This document shows, piece after piece, positions 1 through 64,000 of a stretch of 64,000 bases of DNA (position 1 is the stretch's first letter; each line of letters begins with the position of its first letter). This stretch comes from Xestospongia bergquistia (Eukaryota > Porifera > Demospongiae > Haplosclerida > Petrosiidae). The translations under genes were made by a program, and so were the position numbers. The stretch is from assembly GCA_963965975.1 (NCBI GenBank), contig OZ014412.1:3226501-3290500 (forward strand), written 5' to 3'. Below the pieces are notes generated by a model. It was given only the letters and a program-made list of their open reading frames with translations. It searched no databases and was not told where the DNA came from.

Positions 1-1065
1 ATTACTGACTTGATAGAACACTTCATAACCAGCTACCCCTGATACAATTGACCAGGAGAGTTGTATATGAGTCATACTTGTGTTCAATCTTGTAGCAGTC
101 AGATTAGTAGGAATACCAGCAACTGTAACAGATAGATAATAAATATACCATCTTACTCAATGATTTACTAACCTGTTATAGGTTGTGATGTACTACTACT
201 ATTCGTAGCATTTGGACCAGTTTGATTAGTGATAGGACCATTAGTTACTCTGGCATTGGAGACAGTACACTGGTAAGTACGAGCCTGTCTTATCCTCACT
301 GTCACTGTTAACTGTGTAATAGATCCTGGTCCATCCACTACAACACGAGATAGGTTACCATTAGCAATGGTAAATGTGTTACTTCCATCTGTACAAGTGA
401 CATCAGTGGGAGGTCCATTAGAGATATTAAAGGTGAGAGTGAAGACTGGAGGGTTAGCATCTCTTGTGGAGATGAGAGAGAACAGCATGGAGAAGTCTGC
501 ATCAGGACCAACTTTATAAGAGTGAGATATATCATCATTTTATTACTGCATGAATTCAGTCACTGACCATTATTACTGTAAACATAATTTGTGTATGCTC
601 CTACCACTAGTGTTTGGTTCATTCCATTCTCATCAGGAATGATACAGGTGTACAGACCTTGATAGTCTCTTATTCCAAACTTTCTATTTAATGCAATCTG
701 ACCTGTGAACCTCTTAGAGAATATTGGACTTTGATTACTAAACAAAGGTACTTGAGTATCATTAGGATAATACCATAGTCCAATATTAGAACCATTATTA
801 GCACTCTGACACCACAAAGCATCAGTAACACCATCACCATCCCGATCACCATCATAAAACTGTCCAGCATATATCATTGAGAAGTCTGGTATTATCCTAT
901 TCTCATAGGGTAGATACAGTTGTACACCTGTTATTATGAAGTATATATTAATGATCACTCTAACAACAACTACTTACCATTACTAGGTCTGTTGGTAGGT
1001 ACATATCCATTCCATAGTTGTACTAGTAATAACATATAACATAATATTTTCACTAACTCCATCAT
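1..1065 (-). CDS. Family 1 Ig/FN3 receptor, 5' part (runs off the window)
   Basis: This is the N-terminal part of a cell-surface receptor; its 3' end lies beyond base 1. Exons read by eye: 978-1065 (signal peptide, start MMELVKILCYMLLLVQL), 568-927 (Ig 1, 120 codons), 173-511 (Ig 2, 113 codons) and <1-122 (start of FN3 1). All internal junctions are phase 1 with GTAAGT, GTCAGT and GTTAGT donors, matching the complete paralogues at 1418-5143 and 27464-30735 exon for exon. Ig 1 keeps the WCQSANNG and LYTCIIPDENG cysteine motifs; Ig 2 keeps VTCTDG and TYQCTVSNA. Several N-x-S/T sites fit an extracellular protein. The start is the first of two adjacent ATGs before the hydrophobic segment. Ligand is unknown; tail and membrane part are not visible. 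Confidence 0.85.
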
Positions 1066-1417
1066 TATCTGTGACAGAACTAGTCTGATGTAATGAGCTC
1101 TTAACAAATAATGCTATTTTACTATTATTATATCAACACTACTACTAATAACAATAATATAAACAATATTTCTTTAATATACTTCATTTATTGTTACTAT
1201 ATCTGCTAATATTAATTGTTATCAAGTAAAGTTACAAAATCTAGATAAGACTACACCTGTTATTTAAGATATTTGAAAACTAAAATATACAGAGGGTCTA
1301 GTAAATATTTACTAGAACCCTTAACAATAATATATCCACAATGTCTAATACAGAGTATATGACATGAACTATCTATATAACACATGGACATGTTAAGTAC
1401 AGTATTTCCTCATTGAT

Positions 1418-4400
1418 TCAATGTTCAATTTTCTCATAAGTACAGACTTGTTGAGAAGTGAGTTCAGTTGGTTCTTGATCAGTTGTCTCATACAATGCTT
1501 CTTCAAGTTCACTATTAACATGATGTTATAATTTGCAATATGTCTTCTAGTAACTCACTTAGCACTTGTTTTTGTAGCATTATAAGCTGAACTGGTTGTC
1601 ATAGCAATATCTTCATATGTTGTTTTCATACTAAATAAAACAAATTATTTTAAGAATCAATAAAGTTACTTTATCTAATAACAAATATACCTTAATAAAT
1701 TTATCTTACTATATAGTCTTATTACAATCAGTACTAGTATTATAACAATAATGCCAGCAATAACTAATAGTACTAGTGATATTGATGATACAATAATTAG
1801 TACATTAGTAGAAGACATGTGCTCAGTACTGGTGGTTGTCATAGTGATAATAGGAGTACACTCTATAGAAGAATGACATCATTATTACATAATACAATGA
1901 CAATATAACATAACCAATAATATAGTATTAGTACATATAATATAAACATTATATCTATAATGTATTATATAATATGATCTTTAGTTATAGTTGTATATAA
2001 ATATATGATCAATAATAATAATACATTATATTACATGTAATAATACATGTACTATTGTTATATGTACAATGATATCAATGGAATATATACTGATATATAG
2101 TTTAATAATATCATTATATCATTTTATTATATAGTTTACTTGTATTTATTATTAATAATAAAGTAGTAATAGTTAGTGTTGTTAATGAAAATATACAAGT
2201 TGATGTTATTAGTGATAATGACATACCTGTTGTTGTTGGAATAATAGATGTTGATGTTGTTAATATTGATACTGTTGATGTTGGAGTGCAAATGATTCCT
2301 ATAATATGAAAATAAGTATAGTAATCTACAATATAATGTATTAATGATATAAGTGGTAGTTCAATGTTCTAGTTACTTGACTCTTACTAAAGTAAAGTAA
2401 AATTGAATAGGAACATTTTTATGATGAGAGACTACTTAAGTGATGACTATTGGAGTGGATCTAACTCTATCATCTACTGTGTTGTGTAATGGACTACTAA
2501 GAATACCAGCTAAATAGTTTCCTCTCTAAAAAATGTCTTACCAGGTGAAATAGGTTGGGTTCTCTCTCCCTCATAATCAATTCCATTTATTTCATATGTT
2601 ACAGAAAGTGAGAACAAATAGTTTAAGTTATCTTGTAGTCCTTCTATTACATCTTCATTGCTACCAGTAGGAAAGGTCTTATTACCCATATCAGACTGTC
2701 CTTTATGTTTACTAGTACTAATATAATAGAGAGTGTAATGCTTGACTTCTGGAGCAGTAATAGATTGCCACATAGCAAGTACTTCAGTCTTACTGATTTT
2801 TGTTAAATTAAAACCAGAAACTCTAGCTATAAAGGAAAAGATATAAGTTATTAAAAAGACAGACAAGAGACCTACGTATGTTATTGGTTGAGATTTGAGT
2901 ATCACTCCATTCTCCTGGTCCTACACTGGTATATGCTCTCACTCCAATGGTATAGCTAGTGTTAGGTAGTAGTCCTGCTATAGTGTATTGTGTGTTGGTT
3001 GTATTTGTCATATTGTATGGACTATTACTGTTAGACTCTTTATAACGTATCTCATACACAATAATGACACCATTGGGTACTGTGGGTATATTCCATGTAA
3101 TATTGATCACTTGTATTTCTGTACCACTTTGTATTAGACCAGATACCACACCAGGTTCTACAGTATATCAATAATACATTATATATCAGTAGTAACTGAC
3201 TTACCAGCTTCTTTTGTCTGTTGTATTACCTCACTACTTGATGGTCCAGTCCCACCATCATTGTATGCTATTACTGTCACAGTGTAGTTAGTGTAAGGTG
3301 TGAGTGTTGTGAGGTTGTACTGTCTGTTGTCTCCTCCAGTGATGTTAACAGTGTCACTGAATGTTGTGTTAGTGTAGTAGAGCAAGTAACCAGTGATGGG
3401 TCCATTCTGTCCAGAGCAAGGTACCTCATCCCATGATATAGTCATGGACCTTGTCTCAACTGATGAAATAGTGATACTATTGACAGATGAAGTAGGTGCT
3501 GTAGATAATTTAGAACAATATAATAATTGTTAATATGAGATTATAACATAGTTTACCAGATGATAGTGTATTAGTAATTCTAGTACCAAAACCATATTGG
3601 TCACTGCCATATATTCCATTAAGACCAACAATACAGTAAGTACCAGGATTAATACCAGTAAATGTATATGGTGATGAGATTGATAAATTAGTGTGTATAG
3701 TGGGACCTAAAGTCTGTTCACATAGTCTACGACATTGATTAAAACCCTTGTATGCTTGAGGAGTAAATGAAGGTAGTGTCCATGTCATAGTAATAGTGGT
3801 ATTAGTTGAAGTGAGTGTAAGAATGGCCAAAGGAATAGCTATAATATAAGGATGAATGTACAATAATATTAACTAACTTCATTAAGTACTCACCTAATGA
3901 CAAAGTGGTGCTATGATCACTAGGTAGTACTATACTACCGTCACTGCCATATGATACTACAAAGAAGTCATATGCACTGTATAAACTCAGTCCTGATGTT
4001 ATATTCAACATTGTGTTAGTGGTAGTTCCTGCACTCATAACAGAACTACTGCCACTTCTGAGTTGATAGAACACCTCATAACCAGCTATTCCTAATACAG
4101 ATGACCAGGAGAGTTGTACATGAGTCAGACTTGTGTTCAGTCTTGTAGCAATCAGACCAGTAGGAGTGCCAGCGACTGCAACAGAGGGAGAAATATGTGC
4201 ACCATCTTATTCAATGATTTACTAACCTGTTATAGACTGTGATGTACTACTACTATTTGTACCACTATGTCCAGGTATAGGTCCATTAGTCACTCTGGCA
4301 TTGGAGACAGTACACTGGTAAGTTCCAGCCTGTCTCATTCTCACTGTCACTGTTACCTGTGTAACAGATTCTGGTCCATTCACTACAACACGAGATAAGT

Positions 4401-5143
4401 CACCACTAGCAATGGTGAATGGGTAACTTCCATTTGTACAATTGACATCAGTGGGGGGTCCATTAGAGACATTGAAGGTGAGAGTAAATACTGAAGGGTT
4501 AGCATATCTTGTGGAGACAAGAGAGAACTGCATGGAAGAGTCTACATTAGGACCATCTATATAAGAGTGAGATATATCATCACTTTATTACTACATGAAT
4601 TCAGTCACTGACCATTGATATTGTAAGCATCATCTGTGTATATTCCTACCACTAGTGTTTGGTTAACTCCATTCTCATCAAGAATGATGCAGGTATACAG
4701 ACCTTCATTACCTGATAATCCATAATTTATAGCTAGTGCAATCTGACCTGTAAACCTCTTAGAGAATACTGGGTGTAGTATACTACCTAGACTAAAGTTT
4801 CCATTAAACAAAGGCACTTGAGTACCATTAGGATAATACCACAGTCCAATATCAGAACCGTTATTAGCACTTTGACACCACAAAATATCGCTAATATTAT
4901 TATACCACAAAGCATCACTAATATTATCATAAAACTGTCCAGCATATATCATTGAGAAGTCTGGTATTATCCTATTTTCATAGGGTAGATACATTTGTAC
5001 ACCTGTTATTATAAAGTATATATTAATGATCACTCTAACAACAACTACTTACCATTACTAGGTCTGTTGGTAGGTACTTGTCCATCTCCTAGTTGTACTA
5101 GTAATAACATATAATACAATATCTTCACTACAAACTCCATCAT
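1418..5143 (-). CDS. Family 1 receptor: 2 Ig + 5 FN3, TM, tyrosine tail
   Basis: Predicted single-pass receptor of 881 aa in 12 exons: 5053-5143, 4613-5002, 4227-4556, 3894-4175, 3557-3838, 3205-3498, 2876-3157, 2542-2826, 2227-2298, 1691-1862, 1559-1630, 1418-1511. Order: signal peptide (1-30), Ig 1 (31-160), Ig 2 (161-270), five one-exon FN3 domains (271-745), Thr/Ser-rich stalk (746-789), TM helix (about 790-817), cytoplasmic tail to 881. Extracellular junctions are phase 1, tail junctions phase 2. The tail has TTYEDI, which fits the ITSM pattern TxYxx[VI], plus AYNAT, LYETT and TYEKI, so it could recruit SH2 proteins (inference). Ig 1 is 10 codons longer than in its neighbours because of a local duplication around NISDALW/NISDILW. 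The stop is TGA at 1418-1420. Only 352 bp separate it from the start of the next copy at 1065, so these are head-to-tail tandem duplicates. Confidence 0.88.
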
Positions 5144-5261
5144 TGTCTTTGACAGAGTTAGTACTGATTTAATAAACTATTAATACTATTTTTACTATTA
5201 TTATATCAATACTACTAATAACAATAATATTAACAGTATTGTTAACAGTATTGGGACTGAT

Positions 5262-5335
5262 ACCTGTTGATGTTGGAACAATAGATGTTGATGTTGTTAA
5301 TATTGTTAACAACAAGATATTAGTTGCTACCATTA
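5262..5335 (-). pseudogene. Orphan copy of the family 1 stalk exon
   Basis: Upstream of the start codon at 5143 there is a stretch closely resembling the Thr-rich stalk exon at 2227-2298 (shared run tagatgttgatgttgttaat). A second orphan copy lies at about 12080-12140, upstream of the next gene. It has no adjoining coding exons and is probably duplication debris. Confidence 0.5.
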
Positions 5336-5353
5336 TTTATAACAAGGTATTAG

Positions 5354-5724
5354 TTGATGATGATTAACAATAAGATTTACATGAAGGAGTATGTTGTAAA
5401 ACTGACTAATAAACCTGTCAATGGCTTGCTTTCCATTCCCTCTCCAAACTCCACATCAAGTACATCATTATTAATGTTTACTTATAGTATGTCTTCTCCA
5501 TCATCTATTACACTATATATATTATTACAATTTTGTTTATCTAGTTCATATAGTGTATACTGTGAAAGGAGATCACTAATTAGTATTAGTAAGTTATTAT
5601 TGTTTTTATTGATTATATTCTTATTGTGAATTCTCATTTACAAATTCATTTCAATGTCACATATATAGACAAATCAATACTAGAAGATGAGAAGAAGTCA
5701 GAATCACCAAATAAGGTTAATTGA
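5354..5724 (+). pseudogene. 3' fragment of a family 2 receptor
   Basis: This stretch resembles the end of the receptor at 18344-21308: the segment after the Cys-rich module (EYVVKLTNKPVNGL against EYAVKLTNQLVTGL), the Ser/Thr stalk, and the short terminal exon ending KKSESPNKVN and a stop at 5722-5724 (compare KSASLDEVN). Signal, Ig, FN3 and TM exons are absent, so it cannot encode a receptor. It shares origin with the fragment at 12186-12631; each lies just upstream of a family 1 gene on the other strand, so gene and fragment were duplicated as one unit. Confidence 0.7.
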
Positions 5725-6440
5725 TATAAAGAGCATGTGCAATGATAGTTCTAGTCCTATTGTTACTGATTATTCCTTCAAATACACTTACATTTCAGAA
5801 TAGTATAGCAGGTGTATTGGATTCCTGTTGCAGTAAGATAGGGAACTGTTTGCTGTTAAAAATTAGTCATTTAAATCTTTGTGTCTAGGCAATAGTTTAA
5901 TATGAAAACAGCTAAATTTAAGATTACTAGAATAATATGTTTAGGCAATTGGCTTTTTGTACATGCCATGTAAAGTGTGCCAGTCTTAACATAATAGATA
6001 TGGGATATAGTTGTTATTCATGATCCCAAAAAGAGTTATTTTTATTCTAATTCATCTATGTTTGTTTTCTCTGCTAAAATAAAATTAAATAAGTCAATAG
6101 CAAAGCAGATTGTTTACATATATATCATTTTAAAGAAAAAGGTATGCTATTTATTAACCTTTAAAATACTTTAATATTCTCTCAGAAATTATCTGATCTA
6201 TTAAGTGAATTTAAACTATACATTGTCTACTTTTACAATAATACTGATTATCCACTGACTGAGCAGACAAAAGTGAAGTAGATAAACAGGAGTACACTCT
6301 TCAAAGATGATGCAATGATGAGTATGACTGTTTTGCATAGTTTGTTAACTTTGAATTACAAAGTTGTGGTATGAGTGTGAATACTTATAATTATTTATTT
6401 CTTCCTAGATATTAGATATCACTTAACCAGCTAAAATATA
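5725..6440. other. No gene seen; former receptor 3' flank
   Basis: AT-rich non-coding sequence. It aligns by eye with the flanks after the receptor stops at 12631 and 21308 (shared runs such as gcaggtgtattagatttctg), so it is old 3' UTR or intergenic sequence carried along in duplications. Confidence 0.55.
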
Positions 6441-6445
6441 CTGAT

Positions 6446-7117
6446 GTGACTCCATCACCTAATGGTCCTATACCAGCTTTTAATCTCTATTCTACAGTAC
6501 CATATAGTATAGCAATTCACGAGATATGAATAATGGAACAATATAGTTTAGTACAACAATATTAGTCTTCATATTTAGTAAATGGATCATCTAATGAGGA
6601 ATATACCAGACTTAATCATGATGTACATGCTAGTACCCAAGTTTATGATTGTACTTAAAGTCCTCATTCTCATACTTCAACACCTATTCCACCTATGTTT
6701 TCTACACTACTTACTAATGGTAACATGACAAGTTATATATCATCACCTGACAGTCAGTACTCTACTTTGTCTAATAAAACAAGTGATAAATTAACTATTA
6801 AGAAGACAACAGGTCAGTAAACTTTATTATATAGTAGATATTATAATATATTTATTATATTAGAGTTAACTCATAAAGATCTAGTTACTTATGTTGCTCC
6901 ACATGTAACTACAAAACTACGAGAGATAGGTACTGCCCTAGTACTAACTCCATCTGAACTAAATGACATTGAAGAGGATCATCAAGGTATTATTGCTGGT
7001 GTGTTCTAACTCTGGTATGAGACCAAGAGACATCCATATAACTGGGAGACACTGTTATGGATATTGAAGTCACCAGCTATGAATGAACCTGACCTCGCTA
7101 ACCAACTAATTCAGTGA
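6446..7117 (+). pseudogene. Decayed receptor tail with Death domain
   Basis: Two exons of one reading frame are visible. The first (to 6812, donor GTCAGT, phase 1) has tyrosine motifs EQYSLV, EEYTRL and SQYSTL, the last fitting the ITIM pattern SxYxxL, then a Pro/Ser/Thr-rich stretch. The second (6864-7117) reads as a Death domain: LTHKDLVTYVAPHVTTKLRE, LTPSELNDIEED, then WYETKRHPYNWETLLWIL and NEPDLANQL before TGA at 7115. The frame holds no indels but four nonsense codons at 6527, 6563, 6656 and 7007; at least the second and fourth look like CAG/CAA to TAG/TAA changes. Death domains assemble signalling complexes, so the intact ancestor probably linked a receptor or adaptor to death-fold signalling. 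Membrane and extracellular exons are missing. Family assignment is by motif reading only. Confidence 0.72.
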
Positions 7118-7134
7118 ATGTAGTGGGTTAACTC

Positions 7135-7140
<6 letters not shown>

Positions 7141-7165
<25 letters not shown>
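7141..7165. repeat. (TG)n microsatellite
   Basis: About 12 TG dinucleotides. A matching tract occurs at 15436-15454 in the duplicated copy of this region, and another at 7531-7548. Confidence 0.9.
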
Positions 7166-7169
7166 TTCA

Positions 7170-7440
7170 TATATAATTATTGCTCTGTTGTTACTCAGCG
7201 ATTATTATATTACAGACATACTGTTGTGTATTATGTAAATCTTTAATTATATTTTTACAAGTGTTTTTTCACACTGTTCTAGATTGTTATTGTATTGTTA
7301 TTAAATTTTTATTTACGATAAAAAATTTTGCAACTGTTAAAGGTAACAATAATAATAAGTGCTATAATAGCACTGGTATAGAAGTTACCAGATGTTAACT
7401 TGAACCTATTCAACCTAATCACCAGATACTATATGATATC
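7170..7440. repeat. Duplicated non-coding segment (copy 1)
   Basis: This stretch is nearly the same as 15455-15700, including the run cagcgattattatattacag. Together with the decayed gene at 7565-8038 it is one copy of a segmental duplication whose other copy covers about 15425-17040. The short open frames here are not supported as genes. Confidence 0.7.
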
Positions 7441-7517
7441 ATAGTACTTGACTACTTTGTGATAGATATATTAATACTTTATTATTCATGAATATATAAC
7501 TGTCTTGTATACATATG

Positions 7518-7548
<31 letters not shown>

Positions 7549-7564
7549 TAAAAGGTGTAACTGT

Positions 7565-8038
7565 ACAGCTGGACCATTTTTGCCTTTCTATTAAATCTCC
7601 CATTTTGTCATAGCCATCAAGACTACAACTCCCGAGTCTTATCATTGCAAGATGGACTATAACAAAATTTCTAATATGATTCATTAAATCCTTCTACGTC
7701 ATATGTCAATGGTCTGATGAGTCATAGCAAACCAGTAGCTACATTGCCAATGACATATTGTTCCCAACAAATTTTCCCATTTGTATTATTTCCTCTGTTT
7801 TGTATCCTTTGAAGATCAAAGGTACCTTAACAAAACATTATCATTTAACAAACACATTATTATACTTACTAATAGTAACATATTCAGTGATTAATGTGTG
7901 GTCACAGTAATTAAATATTATTGTAAAATTATAATGGTAGTTTTCAGGAAGGAACAATGAACTGTTAAAATTGTTTTCCAATTGAATGAGAGTTTGTATA
8001 TACAACTTACATAATTCATTATATTGACTAATGCACAC
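7565..8038 (-). pseudogene. Decayed copy of the gene at 15919-16848
   Basis: The last exon and the end of the middle exon of the 15919-16848 gene are recognisable here. The middle-exon remnant keeps ENYHYNF and DHTLITEYVTIS with a GTAAGT donor. The last-exon remnant keeps GKICWEQYVIGNVAT but then loses about 14 bases compared with the intact copy, which shifts the frame; further down a CAG codon has become TAG. About 500 bp corresponding to the first exon and part of the second are deleted. No complete protein can be made. Confidence 0.72.
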
Positions 8039-8101
8039 AAAATGTCAACACTTTATTGTTATTGTTGGACTTCTACTTAAGTACAGTATTTCCTCATTGA
8101 T

Positions 8102-11100
8102 TCAATGTTCAATTTCCTCATAAGTACAGACTTCTTGAGAAGTGAGTTCAGTTGGTTCTTGATCAGTTGTCTCATACAATGTTTCTTCAAGTTCACTATT
8201 AACATGATATTATAGTTTAAAATATGTCTCCTAGTAACTCACTCAGCACTTGTTTTTGTAGCATTATAAGCTGAACTGGTTGCAATAGCAATATCTTCAT
8301 TTGTTGTTTTCATACTACATAAAACAAATCATTTTAAGAATCAATAAAGTTACTTTATGTAATGACATATATACCTCAATAACTTTATCTTATTATATAG
8401 TCTTACTACAACCAGTACTAGTATTATAATAATAATACCAGCAATAACTAATAGTACTAGTGATATTGATGATACAATAATTAGAATGTTAGTAGAAGAC
8501 AGGTGCTCAGTATTAGTGGTTGTCATAGTGATAATAGGAGTACACTCTATAGAAGAACGACACCATCAGTACATAATACAATGACAATATAACATAACCA
8601 ATAATATAGTACTAGTACATATAATATAATCATTATATCTATAATGTATTATATAATATGATCATTAGTTATAGTTGTATATAAATATATGATCAATAAT
8701 AATAATAATACATTATATTACATGTAATAATACATGTACTATTGTTATATGTACAATGATATCAATGGAATATATATTGATATATAGTTTAATAATATCA
8801 CTATATCATTTTATTATATAGTTTACTTGTATTTATTATTGATAATGAAGTAGTCATAGTTAGTGTTGTTAATTAAAATATACAAGTTGATTGTATTAGT
8901 GATAATAACATACCTGTTATTGTTGGAATAATAGATGTTGATGTTGTTAATATTGATACTGTTGATGTTGGAGTGCAAATGATTCCTATAATATGAAAAT
9001 TAGTATAGTAATCTACAATATAATGTATTAATGATATAAGTGGTGGTTCAATGTTCTAGTTACTTGACTCTTACTAAAGTAAAGTAAAACTAAATAGGAA
9101 CATTTTTATAATGAGAGACTACTTAAGTGATGACTATTGGAGTGGATCTAACTCTATCATCTATTATGCTGTGTAATGGACTACTAAAAGACCAGCTATA
9201 TAGCTTTCTTTCTAAAAAATGTCTTACCAGGTGAGATAGGTTGGATTCTCTCTATCTCATAATCAATTCCATTTATTTTATATGTTACAGAAAGAGAGAA
9301 CAAATAGTTTAAGTTATCTTGCAGTCCTCTTATTATACCCCTACTGCTACCAGTAGGAAAGGTCTTGTTACCCATATCAGACTGTCCTTTATGTTTAGTG
9401 CTAATATAATAGAGAGTGTAATGCTTGACTTCTGGAGCAGTAATAGATTGCCACATAGCAAGTACTGCAGTCTTACTGATTTTTGTTAAATTGAAATCAG
9501 AAACTCTAGCTATAAAGGAAAAGATAAAAGTTATTCAAAGACAGACAAAAGATCTATGTATGTTACTGGTAGAAATTTGAGTATCACTCCATTCTCCTGG
9601 TCCTACACTGGTGTATGCTCTCACTCCAATAGTATAGTTAGTGTTAGGTAGTAGTCCTACTATACTGTACAGTGTGTTGGTTGTATTAGTCATATTGTAT
9701 GGAGCATTACTGTTAGACTCTCTATAACATATCTCATACACAATAATGACACCATTGGGTACTGTTGGTATATTCCATGTAATGACAATTACTTGTATCC
9801 CAGTATCACTTTGTATTAGACCAGATACCACACCAGGTTCTACAGTATATCAATAATACATTATATATCAGTAGTAACTGACTTACCAGCTTCTTCTGTC
9901 TGTTGTATTACCTCACTACTTGATGGTCCAGTCCCACCATCATTGTATGCTATTACTGTCACAGTGTAGTTAGTGTAAGGTGTGAGTGTTGTGATGTTGT
10001 ACTGTCTGTTGTCTCCTCCAGTGATGTTAACAGTGTCACTGAATGTTGTGTTAGTGTAGTAGAGCAAGTAACCAGTGATAGGTCCATTCTGTCCAGAGCA
10101 AGGTACCTCATCCCATGAGACAGTCATGGACCTTGCCTCAACTGATGAAATAGTGATACTACTGACAGATGAAGTAGGTGCTGTAGATAATTTAGAACAA
10201 TATAATAATTGTGAATATGAGAATTAACATAGTTTACCAGATGTGAGTGAATTAATAATTCTAGTACCAAAACCATATTGGTCACTACCATATATTCCAT
10301 TAAGACCAACAATACAGTAAGTACCAGGATTAATACCAGTAAATGTATGTGGTGATGAGATGGATGAATTTATATGTACAGTGGAAAAGGATTGTTCACA
10401 TAGTCTATGACATAGACGATAACCCTGATATCTTTGAGGAACAAATAAAGGTGGTATCCATGTCATAGTAATAGTGACATTTGTGGTAGCAAGTGTCAGA
10501 GTAAGTAAGGGTATAGCTATAGAATAGGGAAGTCACAATAACAAACAATAGACTATCCACTCACATAATGTCATAATGATTGTGTTACATAGACGATAAT
10601 CCTGATATATTTGAGGTGTAAATGAAGGTAGTGTCATAGTAATAGTGGCATTAGTGGTTGTGAAGGTTAGAGTTGTAGAGGGTAGAGCTGAATAAAAATA
10701 GAATCATTTGATGTCAACAAGACTTTTAATACACTCACATAATGTCACAGTGACATTATTACTATGATCACTAGGTAATACTGTACTACCCTCACTCCCA
10801 TATGATACTACAAAGAAGTTATATGTACTGTATGAAGTCAGTCCTGATGTTATATTCAACATTGTATTATTGGTAGTTCCTGCACTCATAACAGAACTAC
10901 TATCACTAGTTAGTTGATAGAACACCTCATAACCAGCTACTCCTGACACAGATGACCAGGAGAGTTGTACATGAGCCAGACCTGTGTTCAGTCTTGTAGC
11001 AGTCAGACCAGTAGGAGTACCAGCAACTGTAACAGAGAGAGAATATATATACCATCTTACTCAGTGATTTACTAACCTGTTATATTCTGTGATGTACTAT

Positions 11101-11972
11101 TACTACTTGTTGCAGTTGGACCACTTTGTCCAGGTATAGGACCATTAGTTACTCTGGCATTGGAGACAGTACACTGGTAGGTACCAGCCTGTCTCATCCT
11201 CACTGTCACTGTTACCCATGTAACAGATTCAGGTCCATTTACAACCACACGAGATAGGTCACCACTAGCAATGGTAAATGGATTACTTCCATCTGTACAA
11301 GTGACATCAGTGGGAGGTCCATTAGAGACATTGAAGGTGAGAGTAAAGACTGGAGGGTTAGTATCTCTTGTGGATATGAGAGAGAATTGCATGAATGATT
11401 CTGCATTAGGACCATCTATATAAGAGTGAGATATATCATCATTTTATTACTACATAAATTCAGTCACTGACCATTATTACTGTAAGCATAATTTGTGTAT
11501 GCTCCTACCACTAGTGTTTGGTTCACTCCATTCTCATCAGGAATGATACAGGTGTACAGACCTTCATAACCTAATATAGAGAGTTTTCTAGCTAATGCAA
11601 TCTTTCCTGTGAGCCTCTTAGAGAATATCGGACTTTGACTATTAAACAAAGGCACTTGAGTACCATTAGGATAATACCACAGTCCAATATTAGAACCATT
11701 ATTAGCACTCTGACACCACAAATAATCATCAGTACCATCACCATTCCGATCACCATTATGAAACTGTCCAGCATATATGATTGAGAAGTCTGGTATTATC
11801 CTATTCTCATAGGGTAGATACAGTTGTACACCTGTTATTATGTAGTATATATCAATGATCACTCTAACAACAACTACTTACCATTACTAGGTCTGTAGGT
11901 AGGTACATGATATCCACCTCCTAGTTGTACTAGTAGTAACATATAACATAACATCTTCACTAACTCCATCAT
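8102..11972 (-). CDS. Family 1 receptor with a chimeric extra exon
   Basis: Predicted receptor of 912 aa in 13 exons: 11882-11972, 11472-11831, 11077-11415, 10739-11026, 10565-10687, 10238-10516, 9887-10180, 9567-9839, 9228-9509, 8914-8985, 8375-8546, 8243-8314, 8102-8195. Layout: signal peptide (1-30), two Ig (31-263), FN3 1 (264-359), a 41-codon hybrid exon (360-400), four more FN3 (401-776), Thr-rich stalk, TM within 801-857, tail to 912. The hybrid exon starts like the second FN3 exon but ends like the first and keeps phase 1-1. The fourth FN3 exon has lost the GTAGGT donor used at 2870-2875 (now ATAGAT), and I placed the junction at GTAACA nine bases earlier. In the tail the ITSM-like tyrosine is replaced by Asn (TTNEDI), while LYETT and TYEEI remain. 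It is the closest relative of the 1418-5143 gene. Confidence 0.82.
10565..10687 (-). other. In-frame hybrid FN3 exon (123 nt)
   Basis: The 5' half matches the start of the neighbouring FN3 exon (10516 downward): TNATITMTLPSFTPQIYQDY. From about 10590 the sequence instead matches the 3' end of the preceding FN3 exon (ATTATGACATTAT before GTGAGTG). The product is exactly 41 codons, phase 1-1, without a stop, flanked by introns of only 51 and 48 bp. A crossover between two neighbouring exon copies explains it. It cannot fold as a full FN3 domain. Confidence 0.75.
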
Positions 11973-12185
11973 TGTCTTTAACAGAGCTAATCTGATGTAA
12001 TGAACTATTAATACTATTTTTATTATTATTATATCAACACTACTACTAATAACCTAAATAATTACAGTATTGTTAACAGTATTGGGACTGATATCTGTTG
12101 TTATTGGAACAATAGATATTGATGTTGTTGTTACCATTATTGATAACAAGGTATTAGTTGATGATGATATAACAATAAGATTTAC

Positions 12186-12631
12186 ATGAAAGAGTATGCT
12201 GTAAAAATGACTAATAAACCTGTCAATGGCTTGCTTTCCATTCCCTCTCCAAACTCCACATCAAGTACGTCATTATTAATGTTTACTAATAGTATGTCTT
12301 CTCCATCACCTATTACACTATATATATTATTACAATTTTGTTTATTTAGTTCATATAGTGTATACTGTGAAAAGAGATCACCTAATTAGTATTAGTAAGT
12401 TATTATTATTATTATTAATTATATTGTTATTATGAACTCTCATTTACAGTCACTGTAGTTATTACAATCTTACTTGTATTAGTAATTATTATTGTTATAC
12501 TAGTAATAGTCATATGTATAGTACATCAAAAAAATTGTAAGTTGATTAATTTTATAAATTCATTTCAATGTCACATATATAGGATACCAGAAAATGAGAA
12601 GAAGTCAGAATCATCAGATAAGGTTAATTAA
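12186..12631 (+). pseudogene. 3' fragment of a family 2 receptor (second copy)
   Basis: Nearly the same as 5354-5724, but it also retains the TM exon (about 12450-12537, TVVITILLVLVIIIVILVIV) followed by GTAAGT, and a terminal exon ending KKSESSDKVN before TAA at 12629-12631. The Ig, FN3 and most of the Cys-rich module are missing, so it is debris unless spliced to a distant upstream exon, which I do not see. Confidence 0.7.
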
Positions 12632-13125
12632 AATAGAAAGGTCATTTATAGTTTTTGGACAGCACTCCCACTATTACTGATTATTTATTCAAATACATTT
12701 ACACTTCACAGTAGTATAGCAGGTGTATTAGATTTCTGTTGTAATAATCATTAGCTGGTGAAAATTAGGCTTTTAAGTATTCTTTGTGTTTAGGTAATAT
12801 TATTATATGAAAACAGCTAAATTTGAGATTACTCTATAGAATGATATATTTAGCTATTTGGCTTTTTATATACCTGCCATGTAAAGTGTGCCAGTAGATA
12901 AACAGGAGTACACTCTTCAAAGATGATGCAATGATGAGTGTGACCGTTTTGCATCATTGGATAGTCATTGTGACCATACCATAGGTTTAACCTTCACTAT
13001 TACCATTTTTCATAAGTTAAACTTTGAATTACAAAGTTGTGGTATGAGTGTAGATACTTATAATCATTAATTTACAATATTTATTTCTTCCTACATATTA
13101 GATATCACTTAACCAGAACAACTGT
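12632..13125. other. No gene seen; duplicated 3' flank
   Basis: Non-coding. It resembles 5725-6400 and 21309-22000. The run ggagtacactcttcaaagatg is shared with the copy near 6290. Confidence 0.5.
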
Positions 13126-13127
13126 AC

Positions 13128-13335
13128 TGATGTGACTCCATCATCTAATGTCCTATTGCTCCTCCTACTCTCCATTCTACAGTACCCTATAGAACAGTAG
13201 TACATGAGATACCAATAATAGAACAATATAGTTTAGTACAACAATATCAGTCTTCATATTTAGTAAATGGACCATCTGATGAAGAATATGGAAGACTTAA
13301 TCATAATGTACATGCCAGCACTAAATATAATTTCA
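13128..13335 (+). pseudogene. Fragment of the tyrosine-motif receptor tail
   Basis: An open stretch reads TVPYRTVVHEIPIIEQYSLV, then QQYQSSYLVNGPSDEEYGRL and NHNVHAST. It is the same tail region as 6446-6812 but without the first two nonsense codons found there. After about 13335 the homology stops abruptly and no Death domain follows, so it is truncated. EEYGRL is a YxxL motif. Confidence 0.65.
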
Positions 13336-13747
13336 TTATATTTAGTGGGTTTTTCTCACAATTTTTCAAAAGATGGCCTTTGTCAGATGTTTTGTTAATC
13401 TAGTCTTCTTCACCGAGTAGATAATATTAAAAGTAATGTGTATCAGTTATGATTAAGTTGATTTGGTAAAGAAATCTATTTTTTTAAATTTTGAGAACAA
13501 AAGTACATATTTATTACTAGATAATAACATTAACAGGATTAAATGGCCACATTGTTTCAGACAATATGAGATTTAACAAATATAGTACTAACTACATTTT
13601 TTCAAGACAATAATATAATTTGAGAATATCAACTGTATATAATAATTATCAGGTCAACAATCATAAGTTTGTTAACTGAAAAGAAATCTTCATTTGTAAA
13701 ATAACATAGTACTACAAACGTAGAATGTTTTACCACAAAATGTAACT
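13336..13747. other. No gene seen; upstream of the secreted-protein gene
   Basis: AT-rich sequence with no supported coding region. It begins exactly where the duplicated tail fragment ends. Confidence 0.5.
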
Positions 13748-13930
13748 ATAGTAACAATCAAACAAATAACAAATACCTCTGATTTTTTAAAGATAGTTCT
13801 TATTCCTTAGTCACATCTTATTAGTTAGTTCTGACGTCATAGTAACAATCAAATAAATAATAAATACCTCTGATTTTGTTAAGATAGTTCTTATTCCTTA
13901 GTCACATCTTATTAGTTTGTTCTGACGTCA
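13748..13930 (+). promoter_or_regulatory. 91-bp tandem promoter repeat, each unit with TGACGTCA
   Basis: Two head-to-tail units of 91 bp (13748-13838 and 13839-13929) differ at only a few positions. Each ends with the perfect palindrome TGACGTCA (13832-13839 and 13923-13930), the consensus site for CREB/ATF bZIP factors. The pair lies 22 bp upstream of a TATA box and about 80 bp upstream of the start codon at 14013, so it is well placed to control that gene. Use as a CRE is inferred from sequence. Confidence 0.75.
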
Positions 13931-13951
13931 GTGGTCATGTTCCCTCAACAG

Positions 13952-13959
13952 TATATAAA
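13952..13959 (+). promoter_or_regulatory. TATA box
   Basis: TATATAAA lies 54 bp before the ATG at 14013, a suitable distance for a short 5' UTR, and directly follows the two CRE palindromes. Confidence 0.7.
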
Positions 13960-14012
13960 CTACATCATCACTATAACATCAACATTACTACTACCTTCTA
14001 CTATCACTCATC

Positions 14013-15197
14013 ATGAAGATATCATTACCAACCTACTACCTCCTTGTTCTCCTCCTTCTTACTAGTACCATTGTTCCATCATGTCTCCACTACTAACCTA
14101 GCTCTTACATTTGATGCTAACAACAACACCTGTACTGCAGCCTGTACTACCTGTACTAACAAGGATATTACTAATATACAACAACCAATAACAACTCCAG
14201 GAGATAACACTACTCATCTACTTAATAAACTCATCAATATTACAAATAATAACACACAACTCATACAACATCTCATACAAAAATTGGACAACATTGTCAC
14301 TACACTCACTCATCTTAAAAATACCACTACAACAAATGCTGGAGCTATCAATGATGTCCTCTTACTAGTGGAAGACCTCCTGGAATTACATAATGACTCC
14401 TATCTCTCTCTCTTTCTACATCATGTCAAAATATCAAGAACAAATACACAAACACTCCATCTGGTATATACCTGATAGTAACACTTGATGGAGAGACACA
14501 ACATGTCTATTGTCATATGGAGGAGTTGTGTAGCTCTGTAGGAAGATGGACAAGAATAGCATATCTGGATATGTCTGACTCTACAGAAGAGTGCCCTCCT
14601 GGGTTTAGACTATACCAGTCTGGAGGTGTTAGAGCTTGTGGAAGACAGAGTCCAAACAGTGGTAGTTGTCAGTCAGTTAAGTTTTCTTCTAAAGGTATCA
14701 GTTACTCTCAGGTGTGTGGTAGGGTAGTGGGATATCAGTATGCATCATCAGATGCTGTTGATCAAACTCATGGAACAGGACATAATGATATCAACAGTCA
14801 CTATGTTGATGGTATCAGTCTCACGCATGGTTCTCCTCGTCAACACATCTGGACATTTATGGCTGGGAATTCTGAAGGTTATCAAAGGTCAGATGTTAAT
14901 TGTCCCTGTTCTCAAGGTTCTACACAAACTGTCCAGTCTTTTATTGGTAATGACTACTTCTGTGAATCTGGGAATCCAGATTATTTTGATACAAGTGGTA
15001 AACTCTATACAAATGATCCTCTCTGGGATGGTAAAGGATGCAATTCACTTGAACAGACTTGTTGTCAAGCTCCTGGTCTCCCATGGTTCCACAAGGTCCT
15101 TAACTCTACCACTACTAACTATATTGAAATGAGGGTGCGTGGAGATGAAGGTCTAGAAGATGCTCCTGTTAATTACTATGAGATATATGTTAAATGA
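14013..15197 (+). CDS. Secreted coiled-coil + Cys-rich protein, frame broken twice
   Basis: Three parts read as one protein but not in one frame. A signal peptide starts at 14013 (MKISLPTYYLLVLLLLTSTI) and meets a TAA at 14094. A Cys/Asn/Thr-rich stretch with a heptad-like helix (LLNKLINITNNNTQLIQHLI) is open in the +1 frame to about 14404. The C-terminal domain (from SCQNIK at 14421) is back in the first frame up to TGA at 15195. That domain has PSGIYLI, VYCHMEELC, WTRIAYLDMSD, YVDGISLTHG, CPCSQG, FIGNDYFCESGNP, DPLWDGKGC and CCQAPGLPWF. It recalls a family of secreted proteins common in sponges and cnidarians; the PSGxY..VYC start is like fibrinogen-related domains, but I cannot name the family. 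The second break lies in a TC tract (14402-14416) where one extra TC would explain it. It is a pseudogene, a sequence error, or an undetected splice case. Confidence 0.7.
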
Positions 15198-15918
15198 GTA
15201 CAAACTATAGTACACACTATGTACACATTATAAGAGTGTATTAATATCATAAGTTGTTCCCCCAATATTATCAATATTATAGCTTGAAATGATTGCTCTT
15301 TTATCACGATAAACTTCTTAACTCACATCTGTGACATATTTATCTCAATAACTGTTGGTCAATGATATTGAGGTCACCAGCTGTAAATGAGTCTGAACTT
15401 GCTAACAGTGAATATGGTGACTTCACTCTGTCTTTGTGTGTGTGTGTGTGTGTCATATATAAATAATTATTACTCTTTTGTTATTCAGCGATTATTATAT
15501 TACAGACATATTGCTGTGTATTATGTAAATCTTTCATTATATTCTTATAACTGGTTTTTCACACTGCTCTATTTTGTTATTGTATTGTTATAAAAATTTT
15601 ATTAAAAGTCAAAAATTTCACAACTGTAAAAATAACAACAATAGTAAATGCTATAATAGCATTGATATAGAAGATACTAGATGTTTGCACAAACTTGACC
15701 TATAGGAATATTATATATATATATCATAGGAATATTATATTATACTGTATACTATATATAACACATGTTATTGTTGATAGTTGTTTTTCATGTAGTAAAG
15801 TGTTTATCTCTATTTTATGATAGATTTATTAGTACTTACTATTCATGAATATGTGATTGTCTCATATACATATATACTAAAAAGTGTAACTATACAGCTG
15901 GACCATTTTTTTCTTCTA
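15198..15918. other. No gene; duplicated segment with Death-tail trace and (TG)n
   Basis: At 15365-15410 a short trace of the Death-domain C-terminus remains (gaggtcaccagctgtaaatg against gaagtcaccagctatgaatg near 7065). A TG tract follows at 15436-15454, then sequence matching 7170-7440. No intact coding region is supported. Confidence 0.55.
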
Positions 15919-16848
15919 TCAAATCTCCCACTTTGTCATAGACATCAAAACTACAAACCCCTTAGTCTTATCAATAAAAGATGGACTATACCAAAATTCC
16001 TGATATGATTCATTAAATCCTTCTATGTCATATGTTAATGGCTCTGAGGAGTCATAACAAACCCTTATATTGCAACTAGTAGCTACATTGCCAATGACAT
16101 ATTGTTCCCAACAAATTTTCCTATTTCCATCATCTCCTCTGTTTTGTATTCTTTGAAGATCAAAGGTAACTTAACAAACACAATCATTTACCAAACACAT
16201 TATTATACTTACTTATTATTACATATTCAGTGGTCAATGTGTGGTCACCATAATGAAATGTTATGGCAAAATTATAGCGGTAGTTTTCAGGAATGGATAG
16301 TGAATCTGTTGAAATTGCTCCATTGTTTGTACCGTAACCAGAAACATTACTAGTATTATAGCATTCATCTTGTTTGCTGATATTAAATGTGATTTTTTTG
16401 ATTACCTGTGTTTTTACATAACATATCATCCAAATATAATTAAGATCATGAATTAGTCAGTAAAATCTACAAGAAAATTTACAATGATTTGAGCTTTCAT
16501 GCTCCACTTGTACCTATTCCTGAGACTTCTGCTTGTCTGATATTGTAATTGGCCAATAAACTCTTCAAATTCCAAATTTATATAAATAAAATATTTCATA
16601 CCTTGACCAGAATTACCAACATATTTATACATTTACACCATACAAAAGTGTTATTAAAGTCAATAGAATGAGCAACATCAATAAGTGTTGTATTAATTTT
16701 ATTAGATTGTTGCAAATACAAGGATGATAATGGTAATAGATCTATTTGGCATGCTATCTCTAAAGATATATCAGCTTTAGTACATATAAAAGTCACACTC
16801 CCACTAAGATAAATAGTAACTACTTTGGAGTAAATACTTGATTTAGGC
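15919..16848 (-). CDS. Unrecognised three-exon gene (5' end not found)
   Basis: Exons 16602-16848, 16213-16405 and 15919-16169 join with consistent phases (2 in, 0, 1) and end at TGA 15919-15921. The second intron is only 43 bp. Visible features: GSVTFICTKAD and VWCKC (Cys pair) in the first exon; KQDECYNTSNVSGYG, ENYRYNFAITFHYGDH and TEYVIIS in the second; NRKICWEQYVIGNVATSCN and VCYDSSEPLTYD in the third. Alternating hydrophobic residues and N-x-S/T sites suggest a beta-rich extracellular protein, perhaps Ig-like at the start, but I do not recognise the family. No signal peptide or start codon was located; the first exon starts in phase 2, so at least one more exon should lie upstream (16850-17040). 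A decayed copy lies at 7565-8038, which shows the exon boundaries are conserved. Confidence 0.5.
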
Positions 16849-17587
16849 CTGTAACATAACAAATAAACAATGTTAGTAGTTTGTATCACAGTCAGTGGGG
16901 AATGTCATCAAAGTTGAGGCTAATTTTGTGTCACGTGGTCAATTAGAGAAGAGTTTGTATATACAGTTTACCATAATTCATTATATTGACTAATGCACAC
17001 ATAACATCAACACTTTATTGTTGTTGTTGGACTTACATTTGTAAATTACAATTGTTGTGTCAGTATTGTATGTACCCAACAAAAGTTGAATGGGATTAAG
17101 TTAGCTGGGTTGAACCTTATTATGACCCTTTCCTATTTCTATGGCTCATGTAGCTACTACTACTTATATAGATATCTGATTTAAAACAATATAATGTACA
17201 TGGTAGAGATTAATTACTTGATTTGTAGGACAGTTTACAAAGATATATTTACCTGTATTTTGAGCTAATAGTGGTATTATGATATATAACCCAAAAAGAA
17301 TACTATATATAAAACATACTATCAACATGTACTTATATTATATATATATAGTATGTGAAAAATGAACCTTGTGACCTTTTTGATAGTACTAACATAATAA
17401 GTCTTATGTTAAAGGAAATCTATAGTTTCTTTGATCATAATTATTAGTAGTATTAGTAGTAGTATATTATATATTATTTATGCAATCAATATATACAGTA
17501 TGTGACTTTGACAGGATTTATTGACCTCTTGACCTGTAGCAGCTGTGTACTCTAAGTGTAGCACTGCAGCTGTGTACTCTAACTAAG
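16849..17587. other. No gene seen
   Basis: AT-rich. 16930-17040 matches 7955-8070, the edge of the segmental duplication; it may hide the missing 5' exon of the preceding gene. The rest shows nothing supported. Confidence 0.4.
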
Positions 17588-17749
17588 TTGCCAGCTTTGC
17601 AAAACTTCAAAAGGCAAATTACACCTTTGAAGTTTAGCTTTGATCATGATGTTTATAATCTAGCTTTAATACGTTCGTATCGTGCTTCATTTCTCTTCAG
17701 TGAAGCTGTTTCTCTGTACGTCCCTGGAGACTTCATTGCTGTACTTCAA
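17588..17749 (+). other. Candidate 5' non-coding exon of the receptor at 18344
   Basis: This stretch is noticeably less AT-rich than its surroundings and ends at a good donor (CTTCAA/GTAAGT, intron from 17750). A matching acceptor (TTCTAG at 18326-18331) precedes the ATG at 18344 by 12 bases. The upstream boundary is a guess. The 69-codon open frame here is probably incidental. Confidence 0.35.
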
Positions 17750-18343
17750 GTAAGTAATAATTGTCGATGTGATTTTGAGGTATTGTACGTTCTTTGAATT
17801 CTACAAATGGTCATGTCCATAAAATATCAATAGCCTTTAAATTTTAAGTAGAAATCGATCAAAACTACAAGTTATTACTGAATCTAGTAGTCTGGCTTTT
17901 GGGAACCCTTCGCTAAGAGAAGGGTCGGCTGCTAGGGACCTGTAATTTTAGAGTCTGAAACTAGGGGAATAACTACAGTTTAGACTGAAACCAAGATACG
18001 TTCACTTTGGCTTGCTGAGTGAAGCGTTTAATAGCTTCTCTAAATCATGTGGTTCAAAGCATGGATGTTCAAAAACTATTTTCTACCAAATCACTTCATA
18101 GCAAAGGACAATTACAGTAAAAATGTTTCATTAATTATAAGTATTTTTTAACGTTATAGTTTGTATTTAAAACTTTTGAAAAATAATCAGAATTTGCAAA
18201 AATCACAAATATTTGCCTTTTAATAAATTGCGAATGAGCACTCTAAACTTCATAGATAATTAAAGTTAGTATACAATTCATCATCAAATAAAGTCTCTAA
18301 ATGATATTAGATATACTTTATTGTATTCTAGATTTGACGTAAG

Positions 18344-21308
18344 ATGAAAGTTAAACTCATAGTCTTCACCATTTTGATTGCCATTACATCGTGGTCCAGT
18401 GGTTTAGGTAAGTGATTATTAGTCAATTAGACAATTTATGGATAATTCCCTTGATGTTAATATGAAAGATTTAACTACCATTAGCTCAGATGTTTATAAA
18501 CACGAGGTATCTAGTAGATATTTCATGTCTCTTATTAACATTAAAGAAAAGTATTCATAATTCTGTTAAGGCTAGGTTGGCCAAACTTGTCTATCTTAGT
18601 CTGTCAATATCTTAGAGGTTTCTACTAGAATAAGAAAAGAAGGCAAAATGTAAATAATATATATCACAGCAGACACCAACAAGGATAGACTGTCTAAACC
18701 CTACACATCCCATTTACAAACATGATTCATAATGGTTGAAATGGTTCACCTGTCTCTGGTTTGACACATCCAAAAGATAATGTAGGTTTTTAAGAGGACA
18801 AGGGTTACCTGACTCTTGATGATTGTCCATTATCCATTATTTACATAGCTTTATCAGCTTTGTTAATACTAAAAACCAAATCATGATGCTGCCTGTAACC
18901 CAATAGTCTCTTGGAAAGGAGTTTGTGTGAGTATTGTCACAAAAGTTCTCTTTCTCAGCCATTACTTAACTCAAACTAAAGTATTCTTATTAGTGATGTA
19001 TGCACAACAACAAACAAACAATGGTCTCTTTGATATTTAGCTTTATATAACAAAAATATAATTGAAAAAATCATCTTATATATAATTGTTTTTGGAAGAC
19101 AATGACATCACAGTGAAACACTGACTAGAACAACAAAGACTGTATAATTATCAGCAATGTCAGTGGAATACTAATAGCTATAAGTTGTTTGAACATGGTA
19201 AGAGAAACAAGCTTCAAGCATTTCCAGGGTTAATAAAATTCATTGGTTGCTATATGTGTCAACAGTTAAAGGATGTTGTTTGATTTCATCGTCTCTTCGA
19301 TCATCATCTACAATAATACAATAAACTGATAAAAATACCCATATATAGTCATATCATCATTGTAATATTTGTACTACTATATTGTGGTGTGCAAAGTTAT
19401 TGTTGCTTTTAAATAGAATGATGAAAGTAAACTAGATATCTATACATATATATAAGTATACCTTGCGTAATATAAAAGTATCTATAATTATTTAATTTTT
19501 TTTATTATATAGCTGTTCAGTTCATATTTACTCCATCTCCTAACATTGGAGTCTATCAACTAGCACATTACCAATGTTCAGTGGATCATACTGGTGTGAC
19601 TATTACTTGGTTTGTTAATGAAACAGCTTTTGGTCACAATGAGATCATCAAACTTGGTGTTTTTACAAACGGAGGACCACAACAGTCTAATCTTACAATA
19701 ACTGGATATCCTCAATATAACAATACAGTAGTAAAGTGTCTTGCTGCAGGATTTGTTGATAGCAGTAAGTACTTCAACCCCAGTGAATCTATTCTGAGAA
19801 TACAAGGTAACACACACTCTCTGATATATGTCATTATATCTCTTCTCATTAGGTCAACTAGCTGCTGTCAACAACTTGACTTGTCATGTACAAAGTCAGT
19901 ATATAAACTGTTCTTGGTCTCCTCCCTTCTCTCTGGTATCCATACCTGGTTATATCATCAATGTTACTTATGGAGGAGAACTAGTTACACAGAACACTAC
20001 ATCTTCTACAACATGGCAGTACTGTCCCAGTCAATTTGGTACATATACAATTAGCGTAGCTGGTAATAACTCAGCTGGAGAAGGAGAAGTAAGTACTACA
20101 TCAGTTGTAGTACCAGAAGGTATGTGATTTTTTTTTAATTTTCAAACTATCAGACAACCATAGATGACATCACTTTTATCCATCTCACTCCTAAAAGATT
20201 ACCAAACGACACATATTTGGTCAACTATGTTATAAAGGTATGAATGTTCTTTTACATACAATGTTTATATAGTACTCTTATATTTTACACTTTTTGTAGA
20301 CATTATATTCTTTAAAGCCATCATCAATATCTATCTATTTAATAAATAGTTATGAAAAATTAACTTTTTTTAATCGAAACAATGAGTTTAGAAACAGACA
20401 TAAATTTTTGGGAGATGTAAATATTGATAAAAGTGGAAAACAAAAGTGGAATATCACTTTGAACTTAAGATATCATTGTAGATCTTTTAATTCACCAGTT
20501 AAACTGCTTTGTAAGTTAATTTAATGATATACAATTATTTCATATTTCATTATTTAATTAGCTACATTTGATGTTCAAAGAGGTAGTTTAACAACCAAGA
20601 ACTCAACCACTGGAGAAGTTTGTTTTACTTGTCATTTTCTCAAAGGAAGTCAAGTAGTAGGATGTTTTGTTGAGTATAAATGTGTCAGAACAGACCTCAG
20701 TGGTAATATTACCATAGTGAGAACATCAGTAGACACCAGTACTGCTAGTAACTGTGTGACAGGAATATATACCAGTAACTATAATGTGACATTTTATGAT
20801 ATGGATTATAACAATGTACCATATACTACTGAGTATGCTGTAAAACTGACTAATCAATTAGTGACTGGACTATCTCCCATTTCGACTATAACCTCCACAC
20901 CAAATACATCATTGTCAGTAACTAGTAACTTTGTGTCTCCATCATCAACTATATTATATACAGACTATGATATTAGTAAGTATTATTAATATTATCATCA
21001 CAGTTTGTTTATATATATTTCATATTATAGTCAGCACTGACAGAAGAGATCACCTCATCATTGTAATATGTAAGTTTTTTTATTGACTTATTTATTACAC
21101 TCAATTCTCCTTTACAGTAGTTGTTACAATTGTAACATCAGTAATTCTGACTATACTAGTCATAGTTGTGGTCATGTGTGTAGTCTTACATCTAAAAAAA
21201 CGTAAGTTGATTATTTTTATGAATTTGTTTAAATGTCACACATATATAGGCAAGGAGTGGATGATAGTCAATAGAAGCAAATCAGCATCACTAGATGAGG
21301 TTAATTGA
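18344..21308 (+). CDS. Family 2 receptor: Ig, FN3, Cys-rich module, TM, short tail
   Basis: Predicted 501-aa receptor in nine exons: 18344-18407, 19513-19806, 19853-20119, 20164-20237, 20300-20510, 20562-20975, 21031-21069, 21118-21201, 21250-21308. Order: signal peptide (1-21), Ig (22-119; cysteines in HYQCSV and VKCLAAG, core W in ITWFVN), FN3 (120-208; LTCHVQSQYINCSW and WQYCPSQFGTYTISVAG), a beta-rich segment on two exons joined in phase 0 (209-303), the Cys-rich module (304 to about 400; CFTCHFLKGSQVVGC and CVTGIYTSNYNVTFYDMDYN), Ser/Thr stalk, TM (455-479) and a 20-residue basic tail ending KSASLDEVN. The tail has no tyrosine. Intron 1 is 1.1 kb; most others are 39-62 bp. Paralogue of the genes at 24205, 36132, 48707 and 59800. 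Confidence 0.87.
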
Positions 21309-22019
21309 TAAAGACATTTGTATATAATAATAGTTCTAGGATAAGTTCCTATTGTTATTGATTATTAATTCTGATACACTTACGCTCCAGAGAAGTAGCA
21401 GGTGTATTAGATTTCTGTTGTGATAACATATGAACTGTTAGACAATTGGAAACTATGCTTTTAAATAGTTATGTGTTTAGGTAATATGTTTGCATGAAAT
21501 TAACCCAATTTGAGACTACTGGACTTACCTGAAATGCAAAGTGTGCCATCCTTAGTATTATAGGTATAATTAATATGACAATAACTCCTCTTTTTTTCTA
21601 CTGAAATTAAAGTATGTCTATAAAATGTAAACTTTTTAATAATATTTAGATGATGTCTTTTATTAAGTTTGTAACAGTAAGTTTATCCACTTTAGATATT
21701 AGTTCTGATTAATTTAGTAAATTTAACTTGTACATTGTATGAATGATAGTTTAGTTGTCTGCTACGTACATCATGAACAGATAAATATAGATGATGTAGA
21801 CGTAGATAAATAGGGGTGTTTGGAAGTGACAGTTTTTCATGATTTGATAGTCACTCAGGCCATTTTGAAAGGCTAGTCTTGAAAGGCTACGAGTATTTCA
21901 AAATATAAAATTATTAACATTGGATTACAAAGTTGTTGTATGGGTATTAATTATTATAGTTACTTATTATTATTATTATTTTATAGTATTTAATTCCTCT
22001 ATATGTTAGATACCATCTA
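21309..22019. other. 3' flank, no gene seen
   Basis: Non-coding sequence homologous to 5725-6400 and 12632-13060; it includes the likely 3' UTR of the receptor ending at 21308. Confidence 0.5.
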
Positions 22020-22145
22020 CTCAATCTAACCAGAACAATTATGTTCATGTGACTTCATTATCTGATTGATAGTCCTCGTAATCTTCATTAATATTCACAG
22101 TGTTACGGTCACCAGCTATGAATAAACCTGACCTTAATAACTAAC
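22020..22145 (+). pseudogene. Trace of the Death-domain tail
   Basis: The start of the tyrosine-tail exon (aaccagaacaattatgttca against 13115-13135) is joined after a deletion to the last codons of the Death domain (ggtcaccagctatgaataaa and following, against 7067 onward). Everything between is lost. It shows that the Death-tail module originally followed a family 2 receptor. Confidence 0.5.
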
Positions 22146-22930
22146 TAATTTAACGGCCATAGTGATTTAGCTCTTTGTGTGTCTCTGTGTCTGTATGTTT
22201 CATATTATCACTTGTTGTCATTCAATTATATTTATTCCATTCAATTACATGATGTACTGCAGTGTTATATGAATCATTATATATTTTTTACAAATGTTTT
22301 TTTACACTTTGTTATAGTTTATTAATTTTGTTTTTTTTGACTAGTTAGTAATTAAACATTAGTTGTTTTTAACAATAAAAGTCACATGATGTTTATACAA
22401 ACTTGAACCTAGTAACCACATACTATGCTATGTCAGCACTAATATTATAGTACTTGACTATATGTGTGTGTACAATATTATAATATAGTGTGTGCTGTAT
22501 ATAACACATATTGTTGATCATTGTTCATTTTATATAAGTGACTTTCTCAATATTATTATATTGATAACCAATTGAGACATATATTACTGAGAAGGTCTAT
22601 CTATAGAATAGTAAGATGACATATCTCGTTGTTGTTGACTTTACTTAATGTAACATTTTAATTGTCACAATGACACATATTAATATCAATGGGTATACAT
22701 TCACCTCTTTATGCTGTTAGTTCAGTAAACTTTATATCATGACATATCATTATACCTAATCCAAATGTATACCATTCTATAAAAAATTTGCTATAAAGGG
22801 AAATGGGCTGGACTATACTCAATGAACTCAATTCATTGGTTACTATAGTAACATCTGTTAGATAATCTATAAAGGGAAAATTCCTCAGAATGGCCACTGA
22901 AACTAATAGTATTACTCTTTTGTCAAGCAA
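22146..22930. other. No gene seen
   Basis: Partly homologous to 7120-7450 and 15400-15790 (flanks of the duplicated unit). The rest shows no supported feature. Confidence 0.4.
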
Positions 22931-22934
22931 GATG

Positions 22935-23765
22935 TTCTCAATACACTAATGCACTAATGTATGACCAATGCATCAGTTTATCAATGTAATGTACCAATGT
23001 ACCAATCAACCAATGCACCAATATAACAACCAAATAATGTACCAATCAACCAATGTGCCAATGTACTAATCAATCAATATAACAAGGCACCAATGTACCA
23101 AACAACCAATGTACTAATGCACCAGCATCCAATATATAAAAACACCAATGTACCAATCAACCAATGCACTAATTACCAATGCACCAGCATCCAATATTTT
23201 CAAAGCATCAATGTACCAATGTATCAATCAACCAATACATCAATGTACCAACATACAATCCAACTATGTACCATTGCACTGATGTATCAATTTACCACCA
23301 TGTCAATGTATTAACATAACTATCTACTATATACCAATATAATAATGTATCAAAGCATCAATATACCAATGAACCAATTTGCCAATGTACCAATGAACCA
23401 ATACATCAATATATCAATGTACCAGCATACCAACCCATTTATGCAGCAATGTGCCAATATACCAATCTACTTATATAGAAATATACTAATGTACCAATTT
23501 ACCAATGTATCAAAAGACCAATGTACCAATGAACCAATACATCAATATATCAATATACCAGCATATCATCCACCTATGTACCAATATACCAATATACCAA
23601 TATACTAATGTATCAAACCATTAATATACCAATGAACCAATCAACCAATGTATCAATGAATCAATATATCAATATATCAATGTACCAGCATACCAATCCT
23701 CCTTTGCAGCAATGTACCAATATACTTATATAGAAATATACTAATGTACCAATTTACACAATGAT
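22935..23765. repeat. Degenerate accaatgta-type low-complexity tract
   Basis: More than 800 bp built from variants of a 9-10 base motif (accaatgta, atcaatgta, accaatata, accaatcaa). Open frames on it are made of repeating Tyr-Gln-Asn-Val-Pro-like codons and are not genes. Confidence 0.9.
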
Positions 23766-23838
23766 ACTCTGGATATAACTGTTTTACATCAGTGGATAAT
23801 GACTTTGGTCATATATTGTTAGCAGTAATAAGCAGCAA

Positions 23839-23997
23839 AATCATAACGTACATATTAGTACCCAACTTTATGATCCTACTCAACATCCTCATTCTCATAC
23901 TTCAACACCTATTCCACCCATGTATTCTACACTACCTACTAATGGTAACATTACAAGTCATATATCATCACCTGACAGTCAGTACTCTACATTGTAA
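23839..23997 (+). pseudogene. Fragment of the tyrosine-motif receptor tail (third copy)
   Basis: An open frame of 52 codons reads HVHISTQLYDPT, PHSHTSTPIPPMYSTL, NGNITSHISSPDSQYSTL and then stops at TAA 23995. It matches 6620-6770, including the ITIM-like SQYSTL. The preceding tail part and the Death domain are missing. It sits 208 bp from the 3' end of the receptor on the opposite strand. Confidence 0.6.
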
Positions 23998-24204
23998 ATG
24001 TAAGTTTATTTATATAATATTATTGATATATATATGTGTGTGGTCCTTCCTTCATGTTTTTACTGATATTAGTATTATCAATAAATGTGATGATCTTGTA
24101 TAAAAAGGTAGTATTAGACAACCATTAATAAAAACAATATAAGAACTGTTATCAGTGATATAAACACACACACACACATACAAACACACAAACAATATTA
24201 TTGA

Positions 24205-26307
24205 TCAATGTCTTATCACACCATATGCTGTACATGTGCTCATCTCTAGGTTAGTTACTATATCAACATTCTCATATTGAGGTATAATTTGATGAGGGAC
24301 AATATCTGCTAGTGGATTAACAGGAGCTGGTACAATACCTACAATGGATAATACCATTTAGAAACTATTCCCACTGTTAGTATTACCTTGTCTCAGTGAC
24401 GTAGTTCTTCTTATCCAACATATCACTATATGTACTAGTACAGTACATACCAGTATTAGAACAGACACACCCACTACACTACCTGTGTAAAACATTATAA
24501 TATGACCAATACAAAAAAGTCTCAGCAAATAATTTTTAATTTGTCATTAATTTTAGTGAAAAAGTTATTTCACATTGTTCAAATGAATTTTATTAATAAC
24601 AATCACCTCCCAATACAGCTGTCAGACAATTAGTACTGTTATTCACTTGTACGTCTGTATAATGTAAATGTAGATAAGGTATGTATGTGTCACTGAAAAC
24701 TGAGACATTCATGTTTTAGCAATACAATAAAAATGTTTTCTGACAGCTCACTTGCTCCTAGTACTGTAACCATGGAAACAAAACACATAGGACAGGACAC
24801 TTTAAGAGATGGATAGGTTGGTTCCAATCCAGTAATAGTGATATTAGTAGATGATATTGCCCAGTTATCTGATAATGTACCCTCCTCTTCAATATCATAT
24901 ACATACATATTATATATACCACTAGGTAGATCATATGTACATCCAATTACTGTACTACTACATACTGGAGAACGCATCAACGATATGTTAGTGCTGTAGG
25001 TAGAGGAGGTTAATGAAATAAGACAACCTTTAACAATAGCTCCTCTTATAAAATGACAGCTGTAACATGTTCTACCAATATTACTTAGGTCATTATATAA
25101 GGTAGCTTCAGTAATATCATATGTACCTAACAAATGAGAAAGTATTAGTACTTACTAGATGTTATCATTGTTATCTCACTTAGTATAGTTGATTCTGTTA
25201 CACTTATAACAATTCCACTCAATAAAGATAAAGTCATTGCTGTCCTCCATATTTTATTCTCAGTTATATTTAGCATAAGAATAGCGGCAACAACAGCTCC
25301 TTCATTAGTTATAGTTATTGAATTATTTAGAAAAGAATTATCTTCATTGTATATAACAACATTTAGTTGAGCTGACTCCACTATATGTGGACATTGTTGA
25401 AGTTCCTAGAACAGTCCATGATATAGTGTATATACAATGAATGGTCTATAACTTACCAAATCATATATTGTTGTATTCAAAATCCAACCATTAACTGATC
25501 TGATGAATGTAGTTGTTAAATTACTTATATTAACTAAAGAATAAGAATAAGAAAACACCATACTCTTTACTTAGTTTATTAGTAATAATACCTTCTGGTA
25601 CTACAACTGATGTGGTACTTATCTCTCCTACTCCAGCTGAGTTATTACCAGCTACACTAATTGTATATGTACCAAATTGACTGGGACAGTACTGCCATGT
25701 TGTAGAAGATGTAGTGTTCTGTGTAACTAGCTCTCCTCCATAAGTAACACTGATGATATAACAATGTATGGACATCAGAGAGAAGGGAGGAGACCAGGAA
25801 CAGTTTATATACTGACTTTGCACATGACATATCAAGTTGTTGACAGCAGCTAGTTCACCTAATGAGAGGAGATATAATGACATATATCAGAGAGTGTTTT
25901 ACCTTGTATTCTTAGAGTAGATTCACTAAAATTAAAATACTTATTATTGTTGACAAATCCTGCAGCAATACACTTCACTACTGTATTGTTATATTGAGGA
26001 TATCCAGGCATGGTAAGATTTGATTGTTGTGGTCCTCCAGTTGTAAACATACCAAGTTTGATAATCTCATTGTGACCATAACCTGTTCCATTAATATTCC
26101 AAGTAATTCCCACACCAGTATGATCCACTGAACAACGGTAATATGCTAGTTGATAGACTCCAATGATAGGAGATGGAATAAATGAGAATCGAACAGCTGT
26201 CAGTAATGAAACTAAAATAAATCATTTGTTACTGATGCTATCATACCTGCACATTCTAATATAACAAATCGAAACAATGTCAGCCATGTTGTCTTCACTA
26301 GATCCAT
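24205..26307 (-). CDS. Family 2 receptor with tyrosine-containing tail
   Basis: Predicted 533-aa receptor in nine exons: 26247-26307, 25903-26196, 25592-25858, 25457-25533, 25156-25405, 24752-25126, 24607-24654, 24387-24482, 24205-24338. Order: signal peptide (MDLVKTTWLTLFRFVILECA), Ig (21-118), FN3 (119-207), two-exon beta-rich segment (208-316, VNISNLTTTF then ELQQCPH), Cys-rich module (317-441; TCYSCHFIRGAIVKGC, CTYDLPSGIYNMYVYDIEEE, SCPMCF), 16-residue linker, TM (458-480, VVGVSVLILVCTVLVHIVIC), tail to 533. The tail has PQYENV (a YxN site that could bind Grb2-type SH2 domains) and TAYGVI, which fits TxYxx[VI]. Signalling is inferred. Exon sizes match the + strand paralogue at 18344 for the first three domains. 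The TM and tail exons define a subfamily with 39096-41056 and 54118-55819. Confidence 0.85.
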
Positions 26308-26559
26308 ACTTGATTGTCATTTCATCAACACAATCCAAATCATAGTACTCACATATGTGATGTTATCACTTATGTAAACAAATAAACATAACACACCAAG
26401 TTAACATTATGGTTTATATTATGACTTATTCATATAGAATAGTAGTAAGTGTAATATTTTGTTAGAGGTTTTTTCAAAATATCATTAAAATAATATATAA
26501 TCACAAACCCTATACAGTTCCTACACATATACCACATATTGAAGTAATATAAATTCTCT
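26308..26559. other. Upstream region, no gene seen
   Basis: Non-coding, AT-rich sequence between the receptor start at 26307 and the FN3 fragment. Confidence 0.4.
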
Positions 26560-26830
26560 CATTTACTGAGGCAAGGTCTATTATTGTCTTTTGGGATGTG
26601 TGTGTAATACCTGCTCTGGACAGAGTGAATCGTAAAGCTTGTATGTCACCAGTTATTAATTTAGATTTATTGTTGATATACTGTAGAACCTGGTGTGATA
26701 TCTCGTCTAATACAAAGTGGGTGGATAGATACGAATGATCACCATCTCATGGAATGTACCTACAGTACCCAATCATGTCATTATCATGTACGAGATACAT
26801 TATAAAGAGTCTAACAGTAATGGTCCATAC
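26560..26830 (+). pseudogene. Fragment of a family 1 receptor (FN3 3 and FN3 4)
   Basis: The start of the third FN3 exon is recognisable (actgaggcaaggtctattat against gttgaggcaaggtccatgac at 29113) but degrades after about 50 bp. The fourth FN3 exon follows with its acceptor (tactgtagaacctggtgtg) and continues to agtctaacagtaatggtcca, where a minisatellite takes over. It is in the same orientation as the intact gene 640 bp downstream and cannot encode a domain. Confidence 0.7.
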
Positions 26831-27172
26831 AATATGACTACAGTAATGTTCCATACAATATGACTACAGTAATAGTCCATAGAATATGACTATAGTAATG
26901 GTCCATACAATATGACTACAGTAATAGTCCATACAATATGACTACAGTAATGGTCCATACAATATGACTACAGTAATAGTCCATACAATATGACTACAGT
27001 AATGGTCCATACAATATGACTACAGTAATGGTCCATAGAATATGACTACAGTAATGGTCCATACAATATGACTACAGTAATGGTCCATAGAATATGACTA
27101 CAGTAATGGTCCATACAATATGACTACAGTAATGGTCCATACAATATGACTATAGTAATAGTCCATACAACA
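26816..27172 (+). repeat. 26-bp minisatellite grown from an FN3 exon
   Basis: About 13-14 copies of a unit of the type acagtaatggtccatacaat+atgact, with minor variants (gtccatagaat, agtaatagt). The unit derives from the codons for SNGPYNMT in the fourth FN3 exon (compare 29552-29575). Because 26 is not a multiple of three, the array shifts frame and is not coding. Confidence 0.88.
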
Positions 27173-27463
27173 TGGCTATGAAATCAACACACAATTCATT
27201 TAAATTGAAATCAAAACTAGTAACTCCAAACAATAAACAACATGGTTTGTTCTCAATGTAATGTATATAGTTTCAAGATATTAATTAAATTATGACAATA
27301 TTATATTGTACCTAGCTAACAATAGATAGTTAATAAATTAACTTTTAACTTTTTATTCAGTTTTCATTTAACCATAAAAATGAAACAAAATTACCAATCA
27401 TAACAATAAAACAATAAAAACAATAGAAGACTGGTCTATAGTCAAAGATTCATAGCAATACCA

Positions 27464-30400
27464 ATGAAGATATTATCACTGTGTTGTATGTTACTATTAG
27501 TACAACTAGGAGATGGACAAGCACCTACCAACAGACCTAGTAATGGTAAGTAGTTGTTGTTAGAGTGATCATTAATATATACTTCATAATAACAGGTGTA
27601 CAACTGTATCTACCCTATGAGAATAGGATAATACCAAACTTCTCAATGATATATGCTGGACAGTTCTTTGATGTTGATAAGAATAATGATGTTGTAAGTG
27701 ATGCTTTGTGGTGTCAGAGTGCTAATGATGGTTCTCGTATTGGACTGTGGTATTATCCTAATGGTACTCAAGTACCTTTGTTTACTGGACTTTTTGGTGA
27801 TAGTAATGGACCACGTCCAATATTCTCTAAGAGGTTTACAGGTCAGATTGCACTAGCTAGAAATAGTGGACTATCAGATTATGAAGGCCTGTATACCTGT
27901 ATCATTCCTGATGAAAATGGAATGAACCAAACACTAGTGGTAGGAATATACAGAACTGTTACTTACAATAATAATGGTCAGTGGCTTAATTCATGTAGTA
28001 ATAAAGTAATTATATATCTCACTCTTATATAGATGGTCCTAATACAGACTCCTTCATGCAGTTCTCTCTTGTCTCCACAAGAGATGCTAACCCTCCAGTC
28101 TTTACTCTAACCTTCAATATCTCTGATGGACCTCCCACTGACATCAATTGTACAGATGGAAGTAATCCATTCACCATTGCTAATGGTGACCTGTCTCGTG
28201 TTGTAGTGGATGGACCAGAATCTGTTACACAGGTGACAGTGACAGTGAGAATGAGACAGGCTGGTACCTATCAGTGTGCTGTCTTTAATGCCAGAGTACC
28301 TAATGACACTATTGATAATGTCATAGCTACAAATAGTTCTATAACTGGTTAGTAAATCAATGAATAGGATGGTATATTTATCACCTATTCGTTACAGTTG
28401 CTGATACTCCTACTAATCTAACTGCTACAAGACTGAATACAGGTCTGGCTCATGTACAGCTCTCCTGGTCAATTGTATCAGGAGTAGCTGGTTATGAGGT
28501 ATTCTATCAACTCAGTAATGGTAGTAGTTCTGTTATGAGTGCAGGAACTAGCACTAACACAATGTTGAATATAACATCAGGACTGAGTTTATACAGTGCA
28601 TATGACTTCTTTGTAGTATCATATGGCAGCGAGGGTAGTACAGTACTACCTAGTAATCATAGTAACAATGTTACTATGACATTCTGTAAGTGTTGAATAG
28701 AATATTAAATCTGTGATAATTTTGGTAAATTTTAGCTACATTGGTTACTGTGAACCTTACTGCCACTAATACAACTATTACTATGATATGGACACTCTCT
28801 TCATTTGCTCCTCCTACAACCAGTGATTACCAGGGTTATCGCTGTTGTCGTAGGCAATGTGAAGAGAGGTTTGGTCCTAATCTGTTCTCTGATTTAAATT
28901 CATCATCATATACATTTACTGGTATTGATTCGGGCAGTTACTGTATTGTTGGTCTTAAGGGGACATATGGTAATAAGTCAGTGTTCCTGGATTCAGCATT
29001 TACTATTACACTTTCATCTGGTAAACCATAATATAACCACTAATATTGTAATATTGTTCTCACATTGCCTACAGTACCCAGTTCATCTGTCAGTAATATT
29101 ACTATTTCATCAGTTGAGGCAAGGTCCATGACTGTCTTGTGGGATGAGGTACCTTGCTCTGAACAGAATGGACCCATCACTGGTTACTTGCTCTACTACA
29201 CTAACACAACATTCAATGATACTGTTAACATCACTGGAGGAGATAACAGACAGTACAACCTCACAACACTCACACCTTACACTAACTACACTGTGACAGT
29301 AATAGCATACAATGATGGTGGGACTGGACCAGCAAGTAGTGAGGTAATACAACAGACTGGAGAAGCAGGTAAGTCATTTGTTAATACTAGTAAAATTGTT
29401 CATTATTGGTATACTGTAGAACCTGGTGTGGTATCTGATCTAATACTAAGTAGTACAGAGAAACAGGTCATCACCGTTACATGGAATATACCCACAATAC
29501 CCAATGGTATCATTATCATATATGAGATACGTTATAGAGAGTCTACCAGTAATGGTCCATACAATATAACTAATACAACCAACACACAGTACACTATACA
29601 AGGATTACTTTCATTTACTAAGTATATCATTGGAGTGAGAGCATATATTAGTGTAGGACCAGGAGAATGGACTGATAGAAACTACATTATTGTTAATGTG
29701 CCAAGTAAGTAGTTCACCAATCATGTTTTCTTGTGTCAATGTTCTTCTCTGCAGATGTTGAAGGTTTGTCTATAGAAGTATTTGATGATACAGTTTTAAT
29801 ATCATGGACTCCATTGAACAATACATATCTCACAAGTTATATAATACAATATAAAGAGATTAATCAAATAGCATTTCAAAAGATTGACTTGCCACCATCT
29901 GTCTCACTTGTTGGACTACCACATTTAAAGAAAGGAAAGGAGTATGCATTCCAAATATTCAATGTGCTGACAGTTAATGATATGAAATATAATGGTTCTT
30001 TATCTTCACCAGTGATTATACTAGTAACAAAACAATTATTACCAACAACAATTCCATCATTTTGTCCTCTATCGTCAATAACAATTACTGAAACAATACT
30101 CTGTCATACCCTCTCTTCTTTACTTGATTCCCAGATGAGCTATTCCCATTCTATAGTAGATACTGCTACTCTATCAATAGATCCACAGGAGAATTGTACA
30201 GGTCCTCTAGTTGGTATAGCAGTGGTAGCAGTTATGTTACTAGTTATATTAAGTTTATTGATTGGATTACTTTTCTATTGTCACAAGAGGAAGAAATACG
30301 ATAATACAAGGTATGATAACAATCAATACAAAATATACAATTTATTCTGTTTCTATAGTGACCGTGAGTCCATTCCCATGACAAGCAGTCCAGCATATGT

Positions 30401-30735
30401 TAAGATAGAAACTTGTCCATCTAGCTCTACAACACAAGAACATTATGAAACTGTTACACAGTATGTTAGATATAAATATAACCAATAATATTTTATGACA
30501 ACACTAAAAGAGTATTAATAACAAACATTGTCTCTAGTTATAATAGTTAGTTATACATGTATAACATGTCATAGTTAATTATATATGTCCATTTTGGTAA
30601 TATTAATAATTATATTTGTGACATATTATATTTCATAGAAAAAGTGAAGAACCATTATATGACACAACTGTTGATCAAGAAGATCCAATTTATGAATTCC
30701 CAGATTCTCTTACTCCATATAAACTTATTCATTAA
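27464..30735 (+). CDS. Family 1 receptor: 2 Ig + 5 FN3, TM, tyrosine tail
   Basis: Predicted 894-aa receptor in ten exons: 27464-27545, 27596-27976, 28033-28347, 28398-28685, 28736-29020, 29075-29368, 29420-29704, 29755-30310, 30359-30460, 30639-30735. Order: signal peptide (1-27, MKILSLCCMLLLVQL), Ig 1 (28-154), Ig 2 (155-259), FN3 1-4 (260-643), and one exon holding FN3 5, stalk and TM (644-828; TM about 793-817, VGIAVVAVMLLVILSLLIGL). The tail spans three exons with phase 2 junctions. Its tyrosines are PAYVKI, HYETV, LYDTT, IYEFP and TPYKLI; the last fits TxYxx[VI], and YVKI-x12-YETV is close to, but not, a canonical ITAM. The third FN3 (WDEVPCSEQNGPITGYLLYY) is the most canonical. It is inverted relative to the other family 1 genes. 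Fusion of FN3 5, stalk and TM in one exon is peculiar to this copy. Confidence 0.9.
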
Positions 30736-30805
30736 ACAATATACTATAATATGTATTACTGCTACATAACAGACTTATATACTATAGTGTGAATTTAACA
30801 GTCAC

Positions 30806-30811
30806 AATAAA
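30806..30811 (+). terminator. Polyadenylation signal of the 27464-30735 gene
   Basis: AATAAA lies 71 bp after the stop codon. Confidence 0.55.
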
Positions 30812-30924
30812 TTTTAGTATTATTAATTGAGTTATAAAAATATTGATATTAATAATATAAATATTAAATAATATAATTATACTAACAGGTATATTAGTAT
30901 ATTAAAATGATAAGTAATGATTAA

Positions 30925-31085
30925 AACATGGGCCGACAGACCTAGTAATGGTTAGTAGCTGTTGTTAGAGTTATTATTGATATATAGTTCATAACAACAA
31001 GTGAACAACTGTATCTATTATATCTATCAGAAATTATGATATTGGACTGATATTTTAATAGTACTCAAGTTTGTTTGTTTATTGA
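30925..31085 (+). pseudogene. Fragment of a family 1 receptor (leader end and Ig 1)
   Basis: gacagacctagtaatggt with an intron-like continuation matches the leader exon junction at 27531-27550. gaacaactgtatctattat and attttaatagtactcaagt match the start and middle of the Ig 1 exon at 27597-27780. Large parts are missing. It lies 190 bp after the intact gene in the same orientation. Confidence 0.6.
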
Positions 31086-31384
31086 AATATTTAATGATAA
31101 TTTAATACTTCATCAATGCTAGCACACTCTAAGAAGATTATAGAATGAAGGACAAATTGTATTACTAACTAGAACTTGAGTTGTCTGAAATATTATTTGT
31201 TAATGTCTAATTTTTAGTCTTTTTTTGAAGTTAAGTTATTAGTTTGTTTGTGATTTTATTGTAAAAAGTAAAGCACTTTAGAGAACATGAATGTGTCTTG
31301 ACATGTATTGGTATAATAAATTGTGTTTTTGTATTAATAAATAACTACTCTATCTTAATATATATAATGTGAATGCTCTTTGTT

Positions 31385-31850
31385 TTTTACTGATATATCT
31401 AATATACTACTAGTGGACATATACTGGTAATATTACTGATATATCTAATATACTACCAGTGGACATATACTGGTAATATTACTGAAATATCTAACATATT
31501 ACCAGTAGACATATACTGGTAATATTACTGAAATATCTAACATATTACCAGTAGACATATACTGGTAATATTACTGAAATATCTAACATATTACCAGTAG
31601 ACATATACTGGTAATATTACTGATATATCTAATATACTACTAGTGGACATATACTGGTAATATTACTTATATATCTAATATACTACCAGTGAACATATAC
31701 TGGTAATATTACTGATATATCTAACATACTACCAGTGGACATATACTGGTAATATTACTGATATATCTAATATACTACCAGTGGACATATACTCGTAATA
31801 TTACTGATATATTGAATATACTACCAGTGGGCATATACAGGTAATATTAC
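31385..31850. repeat. 46-bp minisatellite, about 10 units
   Basis: The unit is tactggtaatattactgata+tatctaatatactaccagtg+gacata with few variants. The same unit forms a shorter array at 46377-46495. Confidence 0.92.
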
Positions 31851-34800
31851 TGATAATTATAATGATTATATAGGACATATAATACATTGGTATAATATAT
31901 TGATTATCATTATCTGTATCAGTAGTGCCATAAATAATATTGAACACTCATTGTATTATAATGTATACTATAATTATTACTATGTAATAATGTATATGTT
32001 ATTACTAGTGTTCAGACTTTTTATGAAGTTCCAGAGTTTAGGACATCAGACTTCTGGAATATTACCTTTACTGATATATCAATTTGGTATGAGTATAGTT
32101 GTAAGAACACATAACGTATACACCTGCAATTATTTTTTTAAGGATGACATATTATTAATATGAAATCACCATTATATTTTCATTATATAAATTGTTAACA
32201 TGAACTCTAGTATTAGAACCATACAGGGAGGGACTTCTTAGTTATTAATATAAATCTTACCGAAGCCATACTCAAAGTGTAAATTAAATCCGTCCAGCTC
32301 TCTCATTTACAAATTGCAAAGAGATAGGAACTTAATAATAAGTTTCTCATTTGTTGTACTCTGGTAGTTGACATGTGTATTTCACTGTAAAAATTAATAT
32401 GTTTAGAATTGGTTTGAAATGAATTAGTTAACAATTTGACAACATAATTTTTAACTTGGTTGATATATTAAGATATAAAATAATAACAGCTCTCAAATAA
32501 TATAATCTCTTTCATCAGCTTTATCTTTAACTTAACACTTTACAAGTACACCTATCTAGTGGGCACTATTATAATAGTAAACAATATATCACAATAATAG
32601 TTATTCAATAGCATACTATTATGGTTATAGTGTCCCTCTTATAAGGAGTTAAAGTGGTCACAATCAACATAGAGAGTTAAACACTTAAACAAAGAAAATG
32701 ACAACTACATCAATGAATTTAACAGTCTAACCACTAGAAAACATAAGTGATGACTATTATTCAAACAATAGATTGGTTTTTATGAATCAAAAAGTTATAA
32801 TACTACATAATATGTACACAATGATATTTCCCTTACATAACCTCATATATAATATATCATTATATGTACATTCTATATAGTTAGCTAATGGGCCTAGTAC
32901 ATGATATATATGTTACTATAGTCAGCTAAAGGGGAATTTTAATGATTACTCAAATTTAAAATAGTCATTAATTCAAAGTTTTAACAAATTTACTAATCAA
33001 CATCTATGGCATGTACATAATTTAATACTTCTATTAAACTATATAGTTCTCTAAATCAGGTAAATAAGTTTATAACAATAAATAAAGTGTTAACATTATT
33101 TTATGTCAGATAATATAAAAGTATGTTATTTTTCTCACTACACAATAGAGTCCATAGTTATAATTACTATATTATATATCTTATTTACTTTGGTATACAG
33201 TTTATTTTGTGAAAAAGAACAAAATGTCAATGTCAATTTGACTTTTAGCAACAATCACAATGATCATATTAGTGTAGACTAATTTAACTTTACTACATAA
33301 TAAATACATTGGTAGTTATAATTATTAATGTTATATTGTAAACACAATTTGATGAAACATGCTATTTGTTCCATGTAGTTATGTGTGTACTTTGACTGCT
33401 AGTATAATTACATAGGTAATTATAATTACAATGTTATGTTGTTACAATTTATTTTTACAACAACAATTATATCGATGTCACTGTTTGTGTTAAAAGACGA
33501 TAATTACTACACTTTGTTCCTTCAACAAATTCTTTCTCATCAACCAGGTACATACAATGTCATATAATAATATAAATGGAGGAGGTTACATCTCATATCA
33601 GCCGATAAAATTAAATGTTATTATTATTATTACTTCATTAATAACAAAGTAATGTTTTGTTAGTTTCATTTGATGTTAACAAAATACTTAAAGTGAACAC
33701 CAATTGTGTAATATTTAGGATAGGGATCAAATCACTCAAATATTGAGAAAATGAATAAATTCTTGACCTGTTATTTCACAATAATTATCAAAACATTATA
33801 TATAGTTGACATTCCATGTATTGTAATGTTTATGTTAAATAGATTACTGAAGAGAACTTCATAGTAAACTAAGTAAATTGATTGTGTAGGATACATCTCA
33901 TAGAATTAAATATGTTAACTAGATATCAATTCTAAAACAATAGTGATTGTTTAAATTGCATAATGTAATACTTTGCAATTATAATAACTGCATGAATAAC
34001 CAACTACATTAGTTTAGGAGGAGATATTTATAAAATATAATGACAGCATTTGGCACAACTATACAGCAACAACATTTGATAAGGTAAATCAGTGAGATAA
34101 TTATAATGCGAGTAATCAAATTGTTTGCAACGGACATTCAATTTACAATATTTCATTTGAAAGTAAAAGTATTAAAACAAACAAAATATAACAATATAAT
34201 ATTAGTACATATTTGTTAGAATGTGGTTATATATATGAGTACATTGTATTAATCATTACATTGATAGCTAATGATATTGACACCACTATATACTAGTACA
34301 GTTATAATATAATATTTTATGGTCTTGGGCTGTGATCTAATAGGTAAGTAGAAGAATGTGTCATTAGAGGCCCTTATTTTTGATTTACTTAACTATTTTA
34401 TGAGCTAGTATTGGACTGCATTTAAAGAGATATATCTGAATACTATATTAACAAGTCTCCCAAATATAGAGAGTTTCCTTAACACGAAGTGTTCTTTATG
34501 ATAATAAATGACCCAGCAAGATAAGGAAGGATAAATTGCTATCATGAGCTAACTAAGTATTAAGACTTATATGACAAATAGATGTGTTACTTTATTCCCT
34601 ATACATACATCTCTTTGATATTGGTCATCACCTTCTATCCACAATCTGAGTATATGCTAATGTTTAGATACAAAGAAAGATAAGGTTCCACTGATCATTT
34701 TTTGTTCTATTACTATAGAGGACATATATCTGTAAACAACCTAATTAAACAATGACTAGAATTTAATATGAAAGAACAGTATATAGACATAAGTTATATA

Positions 34801-35150
34801 CTAATAATACATTCACAGAGAGTGATATCATGATAGCACTAATGAGATATGTCTGTTTATTTGTCTAAGATGTAATTAATAATATTCCCCTCATACTTTG
34901 GGGATAGCCTCACTTGAACTTGGCTAGATTCGTGTGCATATTATATTACACAATAACCATTGCAATATCACGTGATGGAGGTCATTACCTCATATTTCCT
35001 TTATTGTATTGATCATAAAACTGTTAGCTAAATAGTATTTATTGTTGTATCCAGTAACAAAAAATCTGTAGTTACCGTTTATTAACTGTTTTGATTAAAG
35101 GAAATTCCGTTTACTATCCGGTGTTACTTTTATATATAAATTACATATCA
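31851..35150. other. Gene-poor segment; source of non-coding duplications
   Basis: No supported gene in 3.3 kb. About 32210-33050 resembles 46520-47330 (shared aatataaatcttacc and cttaataacaagtttctcatttg-type runs). About 33500-34900 resembles 58135-58930 (shared ccttcaacaaattctt and ctcatatcagcc). About 32950-33070 appears inverted near 53240-53330. These may be old mobile elements, but no transposase or termini were found. Confidence 0.5.
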
Positions 35151-35153
35151 CTC

Positions 35154-35284
35154 TATAAAAGATGACGTATAAGCGTCAAAGTTGCGAGAGACTGAGTGGA
35201 GAGATCGTGAGATCAGTGACTCATTGATTGAACTGTGATTGCCCGGTCTGTTGACCAACAGCGGAACTGCTAGATTGAAGGTTT
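35154..35284 (+). promoter_or_regulatory. Promoter and 5' non-coding exon of the 36132 receptor
   Basis: TATAAAA at 35154-35160 is followed by the inverted pair TGACG-tataag-CGTCA (35162-35177), a split CRE-like site. The next 100 bp are GC-richer than the surroundings and end at a donor GTAAGC (35285). The coding exon begins immediately after the acceptor at 36130-36131, so a 5' non-coding exon is required; this is the best candidate. The transcription start is not determined. Confidence 0.5.
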
Positions 35285-36131
35285 GTAAGCATCATGTCAA
35301 TTAACTAACAAGTTTTGCTAAAAATTCTTATAAATTAGTTCGAGCCAGTTAACAACTGAAAAATACAGCGTGTATTGATATAGAAATGTCTGGTTTGTAA
35401 ATTGATGCTGTTTATTTTGTATTATTCAGTGATTTAGTTTTGTGGTTAAAGTTTATTTATAATACAAGCTATGCATATATATATATATATATATGTACAC
35501 CTATAGCTAGATGTGTTATACTCTTTGCCATATCAAATAAAAATGCATACTTACAGGAATGCATGGATATGCAGGGTGTGTCTTGCAAGTGATAGGCTAG
35601 ATTTAATTACAAATGCAACTTTGATCTCTTAGTCTGTCCAGCAGAGAATAAAGTAAACTTTAGTATTTATAATGTAGTTTTTGTATATCTTCTAATTTAC
35701 TACTAGTCTTTGATCTTATTCACCTTCACACTGCTCTAGACATCTTATATACATCTTTTAATTGTTTTAAGTATATCTGCTTTTTCCTTTCATCAAGTTT
35801 AATGTATTGCTAAATATCAAGTAAAATTTTCAATGCAAACACCTGTATTTTTGTATACCTGTGGTTGCAGGTTCTGGTAAAGCATTTATCACTTTCTTTA
35901 GCATGACCAAACTATATATATGTATACATAACAAAGCTAGCAAGGAATAAATCTTTGTATGTTTTAGATCCAAGAATACTTGCATAAATTCATATATTTT
36001 GTGCATACATATCTAAAAATATAATTAGCAATAGCCTTTACCTTGTACCGTAGAGATAGACTATTATATCTACTTCTGTACCTGTAGAAAATAGCTTTGA
36101 ATTACTTCAACAATTTTTGCAATTTTTATAG

Positions 36132-37423
36132 ATGGCCTCTGGCCTCAGGTTCTTCATTGTGCCTCTAATATGCACAAGTTTTGTTCTCTCACAAGGTATG
36201 TTTAAAATTTACAATGCTAACTGTTATAATCAATGTAAACACTAAACTAGCATTGGTCAATGATTGGCATTGCCATTTAAGGTAATGTTTATATGTCCTT
36301 CCACCTATAACTAATGTACACATATTATTATTATGTGTGTTTTAATTATAGTTATAAGAACATTTTTAATGCAAAATCTTAAATTGACTGGATTACACTA
36401 GTAACCTATTAAACTATAATAATGCATGTCAATGACTAGTGTCTTGTAGCTGACAATGTCTTAATAGAATTATTTGGCTTGTCAATTTTCTTTTCTGTTG
36501 ATAAAGTAATGTTTGTTATAAATAATATGCACAAAATATTTCTAGACCTGTATACTATAATTAACAAATTTCCTTCAGTTGTTTATCTTTAATTTTTGAT
36601 AATTATAGTTAATGCTGTTCTGATTCAATTGTATTCACCTTCCAACGTTGGAGTCTATCAACTAGCACATTACAGATGTGTAGTGAATGATACTGGTTTG
36701 AGTATTATTTGGCTTGTTAATGGAACAGCTTCTAATAACAGTGACATTATCCAACTTGGTATTGTTACAATTGGAGCAGGATCATCTGACTCCAGTCTTA
36801 CAATACCTGGATATCCTCAATATAACAATACAGTAGTGAGATGTGTTGCCTTTGAATTTGTAAATGGTAGTAAAGATTTTGCTGCTATTGAAACTACTCT
36901 AAGACTACAAGGTAACACACTCTCTGATATATGTCATTATATCTCCTCTCATTAGGTAAACTAGCTGCTGTAAACAACTTGAGATGTTATGTACAAAGTC
37001 GGTGCATAAAGTGTTCCTGGTCTCCTCCTCCTACCTTCTATCTGGTATTTATACATGGTTATATCATCAATGTTACTTATGAAGGAGAACTAGTTACACA
37101 GAACACTACATCTTCTACAAGATGGCAGTACTGTCCCAGTCAATTTGGTAACTATACAATTAGTGTAGCTGGTAATAATTCAGCTGGAGAAGGAGAGATA
37201 AGTACTAGTAAGTTATTATGCTATAATAATATTATCATAATATAATTCATAACTATACTAGATAGCTTATTAGTAGGTAATATCAAAGATTCGTCAGCTA
37301 ATGGTAAGTTTATTGATAAATGTAGTGCTCTTATTATACAAGTTTTTTGTAGTTGTTCCTCCTGTTGTTTCTATTCTTGTTGTGTTAGCAGTATTGAGTA
37401 ACATTATAATGTCGTATCTATAG
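36132..37423 (+). CDS. Tailless family 2 receptor: Ig, FN3, TM
   Basis: Predicted 243-aa protein in five exons: 36132-36195 (signal peptide MASGLRFFIVPLICTSFVLS, ATG directly after the acceptor), 36609-36911 (Ig, 22-122; HYRCVV, IIWLVN, VRCVAFEF), 36956-37207 (FN3, 123-206; LRCYVQSRCIKCSW, WQYCPSQFGNYTISVAG), 37262-37303 (14-residue linker) and 37353-37423 (TM, VPPVVSILVVLAVLSNIIMS, then stop TAG). The Cys-rich module and the cytoplasmic tail present in the paralogues are absent, so the chain either acts as a decoy or needs a partner to signal (inference); a GPI-anchor signal cannot be excluded. The TAG at 37421 stands where a second copy of the exon at 37569-37645 has CAG, so a longer tail was lost or is supplied by alternative splicing. 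AATAAA at 37470 follows. Confidence 0.85.
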
Positions 37424-37568
37424 AAAAGAGAAGTTGTCTGTGTGCCTAATGAAAAGGTTCACAACAAAAAATAAACAAATGTTATGAAGTGAAATGTGGA
37501 TAATGTCTTGTTTATTATGTTATGTAATTATTTTTAAATATTGTGTATTTTATTAAGTTATTACATAG

Positions 37569-37645
37569 TTGTTCCTTCTATTGTTGTATTAGTAGTATTG
37601 AGTAACATTATTATATCATGCATACAGAAGAGACGTTCTCTGTGA
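37569..37645 (+). CDS. Alternative last exon for the 36132 receptor
   Basis: After an acceptor (ttacatag) this stretch repeats the 37353-37423 exon (VVPSIVVLVVLSNIIIS) but reads on through CAG to a short basic tail CIQKRRSL before TGA at 37643. It begins in the same phase, so splicing 37303 to 37569 would give a tail of a few basic residues instead of none. It could be a true alternative exon or a leftover duplicate. Confidence 0.5.
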
Positions 37646-37956
37646 ACATTATGAGATTGGAATAATTTGCTTGCTTAATATTATTGTTAGTGATTTTGCT
37701 GACCAATTGGAAGTACACCTGCTCAATGATTGTATTAATATGTGTCAGTGTGTGTATTATTTATATGTCACACTATTATATATATTAATGTCACATTGTC
37801 AGTGCTAGATTAAAATGGAAACAGCTTAGTTATAAGTGTGTTATTATTATAATTAAATAACATAGATGACTATATATGTAATATAGCACTTATTATAGCA
37901 GTCACATGTCATTGATGTTCATGTCAGTGCTGACAATATTATGTCTCACTATTTTA

Positions 37957-39095
37957 TAGTGTTGTTTTAGTTAACTATAACTAAAACTAAAACCCTTTTA
38001 GTTTCGCCTGTTTGACTTTCAGTTAACTAACTATAACTAACTAAATCTTTTTCATCTGACAAATAACTAACTAAAACTAACTTAAAGTTTTTTGAAACCA
38101 AGAAAACTAACTAAAACTAACTAAAATTAATGTAATAATGGCAAAACTAACTATAACTAACTATTATAGAGAGTTCCGAACTAAAACAACAGATACCTGT
38201 ACTCAATAAAAAAATGTCATACTTGCACAAAAGATAAACCACTAGTAAGTGATACGTTAACTTGTTATAAGTTAGCTGTTAATGAAAGATAGCACAATTC
38301 AATACAAGCACATGTATACCTTTCACTTTGGCTGTACAATAAGCTATCACAATGCACAATACAACCATGTGCTGGGCATACATCAGTAGACACTAAAAAG
38401 ACAGGAAGTGAAACTTCTGTTATGTCTGCTATGTCAACTGGATGACCAAAAGCAAACCCAGTTTGGGAATACTTTTGATGATAATGAAGCACCAAACAAT
38501 AATGTTTGTAAGATTGAGACCTCAAAAAATGCTGAATGTGAGAATAAAATAAAAGGAAAAAATCCAACTAATTTAAAACAGTACCTGAGCAAAGGAAGTT
38601 ATTGGAAAGAAAAGAGTCTTAAGTATAATAAAGCTACATGTAATGGTAAAACGATGCCAGGCAACTAAGCCTTGCTTTGATGCTGCATAAATCTTCTTAC
38701 ATCAAATAATTCAGAAAATAACTGAGAAGTTAGCTACATTTATTGGTAGTGCAAATGTTGCAACAATTCTAGTGGAAAACGAGTAATTTCGTGATAACAA
38801 GATTCTCTTTCCAAAGCTAGGTATGCATCAAGTGATAGAAGAAACCGATTAGCAGATACAAACTTAAAGAATAAAATACTTTTAAGAAAAATGAGCAATA
38901 TCGTTAGTCTAAGAATGCATTAAATTTAACTATCTTTCTCAACTATAACTAACTAAAATTATTATTAAAGCAGAGAAATAACTAAAATTATTCCACTGGC
39001 AGAGATTTAACTATAACTAACTAAAATTATTCCACAGGTAGAAAAACTAACTATAACTAACTAAAAATATATAAAGCTAAACTAAAACAACACTA
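37957..39095 (+). mobile_element. Degenerate hAT DNA transposon, 1139 bp
   Basis: Perfect 16-bp terminal inverted repeats (left TAGTGTTGTTTTAGTT from 37957, right its complement ending at 39095) are flanked by an 8-bp direct repeat ctatttta (37949-37956 and 39096-39103). A TAGTG terminus and 8-bp target duplication are hallmarks of the hAT superfamily. Subterminal regions carry many direct copies of aactataactaacta. Inside, 38408-38668 reads GKNPTNLKQYLSKG, resembling the second half of a BED zinc finger, and about 38690-38850 reads IIQKITEKLATFIGSANVA then ILVENE, a stop, FRD and FPKLGM, like the conserved FR..L.PKY region of hAT transposases. The frame is interrupted, so the copy is non-autonomous. 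Confidence 0.85.
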
Positions 39096-41056
39096 CTATT
39101 TTATCACACCATATGCAGCATATTTATTCACCTCTAGTTTAGTAGTAAGTCAATGAGGAATAGTATATGTTAATGGATTAACAGGACATGGTTTAGTACC
39201 TACAATAGATAATACCAATTACAAATTATTCCCACTGTTAGTATTACCTTGTCTCAATGACTTAGTTCTTCTTATCCAACATATCACTATATGTACTAGT
39301 ACAGTACATACCAGTATTAGAACTGACACACCCACTAGACTACCTGTGTAACATAAATATTTTTGAACTAAAATAATAATTATCATATAAGATAAGTAAA
39401 ATTATTTATCATTTAAATAACAAAAGTTTTGTTTTTGCTTTAAAATAATTATTAGAATAATTTGTTACCTCCTAATGAAGCCATCATTACACTATTAGTT
39501 TATATCTTTATAAAATGTATTGACAATTTAAAAATAATATAATAATCACAAAATAACACTAACACTCACCTAAACAATTACTTGTAGTTACATAAAGATT
39601 TCTTGGTTCTAATCCAGTAATATTAGATGATATTGCCCACTCATCTGATAATCTATCCTCCTCTTCAATATCATATACATACATATTATATATACCACTA
39701 GGTATATCATATGTACATCCAATTACTGTACTACTACATACTGGAGAACACATCAATGATATGTTACTACTGTAGGTAGAGGAGGTTAATAAAATAAGAC
39801 AACCTTTAACAATAGCTCCTCTTATAAAATGACAGCTGTAACATGTTCTACCAATATTACTTAGGTCATTATATAGGGTAGTTTCACTAATATCATATGT
39901 ACCTAATGAATGAGAAAATATTTGTAAGTCATTTAAATGTACTTACTTAGTACAATTGATTCTGTTACATCAATAACAGCTCCACTTGGTAATGATAAAG
40001 TCATTCTTGTCTTCCATATTTTATTCTCAGTTATATTTACAATATCAGTTAGAATTATTGGATTATTTAGAAATATAGAAGAATTATCTTCGTTATATAT
40101 AACAAGATTTAGTTGAGCTGACTCCACTGTATGTGGACATTGTTGAAGTTCCTAATATCACAAATATGAGGTATCTAGAGATATCATAATGTAACTTACC
40201 AAATCATATATTGTTATATTTAGTATCCAACTATTAACTGCTCTGATAAAGGTAGTTGTTAAATTACTTATATTAACTAAAATGAAAGTAATAAATTATA
40301 CATTAGTAACCATAGTGATAATACCTCCTGATACATGTAGTGATGTAGTAGTTACCTCTCCTTCTCCAGCTGAGTTATTTCCAGATACACTAATTGTATA
40401 TGTACCAAATTGACTGTAGCAGTAGTTGTATTGCCATGTTGTAGAAGATGTAGTGTTCTGTGTAAGTAGTTCTCCTTCATAAATAACATTGATGATGTAA
40501 CCAGGTATGGATACCAGAGAGAAGGGAGGAGACCAAGAACAGTTTATATAATGACTTTGTACATGACATATCAAGTTGTTGACAGCAGCTAGTTGGCCTA
40601 ATGAGAGGAGATATAATGACATATATCAGAGAGTGTGTTACCTTGTATTCTCAGAATAGTTAGTTCACTGTTGTTATTATAAAGATTACCATCAAGTCCA
40701 GAAGCAATGCATATCACTACTGTATTGTTATATTAAGGATATCCAGGTATGGTAAGTCTGGATTTAGATGATCCTGCTCTAATTGTAATAATACCAAGTT
40801 GTATATTTTTATTATAACCAGAACCTGTTCCATTAACAATCCAAGTAACACCCACACCAGTATGATCCACTGAACATTGGTAATGTGCTAGTGATAGACT
40901 CCAATGTTAGGAGATGGAGTAAATATGAACTGAACAGCTATATAATAAAACTAAATAAAATAGTACATTAGTTATTAATATAATCATACCTGTACATTTT
41001 AATATAATAGATACTAACAATATCAGTAGTAGCCATGTTGTCTTCACTAGATCCAT
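39096..41056 (-). pseudogene. Family 2 receptor pseudogene
   Basis: Homologue of the 24205-26307 gene with exons 40990-41056, 40642-40937, 40325-40597, 40200-40276, 39947-40151, 39570-39902, 39248-39343 and about 39096-39199. Most splice sites remain. Damage: one base is missing in the Ig exon near 40891 (length 296 instead of a multiple of 3, giving TAG at 40888); a CAA codon became TAA at 40733-40735; the 48-nt linker exon is not recognisable; the last exon has an early TGA (after TYTIPH). The Cys-rich module (CYSCHFIRGAIVKGC) and TM exon (LVGVSVLILVCTVLVHIVIC) are still open, suggesting recent loss. The hAT element abuts the stop codon, and its target duplication includes that TAG. Confidence 0.82.
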
Positions 41057-41680
41057 ACTGGAGTTGTCTTTACAACACATGAGTGATATTTAATATCATG
41101 TATTTGAATTATCCTGTCTTGTTATTATCAATTGTTATACATTGTGTAATATATTTAGTTAGTGTTGTCATTAAGACATTGTTAAGTTTAATAATCATTA
41201 CTATCAAAATTTATAACATAATAATTAGACGTTTTTCACTCTATCCTTATAATTTAATAACTAAGGACCTTATAGTACACTATGGTAATCATGTCTACAA
41301 TATAATAATTGGTTAAGTATTTGATAATATTCTTGTAGTCACAACAAGAGAATAATTGTACTTATGAGCGAAGAGAAATTTGACAAATTAAAATGCACAC
41401 TGTAACATAGGATTGCTAACCTCTTAGTACATGTAGTAATGTAGTGCATATCACCCCTTCTCCAAAAAGTATACAACAACTCCTATAGACCATTAACTAT
41501 CTTCTAGTCAGAGTAGGTGTGTTTATGACATGATATGGCATATGTACTGGCAGCTTCTGGTAAGTGTAGGCTAAAAATTAGAAAGCTTAATATTGTTGTT
41601 GACGAGTTAACTGAAAGACAATCTTTTAACAATAGTAGGGATGTGTATGTGTGCATGTGCACATTGTTGTATGGTTGTAT
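41057..41680. other. Upstream of the receptor pseudogene; no gene seen
   Basis: The first 150-200 bp resemble the region upstream of the 55819 start codon (shared tatcttgttattatcaattg), so they are duplicated promoter sequence. No coding region is supported. Confidence 0.5.
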
Positions 41681-41689
41681 TGGTGGATT

Positions 41690-41890
41690 AGATGCCCATA
41701 TAGTGGTATAGTGGATGGTAAATGGTGGTGATATGGTGAATGATGGTATGGTGGGTAGTGCTATTGTGGTATGGTGGATTGTTGTATGGCAGTATGGTGG
41801 TATGGTAGTGTATTAGTGTGGTTGTATGATGGCATGGTTGATAGTATAGTATGGCAATATAGTGGATGGTGGTATGGTGGATGGTTTTAA
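41690..41890. repeat. Degenerate tggtatggtggatggt tract
   Basis: About 200 bp of GT-rich repeats of 5-9 bases (tggta, tggtggatg). The His/Thr-rich open frame on the minus strand is a by-product of this repeat. Confidence 0.85.
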
Positions 41891-41899
41891 TTGACATTA

Positions 41900-44800
41900 T
41901 AAAGTAAAATTAAGGTTTATAAGGTTATAAAATGACTTAATATACTCTTTAAATGAACTTAAGAATTTATCATAACAATAATTATTGAATCTTTCTAAAA
42001 TTGTGTCTTCTGTAAAAGGATACATGACAACAAGATAGATAACAAACCACATACATGTAATAGCTTGTCATATACTGGTATATGTACCTAATATGTGCAT
42101 GTACCTGGGATGTTCATATAATGTACATAGTATAATTTAGTCACTCAAGCTCCCAATATGCACTAGACATAATGGATTAATTTACAGCTTAATGTATCAA
42201 AGAATGATAAAAATATATTTGTTTTAATTATAGTTTAAATGACAATCAAATCATTGTTATAATAACATTGAAATCAAAAGTAAATGTCTATTTTAAGTTG
42301 TGCAAACATTAGTACCATCACTACCTCTCACTGTAGTGTCATAAACTTATCCTTTGTACATATAATGTTGTTAGTTCAGTAAATCTCATATCATAATAGA
42401 TATCTAATCTAATGGTCACAATTCTAGATTAAAGATGAAAAAATGTTATTTACTTTATTGTATCAAATAATTACTTAAATACATACAACCTATATAACAA
42501 TGTATTTGTTAAATGAACCAATTAATTTAACAGTAATACATGTGCACACATGCATGTATATAGTATAATTTATTTGCTCAAGTTCCCAGTGTGTTGGTCC
42601 TATTAAAAGCACCTAAATTCACTTATATTCATTGTATAGAGACAATATAGCAAATATAGTTGTGCTATTAGCTATATCATGAAATAAGTATAATTTCTAG
42701 TTAAATAACAGTCACGTCAATGTTAAGATAACAGTGAAAGTCAAAAGTGATATCTGTCATTAAGTTGTGTAAATGTTAGTTTGAAGATATTAACTACCTC
42801 TCATTGTAGTTACATATAATGTTCTAGCAATCCATATTATTTATAGAAAATTACCTTTAAGTATTAAGTAATTTATATATATATTTTGAAGCTACTTTTC
42901 CACTTGGCACAACTGTAAATGCTAGCAAGTCCTAACATTGTTTAGACCATTTGGTATGTATCTATCTATACATAATTGTATGTTCGTTAGTATCATTTAT
43001 TATATTGTTGTATGTGACTTTCAAAGCAAATAAAGTAACAACCCAGCATACGTTGTAACTAATTATAGTTCTACCACAAATGTGGACATGACTGATTGAG
43101 ACTTGATAATGAAGAAAAATATCTTTGAGTGGTACTTTAGCTTGGAAAAATACAGTCCTAAATAAGTTGTTGAGGTCTCACAACCTGTCTTATAGGTTAC
43201 CAAATGAAATAGATGTTACAATTGTTATATTTGTTACAACAATAATATAACTAAGACTTGCCTTTCTATATTAAGTATTGTATATCTTGTCTCCATCTTT
43301 CTCTAGTATATTATCTTTAAACAATAAGAGGAAATCTGTTCATCTACTTGACAGTGTAATATACAATGTTGTAATTATTAGCACTAGTTACTATGTCCTC
43401 CTTGATATATCACAAATACTAATTGATTGGAGTAAGTAACATCAGCAAAACCATTATTATACTATTTATTGATTTCATTCCTAGCTGCCCAATCACCTAA
43501 CCCAAGAAAGTATCCTTTCTGTATTAAGTGAGTTCATATATAGATGACTAATATATATATAATAATGATATAATAATTTATATGTACATAAACACAGGTA
43601 ATGTAGCCTGATAGAAGTCTGATAGCCAGTCTCATTATTTGATATATCTTTTAATAAATCCTCCAATTTGTCTCTCAGATACATGTTCAGTGAAAATTAT
43701 TAATAGTAAACAATAGAACAGTGTCCATACTAAGAAGAGACTTTATGCTACTAGAAAACTAGACAGAAACAGTTTACATTTATTACCTACTTACTAATAA
43801 GTAAGTGGGTGGGTACATCTCTTATTGCCATTAAGAACAGCTAGTAACTAATTCATTTATTTCAGTATAACTTTCATTTTCATGTTAAGATTTTATTTCA
43901 CAATTAAAGTTAATACACGTTGCTTGGAAAATTGCCAAATTCAATACATGTTAAATCTGAATGTTTTCAAATTGTTAAATTTAATAGATGTAACTAATTT
44001 TAGATTTAAGGTGCTATTTCAATAGTAGGTACTCTATTTAAAAAAAACTCTCAATAGTATTAAAACACACACCATCAACAAAATAGTTAACAACACAAGC
44101 TCTTCTTGGTCTGTCTGATCTGTAGTAGTTAGTACATATTATTATCATTTAATAAATGTAGTACTTACTTGTTAGTATATGAACCATGTACCATAAAAGG
44201 ATGATGAAAACTAACATGTTCCTCTCTTTAAACCAGGTTTGAACTGAGATAACTCATCATCAGTTAATACCTAATATTAACTATTATGGTCTACATATAA
44301 TATTATTATCATTTAGTAGATATAGTACTTGTTACTTGTTAGCATATAACCCATGTACCATAATAGGATGATAATAATATAAAAATTTACTTCACAAATA
44401 ATAACATATACAATACACTTATATTATATATATTGAGTGTTTTATTACTTGTTATATTGCTATTATATAGTGACATATACAATACACTATTCTTTGTTAT
44501 GTGAACTATCTTAGTTAGATCAACTATTGTCAATAATTTCTCATGAAGTTAATATTAATTTGTGTCATCAAACATCATGAAAGTATATAAAGTTGAGACC
44601 CTTACCATCAGTGTTAAAAGTTTGTTATTTAGTCCCAGGGCTAAGGACATCATTTATAGACAGTAATATAATTTTGAGGTCAGGCACAAAGCATCAAAAA
44701 AAGGATAACCCTATTAATTATCAAATAATTAGGGTATGTTATGGTCAGGGACTCAATATATTATAGCATTTAGATTTAATATCTTGGATGGTCTTAGGAT

Positions 44801-46370
44801 GAGGCTAACATCAAATATGATCAAAATATTTATAAAGTAATTTAGAAACAAGTGATATCTTATGTGTAAATGTACCACCGTCCATTCAGTCATCAATCAA
44901 TCCAGTCATTCATAATAGTTAATTGATACATTCATAGTCAGTGGTTATCTAATTTGATAATTATGATGAAAATACTCTAAGCAGTTCAAATCTTTAATAA
45001 AATCAAGATCTACGACAAAACAGATCAGGCTTATTGTAACGTTATCAGCATTAATTAATTATAAATAAAATCTTATTAATAATAGAAATTATATTTTATT
45101 CATATATGAGTAATCTATAGATTGATATTATTGATATTTATAGAGTATACATACAATGTAGTTGAACAGCTATCAGTTTGTACAATTCTTGTCTCTTTTT
45201 AGAAGTAATAGATAATTGCTGTCAAACTTCATTGACATAAGATGGACCTACAAAAGAAACATGAAATGGAAATAATCTCTGCCATGTTCTCTCATTAAAA
45301 TAACAATGATAGTTCTTAGATAACAATTTACTATTGTATGAATAAATGATTGTCTCTCTTTCATCAACTTTAATTATAACTTCACCTCTTATATGGAAAA
45401 AGAAAATTGGTCATTGATCATACAGACTTTCCCCATAATATTGTCTCTTACAAATCATAGTATTAATACAGATTTACACTGTGACTGCATGTTATCTAGG
45501 TGTTACTTAGTTTCGACAACAAGTTACCTATGTATATCTATTAGTATTATTGTTGTCATCAAGTTTCTTACCAATTAAAACTATAACTCACTTAATAACT
45601 ATCGACTGTATTTTAATAATAATTGTATTTATTTTATTTTGTTAAATGTGACTACATATTGCCTAAGGTGTGTATCTGTATATTATTTTATTATTGTTGT
45701 TGTCATTTGTGTTGTCAGTCATCTTTCCTATATCACTTGCTTTGAAAATCATAATGAAATGAACTACACTATAAGGACAAGATAGATAGTTCTATGAGAG
45801 GACACTAGAGAGTTTGGACACCAGTACATAATAAAACCTGCCAGCATGTTTATTAAAAATGTACTATAGTAATGTTAATGATATACTGTTTATATGTAAG
45901 TAAGTACTATTGCTTGTGTAGTAAACATAAAAAAATTACAGATAAGTAATGTACATGTACATGTGTATAACTTAATATGTACATAATACATGTGTACATG
46001 TACAAGTACAGTGTGTCTAACACTATATGTTACATATACAACATATAGTGCAAGATTATTATTAAAGAAACCATATACTTTAATTACTAATGTATTCCTA
46101 ATAAGAAGTTCCCGGTGTACTGCTCGATTTGTCATGTTAAACACACCTGGATAGATCATTAGTTTATAAGAAAAAAACATTATAAAGTAATAGTGTAAAT
46201 AATGTATAATAGACTAGATTGAAACAACATTGAAAGAATAACAATAATGTTTATCTCTGGAGGTTGTGTGGAAGTATTTTAGCTTATTATCATTCACTAT
46301 GGGAGTATCTAATTCATTGTACCTATGTGTAACATTTAGTAATAGAATCAACAGATATGTCTTTGTGTGG
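41900..46370. other. 4.5-kb gene-poor stretch
   Basis: AT-rich, with short open frames only and none showing domains, good splice context or homology to the rest of the window. Parts repeat internally: 44130-44210 and 44310-44370 share tatagtacttgttac and atgtaccataaaaggatgat-like runs. 42000-42180 and 42480-42610 both carry catgtacctgggatgttcat / cacatgcatgtatata-type sequence. No function seen. Confidence 0.45.
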
Positions 46371-46376
46371 AAGGTG

Positions 46377-46495
46377 ACATATACTGGTAATATTACTGAT
46401 ATATCTAATATACTACCATTAGACATATATGGTAATATTACTGATATATCTAATATACTACCAGTGGACATATATGGTAATATTACTAAATTGTT
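46377..46495. repeat. 46-bp-type minisatellite, second locus (2-3 units)
   Basis: Same unit as 31385-31850 (ggtaatattactgatatatc, then taatatactaccagtggaca). The flanking sequence after it also matches that locus, so unit and flank were duplicated together. Confidence 0.85.
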
Positions 46496-46499
46496 TACA

Positions 46500-48150
46500 T
46501 AAATTCTAGGAATAGATAAAGAACTAACAGGGAGTGACTACTTGTAACAACACATGGCTGGTTATCAATATAAATCTTACCAAAGTCACACTTAATGAAC
46601 TTGTCCAACTATCCCATTTGTTCATTTACCATTTACCAATTACCAATTGTAAGGAGATAGGAACTTAATAACAAGTTTCTCATTTGTTTGTAAGTGACTA
46701 TCTCTGGTAGTATTTGATATATATATTTCAATGTGAAATAGATATGTTTTAAATGAATTCAGTATAAAGAATTATAATGAGAATTAGTTGACAATTTGAC
46801 ATGGTGTTTATTAACCTGTTTGATATGGTAAAAGAATATTACAATAGCAACTCTATATTGTTCCAGCTTTAGCTATAATTTTACACTTTACAAGTGCACC
46901 TATCTAGTGGACATTGTGATGATTGTAAACAACAATAATGATTACCCAGTGATCTGTTTTAGTGCCAACAGCAAGCAATTGCGATATAATATCCCTCCTT
47001 TAAGGAGGTAAAGTGGTTATGGTTAACCAAACCCTTATTGGACACTTGTACTAAGGGGGGTGGCAACTACATCAATAAATCTCTTTAACAGTTAAGACTT
47101 AAAAAAAAGTTAGTCTGTCGTCCTAACAGGAATCTGCTATAGTAATAAATAATAACTATATATAATATACATACACTGATATATTACATATGAGGTTATA
47201 TTAGAGATATATAATTATATATAATATATCAGTGTATGTATATTATACATAGTTAGTTAATGGACCTAGTAAATGTTACTACAGTCAAGCAAAGGGGAAT
47301 AATTGCAGCCCTCATTAGGAGGCTCTAAATGATTTATGAGTATAAACATTTCTCAAAGTTAATTTTACATCGTTTTTGTGCTGATTGAAATATTTAACAG
47401 CAAAAACAAAAGGGAAACTATTATAATAATTGTACAATGTCTGATAACACCGGAATTGGATGATCCATACAATAAACAATTCTTTGTAGTCAACATCAAA
47501 TATTGATTTTTCTCAGTGCTTCATAGATTATCAGTAAATCTACTTGAATTTCGTGCGACAACCTAACCTGCTTTCATTTTAAAGCCAAAATGTCTGAATG
47601 TTTAATTTTTAGAAAGTAGAGACAATCTAGCTCTCAACTAATAGAACACAGTATCGAATTAGTGTCATTATTCTATTATAGCTGAGGTATATGGCTAGAG
47701 CCATGTATACAAACATAGCCAGTGTTGTCTTTCAGTTATCAAGCAAGGTGAATTATGTCAAGTTATATGTATCAGTTATAATTTGATTATTGACAAGACA
47801 ATCACAGATTATATATTTAAAGAGCTTGATATATATTCATCTTTTAAACCCTCACTATTAAACTATTCAAGGATGTATATACCAATAATTATAACGTCAT
47901 TGTCCTACATTTATTCTTGAAGTTTGGTGCTTATGGTTTCAACAGATTTTTGTTATTTTTCAGATCCATCACTTATCAAAAGGTACACTATGCTTTTAAA
48001 CCAAGAACATTATACAGGAAATTTATTGACACTATATATAACATGTTGACACTATTTAATCAAGTTTCAGATCACTGAAAAAATGCAAATTATTTCCTTT
48101 GTTGGTTTATTATAGTAAACCGCACCATCTGCAATCGCTATCTGTTTCAG
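46500..48150. other. No gene seen; copy of the 32.2-33.0 kb segment
   Basis: 46520-47330 is the second copy of the duplicated non-coding segment. An AT-rich imperfect palindrome around 47160-47250 (tatataatatacatacactg and its complement) could form a large hairpin. From 47350 to 48150 nothing is recognised. Confidence 0.45.
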
Positions 48151-48207
48151 AAGAGAAAGAGACGGTTTATTATTGTAATCGATCTTATCTATTTACTGGA
48201 ATCAACC
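48150..48207 (+). other. Candidate 5' non-coding exon of the 48707 receptor
   Basis: A GC-richer stretch ends at the donor GTGAGT (intron from 48208). The coding exon at 48707 begins directly after the acceptor TTTACAG, so a 5' non-coding exon must exist upstream. The exact exon is uncertain. Confidence 0.3.
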
Positions 48208-48706
48208 GTGAGTTTGTATGTAAATTGTACCTTGTCAACTTTTAGCTAAAGTTTACTATTATTCTAGACAGACTAGAGATCGAAGTCGCATTTGTCCTTA
48301 ACTCTATAGCCTATCACTTCACGAGGCAAATCCCCCACGTATCCTTAGTTACCCTAGTTATAAGTATTTCAACCCCATAGCAAGCCAGTAATAGTTTCAT
48401 GATCATTCATGACTTAATAAAAGGTGTTTTACTGATGGCATAGATCTACATAATGAAGCACGCCAAAGATTTTCAGGGGCCATTTATCGCGACTTGAATT
48501 ACTAACGTACTGTGCCCAGAAAACTATGCTTTTGACATACTGGAAAGCTGGTCCAGTTAGAACGTGATTGACCCGGAGGATCTATGCTGTGGGGATGTAT
48601 TTATATTAGATTTTGAATTTTTGATATATCTTGGTATTCATATCTATACAACCTCTTTCTTTTTTAGGCTGCAAACCTTGCATCAATGTCTTTTATAAAT
48701 TTACAG

Positions 48707-51700
48707 ATGCTGTTCACAGTCCTGCAGCTGTTTCTGTTCATCTTCAACACTCCTTTATATGGTATATGGTACCCATAATTACATGGTAATTTTCATCTAT
48801 GAAAATTACCATGTAATTAATGATCATGCTACTCTATCTATAGATAGAGTAGCATGATAATTAACTTTCTTTAGATGCATCTCCTCAGACTATTAATTAA
48901 ATGTTTCCACTGAAACCTGTTCTTTCTGCACACAAAATATACCAGGTAGACCTAAGATTGCTCTGTTAAAGTATGTATATGGATGGGTACATCTGTTTTT
49001 ATCATTTTATTCTGTTGTTGTGTATAACTATTGAAGACAATGAATAAAATAAATTAATGACATACATTAACTGCCAATGAACTTACAGTCACATCCCTAT
49101 TTGCCCTATACATAACTTCAATATATTTATTTTGCAATCCAGAAAGCCTTTTTTAGCTTAACAGCATCTGCATTTTTCCCATTAAATCCACTTAAGAGTA
49201 TTAATGCTAATAATCAACTATCACAAATTAAATTGAATTGAATTTTATTTGAAGTGTGTATACAAGTACGTACATTGAAATTTATTTCAAAATAACAGCA
49301 CCATAGATGCAGCAATTAGCTACATGAAAATTTCAACTGTATATTTACTATATTAGTAGTAAAAAGTGCAAAAGATGTTTACTTTATTCATTGACTAATT
49401 TGTTATATACATACAACCTCTATAACCACATATGGGTTAAACAAGCCAGTCAGTTATTACAGTGAATAAATTGATTGATTAGTGTCTAGACAACAAAAAG
49501 CAATTACTATAGAGGTTTCTATATTTTCCTAAAGTAATCATAGGACAAGACAATTATGAAACCACTAATGTTGTTCAAAAGGCTTATTGTTGAATAGAGA
49601 GTTGATCTATGACTACAAGAAATGTTACCTTTACATCCATAGTTATATTTCATTCAAAGCACCATTGTGTGTGTACCTTAAAATTTTAATCTTTGTCAAG
49701 TAGAATCAATTGAATTCCATATATTAATAGTAATTTATTTTTTAGAAAAATATTTTTATTTACTTATAAAATGTCTTTTACCTTATTTTTTCCTTGAATT
49801 GGGTAATGTCAAGCAAGCACTAGCCATATTTTTTCTGAATTAAAATAAACAGAAAAGTAAACAACTTCCACTTTAAGAGAGTGTGGAATTCAGATTGACA
49901 GTTACATTTATCATAGATGCATTGCTGATTTGAAAGACTACCAGATCTCTTAAAATAAAAATAAATAAATAAAAAATAAAGCCATTCGTTCCATAATAAG
50001 CTGTTTTTAAGCAAGAGGCAGAATAAAATCATGTTTTTAGAGGAGTCTTACTATTAGAGGGTCATTGTTTCCAAGTGATCATTCCACAACCATATATGAG
50101 TTGCAAATGTATTGATCTAAGAATATATAAGTATCAGAACGATGACTTCTTGGCTTATAAAAAAGTTGTATTTTGCCAGCTACAACATTTGATACTCCCT
50201 GTCTGTCTATATAGGCCTCTCCCACAAATCACTTTGGATTCCCTTTGAAATAAATGTATTTTGTTCGTCCATTATTAATGATGCAAGAGGGCATACAACC
50301 CTCTTTAATTCCAATTGTAACACTAACAAGTAAATAAAATTTCAAAAAATTCATGAAATGTAAGAATGACAATAAAACCATCTTGAACAAGACCACAGTA
50401 ATTTTGAAAATGTACTGGTGAATGCTAAAGTTTTTTAAGATTCAAAATCTAGCAGAAGATATAGAGAAACTATAGAGCACTAGAGGGCAAAGATAAGCCA
50501 AGTAGAATCTTTGAAACTCAATTTCTCATATCCATAGTCAGAAGGCTCAATCAGTCACATCTATCATTGTCATAATGTTCATAGCAGAAACTAACCAATT
50601 TCATTATTTGCTGTGTGTGTTGGCTTTTGAAGTGTGCTGGTAAATTTAATTTATTGTCTAATAATAAAGTGAACCAAAATAGATATACCTGTATGATTAT
50701 AATTACTCATGACTCAAAACAATTAAAGGACAGCCTGGTATGCAAAATGTGCAGGTAGTAATGAAAGACTAGGAAAGTTATTATAAGTTACAACTATTAA
50801 TAGCCATTAATATCACTATACTTTCATTCCATAGCTGTTCAGTTCATATTTACTCCATCTCCTAACATTGAAGTCTATCAACTAGCACACTATCAATGTT
50901 CAGTGAATGATATTTCTATTAGTATTGGTTGGAATATTAATGGCAGCGCTTATGGTCATAATAAAACTATACAGCTTGGCATTGTTGCAAAAGGGGGACC
51001 ACAACAGTCTAATCTTACAATAACTGGATATCCTCAATATAACAATACAGAAGTGGTATGTATTGCCTCAGGACTTTTGAATGTTATGGATCCTAATAGT
51101 CTCTATTACAACTACAATGAATCTACTCTGAGAATACAAGGTAACACACTCTCTGATATATGTCATTATATCTAATCTCATTAGGTGAACTAACTGCTGT
51201 CAACAACTTGATATGTGATGTACAAAGTCAGTATATAAACTGTTTCTGGTCTCCTCCCTTCTCTCTGGTATCCATACCTGGTTATATCATCAATGTTACT
51301 TATGGAGGAGAACTAGTTACACAGAACATTACATCTTCTACAACATGGCAGTACTGTCCCAGTCAATTTGGTACATATACAATTAGTGTAGCTGGTAATA
51401 ACTCAGTTGGAGAAGGAAAGATAAGTACTACATCAGTGCAAGTACCAGAAGGTAACTGATGTAGTTACTTTTAAGATGATTATCAATGACATGTAGACTC
51501 AATTATTAACTATAATGTGACTCCTAAAAGACTATTCAATGATGCTTGTTCCATTGATGTTATTGTCCAGGTATTAGAACCTTTTTCTGAAATACATTTA
51601 CATAATATCTATTTTTATTTAGACTGTATATTCTCTATTACCAACATCAATTTCTATTTATTTAACTACAAGTAATGGAACATCATTCACTGTTCATGAA

Positions 51701-52689
51701 AAAGCTAATGTAATTAGAAATGAAATCTTTGGAAACATTAACATTGGCACAACTGCTAGACAGGAATGGACTGTGAATTTAATTTTAAACTATGAATGTA
51801 AATCTCTTAAGAATGAATCACTATCTAAAACATTTTGTAAGTTAAATTATTTTGTTATTTATCATGTAATGATATTTTCTCAATAGCTACATTTGATGTA
51901 CAAAATGGCAATTTAACAGTCATGAACTCTTCTAATGGAGAAATTCGTTTTACTTGTTATTTTCTTGAGGGTAGTCAATCACAAGGATGTTATATTGAAT
52001 ATAACTCACTTATAACAGACTACTACAGTGGTAATATTACCATAGTGAGAACATCAGTAGATAACAGTACTGCTAGTAAATGTGTGACAGGAATATATAC
52101 CAGTAACTATAATGTGACATTTTATGATATGGATTATAACAATGTACCATATACTACTGAGTATGCTGTAAAACTGACTAATCTATCTGTGAATGGACTA
52201 TCTTCTACTCCTACTCCAACCCCTACATTGACTCCATCTGATGTAATATCATCATCAAGTACAGTATCTAGTACATCATCATCATCACCTCCTACTCCAT
52301 CTACAGTCTATGATAATAGTAAGTTATAATTAACTAATTAATTAAGTTATAATTATAGTTTTTATGACTTTTTTGTTTTACAACACCTACTACAGATAGA
52401 AATGTCCTTCTTCCTCCAATAATTGGTTTGTTTATTTCATGTTCAAACTTATTAATTATCTCTTACAGGTGTACCTTTGGGTTTCATCATTATTGTTGTG
52501 ATGATAGTATTTACAATCATTGCACTAATAATTGCTTTACACAAAATGTTTCCCTGGAAGACCAAAAACGGTAAATTAAAATGTTAATTGTCAAGAAGAT
52601 ATTGTTATGCCATACCTATAGAACAGCAAAATCAAGAAACATCACCATCTATTGTCGTAATTGTTGTAAACAATGATCATAATCAATAA
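48707..52689 (+). CDS. Family 2 receptor with tyrosine-free tail
   Basis: Predicted 515-aa receptor in nine exons: 48707-48761, 50835-51140, 51185-51451, 51497-51570, 51623-51836, 51887-52318, 52396-52425, 52469-52570, 52622-52689. Order: signal peptide (MLFTVLQLFLFIFNTPLYG), Ig (19-120; HYQCSV, IGWNIN, VVCIASGL), FN3 (121-209), two-exon beta-rich segment (210-305), Cys-rich module (306-400; FTCYFLEGSQSQGC, CVTGIYTSNYNVTFYDMDYN), a long Pro/Ser/Thr stalk (PTPTPTLTPSDVISSSS), linker, TM (LGFIIIVVMIVFTIIALIIA) and a 28-residue tail with no tyrosine. One of the paired cysteines of the module is Arg here (IRFTC instead of VCFTC). Intron 1 is 2.1 kb and contains two perfect hairpins. AATAAA occurs at 52824. 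Confidence 0.86.
48776..48858. repeat. Two adjacent perfect palindromes in intron 1
   Basis: 48776-48819 has 21-bp arms around a 2-nt loop (attacatggtaattttcat as the core arm). 48823-48858 is a 36-bp perfect palindrome centred on ctatag. Only three bases separate them. In RNA they would form two strong stem-loops just 14 nt after the 5' splice site. Confidence 0.88.
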
Positions 52690-52868
52690 TAACACTATGT
52701 CATTCATTATGATTTGTAGATATTGACATATTGAATTATTATAACGATCTAATTATTATTATTATGATAATCTATGACTATTATTATCTATGTACAAGTA
52801 TTATTCTGATTATTAATACTATTAATAAAAAGTAATTGTTAAGAAAAAATTATAACTTTTGGATTTCT

Positions 52869-52891
52869 GGTTAGGGGCCATGCCCCTGACC
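52869..52891. repeat. GC-rich hairpin
   Basis: ggttaggggc-cat-gcccctgacc forms a 10-bp stem with a single mismatch. It lies 180 bp after the stop at 52689 and stands out in AT-rich sequence. It may be the end of a small mobile repeat; no second copy was noticed. Confidence 0.5.
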
Positions 52892-52899
52892 CTCAAGGT

Positions 52900-53102
52900 C
52901 CTCTGTTTGCTACTAAACTAATGTTAATAATATACATAATATTCATCAAAATATATCCAGTTAAGTTAGTAGAATATTCAAATGTCACATTATGATTGAG
53001 GTAGACATATTGTGTCTCTGGCACAATAGTGAAGATACCTGAAAGATTTTTTTGACAAAGGAAGGTATAGTAATTGTTATCATTTAGTACAAACAGTGAC
53101 AT
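52900..53102 (-). pseudogene. Possible Ig-like exon fragment
   Basis: After a tttcag acceptor (exon from about 53038) the minus strand reads GIFTIVPETQYVYLNHNVTF, then EYSTNLTGYILMN. The pattern of an Ig strand A-C region is visible, but the usual Cys is Tyr and the downstream half of the domain is absent. No neighbouring exons were found. Weak call. Confidence 0.3.
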
Positions 53103-53109
53103 TGATATA

Positions 53110-53870
53110 GTTGTTACTATAAAATTATATGTAACAACATAACATAATAATTATAACTATAGACTTTATTATGTAGTGAGGAAAGTAGTATACTTGTTAC
53201 TTTTGTAATATTTGATATACATAGTGATACTGTATTTATTGTGATAAATTTAAATACCTGATTTAGAGAACTATATAGTTTAATAGAAGTACTGAATGAT
53301 GTACCATAAGATGTTGATCAGTAAATTGATTGAAACTTTGGATTAGTGACTAATTTAATATTCTCAATGTCTTTTTAACATCTTGGTAGTGACAGATAAT
53401 GTCTACTTATAAGTTCCATGTTAGTTGATGTATTTGTCACAGACATAAACCCTTATTATTGTTAATTAAATCCTAGTACTACACTATAATACAATTAATT
53501 TCATTAATATAATATTATACTATAGTAACATTATTAACAGAAGTAGTTGATAATAGTTACAATAAACTTACAAATATAGTTACAAATTGGACAACTACAC
53601 TAGTACTAGTAGTAAAATCACACACATAGATATATGTTATCAAGTAATGTTACACTTTAGTCAGTAATTTAGTAGTTCTAATCAATACTATATTCCACTA
53701 GTTACAATTACAACAGTAGTCAAAGTACATACTAATAGTGCAGCAGTCAAAGAACACACATAATAGTGTCTATGTAAACAGTAGTATATACCATTAAATT
53801 GTGTTTACAGTTAGCAGTGCATTAATTTGCATTATCAATATTATATAAACACATATAGTCAAGTATTATA
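53110..53870. other. No gene seen; includes an inverted copy of 33.0-kb sequence
   Basis: 53240-53330 is the reverse complement of about 32960-33060 (both carry the run aactatatagtt next to the same flank). No coding region is supported. Confidence 0.4.
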
Positions 53871-53874
53871 ATAT

Positions 53875-54140
53875 TAGTGCTGACTTAGTATGTGGTTACT
53901 ACGTTCAATTTTGTACAAACATCTGGCGACTTTACTATTATTATTACTATGATATTAATACTGACATAGCATAGTATCTGGGTTACTAGGTTCAAGTTTA
54001 CATAAACATCTGGTGACTTCTATATCAGTGCTATCATGACATTTACCATTATTGTTTACTATGGTATTAGTGCTGACATAGTCACATAGCATAGTATCTG
54101 GGTTACTAGGTTCAAGTTTACATAAATATCTGGTGACTTC
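53875..54140. repeat. Tandem repeat, roughly 105-bp unit, 2.5 copies
   Basis: ggttactaggttcaagttta followed by cataaacatctggtgact recurs around 53895, 53980 and 54100. A reverse-complement relative follows the Death-tail debris at 7385-7430 and 22390-22440. The last unit runs into the final exon of the pseudogene that ends at 54118. Confidence 0.75.
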
Positions 54141-55819
54141 TGGTGACACCATATGCAGCACATGTCATCATATCAACATTCCCATATTGAAGTATAACTT
54201 GATGAGAGACAGTATCTGTTAGTGGATTAATAGGAGATGGTACAGTACCTACAATGAATAACAAACTATTCCCACTGTTAGTATTACCTTGTCTCAGTGA
54301 CTTAGTTCTTCTTATCCACCATATCACTATATGTACTAGTACAGTACATACCAGTATTAGAACTGACACACCCACTAGTCTACCTAGACATTATAATATT
54401 GACAATGCATGTTCACCATTACATATCAGTAGCTGTTTTAAAACACTTTATTAACTTGTGTATCTTCTATATAACATACATAGAGATATAATAATGATAA
54501 CAAAGGTACTAATGATTGCTTCTAGTCAAACAGTCACAGGTTCCTGTGATAACTGTAACCATGGAAATAGGAGATGTTTCATGAAATGGATAAGTTGGTT
54601 TTAATCCAGTAATGCTGATATTGCCCAGTAATCTGATAATCTACCCTCCTCTTCAATATCATATACATACATATTATATATACCACTAGGTAGATCATAT
54701 GCACTTACTTAGTACAGTTGATTCTGTTACATCAATAACAGCTCCACTTGGTAATGATAAACTCATTCTTGTCTTCCATATTTTATTCTCAGCTATATTT
54801 ACAATATAGATGGTAACAATAATAACTCCTTCATCAGTTAGAATTATTGGATTATTTAGAAATATAGAAGAATTATCTTCATTGTATATAACAACATTTA
54901 GTTGAGCTGACTCCACTATATGTGGACATTGTTGAAGTTCCTAATATCACAAACATGAGGTATCTAGAGATATCATAATGTAACTTACCAAATCATATAT
55001 TGTTATATTTAGTATCCAACTATTAACTGATCTGATAAAGGTAATTGTTAAATTACTTGTATTAAATCAATTATACAATAGTAACCATAGTGATAATACC
55101 TCCTGGTACATGTAGTGATGTAGTATTTATTTCTCCAGCTGAGTTATTACCAGCTACACTAATTGTATATGTACCAAATTGACTGGGACAGTACTGCCAT
55201 GTTGTAGAAGATGTAGTGTTCTGTGTAACTAGTTCTCCTCCATAAGTAACATTGATGATATAACCAGGTATGGATACCAGAGAGAAGGGAGGAGACCAAA
55301 AACAGTTTATATACTTTGCATATGACGTATCAAGTTCTTGACAGGAGCTAGTTGACCTAATGAGAGGAGATATAATGACATGTATCAGAGAGTGTGTTAC
55401 GTTGTATTCTCTGAGTAGGTAGTTCACTGTTGTTACTATAAAGATTGCCATAAACAAGACACGAGGCAATACATCTCAATATTGTATTATTATATTGAGA
55501 ATAGCCAGGCATTGTAAGACTGGAGTTAGATGATCCTGGTACATTTGTAATAATACCAAGTTTAACAATGTCACTATGTCCTGAACCTGTTTCATTAACA
55601 AGCCAAGTAATAGTCACACCAGTATGATCCACTGAACATTGGTAATGTGCTAGTTGATAGACTCCAATGTTAGGAGATGGAGTAAATATGAACTGAACAG
55701 CTATATAATAAAACTAAATAAAATAGTACATTAGTTATTAATATAATCATACCTGTACATTTTAATATAATAGATACTAACAATATCAGTAGTAGCCATG
55801 TTGTTTTCACTAGATCCAT
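54118..55819 (-). pseudogene. Family 2 receptor pseudogene with exon fusion deletion
   Basis: Closest to 24205-26307 and 39096-41056. Recognisable exons: 55753-55819 (leader), 55401-55700 (Ig, open), 55100-55356 (FN3), about 54989-55070, 54709-54940, 54600-54702 (partial Cys module), 54288-54383 (TM) and 54118-54248 (tail). Damage: a 4-bp deletion in the FN3 exon near 55310 shifts the frame (length 257, not a multiple of 3); the acceptor of the following exon is lost (AG absent before the TTAATA-like start near 55066); a deletion fuses the donor of the 54709 exon directly to the middle of the Cys-rich exon. The tail exon remains open (QYGNV, AAYGVT). Confidence 0.8.
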
Positions 55820-57240
55820 ACTGATTTTGTTGTTATAGCAACTGAATTGTGACAATCATACTAAATGTTGATGAATTATTATATGTAATATAATTATATT
55901 AAAAATTATCCTATCTTGTTATTATCAATTGTTATACATTAGTGTAATGTATGTTTACTTAAAGTTGTCTTTAAGACATTGTCAAGTTAAATAATATCTA
56001 TTATCACTATCATAACTTAAAGTAACCTTCCAACAATACAAGTTGTATTGTTATAGTCAACAACTTAGGATAATACATTCTAGCACACAATATTGTCATC
56101 ATAGATCAAATAAGTATCATTTGATAATCTTTTGGAGTTTTGGAGAAACATCAAAAGAAATAAATGTTCCTGCACTTTATGAAGCATCTGTAATTAAACT
56201 TACTTCTCTCTCTCTCTCTCTCTCTCTCTCATAGTAATATTAGTTTCTTCACACTGGGTCTTCTCATTTCTATGACATATTCAATTATATAATGTATTGT
56301 ATGGTTGCTTACCTTCTGGTGCTACTGTAGTACTCCTCCAGTTATAAATGAAAGTTCCTCATTATAGTGTTAAGTGATTAATTATTGACAACTAGATCCT
56401 TTTAATAGATTAATTAATAGTAAACTTATGATTATATGTATATATAAAAATACTTAATACAACAATGCTTTAGCATATTAGTAAGTCTCAAACTAATGTA
56501 ATCCAATGTTATAATTGTCAGTTAATGTTGTAATGAACATATATTATGGGTCAGTGTGTTATGAATTGCTGTTATAAAGGAAATCTTTTCAAATTAAACT
56601 AAACTTATGTACTTAATATGATATGTCTTTGTGCATTATAATATATAATATTTGTACTGATATTTCAGTGAACCTAATAACAACGAATATCTGTAACAGA
56701 GTGTCTTCTGTAACAGGTTTCATAAAACATGATAGATACATACATGTAATTACTACATGTACATGTACATGTTCATACCAATTATATAAATGTATATGCA
56801 AACTATTATGTAAATGTCTTGGGATGAATCTTAATTCTGTACTAAATATAGCTAGTCAGATTGGCTATTGTAAATAGAGTAGTAACATGGTCTACAAATG
56901 CTGTCGATTTGGAATATCTTTTAAATCACTGTGATATGCTATTCTGTCATGAGAGAATCTGATCACCCCAAATGATTACATAAGTATAGTCACATGTTTT
57001 ATATTTTATTGACAAAATGAATGCCCAATAACTACTGCTAGTTTAAAGGACACAAACAGAATAGAACAATAATGAACAAAACAGTATTAAAGTACTGGAT
57101 ATAGTATGATTAATAACACAGAGATAACATAAGTGATTGATAGTATTTGATAACTTTTAGTGTAATAAATGATAGCAAATGGATAATCAGTAAAGAACCA
57201 TTTTTACTTAAGTGTTGTACCTTTATCATAACTCACATGT
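55820..57240. other. No gene seen; (TC)n at 56203-56230
   Basis: The first 200 bp match the upstream region of the 41056 start. A TC microsatellite of about 13 units lies at 56203-56230. Short open frames lack support. Confidence 0.45.
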
Positions 57241-59000
57241 ATTGATACACAACAAACTATCCTCTTCACCACACCTACATCATATCATCAACAACAAGTA
57301 CTAACTAAACACAAATAATTCACTATCCATATTCAATAAAGTAGAAACTAGTTGAAATATGTATTTAAATTCTAATGACAGTGATGAGTACATCAAGGTC
57401 TTTAAATTTTAAATACTGTATTATCATGAGTGGTCACCACCAAATAATTATTTAGTATAGTTATGTGTTATACATTTATCATAATTTGTATGTAATAATA
57501 TACAACAAACTATCTCCCTCTCTATATAATATCTATAGATACACTATTTTGATGTTGATATACCGGGAAAGATAAAGTTCCAGGAGTCTGATGTCCTCAG
57601 CACTGGGAATGAATTACAAACATTTAACACTTGTAAAAGTTTTTATTCTTTAACAATGATAATGTAAACTATTCATAGCATACTGTATTGTAATGTAATG
57701 TGACCCATCTTAGCTAGGTCTGCATTGTGAATATTTTCTCAAATTGATTTGTTTCTAATCACTCTTGTGTATGGGTGTTCACAAACACTAACATGAGTGT
57801 ATCATGTTAAATGTTCTGATGGTATAATATATAATATATAATGTTCTATAGGTTAGTTTAAAACAAAAATATTAATGCTCACTAATCCATTTAATGATGA
57901 GTGCCTATGCTACTTATATTGAACTAATTGATATTATACCAACCTATAATTATACTACCTAAATAGATAGCTTTGTTACAATAAATACTTTATTGCAATA
58001 CATACCAAAGATTACTTACATTAGGTCTTATAAGAGCAGGTTATATAATATTATAGTTACTATATTATATAATCATTTTTACAACAACAATTATCAGTGT
58101 GACTGTTTATACTAAATGTTGACAATTATATACCTTGTACCTTCAACAAATTCTTTACTATATATTAGGCACATATGAAGTCATGGAATAATAGGTAGAG
58201 GATATGTCTCATATCAGCCTTTTCTTTTCATAAAATTAAGTGTTGTTATTATTATCACTTCATTAATAACAAAGTATATGTTTATTGGGTTCATTTAATG
58301 TGCTCAAAATACTACATGTAAACCTTAACTGTGTCATATATTGGATAGGATAGGACTCCAGTCACTCAAAATATTTAGAAAGATCAACCAATTCCTGATC
58401 TGTTACTTTATAATATTTGTCAAAACATTATACATAGTTGACATTCCTTGCATTGTAATGTATCAATAAATGGAAATAACTCCATTGTAAGCTAAGTAAA
58501 CTGATAGTGTAGGATATGTCTCATAATAACGTGTGACAATTTGTGATCTTGGACTGTGATCTAATATAATAATAAGTAGATTATGTCATCAGAGTGCCAA
58601 GATGTTAATCTGAATACTATACTAACAAGTCTCCCATATAAAGAGAGTTTTCTTACCATAAAATGTCCTTCATGATGTCAAGTGAACACAGCAAGATAAG
58701 GAAGAAGGAATTGCTATCATGAGTTAACCAAATGTTCTGTTACAACCATATGTATAGTAGTGTCAAAGCATTACTTTTTCCCTATAGACACACCTCTTTG
58801 ATATTGTTTATCCCTTCTCCCCACAATCTGGGGATGAGCTAATATTTACATACCAGGGAAGATAAGGTTCTAGTGATCATTTCTATACTATTACTATAGA
58901 GTACATATATCTGTGAACAACTTATCTAGCTGAACTATCTTAGCTAGGTCAACATTTTCTCAAATTAATTTGTCTCTAATCACTACTGTATGTATTGGTA
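57241..59000. other. Gene-poor duplicated segment
   Basis: 58050-58930 parallels 33420-34740. An internal direct duplicate joins 57690-57800 and 58920-59010 (shared cttagctaggtc and tctaatcact, then cacaaacact). No coding region is supported. Confidence 0.5.
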
Positions 59001-59799
59001 TTCACAAACACTTCTTTCACATATATTCATGTGTATGTATGATAGAAGACAACAGTAATGGTGTTTGTTGTCCTTAGAAATTAAGACAAGAATGATTTAT
59101 GTATAAATAAGTCAATTGAGTTATGTATATGTATAGACTAGTACTGTCCAGATAATATCAGTGTGTAGTAACTCACCCCTTTGAGCATATAATGCTGCTA
59201 GCTGTCATATCATAACGTATATCTAATAGCTTTGTACACTAAAGTGGATGAGAGAACTATGAAAATGTTACTTAATAGCATTAAAGTCTTCTGTCAGTAC
59301 GAGAAAAACAAAAGGATTTTCTTTTCTCTATAAGCTTTAATAAAACTACCTGATCATAATATATTCTATATAAATTATCACTATCCATAATGTCAACATG
59401 TACACATATTCCAATATTCTAAATCTAGCAGCTGGTAATAAACCATATACCACTCTATTCACCAGACATTGACATTCTTTACATCACATTTCATTACGTA
59501 TAATATTATAATTATCTAAGGAAAAGTGTCTCCTAGTGACCTTGGTCCTTCTTGTCATAAGAAAACCACTGTATAACCATTTATAGAAATTTTATGATTT
59601 TCCTTCTTAAAGATATGATGATATACATAGGAACATCAGAATAAACGTCTTGAGAATCTAGAATTATTATTATTATTAAAATTAACAAAATTAGAAAAAT
59701 TTAATTTGTTACGTGTTGAAATAACACAGAGTAAGAACAATCGAAAGGTATACGGAGATGTTACAAAAATTTCATTGATTTGAGATTACTACTGAAGAA
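59001..59799. other. Upstream region of the 59800 receptor; no gene seen
   Basis: AT-rich, with nothing supported except likely promoter and 5' UTR sequence close to the start codon. Confidence 0.35.
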
Positions 59800-62709
59800 A
59801 TGACGATCCTGAAAACCTTCATCATCATAAGTCTATGTTCTTACGTTTCGGGTGAGATTATACATGTATGCATGTATGTACGTATATATGTATGTATTTA
59901 ACACTGAATCTACGTAATTGTCTAAAATGAAGTTGCCCAATAGTCATTATTTCAAGTTTTGCTCCAACTCTTAGCCACAACCTTATGTTTTAGAGTTAAG
60001 GTGTTTCAAGGTTATGGTATATCAAAGAGTCTTAACTCTATGGAGAACATAAGCTTTATAAATATTAAACTTATACACTTTAAATTAGTTGTGCATTCAA
60101 AACATCCACAGTTCAGAATACTACACATCACTCACTCTTCCTATATATGAGTTTACTACAGTCTGAACACTCTAGATACTCTGTTAAAATAAGCATTATA
60201 ATTATTGGGGTAACAGATTTAAATTAGGGAAATAATATAGTATTGCATCATTTCACCATCCCTTCCCTCTGTTGGGCACATACATAGGGCATGAAGCCAG
60301 CCATGTCCCAGCATCTTATTAAAAAAATTCTAACAAAAGCTGCATAAACCAGAGTACATTAGTAATCACAATAGTATAATGTGTACTTTCATTGAATCAA
60401 ACAGTTTTATTAACCTGTATAACTATATTTTATATTTGTTTAATCAACAAAATGTATTATAATATACTGTTTCATTGGGTCCCATTAAGTTCCATTAGGT
60501 TCAACTGTTCCAAATGCTCAAATGTTCAAAACTTTCATTACGACCTTTAGGTTTTAAAGGTTCCATTAGATTCTATTAGGATTCAAATGATCCTTTGGTT
60601 CCATAGGTTTCATTGGGTTCATTAGGTTCATTAGGTTCCATTAGACTCCAAAGTTTCCATTAGGTCCTATTATGAGAACCTGAATGTCATTCTGAGATTA
60701 AGTTTTATGATTCATTTTAATTATAATTATAGCTGTCCAGTTCAAATTTACTCCATCTCCTAATATTGGAGTCTATCAACTAGCACATTACCAATGTTCA
60801 GTAGATCATACTGGAGTGGCTACTACTTGGAATGTTAATGGAACAGCTTCCAATAATGATGATGTTATTCAACTTAGTATTGTTACAATTGGAGCAGGAT
60901 CATCTAACTCCAATCTTACCATACCTGGACACCCTCAATATAACAATACAGTAGTGAGATGTTTTGCTGCAGGATTTGTTGATGGTAGTCTCTACAGTAA
61001 CTTTGATGATACTACTCTGAGAATACAAGGTAACACACTTTCTAATATATGTCATTACAACTCCTCTCATTAGGTGAACTAGCTGCTGGCAAAACTTCAA
61101 TAACTGACAAATTGCCTTTGTCTTCATCACCTAATTGTAAGTTACTATGTTATTAGAACAATTATTCATAATTTATACCACAGCAAAAGATAATAAAGAA
61201 AACCCTATCATTATTATTATATTATGTAGCTAATGCTGTTCAGTTCATATTTACTCCATCTCCTAACATTGGAGTCTGTCAACTAGCACATTATCAATGT
61301 TCAGTTAATCATACTGGTGTGGGTATTACTTGGAACATTAATGGAACAGCTTCTACTAATGGTGACATTATCCAACTTGGCATTGTTACAATTGGAGCAG
61401 GATCAAATAACTCCAGTCTTACCATACCTGGATATCCTCAATATAACAATACAGTAGTGTTTTGTATTGCATATGGACTTTTGGATGTTAAAGATGATAA
61501 CAGTAGCTATTACAACTTTGATAATGCTACTCTGATAATACAAGGTAACGCACTCTCTAATATATGTCATTATAACTCCTCTCATTATGTGAACTAGCTG
61601 CTGTCAATACTTCAACAACTGACAAATTGCCTTTGTCTTCATCACCTAATTGTAAGTTACTATGTTATTAGAACAATTATTCATAATTTAAATCACAGCA
61701 AAAGATAATAAAGAAAACTTTTCACCAATAGCTACAAGTAGTAAGTTCATAAGTCACCATAAGGCAATATGTTATTAGAACAATTATTCATAATTTTACC
61801 ACAGCAAAAAGTAATGAAGTAGAAGCTACAAGTAGTAAGTTCATAAGTCACTATGTTATTAGAACAATTATTCATAATTTTACCACAGCAAAAAATAATG
61901 AAGTAGAAGCTACAAGTAGTAAGTTCATAAGTCACTATGTTATTAGAACAATTATTCATAATTTTACCACAGCAAAAAATAATGAAGTAGAAGCTACAAG
62001 TAGTAAGTTCATAAGTCACTATGTTATTAGAACAATTATTCATAATTTTACCACAGCAAAAAATAATGAAGTAGAAGCTACAAGTAGTAAGTTCATAAGT
62101 CACTATGTTATTAGAACAATTATTCATAATTTTACCACAGCAGAAAATAATGAAGTAGAAGCTACAAGTAGTAAGTTCATAAGTCACTATGTTATTAGAA
62201 CAATTATTCATAATTTTACCACAGCAAAAAATAATGAAGTAGAAGCTACAAGTAGTAAGTTCATAAGTCACTATGTTATTAGAACAATTATTCATAATTT
62301 TACCACAGCAGAAAATAATGAAGTAGAAGCTACAAGTAGTAAGTTCATAAGTCACTATGTTATTAGAACAATTATTCATAATTTTACCACAGCAAAAAAT
62401 AATGAAGTAGAAGCTACAAGTAGTAAGTTCATAAGTCACTATGTTATTAGAACAATTATTCATAATTTTACCACAGCAGAAAATAATGAAGTAGAAGCTA
62501 CAAGTAGTAAGTTCATAAGTCACTATGTTATTAGAACAATTATTCATAATTTTACCACCAGCAAAAAATAATGCAAACAAATTTTCACCAATAACAATGA
62601 GTAGTAAGTTTATCATAGTTTGTATGTTTCTTTTATTATGATTTATATATTAGGTCTCATTGTGGTTATTGGATTGACTGTAGTAGGTATTATAATCATA
62701 TTTCCATAA
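59800..62709 (+). CDS. Tailless two-Ig receptor with microexon-array stalk
   Basis: Predicted 396-aa protein (all microexons included). Exons: 59800-59851 (signal peptide MTILKTFIIISLCSYVS), 60733-61029 (Ig 1, 18-116), 61074-61136 (linker), 61230-61544 (Ig 2, 138-242), 61598-61651 (linker), 61699-61740 (42 nt), nine 30-nt exons at 84-bp steps from 61805 to 62506, 62562-62603 (42 nt) and 62654-62709 (TM, LIVVIGLTVVGIIIIF, then Pro and stop). Every junction is phase 1. The FN3 exon of the paralogues is reduced to its first codons (GELAAG) spliced to KLPLSSSPN. The Ig exon with its linker was duplicated. Before the second linker the normal attag acceptor became attat, and a new one (aactag) is used, still in phase. 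Each microexon adds TKNNEVEATS or the E variant. No cytoplasmic tail. AATAAA at 62806. Confidence 0.78.
60480..60675. repeat. Degenerate ttccattaggtt repeat in intron 1
   Basis: About 200 bp of variants of a 10-12 base unit (gttccattag, gtttcattggg, gttcattag), immediately before the Ig exon of the 59800 gene. Confidence 0.75.
61741..62561 (+). repeat. 84-bp tandem array carrying nine microexons
   Basis: Nine units with exons at 61805, 61889, 61973, 62057, 62141, 62225, 62309, 62393 and 62477, each 30 nt and each separated by a 54-nt intron that starts GTAAGTTCATAAG and ends TTTTACCACAG. Units are almost identical; the notable change is AAA to GAA in units 5, 7 and 9, so the last six units alternate as pairs. 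Unit 1 has AGT for the first AAT. Confidence 0.9.
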
Positions 62710-62805
62710 GCATACAGTAAGTATAATTTTAGTAATAATTATATTGTAATAACTTTCAATAACAGGGAAGAAGAATGCATAGATATACAAAGTTTATTAG
62801 TTCTG

Positions 62806-62811
62806 AATAAA
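62806..62811 (+). terminator. Polyadenylation signal of the 59800-62709 gene
   Basis: AATAAA lies 97 bp after the stop codon at 62707-62709. Confidence 0.5.
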
Positions 62812-63206
62812 GTATTTAAATGTCACACATATGGAAGAGTTGTAAAAAGAATTTTTTAGTTTTATTTATAATTAATCCTGTGTAATGTGCAGTTTGTTTA
62901 TTACTAATGTAAGTAAAATAATGTTGCTATTATTAGAAGCTATATAATGATTTTCTATAAATCAACAACATAATTATCAGTATTTTATTGGTACTACTAT
63001 AACACACATGGTAAGAGTTGCTTGTCATTATAAAACAATTCAAACAACAAAAAGTAACTAAATTATGCAAACTCATGTATAAAGAAAAATATGAAAACAA
63101 CACTATAAACAACAATAATAAAACTATAAATACAAACTAATTCTAGTCTTTCAATGTTAACAAGCTCATTATCAAATATAGCAATGATTATTCATATATT
63201 ATTGCA
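62812..63206. other. No gene seen
   Basis: AT-rich intergenic sequence between the 3' ends of two converging features. Confidence 0.4.
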
Positions 63207-63334
63207 TCATTGACAATACATATGTTCATCAGTAGTAGGTAGCGTATTAGTGATCATATCAACATTCTCATATTGAGGTATTACTTGATGAGGGACAGTA
63301 TCTGTTAGTGGATTAATAGGAGATGATACAGTAC
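63207..63334 (-). pseudogene. Lone last exon of a family 2 receptor
   Basis: After an acceptor (ttatattatag) the minus strand reads GTVSSPINPLTDTVPHQVIP, then QYENVDMITNTLPTTDEHMY before the stop. This is the cytoplasmic tail exon of the 24205-26307 subfamily, with the YENV site kept but the terminal TAYGVI part replaced. The TM exon expected upstream (higher coordinates) was not found before the window end, so it is either debris or the end of a gene starting beyond 64000 with a long intron. Confidence 0.5.
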
Positions 63335-64000
63335 CTATAATATAAGAACATATTGATTGATATAAAGGCAGAATTTGCCAGCAGTAGTCAAACTCAAACA
63401 ATTAAGTGATTAATTATCAAAGTAGGTTAATTTGAGATGACTGTTTATATTTTATTATGGTTTTATTTAGTTCATATTTATAGCAATATATGTAACATAT
63501 CTAATGACAGATTGTTTTCATTCACACTCTGTAATTGGACAAATAAACAAGAGACATTGTTGTTAATCAACTTATTAAATACATAAGTATAATTTTTAAA
63601 TAAAATATGGTATAATATTTCTTAGTTACTTAATTGACAATGACTCACATTACATGGACAACATAGCTTTCAGCTTCTAATAAGTCGCGTTCCATCTGGT
63701 AGCACAATTCCTAATAACAAAATCTAATAATTTCAATTTTTATCATTAAAAATCTTTTAGTGTACTGTACATAACTGCCATATCTAAATTGCTATGACAA
63801 CTGCAAGGTCTTCACCATATATTATACTATGATCAGTACTATTTATATAATGAACTTCCTCTCCTTAATCATGTCTCCAACAGTGTAATATGACTAAAGA
63901 TAAAGTTGATGAGAATTGTATGACAAAATGAGATCATTGTATATATAGAACTTATTTAATATATATCAATCACTGAGTAGTACATGTTATAAAAACTTTA
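63335..64000. other. No gene seen
   Basis: AT-rich; no exon of the receptor families or other coding region was recognised. Confidence 0.4.

Follow-up and report, generated by a model that had tools for sequence, protein, structure and literature searches.

We wanted to know whether an 84-bp tandem array of small candidate exons encodes part of a surface protein, as an earlier note on this DNA had proposed, or whether it is repetitive DNA without coding use. The array lies in a window of 64,000 nucleotides (C2:3226501-3290500, where C2 is the genome contig carrying the window; positions without a prefix refer to the window). The features of the gene containing it, referred to here as the array gene, are collected in Table 1.

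Table 1. Predicted features of the array gene, positions in the window.
Feature	Position	Strand	Basis
Exon 1, putative signal peptide MTILKTFIIISLCSYVS and split codon, phase 1 donor GTGAGA	59800..59851	+	spliced chain
Ig domain 1 (Ig1) exon, phase 1-1	60733..61029	+	open frame, paralogue matches, fold
Linker exon GELAAGKTSITDKLPLSSSPN	61074..61136	+	spliced chain
Ig domain 2 (Ig2) exon, phase 1-1	61230..61544	+	open frame, paralogue matches
Stalk exon (second)	61598..61651	+	spliced chain, copy comparison
42-nt mini-exon 5' of the array, SKDNKENFSPIATS	61699..61740	+	script; homologue C2:3291267-3291308 in the neighbouring gene
Open frame across the array including introns, 272 codons (816 bp), no ATG	61753..62568	+	script
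Nine 30-nt mini-exons, 84-bp spacing	61805..62506	+	TRF, core script, alignment
42-nt mini-exon 3' of the array, TKNNANKFSPITMS	62562..62603	+	script
Last coding exon, SLIVVIGLTVVGIIIIFP and stop; GPI-like or tail-less membrane end	62654..62709	+	spliced chain

Anatomy of the array

The array was detected by TRF at 61758-62573 (9.7 copies, 98% matches) and was the top-scoring repeat of the window. Short cores were searched for with a script, on both strands, as stretches of 21-63 nt running from CAG or TAG to GTAAGT, with a length that is a multiple of three and open in phase 1. TRF and the script recovered what the earlier note had described, namely nine 30-nt cores in 84-bp units with 42-nt cores on both flanks. 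The units have cores starting at 61805, 61889, 61973, 62057, 62141, 62225, 62309, 62393 and 62477 (the last core is 62477-62506), and each of the nine lies between CACAG and GTAAGT. The AG and GTAAGT borders were intact in 11 of 11 cores, the two 42-nt cores included. Of the 62 such cores that the script found in the window, 14 fall in the array region; the other 48 include three readings of the array gene's own larger stalk exons. Since 48 other cores occur in the window, a single core alone is weak evidence for an exon, and the weight rests on the exon chain. The tandem array is far beyond chance.

The mini-exons had been called identical, which was not exactly the case. Alignment of the units revealed two variable sites, both inside the cores: unit 1 carries AGT where the others read AAT (S for N), and units 5, 7 and 9 carry GAA instead of AAA (E for K). 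The previously described alternation of K and E over the last six units (4-9) was therefore confirmed, and growth by pairs is supported for these six units. The E variant makes the acceptor CAGCAG, a tandem acceptor of the NAGNAG type, which would also allow an exon of 27 nt in units 5, 7 and 9.

The nine units are separated by eight identical introns, which agrees with the recent expansion with conserved introns suggested before. Each of these introns is 54 nt long, a multiple of three, and stop-free in the core frame. The intron before unit 1 is 64 nt long, with a 10-nt insertion and two stops, and the intron after unit 9 is 55 nt long, with one extra C and the acceptor CCACCAG; neither is a multiple of three. 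We noted the stop-free introns of suitable length and gave them no weight: in a fixed frame, about 30% of the window's 54-nt stretches lack a stop, and every third length is divisible by three. The openness of the array by itself means little as well, since its opposite strand is likewise open (271 codons). Introns of 54-64 nt fit the intron size of the family, in which 44 nt separate the Ig exon from the next one at 22 of 30 loci measured; the pattern did not pick up the other eight, which by eye look no different. All cores are phase 1-1, matching the exons on both sides, and by arithmetic the frame is kept whether a unit is included or skipped, as had been claimed, and also if an internal intron is retained. 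Each retained internal intron would add 18 residues and no stop.

The gene and its family

The predicted chain of 17 exons is open from ATG to stop and comprises 1188 coding nt before the stop, that is 396 residues, so the open spliced protein proposed earlier holds, with its frame running through the array. The encoded layout is a putative signal peptide, two Ig domains, a stalk and a C-terminal hydrophobic segment. The eleven mini-exons contribute 354 nt, or 118 stalk residues, and the exon borders from Ig1 through the last exon are phase 1 throughout. Exon 1 is the least certain exon of the model, because no other copy of 59700-59870 was found in the genome. No DNA similar to the last coding exon was found elsewhere in the genome either. 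By eye, the linker exon starts like the FN3-like exon in the paralogues. For the second stalk exon an alternative acceptor has to be assumed: ATTAG, the acceptor of the first copy, has become ATTAT here, with its last base at 61588; GAACTAG, nine bases past 61588, provides the next AG and keeps phase 1. Retention of the single-copy introns flanking the array would bring stops or a change of frame, so splicing would be needed to reach the membrane exon.

An Ig-like fold, asserted in the earlier note, received moderate support; an Ig beta-sandwich, paired cysteines and a core Trp were found. A search of the PDB by sequence gave nothing significant (best E 0.17). The word receptor fared worse. 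The C-terminus reads, by inspection, NNANKFSPITMSS-LIVVIGLTVVGIIIIFP-stop, which would suit a GPI signal, and the frame stops right after the hydrophobic segment, whereas the paralogues continue into a basic, in several of them tyrosine-bearing, tail. Because the protein would end there without the paralogue tail, a GPI-type anchor appears likelier than a signalling receptor.

We searched the genome with the Ig exon and obtained 163 candidates, 150 of which were scored; 143 of 149 matches lay on C2, with up to 81% identity to the exon in the window. A very large cluster at C2 2.74-4.36 Mb holds, in both orientations, many Ig exons that are 65-80% identical to Ig1, and the array gene has its homologous Ig exon inside this cluster. 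Most of the cluster paralogues have FN3-like, D3 and D4 domains (by eye). These domains and the usual TM exon and tail were not seen between Ig2 and the last exon of the array gene, which is a shortened member of this large clustered Ig family. In appearance, the cluster itself suggests a complex of recognition receptors. Twelve related proteins, with Ig and FN3-like parts, came from ENA contigs, and the query protein P0002 had no relative among viral contigs.

Some further observations concern the family. Tail exons with QYEN[VI] are present on the minus strand of the window at about 24208-24321 and 63210-63317, and also in loci L018, L029, L037, L038 and L039; most of them have an A-Y-x-x-I motif. 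We take these motifs to resemble SH2-binding or ITIM-like sites, and the array gene has none of them. Distant D4-like matches (27-35% identity) were seen on C2 at 0.44-0.67, 1.4 and 2.3 Mb, perhaps in further related clusters.

Origin of the array and competing readings

Beyond the array gene itself, the stalk DNA matched only the adjacent gene (genome searches, three candidates past the first screen in each). This gene has a single 42-nt core about 2.2 kb past the last core of the array gene, with the same kind of acceptor and GTAAGT, followed by the usual TM exon (by eye), and we took this core as the putative unexpanded state. Three diverged single copies thus retain the 42-nt core with AG and GTAAGT, one on either side of the array and one in the neighbouring gene. 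In a fourth copy, which follows Ig1, the core is truncated and its donor is missing. At its start the array intron resembles the intron that follows the first 42-nt core (GTAAGTTCATAAGTCAC), and at its end the introns that precede this core (TATGTTATTAG...), as expected if the duplication breakpoints lay inside introns. The core of the array unit is 12 nt shorter than the 42-nt core, and both this shortening and the core substitutions leave the frame open.

The adjacent gene (C2:3290908-3291500, L006/L038) looks like a truncated chimera, in which an Ig-like remnant (by eye) is fused to D4, the stalk core and the usual TM exon and tail; its D4 is 94% identical over query residues 22-103.

On balance, we think that this is probably the gene of a small Ig-domain surface protein, most likely GPI-anchored, with a stalk built from tandemly duplicated mini-exons of variable copy number. 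Unequal exchange or slippage, its breakpoints lying within introns, would have duplicated an ancestral 42-nt stalk exon together with its intron; the unit would then have lost 12 nt in frame, leaving 30 nt, and grown in single and double units. The short introns would be removed one by one to give transcripts with many or all units (up to 118 residues, 61699 to 62603). Since every unit keeps the frame, the length of the stalk could change stepwise: differences in copy number between haplotypes, perhaps with partial skipping or retention, would alter it in steps of 10 (or 28) residues, and with it the distance of the Ig domains from the membrane. We would expect length differences mainly from repeat number, with skipping or retention giving minor products.

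Whether the units are included cannot be predicted from sequence: the introns, at 44-64 nt, are short, but the cores with their 30 nt are even shorter, and micro-exons are problematic for splicing. In one account, recognition goes to whichever unit is shortest, be it an intron or an exon (PMC1831480); other papers state that intron and exon length act differently in different eukaryotes (PMC6142364) and that micro-exons pose special splicing problems (PMC8378409). In the sponge Amphimedon, 73.1% of strongly skipped exons are multiples of three, compared with 43.2% of unskipped ones (PMC6142364), so frame-neutral skipping of units would be plausible if the array gene belongs to a sponge. Exons for the C-terminal domain of fibrillar collagen mark the genome as that of an animal; its size, base composition and intron length suggest, as a guess, a demosponge.

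A more far-reaching version, which we regard as speculative and rather improbable, is that the array forms a digital length-setting cassette, a coding, splice-competent minisatellite in one GPI-type member of the Ig cluster. Inclusion of a unit would add 10 residues, use of the tandem acceptor 9, skipping 0 and retention 28, all in frame, and repeat number and splicing would jointly set the distance between Ig domains and membrane, varying between individuals and between the transcripts of one individual.

The array could instead be an intronic minisatellite, derived from an exon fragment and removed whole within one intron that joins 61651 or 61740 to 62562 or 62654; the frame would then be kept trivially, because all borders are phase 1. 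The cluster holds a second array. Five 72-bp units located 13 kb away (C2:3302365-3302726, L039:2065-2426) span the end of a juxtamembrane exon and its donor, with about 82% identity to paralogue exons, and have stops in all three sense frames while being open on the opposite strand. Fragments from exon borders in this family can therefore give rise to non-coding arrays, and the 84-bp array may likewise have no function. Divergence of the stalk points the same way: the 42-nt cores of the array gene and its neighbour differ at 3 of 42 sites, all three changing the amino acid, and the introns preceding these cores differ at 3 of 47. As core and intron diverge alike, the stalk sequence shows no sign of selection, an outcome predicted by an unconstrained linker and by non-coding DNA alike. 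Between the two cores that flank the array, 10 of 42 sites differ. However, the borders of all eleven cores have stayed intact, and to pass over so many close sites every time would hardly be the simplest outcome. Moreover, the window and L038-L040 contain five arrays with a period of at least 20 and five or more copies (26, 46, 56, 72 and 84 bp); those with periods divisible by three are the 72- and 84-bp arrays, and only the latter is sense-open. We consider removal of the whole array as an intron possible, although unlikely.

Stalk arrays did not turn out to be a common theme at 29 other paralogue loci, where TRF found no stalk array of at least three copies within 1.5 kb either side of the Ig exon, a span that reached the TM motif GSLVGVS in 16 of 29. 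L022 has a two-copy 28-bp repeat near its stalk (2883-2939), and L025 has a 27-bp array upstream of its Ig exon. Related 46-bp and 45-bp arrays are present in the window (31387-31855, 46376-46487) and in L040 (5301-5435). One of their frames reads GNITDISNILPVDIY, which is tail-like by eye; 46 bp is not a multiple of three. We did not count these arrays as receptor-derived, as BLAST ties them only to each other.

It is quite improbable, in our judgement, that the whole gene is a decaying, recombined family member with the array as a by-product. Such a pseudogene would account for the missing FN3-like, D3 and D4 domains and cytoplasmic tail and for the acceptor lost at 61588, and the neighbouring gene also looks truncated; yet the complete frame is open over 17 exons and is followed by AATAAA at 62806. 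The dN/dS between Ig1 and Ig2 was 0.52, below the pairwise median of 0.68 among paralogues. In comparisons with 29 paralogues it ranged from 0.35 to 0.89 for Ig1 and from 0.37 to 1.02 for Ig2, the upper value for Ig2 coming from one paralogue. The Ig exons are not visibly decayed.

Translation of the array as 28-residue repeats with its introns retained is very improbable, since the 816-bp open frame, although it is the frame of the cores, has no ATG and is interrupted by the first and last array introns, with two stops in the first, and openness of 54-nt stretches is common in the window. For the same reasons, no ATG and a frame broken at both ends, an independent gene or a repeat protein was rejected as the main reading. 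The Pfam match to PmbA_TldD_1st (28.8 bits, cut-off 20.9), obtained with a shortened piece of the array frame, was treated as an artefact, as it was summed over the repeats and no single stretch passed.

Comparison with known systems

The exact core pattern had 0 matches in public genome contigs, and among the literature matches listed no paper was found on this stalk layout or such an Ig cluster. By description, the cluster is similar to the Alr allorecognition complex of Hydractinia, in which genes of Ig-superfamily surface proteins are clustered in an early-branching animal; we know of no stalk-exon arrays there. Schistosome micro-exon genes (MEGs) encode secreted parasite proteins that are not known to have Ig domains, and their micro-exons are diverse in sequence, unlike the near-identical copies in the Ig protein described here. 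The repeats of PSGL-1 (SELPLG) are not known to have an intron between them.

Very small symmetrical exons make up most of the MEG coding region and serve alternative splicing (PMC4350168); this is not so in the array gene, where 354 of 1188 nt lie in mini-exons. PSGL-1 shares a pre-membrane stalk of ten-residue repeats in variable number, from 7 decamers in pig to 18 in chimpanzee and rhesus, with longer compound units in some species (PMC2174952); it differs in its mucin-like domain and in sequence.

The earlier statement that no described receptor has this layout is overstated in view of human IGHG3. According to PMC8674132 (text and Table 4), it has two to five tandem hinge exons of 15 residues, their number varying between individuals, which gives 32-77 residues in steps of 15, and the same source puts the hinge repeat at about 200 bp. 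In both genes a spacer of an Ig protein would come from tandem, near-identical, small in-frame exons, in our case as read from sequence anatomy. The human repeat is larger, has fewer copies and forms an antibody hinge, while the array gene has 30-nt cores in nine 84-bp units and a membrane-proximal stalk.

The IGHG3 hinge exons, MEGs and the PSGL-1 decamers are precedents, so the kind is already known; what appears new to us is that nine copies of a 30-nt core, with introns of 54 nt, are placed next to the membrane. If spliced as read, the locus would show exon duplication caught in the act, with an unexpanded exon in the neighbour, nine units with identical introns and every intermediate in frame, and stalk length in a possible recognition system could be measured by simple genotyping. 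Under the same condition, a surface family of invertebrate type would have reached the solution of the IgG3 hinge, in which the length of a spacer is set by exon copy number.
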